Shown piece by piece: positions 1 through 7,429 of a DNA stretch of 7,429 bases. The position numbers were made by a program, and so were the translations under genes. Each line of letters starts with the position of its first letter. The stretch's first letter is position 1. Source of the stretch: Pelagibacteraceae bacterium TMED259 (lineage in GTDB: Bacteria; Pseudomonadota; Alphaproteobacteria; HIMB59); assembly GCA_002169365.1 (NCBI GenBank), contig NHLE01000030.1, positions 18,518 through 25,946 of the forward strand, in the 5' to 3' direction. The notes under the pieces are model-generated. The model saw only the letters and a program-made list of their open reading frames with translations. It was not told where the DNA came from and did no database searches.

Positions 1-86
1 GCAAAAAATACGTAAACACAGAATGACAATAAAATTGCAAAAGATAGATCAACATCTTTGGTAATTCTTTTAATAAAATTTTCCAT
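1..86 (-). CDS. Second sugar ABC transporter permease (5' end only, cut by window edge)
   Basis: Only the first 28 codons lie in the window; the gene continues beyond position 1. The ATG at 86..84 overlaps the stop of the upstream permease by one base (TAATG), which suggests translational coupling. The visible protein begins MENFIKRITKDVDLSFAILL and goes straight into a hydrophobic stretch from about residue 14, as expected for a short cytoplasmic tail followed by the first membrane helix of a BPD_transp_2 (RbsC-like) permease. The permease call rests mainly on operon position after the binding protein, ATPase and first permease. CUT2 systems often have two permease genes forming a heterodimer. 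The visible part has no family motif, so a different small membrane protein is not excluded. Confidence 0.6.
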   Translation of the reverse strand, partial: MENFIKRITKDVDLSFAILLSFCVYVFF

Positions 87-1126
87 TACTCTTGAGCCCT
101 ACTTCCTTTTGCAAACAATCCAAACACTATTATACTAAATACAATCATTAAGCCCACTCCCACAATTCTTGGGCCACTATTAAAACCTTGTAATACCATC
201 ATATTATCGACCATAGCAATAAATATGGCACCTAAACTAGTTCTTAAGGAAGATCCATAGCCTCCCATTATTGAATTTCCACCAACCATAACTGTAGCTA
301 TAACAAGTATTGTCATATCTCCCGAAGAACCAAATTCTGCTGAAAAATAATTAGATTGTGCACTATCCATTTGGGAAACAAATGCGACAGCCACAAAGGC
401 ACAACAAACAGAACAAATAGTAAAGACTATAATTGCCATAGAAAAATTCTCATGACCTGTTGCTTTTCCAGCCGCCTTATTTGATCCTACTAAATAAACT
501 TTTCTTCCAAAATTCGTATGCCGAAGAACTATCTCAGCAGCAATAGCTATTAAAATAAAAGACCAAGTAATACTTGGAAGACCTAAAAAGGAACCCGTAC
601 CTAACCATTCTGCATCATGAGGTCTCTTAAAATTTATGACTAAATTATCACTCCACCAAGCACCCAATCCATATAAAATTCCAGCACCACCAAGAGTAAC
701 AACAATTGGATTACCTCCCATACCAACAAAATATCCTTGAATAACTCCACTAACTACACCAACTGCTAGTGCTGCCAAAAGAGAAATAGTGAAATTACCA
801 GCTAATTCAGGTGAGCCAAAACCAGTTGCCATACCCATCGCAAATGTCACTCCACAAATAGATGCTGTTTCTTTAAGTGATAATAAAAAGAAATTGCCTG
901 AAAGAGTTACAAAGGTTAATCCTATAGCCATGATACCATACAATGCAGCATCTCTAATAATTGCTTTAAAATTAGTAAGAGTTAGATAGTTATCTGTAAA
1001 AAAAATTCCATAAACAAACATTACAGCAAATAAGGACAATAGGATGGCTAATAGAGTTCTGTCTTTATAAAATTGTAAAAATCTAGCAGATACTGATTCT
1101 TGATTATGTTGAGTAATAGATGTCAT
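86..1126 (-). CDS. Sugar ABC transporter permease, RbsC/BPD_transp_2 family
   Basis: A 346-residue inner-membrane protein forming part of the translocation channel of a CUT2-type ABC importer. After a polar N-terminus (residues 1-22) it has many hydrophobic segments, roughly 25-43, 58-75, 85-100, 113-135, 140-157, 185-201, 229-250, 271-283, 295-312 and 320-338. Family landmarks are NPIVVTLG (139-146), the cytoplasmic loop TNFGRKVYLVGSNKAA (204-219), which resembles the usual GR..y..G.N..AA, and VGGNSIMGGYGS (281-292), matching the conserved GG.S..GG.G segment. The common SG.DLSVG motif after the second helix is replaced by LSGNFFLLSLKE (75-86). The ATG overlaps the ATPase stop as ATGA and has only a weak ribosome site, so translation probably depends on coupling. 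Length is normal for the family, with a slightly long N-terminus. Substrate cannot be read from the sequence. Confidence 0.92.
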   Translation of the reverse strand: MTSITQHNQESVSARFLQFYKDRTLLAILLSLFAVMFVYGIFFTDNYLTLTNFKAIIRDAALYGIMAIGLTFVTLSGNFFLLSLKETASICGVTFAMGMATGFGSPELAGNFTISLLAALAVGVVSGVIQGYFVGMGGNPIVVTLGGAGILYGLGAWWSDNLVINFKRPHDAEWLGTGSFLGLPSITWSFILIAIAAEIVLRHTNFGRKVYLVGSNKAAGKATGHENFSMAIIVFTICSVCCAFVAVAFVSQMDSAQSNYFSAEFGSSGDMTILVIATVMVGGNSIMGGYGSSLRTSLGAIFIAMVDNMMVLQGFNSGPRIVGVGLMIVFSIIVFGLFAKGSRAQE

Positions 1127-2631
1127 AAGTTAGTCTCGTTAAATGGATCTGTTATTTCTTTTAAAATTACAGGTGTTTTAATATGCTCTAAACGATGTTC
1201 ATCAATCATCATACCTCTATAAAAAGTAATTACTCTATCTGGAAGATAAGTAATCTCTTGAATATCTGTTGAAGCAAAAATAATAGTGATACCACGTGAG
1301 GCTAGCTCCCTCATTCTTTGATATATTTCTGATTTAGCTCCTACATCCACACCTCGTGTAGGTTCATTAACAAGCAAAACATCCGGTTTAATTGATAACC
1401 ATTTTCCAAGGGCTACCTTTTGTTGATTTCCACCACTTAATAAACCAGACTCATCATACATTCTTTTAACATCAACTAAAAAATCCTTAGCTAAGCTTTT
1501 AGAGTAATTTTCCTCAGTATCTCCAAAGTTAAAACCATATTTTGAGATAGTACTAAGTGCAGGAGAAGTTAAATTTTCAAAAATTGGCCTCCCTAAAAAC
1601 AGGCCATCTTTTTTTCTATCTGATGAACAATAAGCAATTTTTTTTTTAATTGCTTGCTTAGGTGACTGAGGTAAAAAAGATTCACCGTTAAGCGTTAGCA
1701 AACCTGATCGAGACTGCAAAGCTCCCGCAATGGAAGCTAAAACTTCTCCAGCTCCACTTCCTAACTGACCTGATAGACCAAGAATTTCACCTTTAAAGGC
1801 TGAAAAACTTACGGGCTCGAGAACGCCATCCGGCCATAATTCTTTGATGTTAATTTGTGGTTCATCGCTAATATGATCTGCTCTTGAAGGAAACATGTTT
1901 GCTAATTCTCTACCAAGCATAATTTCAACCAATTTATTAACATCAATATCTTTAGTTTGTTGAACCCCTTGGCTTACCCCATCTCTTAAAATGGTAATTC
2001 TTTTAGTGATTTTAAAAATTTCATCTAATCTATGACTTACATAAATAATTGATTTTCCATTTGCTGCAAGACGCTCTACCATCTCTAATATTCTTCTACT
2101 CTCCGCTTCACCTAAAGCTGCAGTAGGTTCATCTAAAATTAAAATTTTCGCTTCTCTGGAAATAAGTCTTGCAACCTCTACTAAGTGCTGCTCTCCAACA
2201 GATAAGAGATTTATTCTAGTGGTGGGATCAACTTCTGTTAGACCTACCTCATCGAGGTAAGGACGTGCCATTTTTGATAAGGTACTCAGAGTTGCAAACT
2301 TCTTAACTTTAGCTCCAGTGAGAAATATATTTTCTGCTACTGACATATTAGGTATTAAACTTAGTTCTTGTTGGGCAATAGCTATGCCAGACTCTTCTGC
2401 TTGAGAGGGGGACTCAAACTTAACCTCTTGTCCATTGATTTGATAGCTACCTTTAAAACCTGGATCGAAACCACTTATAATTTTTACTAATGTCGATTTA
2501 CCAGCGCCATTTTCTCCAACAAGCCCCATAATTTCACCTTCATTGATTTCAAAATTTGCCTCTTTGAGAGCTTGGATGGCACCAAAAGTGCGAGATACGT
2601 TAGAAATTTTGAGAACTACGTTAGACGACAT
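1123..2631 (-). CDS. Sugar ABC transporter ATP-binding protein (RbsA/MglA-type, two ABC domains)
   Basis: A cytoplasmic ATPase of 502 residues with two fused ABC domains, the normal CUT2 layout, energising import through the permeases encoded downstream. Numbered from the ATG at 2631, the N-terminal domain has Walker A GENGAGKST (39-47), signature LSVGEQ (143-148), Walker B ILILDEP (163-169) and the switch His in YVSHR (197-201). The C-terminal domain has a degenerate Walker A, GQLGSGAGE (288-296), without the GKS/T lysine, a good signature LSGGNQQ (398-404), and LLVNEPTRGVDVG (419-431), where Asn replaces the usual Walker B Asp. A degenerate second P-loop is typical of RbsA/MglA proteins, so only the first site is likely fully active. 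A TTG at 2634..2632, one codon upstream, is an alternative start. The stop overlaps the permease ATG (ATGA). The binding-protein gene lies upstream across a hairpin-containing gap. Confidence 0.95.
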   Translation of the reverse strand: MSSNVVLKISNVSRTFGAIQALKEANFEINEGEIMGLVGENGAGKSTLVKIISGFDPGFKGSYQINGQEVKFESPSQAEESGIAIAQQELSLIPNMSVAENIFLTGAKVKKFATLSTLSKMARPYLDEVGLTEVDPTTRINLLSVGEQHLVEVARLISREAKILILDEPTAALGEAESRRILEMVERLAANGKSIIYVSHRLDEIFKITKRITILRDGVSQGVQQTKDIDVNKLVEIMLGRELANMFPSRADHISDEPQINIKELWPDGVLEPVSFSAFKGEILGLSGQLGSGAGEVLASIAGALQSRSGLLTLNGESFLPQSPKQAIKKKIAYCSSDRKKDGLFLGRPIFENLTSPALSTISKYGFNFGDTEENYSKSLAKDFLVDVKRMYDESGLLSGGNQQKVALGKWLSIKPDVLLVNEPTRGVDVGAKSEIYQRMRELASRGITIIFASTDIQEITYLPDRVITFYRGMMIDEHRLEHIKTPVILKEITDPFNETNL

Positions 2632-2645
2632 CAACTAATTGTATA

Positions 2646-2650
2646 TCCTT
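2646..2650 (-). promoter_or_regulatory. Ribosome binding site of the ATPase gene
   Basis: AAGGA on the minus strand lies 11 bases before TTG (2634) and 14 bases before ATG (2631). Both distances are longer than ideal and favour TTG slightly, while codon strength favours ATG. The start is therefore uncertain by one codon. Confidence 0.5.
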
Positions 2651-2664
2651 TTAGTTAAATAACC

Positions 2665-2690
2665 ACACACAGGGAAAATTCCCTGTGTGT
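2665..2690 (-). other. Intercistronic hairpin between binding-protein and ATPase genes
   Basis: ACACACAGGGAA (2665-2676) and TTCCCTGTGTGT (2679-2690) are perfect 12-base inverted arms with two bases between them. Allowing a four-base loop gives an 11-bp stem in the minus-strand transcript. No U-run follows (the RNA continues GGTTATTTAAC), so it does not look like a classical intrinsic terminator. It lies just after the binding-protein stop codon and before the ATPase ribosome site. There, hairpins in other importer operons (malE-malF is the known case) protect the upstream message from 3' decay and keep binding protein in excess. Partial attenuation is an alternative. The structure is seen directly; the function is inferred. 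Confidence 0.75.
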
Positions 2691-2703
2691 AAATTTATAT
2701 TGG

Positions 2704-2719
2704 TAAGGTGTTAACCTTA
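2704..2719 (-). other. Small hairpin overlapping the binding-protein stop codon
   Basis: TAAGGT (2704-2709) and ACCTTA (2714-2719) are perfect six-base inverted arms around a four-base loop. The right arm contains the stop codon of the binding-protein gene (TAA at 2719..2717). It is short and could be chance, but with the larger hairpin 13 bases further along the transcript it makes a double stem-loop 3' end. Confidence 0.35.
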
Positions 2720-3760
2720 GTCCCAAGCACCTGAGCAAAGCTCATCAATGCCATATAGGTTTCCATCAAAACCTCTTAATGCAGTGAAGTCCATAGTTGC
2801 ACCTGTCACTGAAGGGTTAGGGGTGAAGTTAATGTAGTTAGCAAGTTCACCATTATCCATGTACTCTTGTACAAGTTTAATAGCTAGTTGACCCTCATGC
2901 AGAGGTGACTGAAGAGTTGTACCGAATTGTTTTCCATCAGTAATCATCTGCTTATCACCGTTACACACTGTACCAACAGTAATAACAGCATCGCTATCTA
3001 CGCTACCACTTTTACCTGTACCTGCATACCAGTCAACATTGTACCCTGCTTCTTCCAGAGCTTTAATACCACCAGTTAAAATTGCATCATCCATTCCATA
3101 TACGAAATGAATTCCTTGATCTTTAACTTTAGAGATAAGTTTAGCAGCACCTTTGTATCCATTAGCCTGTCCAAAACCCTCACCAATGTCACCGATTAAA
3201 TTTAGATCAGTTCCAGCAATGGCCTGTTTGAAAGCATTAATTGAAAGACCATATCCGCCATAAGAGTGAGGATAAGATAATGCGATAACATTATAGCCCT
3301 CTCCACCAGCGGCTTGCTTCATCTTCATTGCTTTAACCATCATCTCACCTGCATTATATGCACGTAAGCTATCGTCAGGACCTGCGTATCCAAAGATAAA
3401 AGCTTTGTCTTGTTCATTTGGTAATTGATTAATTTTTAGAACTGGGACTCCAGTCTTTGCTAATTTTCTCAATGAACCAAGACCTGCTACAGCATCCGGT
3501 GGCCACCAAATAAATACATCTGGAAGCGCTCCGCTTGAAAGATATTGTTCAACTTGTTGGTTTTGCTCTGCTTGGTTATAGTTATTTTCAAAAACAGTAA
3601 TGTCATAACCATATTGAGCAGCAGTAGCTTTAATTCCTTTAACAAAGGCACCCACATAAGCTTCAGAAGATGCGGCGTTAAAGGAGACGATTTCAACCGC
3701 TTTGGCTGAACCGAAAGAAAAGCACATTAAAACAGCTAATACTTTAATTAGTTTGTTCAT
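2717..3760 (-). CDS. Periplasmic sugar-binding protein of an ABC transporter (RbsB-like, Peripla_BP_4)
   Basis: A 347-residue substrate-capturing protein that delivers ligand to the importer encoded downstream. It starts with a clear Sec signal peptide: basic MNKLIK, a hydrophobic core (7-17) and a likely cut after AKA at residue 21. The mature part starts VEIVSFNAASSEAYVGAFVK, a first-strand and helix pattern of class I (RbsB-like) binding proteins. The usual ND..A motif near the second lobe appears as MDDAILTGGIKALEEAG (223-239). Aromatics W85/W86 in FIWWPP (83-88) and F194/F196-region residues are plausible sugar-stacking positions. Two cysteines, C266 and C342, could form a disulfide in the oxidising periplasm. 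It is the first gene of the operon, has the strongest ribosome site in the window, and is followed by a hairpin, all consistent with high expression. The ligand cannot be read; a cyclitol is suggested only by the nearby iolE. Confidence 0.93.
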   Translation of the reverse strand: MNKLIKVLAVLMCFSFGSAKAVEIVSFNAASSEAYVGAFVKGIKATAAQYGYDITVFENNYNQAEQNQQVEQYLSSGALPDVFIWWPPDAVAGLGSLRKLAKTGVPVLKINQLPNEQDKAFIFGYAGPDDSLRAYNAGEMMVKAMKMKQAAGGEGYNVIALSYPHSYGGYGLSINAFKQAIAGTDLNLIGDIGEGFGQANGYKGAAKLISKVKDQGIHFVYGMDDAILTGGIKALEEAGYNVDWYAGTGKSGSVDSDAVITVGTVCNGDKQMITDGKQFGTTLQSPLHEGQLAIKLVQEYMDNGELANYINFTPNPSVTGATMDFTALRGFDGNLYGIDELCSGAWD

Positions 3761-3766
3761 ATTGAT

Positions 3767-3773
3767 CCTCCTT
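3767..3773 (-). promoter_or_regulatory. Strong ribosome binding site of the binding-protein gene
   Basis: AAGGAGG on the minus strand lies six bases before the ATG at 3760. It matches the anti-Shine-Dalgarno sequence fully and is the best ribosome site in the window. It fixes the start and supports a high translation rate. Confidence 0.88.
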
Positions 3774-3788
3774 GTTCCTATAAAATAA

Positions 3789-3816
3789 TTATCTCGATAT
3801 TAAGACAAGATATAAT
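3789..3816 (+). promoter_or_regulatory. Possible promoter of the winged-helix/SBP regulator gene
   Basis: A perfect TATAAT (3811-3816) lies 16 bases after TTATCT (3789-3794), a weak -35. Transcription would start near 3823, at the edge of the palindrome 3824-3840, giving a leader of about 55 bases. A second option is TTGAAT (3833-3838) with TAGTAT (3857-3862), 18 bases apart, which would give a leader of only about nine bases. In AT-rich DNA such boxes arise by chance often, so the choice is open. Confidence 0.35.
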
Positions 3817-3837
3817 CGCTAATATATTCAATTTGAA
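3809..3837 (-). promoter_or_regulatory. Possible promoter of the ABC transporter operon
   Basis: On the minus strand, TTCAAA (3837..3832) and TATATC (3814..3809) are 17 bases apart, each 4/6 to the sigma-70 consensus. The start would be near 3802 with a leader of about 40 bases that includes the AAGGAGG site. The -35 and spacer overlap the palindrome at 3824-3840, so a bound regulator could block or recruit polymerase here. The match is modest and the region very AT-rich. Confidence 0.3.
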
Positions 3838-3840
3838 TAT
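3824..3840. promoter_or_regulatory. Perfect palindrome, candidate operator between transporter and regulator genes
   Basis: ATATTCAATTTGAATAT has two perfect eight-base arms around one central T, centred in the 117-bp divergent region. It is the right size for a dimeric winged-helix or HTH regulator and overlaps predicted promoter elements on both strands. A further half-site ATATTC occurs at 3861-3866, and a second AT-only palindrome, ATTTTTAAAAAT, at 3839-3850 abuts it. The natural candidate binder is the adjacent regulator, controlling itself and the transporter. The palindrome is seen directly; its role is inferred. Confidence 0.55.
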
Positions 3841-3877
3841 TTTTAAAAATGATGTTTAGTATATTCCTCAAGTTAAA

Positions 3878-5563
3878 ATGAACAGAAATGAAATCAATTC
3901 CCTCTTAAAATTTGTTGATAAAACAAGAATTTTATTCAATAAAACCGTTTCAAATAAAACAGTCGACTCAGATTGGAAGATTTTTTCATTTGTTATCACC
4001 AATCATCTTGATAATAAAATTAATACTATAACTAGTATTATTCAGGCTTCAGGTCTTCCTTTTGCAACTGGTTTGAGAAGAGTCAAAAAACTTATTAATG
4101 AAAAAAAACTAATTCAAAGAACAAAAACAAAATCAGGAAAGTCATTTTCAATTCATCCTAGTACAGAGTTAATTAAAGAATTTACTGATTACCTTTTATT
4201 AATAAAAAAGGAGATTGCTTCAAATTTGGGTTTCAGTGAAATCAATGATAATTATTTTTTTGGGACATCTCTATCTGCAGGAAATATTATACCAGCCCCA
4301 ACGGTAATTATTAATCAAGATAAAAAATATAAGAAACTCCAATTTCTTTCAAATGATAATCCAACATTTAAAGTCATAGAAAAAAATATTGATTTTTTTG
4401 AATACATTCTCGATTGTAAAATTGATCTTACAATTGAGGGAGATTTAAAAAAACTTCTTAATAAAATTATAAAAAATTCTCAGTCAGAGAAAAAATCAAA
4501 ATTTGATATTGTTGCTTTCAATATTCCATGGATTGGGCAATTAACGAAATTAAATTGCCTCCTCCCCCTAAGTCCTTATGTAGAAGAAGTAGGGATTAAT
4601 TTAAACGATTTTCACTATTCAGGAATTCGTTCAAGTAGTTATAAAAAAAATTTATATGGTATCCCCATAGAGGCTATTCCAGATTTATTATTTTTTCGTA
4701 AAGATATTTTTGATAAATATAAAATAAAGCCTCCTAAAAGTTTTGATGAATTATTTCAGGTTTGTGAAACTCTTAAGAACGATAAAGAAATTGAAAGTCC
4801 GATAGCTTGGCCTGCAAAAAGAGGTCAGCCATTAGCTACAAGTTTTATTCTAGCTATGGCAAATTATGGCAAACCATACATAAACCTTCGCCATATAGGT
4901 CAAAATATCTATGACCTAGACTCAGAAAAAATTTTATTGAAAACTAATTTTCTATCAGAGGCCTCTTTTCAAGCAGCAAAGATGCTGAAAAAATTATTAA
5001 ATTATTCTCCAAAAAATATTTCTTACCATTCAAATGACGAATGTGTTGAATACTATAGCAAAGGTAAGTCAGCAATGGTGATGAATTGGAGTAGTAGAGC
5101 ACATTTATTTGAATTGAATAATAAATCTCCAGCTTTTAAAAAAACTGGATACTTACCAAGACCTGCTGGTCATCCTTCATTTCAGGTATCGCCAATTGGA
5201 GGTTTCTCTCTAGGGGTGCCAGCAAATATACCCAATGAAAAAATACCTTTTATCATGAAAAATATTCGTAATTTCGTATCTCCAGAATTCATTAAATATT
5301 ATATTGAGCACGGCAGTCTTTCTTCACCGGTTTTTAGTGTCGTCAATGACCCAGAGGTTAGGGCTCTGAGTCCCATTTTTAATGAGATTGATAAAATGGA
5401 AAAAGAGGAAAAACTAATTGAGTGGGCTAGATATCCACTACCTACCTATTCTAATATCATTGAAGAAGTGGGAAATAAAATTTATGAATTTATTTTTTTA
5501 AATAAAGATCTTGAAGACACCTTAGAAAGTTGTCAGCAAAGTTGTCAGAAATATTTAAATTAA
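3878..5563 (+). CDS. Predicted transcription regulator: winged helix fused to a cytosolic SBP family 1 (MBP-like) sensor domain
   Basis: A 561-residue protein with no signal peptide or membrane helix, so probably cytoplasmic. Residues about 30-105 fit a MarR-like winged helix: WKIFSFVITNHL, then INTITSIIQASGLP, a likely recognition helix FATGLRRVKKLINEKKLI (62-79) and a basic wing RTKTKSGKSFSIHPS (81-95). Residues about 150-555 look like an extracellular solute-binding protein family 1 domain: YGIP.EAIPDLLFFRKDIFDKY (260-281), PPKSFDELF (285-293), GKSAMVMNWSSRA (396-408), GGFSLGVPANIPNEK (441-455) and the closing YPLPTY..I (519-527). A normal SBP of this family is about 400-430 residues with a signal peptide; here the export signal is replaced by a DNA-binding domain. 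It is divergent from the transporter operon, as expected for its local regulator. No good ribosome site precedes the ATG. The domain reading is from motifs only; ligand and sign of control are unknown. It is more AT- and Lys/Asn-rich than its neighbours. Confidence 0.85.
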   Translation: MNRNEINSLLKFVDKTRILFNKTVSNKTVDSDWKIFSFVITNHLDNKINTITSIIQASGLPFATGLRRVKKLINEKKLIQRTKTKSGKSFSIHPSTELIKEFTDYLLLIKKEIASNLGFSEINDNYFFGTSLSAGNIIPAPTVIINQDKKYKKLQFLSNDNPTFKVIEKNIDFFEYILDCKIDLTIEGDLKKLLNKIIKNSQSEKKSKFDIVAFNIPWIGQLTKLNCLLPLSPYVEEVGINLNDFHYSGIRSSSYKKNLYGIPIEAIPDLLFFRKDIFDKYKIKPPKSFDELFQVCETLKNDKEIESPIAWPAKRGQPLATSFILAMANYGKPYINLRHIGQNIYDLDSEKILLKTNFLSEASFQAAKMLKKLLNYSPKNISYHSNDECVEYYSKGKSAMVMNWSSRAHLFELNNKSPAFKKTGYLPRPAGHPSFQVSPIGGFSLGVPANIPNEKIPFIMKNIRNFVSPEFIKYYIEHGSLSSPVFSVVNDPEVRALSPIFNEIDKMEKEEKLIEWARYPLPTYSNIIEEVGNKIYEFIFLNKDLEDTLESCQQSCQKYLN

Positions 5564-5564
5564 A

Positions 5565-6386
5565 TTATTTTACTTCCATTTTTTCAGCAGGCTGAGGTGG
5601 GGCGAAAGGATATCCTCCCCAAACTGATTGATCAAAGTTAACAACTGATCCTGTCATCATTCCTGAGTCATCGGATGCGAGAAAGGCTACAGCTCTAGCA
5701 ACCTCTTTAGGGTCAAGTAATCGCTCAAATGGCTGAGCCTTGGCAGCATCCTCTAACCAATTTTCAGGAGCATTGTGATATTTTGTTTGAATCTCATGTT
5801 CGCCATCAGATGCCATCCATCCAATGTTAAGTTGGTTAACACGAATTTTATTTTTAAGAAGAGCAAATGCGGTATTTCTTGTTAAAGTTGCCAATGCTCC
5901 TTTTGAAACACAATAAGTTGAAATAAAAGGCTGGCCAGTCATGGCGGCTACTGAACCAATATTAATAATTGAACCTTGGATATTTTGTTCAATCATTATT
6001 TTAACGGTATCTTGAATCAAAAAATAAGGACCTTTTAAATTAACGCCAATCATTTTGTCAAAAAGCTCCTCTGAGGTATCAACAATATTACCTCTATCCG
6101 TAATACCCGCTGCATTAACTAAAATATCTATTTTACCAAATTCTTTTTTTGCAAAAGAAACAGCATTTCTACATTGATCAACTTCCGGGAGGTCGGTTTT
6201 TACAAACAAAGTTTTACAACCGGTATCCTCTGTAATCTTTTTAGCAACTTCTTTTCCTTTTTCCTCTGATCTTCCAATAGTAATAATACCTGCTGCACCA
6301 TTTTCTGCTAATCGACGAGCTATAGCCACTCCAAGGCCCTGAGTTCCACCTGTGATTAATGCAAATTTTCCCTTAATGCTATTCAT
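5565..6386 (-). CDS. Short-chain dehydrogenase/reductase (classical SDR family)
   Basis: A 273-residue cytoplasmic NAD(P)-dependent oxidoreductase with a Rossmann fold. The cofactor motif TGGTQGLG (12-19), the adenine-contacting D65 and NAAG (91-94) are intact, as is the catalytic set N116, S145, Y158 and K162 (YCVSK). R39, after the second strand (IGRSEEK), sits where a basic residue often favours NADP(H), but this is only a hint. The C-terminus has about 20 residues beyond the usual 250, ending in a proline-rich tail (YPFAPPQPAEK) that may belong to the active-site lid. Its ATG overlaps the iolE stop (ATGA), so the two are one transcription unit; a GAGGGG (6395-6400) upstream may also serve as ribosome site. 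Coupling to iolE suggests it acts on a cyclitol, keto-inositol or its product. Its substrate cannot be read, and generic labels such as 3-oxoacyl-ACP reductase would be unsupported. Confidence 0.93.
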   Translation of the reverse strand: MNSIKGKFALITGGTQGLGVAIARRLAENGAAGIITIGRSEEKGKEVAKKITEDTGCKTLFVKTDLPEVDQCRNAVSFAKKEFGKIDILVNAAGITDRGNIVDTSEELFDKMIGVNLKGPYFLIQDTVKIMIEQNIQGSIINIGSVAAMTGQPFISTYCVSKGALATLTRNTAFALLKNKIRVNQLNIGWMASDGEHEIQTKYHNAPENWLEDAAKAQPFERLLDPKEVARAVAFLASDDSGMMTGSVVNFDQSVWGGYPFAPPQPAEKMEVK

Positions 6387-7291
6387 TCCTGATACCCCTC
6401 TATTTCATATCCAAACATATTTAAACAATCAACGAGTTCTTTATTGCCAATTTTAGCATACTCTAATGGATTGGCTTTAGCGGGGTCCTGTTCAGCTTCT
6501 ACTATGAACCACCCTTCATACTCATTTTTTGCAAGTGTTTCGATAACTTCTTTAAAATTTATACTCCCATCTCCAGGGACAGTGAAGGCTCCCTTTAATA
6601 CCGCATCTAGAAAGCTTTCCTTTGTACGATCTAAGCTGTTAACCACATCTGATCGAATATCCTTAGCGTGAAAATGGTTCATTCTTTTTGCGTATTTATT
6701 AATAACATTAATAGAGTTGCCACCAGCAAACGTCATATGACCTGTATCAAATAGTAGATAAACAGCTTCTCCTGTATTATTCATGAGAAGATCTAATTCT
6801 TCTTCTGTTTCAATTGCTGTACCCATGTGATGATGAAAGGATATGGGCATTCCAAAATCAGCACAGTATTCTGCAAAAGCAGTTAATTTTTTTCCATATT
6901 CTTTAAAGTCTTCAGGGTGAATTTTTCTTTTGGTGTTAAGTGGAGCATGTCGAACATTCTGGATAGTTCCTGCGGTCTCACCATAAACTAGGCAAGGTGC
7001 ATTTAAATCTCTAAATAAAGTAAGTTGCTCCAGAGCTTTGTCTTTTTCTTTTTCAAGTTCATTATCTAAGATTGTTCCAGAATACCAGCCTGATGCCAAA
7101 TAGAGTTTATGATTTTTAAGTATAGGGCCGAGTTCCTTTGATGTTTTAGGGAACTTACCCCCAGTTTCAACACCTGAAAAACCTGCAAGTCTTGACTCAT
7201 TCAAACAAGTTTCAAGTGTGGTCTCTCCACCAAGTTCAGGAAGGTCATCGTTTGACCAAGCGATCGGTGCAATTCCAAGTTTAGCTTTCAT
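6383..7291 (-). CDS. iolE: Inosose dehydratase (IolE), xylose isomerase-like TIM barrel
   Basis: A 302-residue protein that matches, from memory, the landmarks of Bacillus IolE (297 residues), which dehydrates 2-keto-myo-inositol in inositol breakdown. Matches run the full length: GIAPIAWSNDDLPELGG (6-22), a G-x-E-x-GG region at 40-45, FHHHMGT (152-158), LLFDTGH (179-185), HFHAKD (206-211), FTVPGDG (236-242) and VEAEQDPAKANPLEYA (264-279). In this TIM-barrel family the conserved His, Asp and Glu residues of these motifs hold the catalytic metal. AAAGGA (7304..7299) lies seven bases before the ATG, and a good promoter lies just upstream. It is the first gene of a two-gene unit with the SDR. 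A divergent start of a likely Gfo/Idh/MocA dehydrogenase at 7391 fits inositol dehydrogenase as partner. A closely related keto-cyclitol dehydratase remains possible. Confidence 0.9.
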   Translation of the reverse strand: MKAKLGIAPIAWSNDDLPELGGETTLETCLNESRLAGFSGVETGGKFPKTSKELGPILKNHKLYLASGWYSGTILDNELEKEKDKALEQLTLFRDLNAPCLVYGETAGTIQNVRHAPLNTKRKIHPEDFKEYGKKLTAFAEYCADFGMPISFHHHMGTAIETEEELDLLMNNTGEAVYLLFDTGHMTFAGGNSINVINKYAKRMNHFHAKDIRSDVVNSLDRTKESFLDAVLKGAFTVPGDGSINFKEVIETLAKNEYEGWFIVEAEQDPAKANPLEYAKIGNKELVDCLNMFGYEIEGYQE

Positions 7292-7315
7292 ATTAAATTC
7301 CTTTATGAATAAAAG

Positions 7316-7343
7316 ATCATACTTAAAAATATATCTTTGTGAA
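7316..7343 (-). promoter_or_regulatory. iolE: Predicted sigma-70 promoter of the iolE-SDR unit
   Basis: On the minus strand, TTCACA (7343..7338, 5/6) and TATGAT (7321..7316, 5/6) are 16 bases apart, the best promoter match in the window. Transcription would begin near 7309, giving a leader of about 18 bases that includes the AAAGGA ribosome site. An imperfect ATTC-N6-GAAT inverted pair (7297-7310) lies at the start site and could be an operator, but it is short. Confidence 0.5.
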
Positions 7344-7376
7344 AACTTTTTTATTTTTTTGTTTTATTAAGTAGTT

Positions 7377-7382
7377 TATAAA
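7377..7382 (+). promoter_or_regulatory. Possible -10 element of the plus-strand oxidoreductase gene
   Basis: TATAAA lies eight bases before the ATG at 7391, with no ribosome site between them. If used, the message would be leaderless or nearly so. The region 17 bases upstream is a T-run with no proper -35, so the call is weak. Confidence 0.25.
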
Positions 7383-7390
7383 ATTTCTAT

Positions 7391-7429
7391 ATGAAAAAAA
7401 TTAATATAGCAGTACTTGGTTGTGGCAGG
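7391..7429 (+). CDS. Likely Gfo/Idh/MocA family NAD(P)-dependent oxidoreductase (5' end only)
   Basis: The open frame starts at ATG 7391 and runs off the window after 13 codons: MKKINIAVLGCGR. A short basic start, one hydrophobic strand and then G-C-G-R is the classic first strand and glycine loop of Gfo/Idh/MocA oxidoreductases, which include inositol 2-dehydrogenase (IolG). It is divergent from iolE across 99 bases, so co-regulation from that gap is plausible, and an inositol or cyclitol dehydrogenase would provide the inosose substrate of IolE. With only 13 residues, another Rossmann enzyme is possible, and no specific gene name is justified. No Shine-Dalgarno sequence precedes the ATG. 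Confidence 0.6.
   Translation, partial: MKKINIAVLGCGR

Follow-up and report, generated by a model that had tools for sequence, protein, structure and literature searches.

The window analysed here, a whole stretch of 7,429 nucleotides, raises the question of what a protein that reads like the solute-binding protein of an importer is doing between two sets of genes on the opposite strand. Its gene lies on the plus strand between a minus-strand CUT2 importer operon and minus-strand genes for an SDR-family oxidoreductase and IolE. A first-pass annotation had taken the protein for a cytosolic one-component regulator.

Predicted domain architecture

The open reading frame at 3878..5563 (plus strand, 561 residues) encodes a winged helix, predicted with confidence, followed by an MBP-like solute-binding domain that is nearly complete, as described by ORF calling, Pfam, alignment and AlphaFold2. 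From a 25-row alignment, AlphaFold2 modelled the whole chain with a mean pLDDT of 86 and a pTM of 0.74, placing helices at residues 3-23, 31-44, 51-58, 62-74 and 96-116 and strands at 78-80 and 92-94 in the N-terminal part. Folded alone (41 rows), the N-domain showed the same secondary-structure elements at pLDDT 88.8 and pTM 0.81. Together with Pfam matches in the family and structural matches, these models place the putative DNA-binding domain at residues 3-116 (3884..4225, plus strand). The first-pass annotation had thus named the right fold, to judge by the prediction, and had drawn its bounds, 30-105, too narrowly.

The predicted helix-turn-helix, helices 51-58 and 62-74 (4028..4099, plus strand; AlphaFold2, alignment), holds T64 and R67, invariant in 41 N-terminal domains, and P61, invariant in a 25-sequence alignment. 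The wing (4109..4159, plus strand; AlphaFold2, alignment) carries the conserved motif R81..GKSFS(I/L)HP, with the latter part at 87-94, and the basic character ascribed to residues 81-95 is seen in R81, K83, K85 and K88. A Pfam search of the window protein itself gave no helix-turn-helix match. Among 41 family N-domains, that of the window included, matches at E ≤ 0.1 were to MarR_2 in 20 (best E 1.4e-4), HTH_IclR in 11 and TrmB in nine, and the window protein matched NCBIfam TcaR weakly (E 0.013), without reaching the cut-off. The N-domain sequence profile had no match in the PDB at E ≤ 0.1 and Foldseek found none for the N-domain at E ≤ 1e-3; the 50 Foldseek matches listed were mostly of MarR type, with non-MarR winged helices tying (VIA rows).

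A linker at residues 117-152 (4226..4333, plus strand; AlphaFold2), poorly predicted at 118-135 (pLDDT below 50), leads to the sensor domain at residues 153-560 (4334..5557, plus strand), which Pfam, PDB profile and Foldseek assign to SBP family 1 with an MBP-like fold. SBP_bac_1 was matched at 202-468 (E 2.2e-19) and SBP_bac_8 at 190-492 (E 3.4e-18), and the best PDB profile match was 5iai (E 5e-47), which Foldseek also returned with a TM score of 0.91 over the target. The near-complete SBP family 1 domain earlier placed at about 150-555 is confirmed by these matches. Because coverage of the query reaches 89% or more in 55 of 60 homologues (four are partial and one matches a quarter), and because 48 alignment columns are invariant across 25 chosen sequences with identity down to 27%, the architecture is not a product of chance.

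Cellular location

Export signals were assessed by a crude Kyte-Doolittle hydrophobicity test rather than by SignalP. The highest value within the first 50 residues of the window protein was 0.99, in line with the earlier claim that a signal peptide is absent. Values above 1.8 occurred in 3 of 70 family members, compared with 74% of 43 neighbouring CUT2 binding proteins, and homologues with an upstream signal peptide and a periplasmic location were not seen. An ordinary SBP family 1 importer binding protein was rejected as an identity: SBP_bac_1 is present, but neither a signal peptide nor a lipoprotein signal accompanies it by this crude test. The chain is thus predicted to unite the parts that define a one-component regulator, namely a DNA-binding domain, a domain predicted to bind a ligand and a cytosolic location.

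Distribution and naming of the family

Hundreds of proteins appear to share this architecture. Scanning the contigs of one genome collection turned up 352 loci with relatives, and a search with the N-domain of a Palleronia member, its candidates limited to similar length, found 364 proteins; SBP Pfam domains were present in all of the best 120 listed of these 364, and no other partner domain for the winged helix was seen among those 120. The best 80 of the 352 relatives came from HIMB59-like bacteria, Rhodobacterales, Rhizobiales and others and, outside the alphaproteobacteria, from Marinobacterium, Vibrio penaeicida, Grimontia, a Salinisphaera MAG and Paraburkholderia. The earlier impression that similar proteins occur in other alphaproteobacteria was therefore correct and can be widened to gammaproteobacteria and a Paraburkholderia.

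The closest loci found, all from marine alphaproteobacteria and 60-84% identical over the matches, are the 25 that we call HIMB59-like (L001-L025); one (L025) carries the name HIMB59, and the genomes of L016, L017, L018, L021 and L025 belong to the same family as that of L001. The window itself most likely stems from a genome of this kind. An even sample of the phylum showed the full architecture in 6 of 398 genomes (centre included) and a match to the SBP part only in 15 more. Within the family of genome G001, 27 of 52 matched at E ≤ 1e-60, three of these only partly, and 14 of 121 genomes in the order of genome G407 matched at E ≤ 1e-120.

Most family proteins carry no database name. Those names that were shown, many cut short, read extracellular solute-binding protein or similar and once hypothetical protein, with no regulator name among them, much as had been foreseen for automated annotation. 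With such names in place, roseobacters, rhizobia and streamlined marine bacteria probably hold carbon-source regulation that is being overlooked.

Several single loci deserve mention. L017 holds, at 410-2110, a second regulator paralogue that is 40% identical, preceded at 293 by its own copy of the operator candidate and followed by an IolG gene. Seemingly broken regulator copies were found at L060 (two ORFs) and in G536:C18 (a partial match with one in-frame TAG), where assembly errors are possible. The family member at L029 lies on a contig labelled as a Bacteroidetes MAG, which is probably mis-binned because its neighbours cluster with alphaproteobacterial loci.

Gene neighbourhoods

The putative targets in the window comprise minus-strand genes for a CUT2 importer binding protein (2717..3760; Peripla_BP_4 by Pfam, with a signal-peptide-like N-terminus by eye), an RbsA/AraG-like CUT2 ATPase (1123..2634) and an RbsC-like CUT2 permease (86..1126), the latter two named by Pfam and NCBIfam. 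At 1..85 (minus strand) a second CUT2 permease gene probably begins, truncated by the edge of the window, judging from the gene order of L001 and from Pfam on the equivalent gene there. On the other side of the regulator gene are an SDR-family oxidoreductase of PRK06198 type (5565..6386, minus strand; 408.9 bits, cut-off 240) and IolE, myo-inosose-2 dehydratase (6383..7291, minus strand; 398.6 bits, cut-off 290). The first codons of a plus-strand gene at 7391..7429 probably belong to iolG, again by reference to L001, whose equivalent position holds IolG (398.5 bits, cut-off 355). The L001 cluster also has an HpaI-like aldolase.

Some features of these loci stand apart. A strong hairpin with arms ACACACAGGGAA/TTCCCTGTGTGT lies at 2664-2691 of the window, between the importer binding-protein and ATPase genes; its z-score is -4.4 (86-nt RNA fold, minus strand), and it could perhaps raise expression of the binding protein by stabilising or ending the mRNA. 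In L001, a binding protein of the rhizopine-catabolism type (15927-16829; 237 bits, below the cut-off of 420) lies within the same inositol cluster, accompanied by a CUT2-like ATPase and a 529-residue permease-like protein. On the Agrobacterium plasmid pAtCFBP6626a (L087), the family member has CUT2-like importer genes to one side; to its other side are CUT1-like importer genes and a further solute-binding protein.

For a survey of neighbourhoods, 58 loci were chosen (L001, L017, L021 and L026-L080), the other HIMB59-like loci being omitted as near copies; L033 and L062 were dropped since no ORF kept by the caller matched the query, and 56 loci remained. Representatives of neighbour clusters were named by Pfam and NCBIfam; for the largest permease cluster the name was taken over from the P. 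inhibens locus, whose annotation gives the corresponding genes as ABC permeases. Most sampled members adjoin CUT2 importers: at least two kinds of CUT2 gene occur within five genes at 47 of the 56 loci and at least one kind at 53, with none at L029, L036 and L042. A GMC oxidoreductase (25 loci) and an IolG-like enzyme (22 loci) are found in one group of loci, and in a second there are SDRs, an M24-family protein, E1 alpha/beta, a lipoyl protein and an aldehyde dehydrogenase.

The neighbours include 43 RbsB-like (Peripla_BP_4) importer binding proteins, whereas the regulator's sensor is MBP-like; the former have the class I fold and the latter the class II fold. With uptake served by one class and sensing by the other, different flytraps would be used for related ligands.

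A candidate operator

The palindrome ATATTCA-N3-TGAATAT emerged from the aligned regulator/importer gaps of the HIMB59-like loci. In the window, this gap alignment places the operator candidate ATATTCAATTTGAATAT at 3824..3840 (assigned to neither strand); it precedes the regulator start by 37 nt and the start of the importer binding-protein gene by 63 nt. This exact copy is the sole match in the window even with up to three mismatches, a tolerance at which 41 of 200 shuffles also show at least one match (mean 0.23). The palindrome is present in the same gap of 24 of the 25 HIMB59-like loci, exactly in 23; at L003 and L018-L020 the ORF caller had drawn an over-long ORF across the gap. The conserved palindrome lies in the gap at 3761-3877, to which the first-pass annotation had pointed, and lends support to the regulator reading.

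A second copy occurs about 4.8 kb away in 22 of the 25 loci (up to two mismatches to the N1 form), at a position that lies outside the window; in L001 it sits between the last permease and an SDR gene. A third, weaker copy (one to three mismatches) is found near the iolE/iolG gap in 19 of the 25, and no match was found at this position in the window. Across six HIMB59-like genomes (7.3 Mb), all 10 exact palindromes fall in regulator loci, one of them before the second paralogue in L017. At up to one mismatch the same genomes hold 25 sites, 14 of them outside the locus, compared with four for a reversed control. A promoter and terminator scan of 3700-3950 gave two promoter-like sites against a shuffle mean of 2.1, no more than expected by chance. 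At the level of sequence, then, a conserved palindrome accompanies the regulator gene and is a candidate for its operator.

Related palindromes are also found next to the family's genes in Rhizobiales, Rhodobacterales, Vibrio and Grimontia. The core TCCA-N3-TGGA was present in 17 of 50 upstream regions, compared with at most four for any 4-mer palindrome in five single-base shuffles. At up to one mismatch, TATYCA-N3-TGRATA gave 42 sites in 53 loci, 37 of them intergenic; in a sample of 60 half-sites that included the true one, the best of the other 59 gave five intergenic sites. At the same stringency the true site occurred in 14 of 50 upstream regions (36 were without it), and among 179 permutations TATCYA reached 12 and the next permutation 2; at up to two mismatches the figures were 19 of 50 for the true half-site, 18 for TATCYA and 12 for the next permutation. 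TATCYA is not an independent control, because it matches the same TATCCA sites.

Eighteen loci that had not been used for the motif were checked as well, with L092 left out as a copy of L048, L096 as one of L040, and L081 and L105-L115 as HIMB59-like. At up to one mismatch five of these had a site, compared with three for TATCYA, one for the next permutation and a mean of 0.06, and 13 had none within 400 bp; at up to two mismatches, two permuted half-sites equalled the true one (5 of 18). Among six beta- and gammaproteobacterial loci examined, only those of Vibrio and Grimontia had a site before the regulator, and L087 had no operator match at up to one mismatch. Pairs of sites 21 bp apart were seen at L046, L048, L051, L054, L088, L085, L091 and L093, and other loci had pair spacings of 20, 29, 32 or 35 bp.

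Eight genomes (41.9 Mb) were scanned, all picked because their locus had a site, with a motif chosen partly from the same data; seven of the nine exact TATCCANNNTGGATA sites fell at the loci used for picking. Another exact site precedes, by 48 nt, the first ATG of a family paralogue that had not been listed. This paralogue is 67% identical to P0052, and its true start may be further down. The reversed control gave three matches, all in G410, and none in the other seven genomes. The remaining exact site, at L089 in Vibrio penaeicida (G410:C42:23834), is a TATCCA-N3-TGGATA that lies 45 nt before a 163-residue ORF that is acetyltransferase-like by eye only, with no family member within 16 kb. A different palindrome, AAAT-N5-ATTT, occurred in 14 of 50 upstream regions; in 11 of these 14 it falls within T(A/G)TCAGATTTGGA(C/T), a shared stretch some 80-100 bp ahead of the regulator. 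The right half of this stretch resembles the TGGATA half-site, and the stretch is at least two bases off the 15-base consensus.

Proposed regulation and alternative readings

We put at roughly 80% the probability that the protein is a local, ligand-controlled, cytoplasmic one-component regulator that binds the palindrome and governs inositol-type import and catabolism, probably as a repressor; its DNA binding, dimerisation, ligand and sign of regulation are what we infer. The winged helix, presumably a dimer and nearest to MarR-type proteins, would bind ATATTCA-N3-TGAATAT between the regulator gene and the divergent CUT2 operon; the loci of relatives hold further copies. The MBP-like flytrap would bind a small ligand, imported or arising as an intermediate (an inositol-type polyol or derivative being the likeliest), and flytrap closure would alter DNA binding such that the importer and catabolic genes are induced. 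Most likely, the divergent promoters and the regulator's own gene would be repressed and released on ligand binding, with activation as the main alternative. Repression is favoured because MarR-type regulators and most sugar-importer regulators repress and because the site lies between two close divergent starts.

The chances that the ligand is inositol-like are about even, an estimate drawn from the window's IolE and from IolG in the corresponding cluster of relatives. We regard it as quite possible, if short of even odds, that the sensor reads something else, such as an oligosaccharide or glycoside, and that the adjoining inositol genes are merely local targets, as the presence of IolE and IolG argues against this and two observations argue for it. 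The sensor's best PDB matches bind disaccharides, sulfoquinovosyl compounds or sorbitol, and other members sit with GMC oxidoreductases, levoglucosan-dehydrogenase-like enzymes or the E1, lipoyl and aldehyde dehydrogenase set. As the adjoining enzyme sets differ, ligands probably differ between members.

The same architecture could also serve a local activator that, on binding its ligand, recruits RNA polymerase at the importer promoter. Excerpts from PMC13060122 offer parallels, in that DsvR acts positively on zapC and on genes for sugar uptake, and SgrR, a transcriptional activator by a cited title, represses its own gene. An operator 63 nt before the importer start codon would fit either mode and the promoter scan gives no help to activation, which we consider doubtful given the prevalence of repressors among MarR-type and sugar-importer regulators.

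It is improbable that the protein is a regulator while the palindrome belongs to another factor of the locus, for example an IolR- or LacI-type repressor. Inositol genes of Caulobacter, including a CUT2 importer and the iol genes, are under an RpiR-type IolR with the promoter palindrome GGAA-N6-TTCC, according to excerpts from PMC2597717; many family loci lack the palindrome studied here, and the exact match at L089 is away from any family member. GGAA-N6-TTCC, however, differs from ATATTCA-N3-TGAATAT, and in six HIMB59-like assemblies (1.1-1.4 Mb, which may be incomplete) an RpiR-type HTH was matched in none and a LacI HTH in one. An IolR site was rejected on the different motif and the RpiR result, and the palindrome recurs beside the family in four groups and led, in the genome scan, to another member. 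Finally, that this is an ordinary periplasmic importer binding protein with an odd N-terminal extension, as Pfam's SBP-only matches and the relatives' names might suggest, is ruled out for practical purposes by the missing export-signal-like stretch, the N-terminal winged helix, the accompanying operator-like palindrome and the RbsB-like proteins among the neighbours, one of them adjoining in the window.

Extending the regulator reading to the relatives, we lean towards an undescribed regulator family of alpha- and gammaproteobacteria and at least one betaproteobacterium, carried under binding-protein names. Its members would combine a winged helix with an MBP-type flytrap, read intracellular polyols or glycosides and regulate CUT2 importers from TATYCA-N3-TGRATA-like operators, which some lineages would carry as pairs spaced by two helical turns; in HIMB59-like bacteria, which are streamlined and marine, they would replace the missing IolR. 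The operator pattern makes some regulons predictable, and the family offers ligand-sensing switches whose MBP-like sensor belongs to a well-studied protein class.

Comparison with known systems

The MarR family (MepR, TcaR, MarR) consists of small single-domain dimers of about 140 residues with a ligand pocket in the winged-helix dimer. Structural matches of the N-domain are mostly of MarR type, with none at E ≤ 1e-3 in Foldseek and with ties from non-MarR winged helices, and MarR_2 is hit in 20 of 41 domains. In MarR proteins the ligand is sensed inside the winged-helix dimer, whereas here a separate flytrap of about 400 residues is attached; at 561 residues with its own sensor domain, the protein is not a small single-domain MarR. 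Regulators of the LacI/GalR type are likewise local sugar-importer regulators with a flytrap related to binding proteins, in their case a class I (RbsB-like) sensor joined to another HTH. Unlike LacI, the regulator described here has an MBP-like (class II) sensor and the RbsB-like protein belongs to the neighbouring importer; no LacI or Peripla_BP match of the window protein was found at E ≤ 1, so that membership of this family is rejected.

Caulobacter IolR, with its SIS-domain sensor, RpiR type and GGAA-N6-TTCC palindrome, differs from the window regulator in all three respects, and the window protein has no RpiR HTH or SIS match at E ≤ 1, which excludes an RpiR-type IolR. In HIMB59-like bacteria the regulator may take IolR's place. 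Closest to the sensor in fold and sequence family are 5iai (Arad_9887), 1eu8 (trehalose/maltose) and 4rya (sorbitol), which are importer binding proteins of 409-424 residues with no DNA-binding domain in the matched chains. The GntR-SBP_bac_1 fusions of Firmicutes are a possible further relative. A literature search, with most subscription journals outside its scope, found no description of a family joining a winged helix to SBP_bac_1/8.

The principle of fusing an HTH to a solute-binding domain is already known. SgrR of E. coli and DsvR (Vca0578) of Vibrio cholerae hold an N-terminal HTH and a C-terminal SBP_bac_5 domain in one transcription factor, as described in excerpts from PMC13060122, a precedent to be set beside the earlier view of the architecture as not a textbook one. 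Their sensor is SBP_bac_5, whereas that of the window protein is SBP_bac_1/8 and its gene lies beside CUT2 importers; the window protein has no SgrR_N or SBP_bac_5 match at E ≤ 1 and is not a member of the SgrR family. What is new here is the sensor family, the genomic role and, as a candidate from sequence, the palindromic operator. Taken with SgrR, this family would show that solute-binding proteins of different clusters became cytoplasmic sensors more than once.
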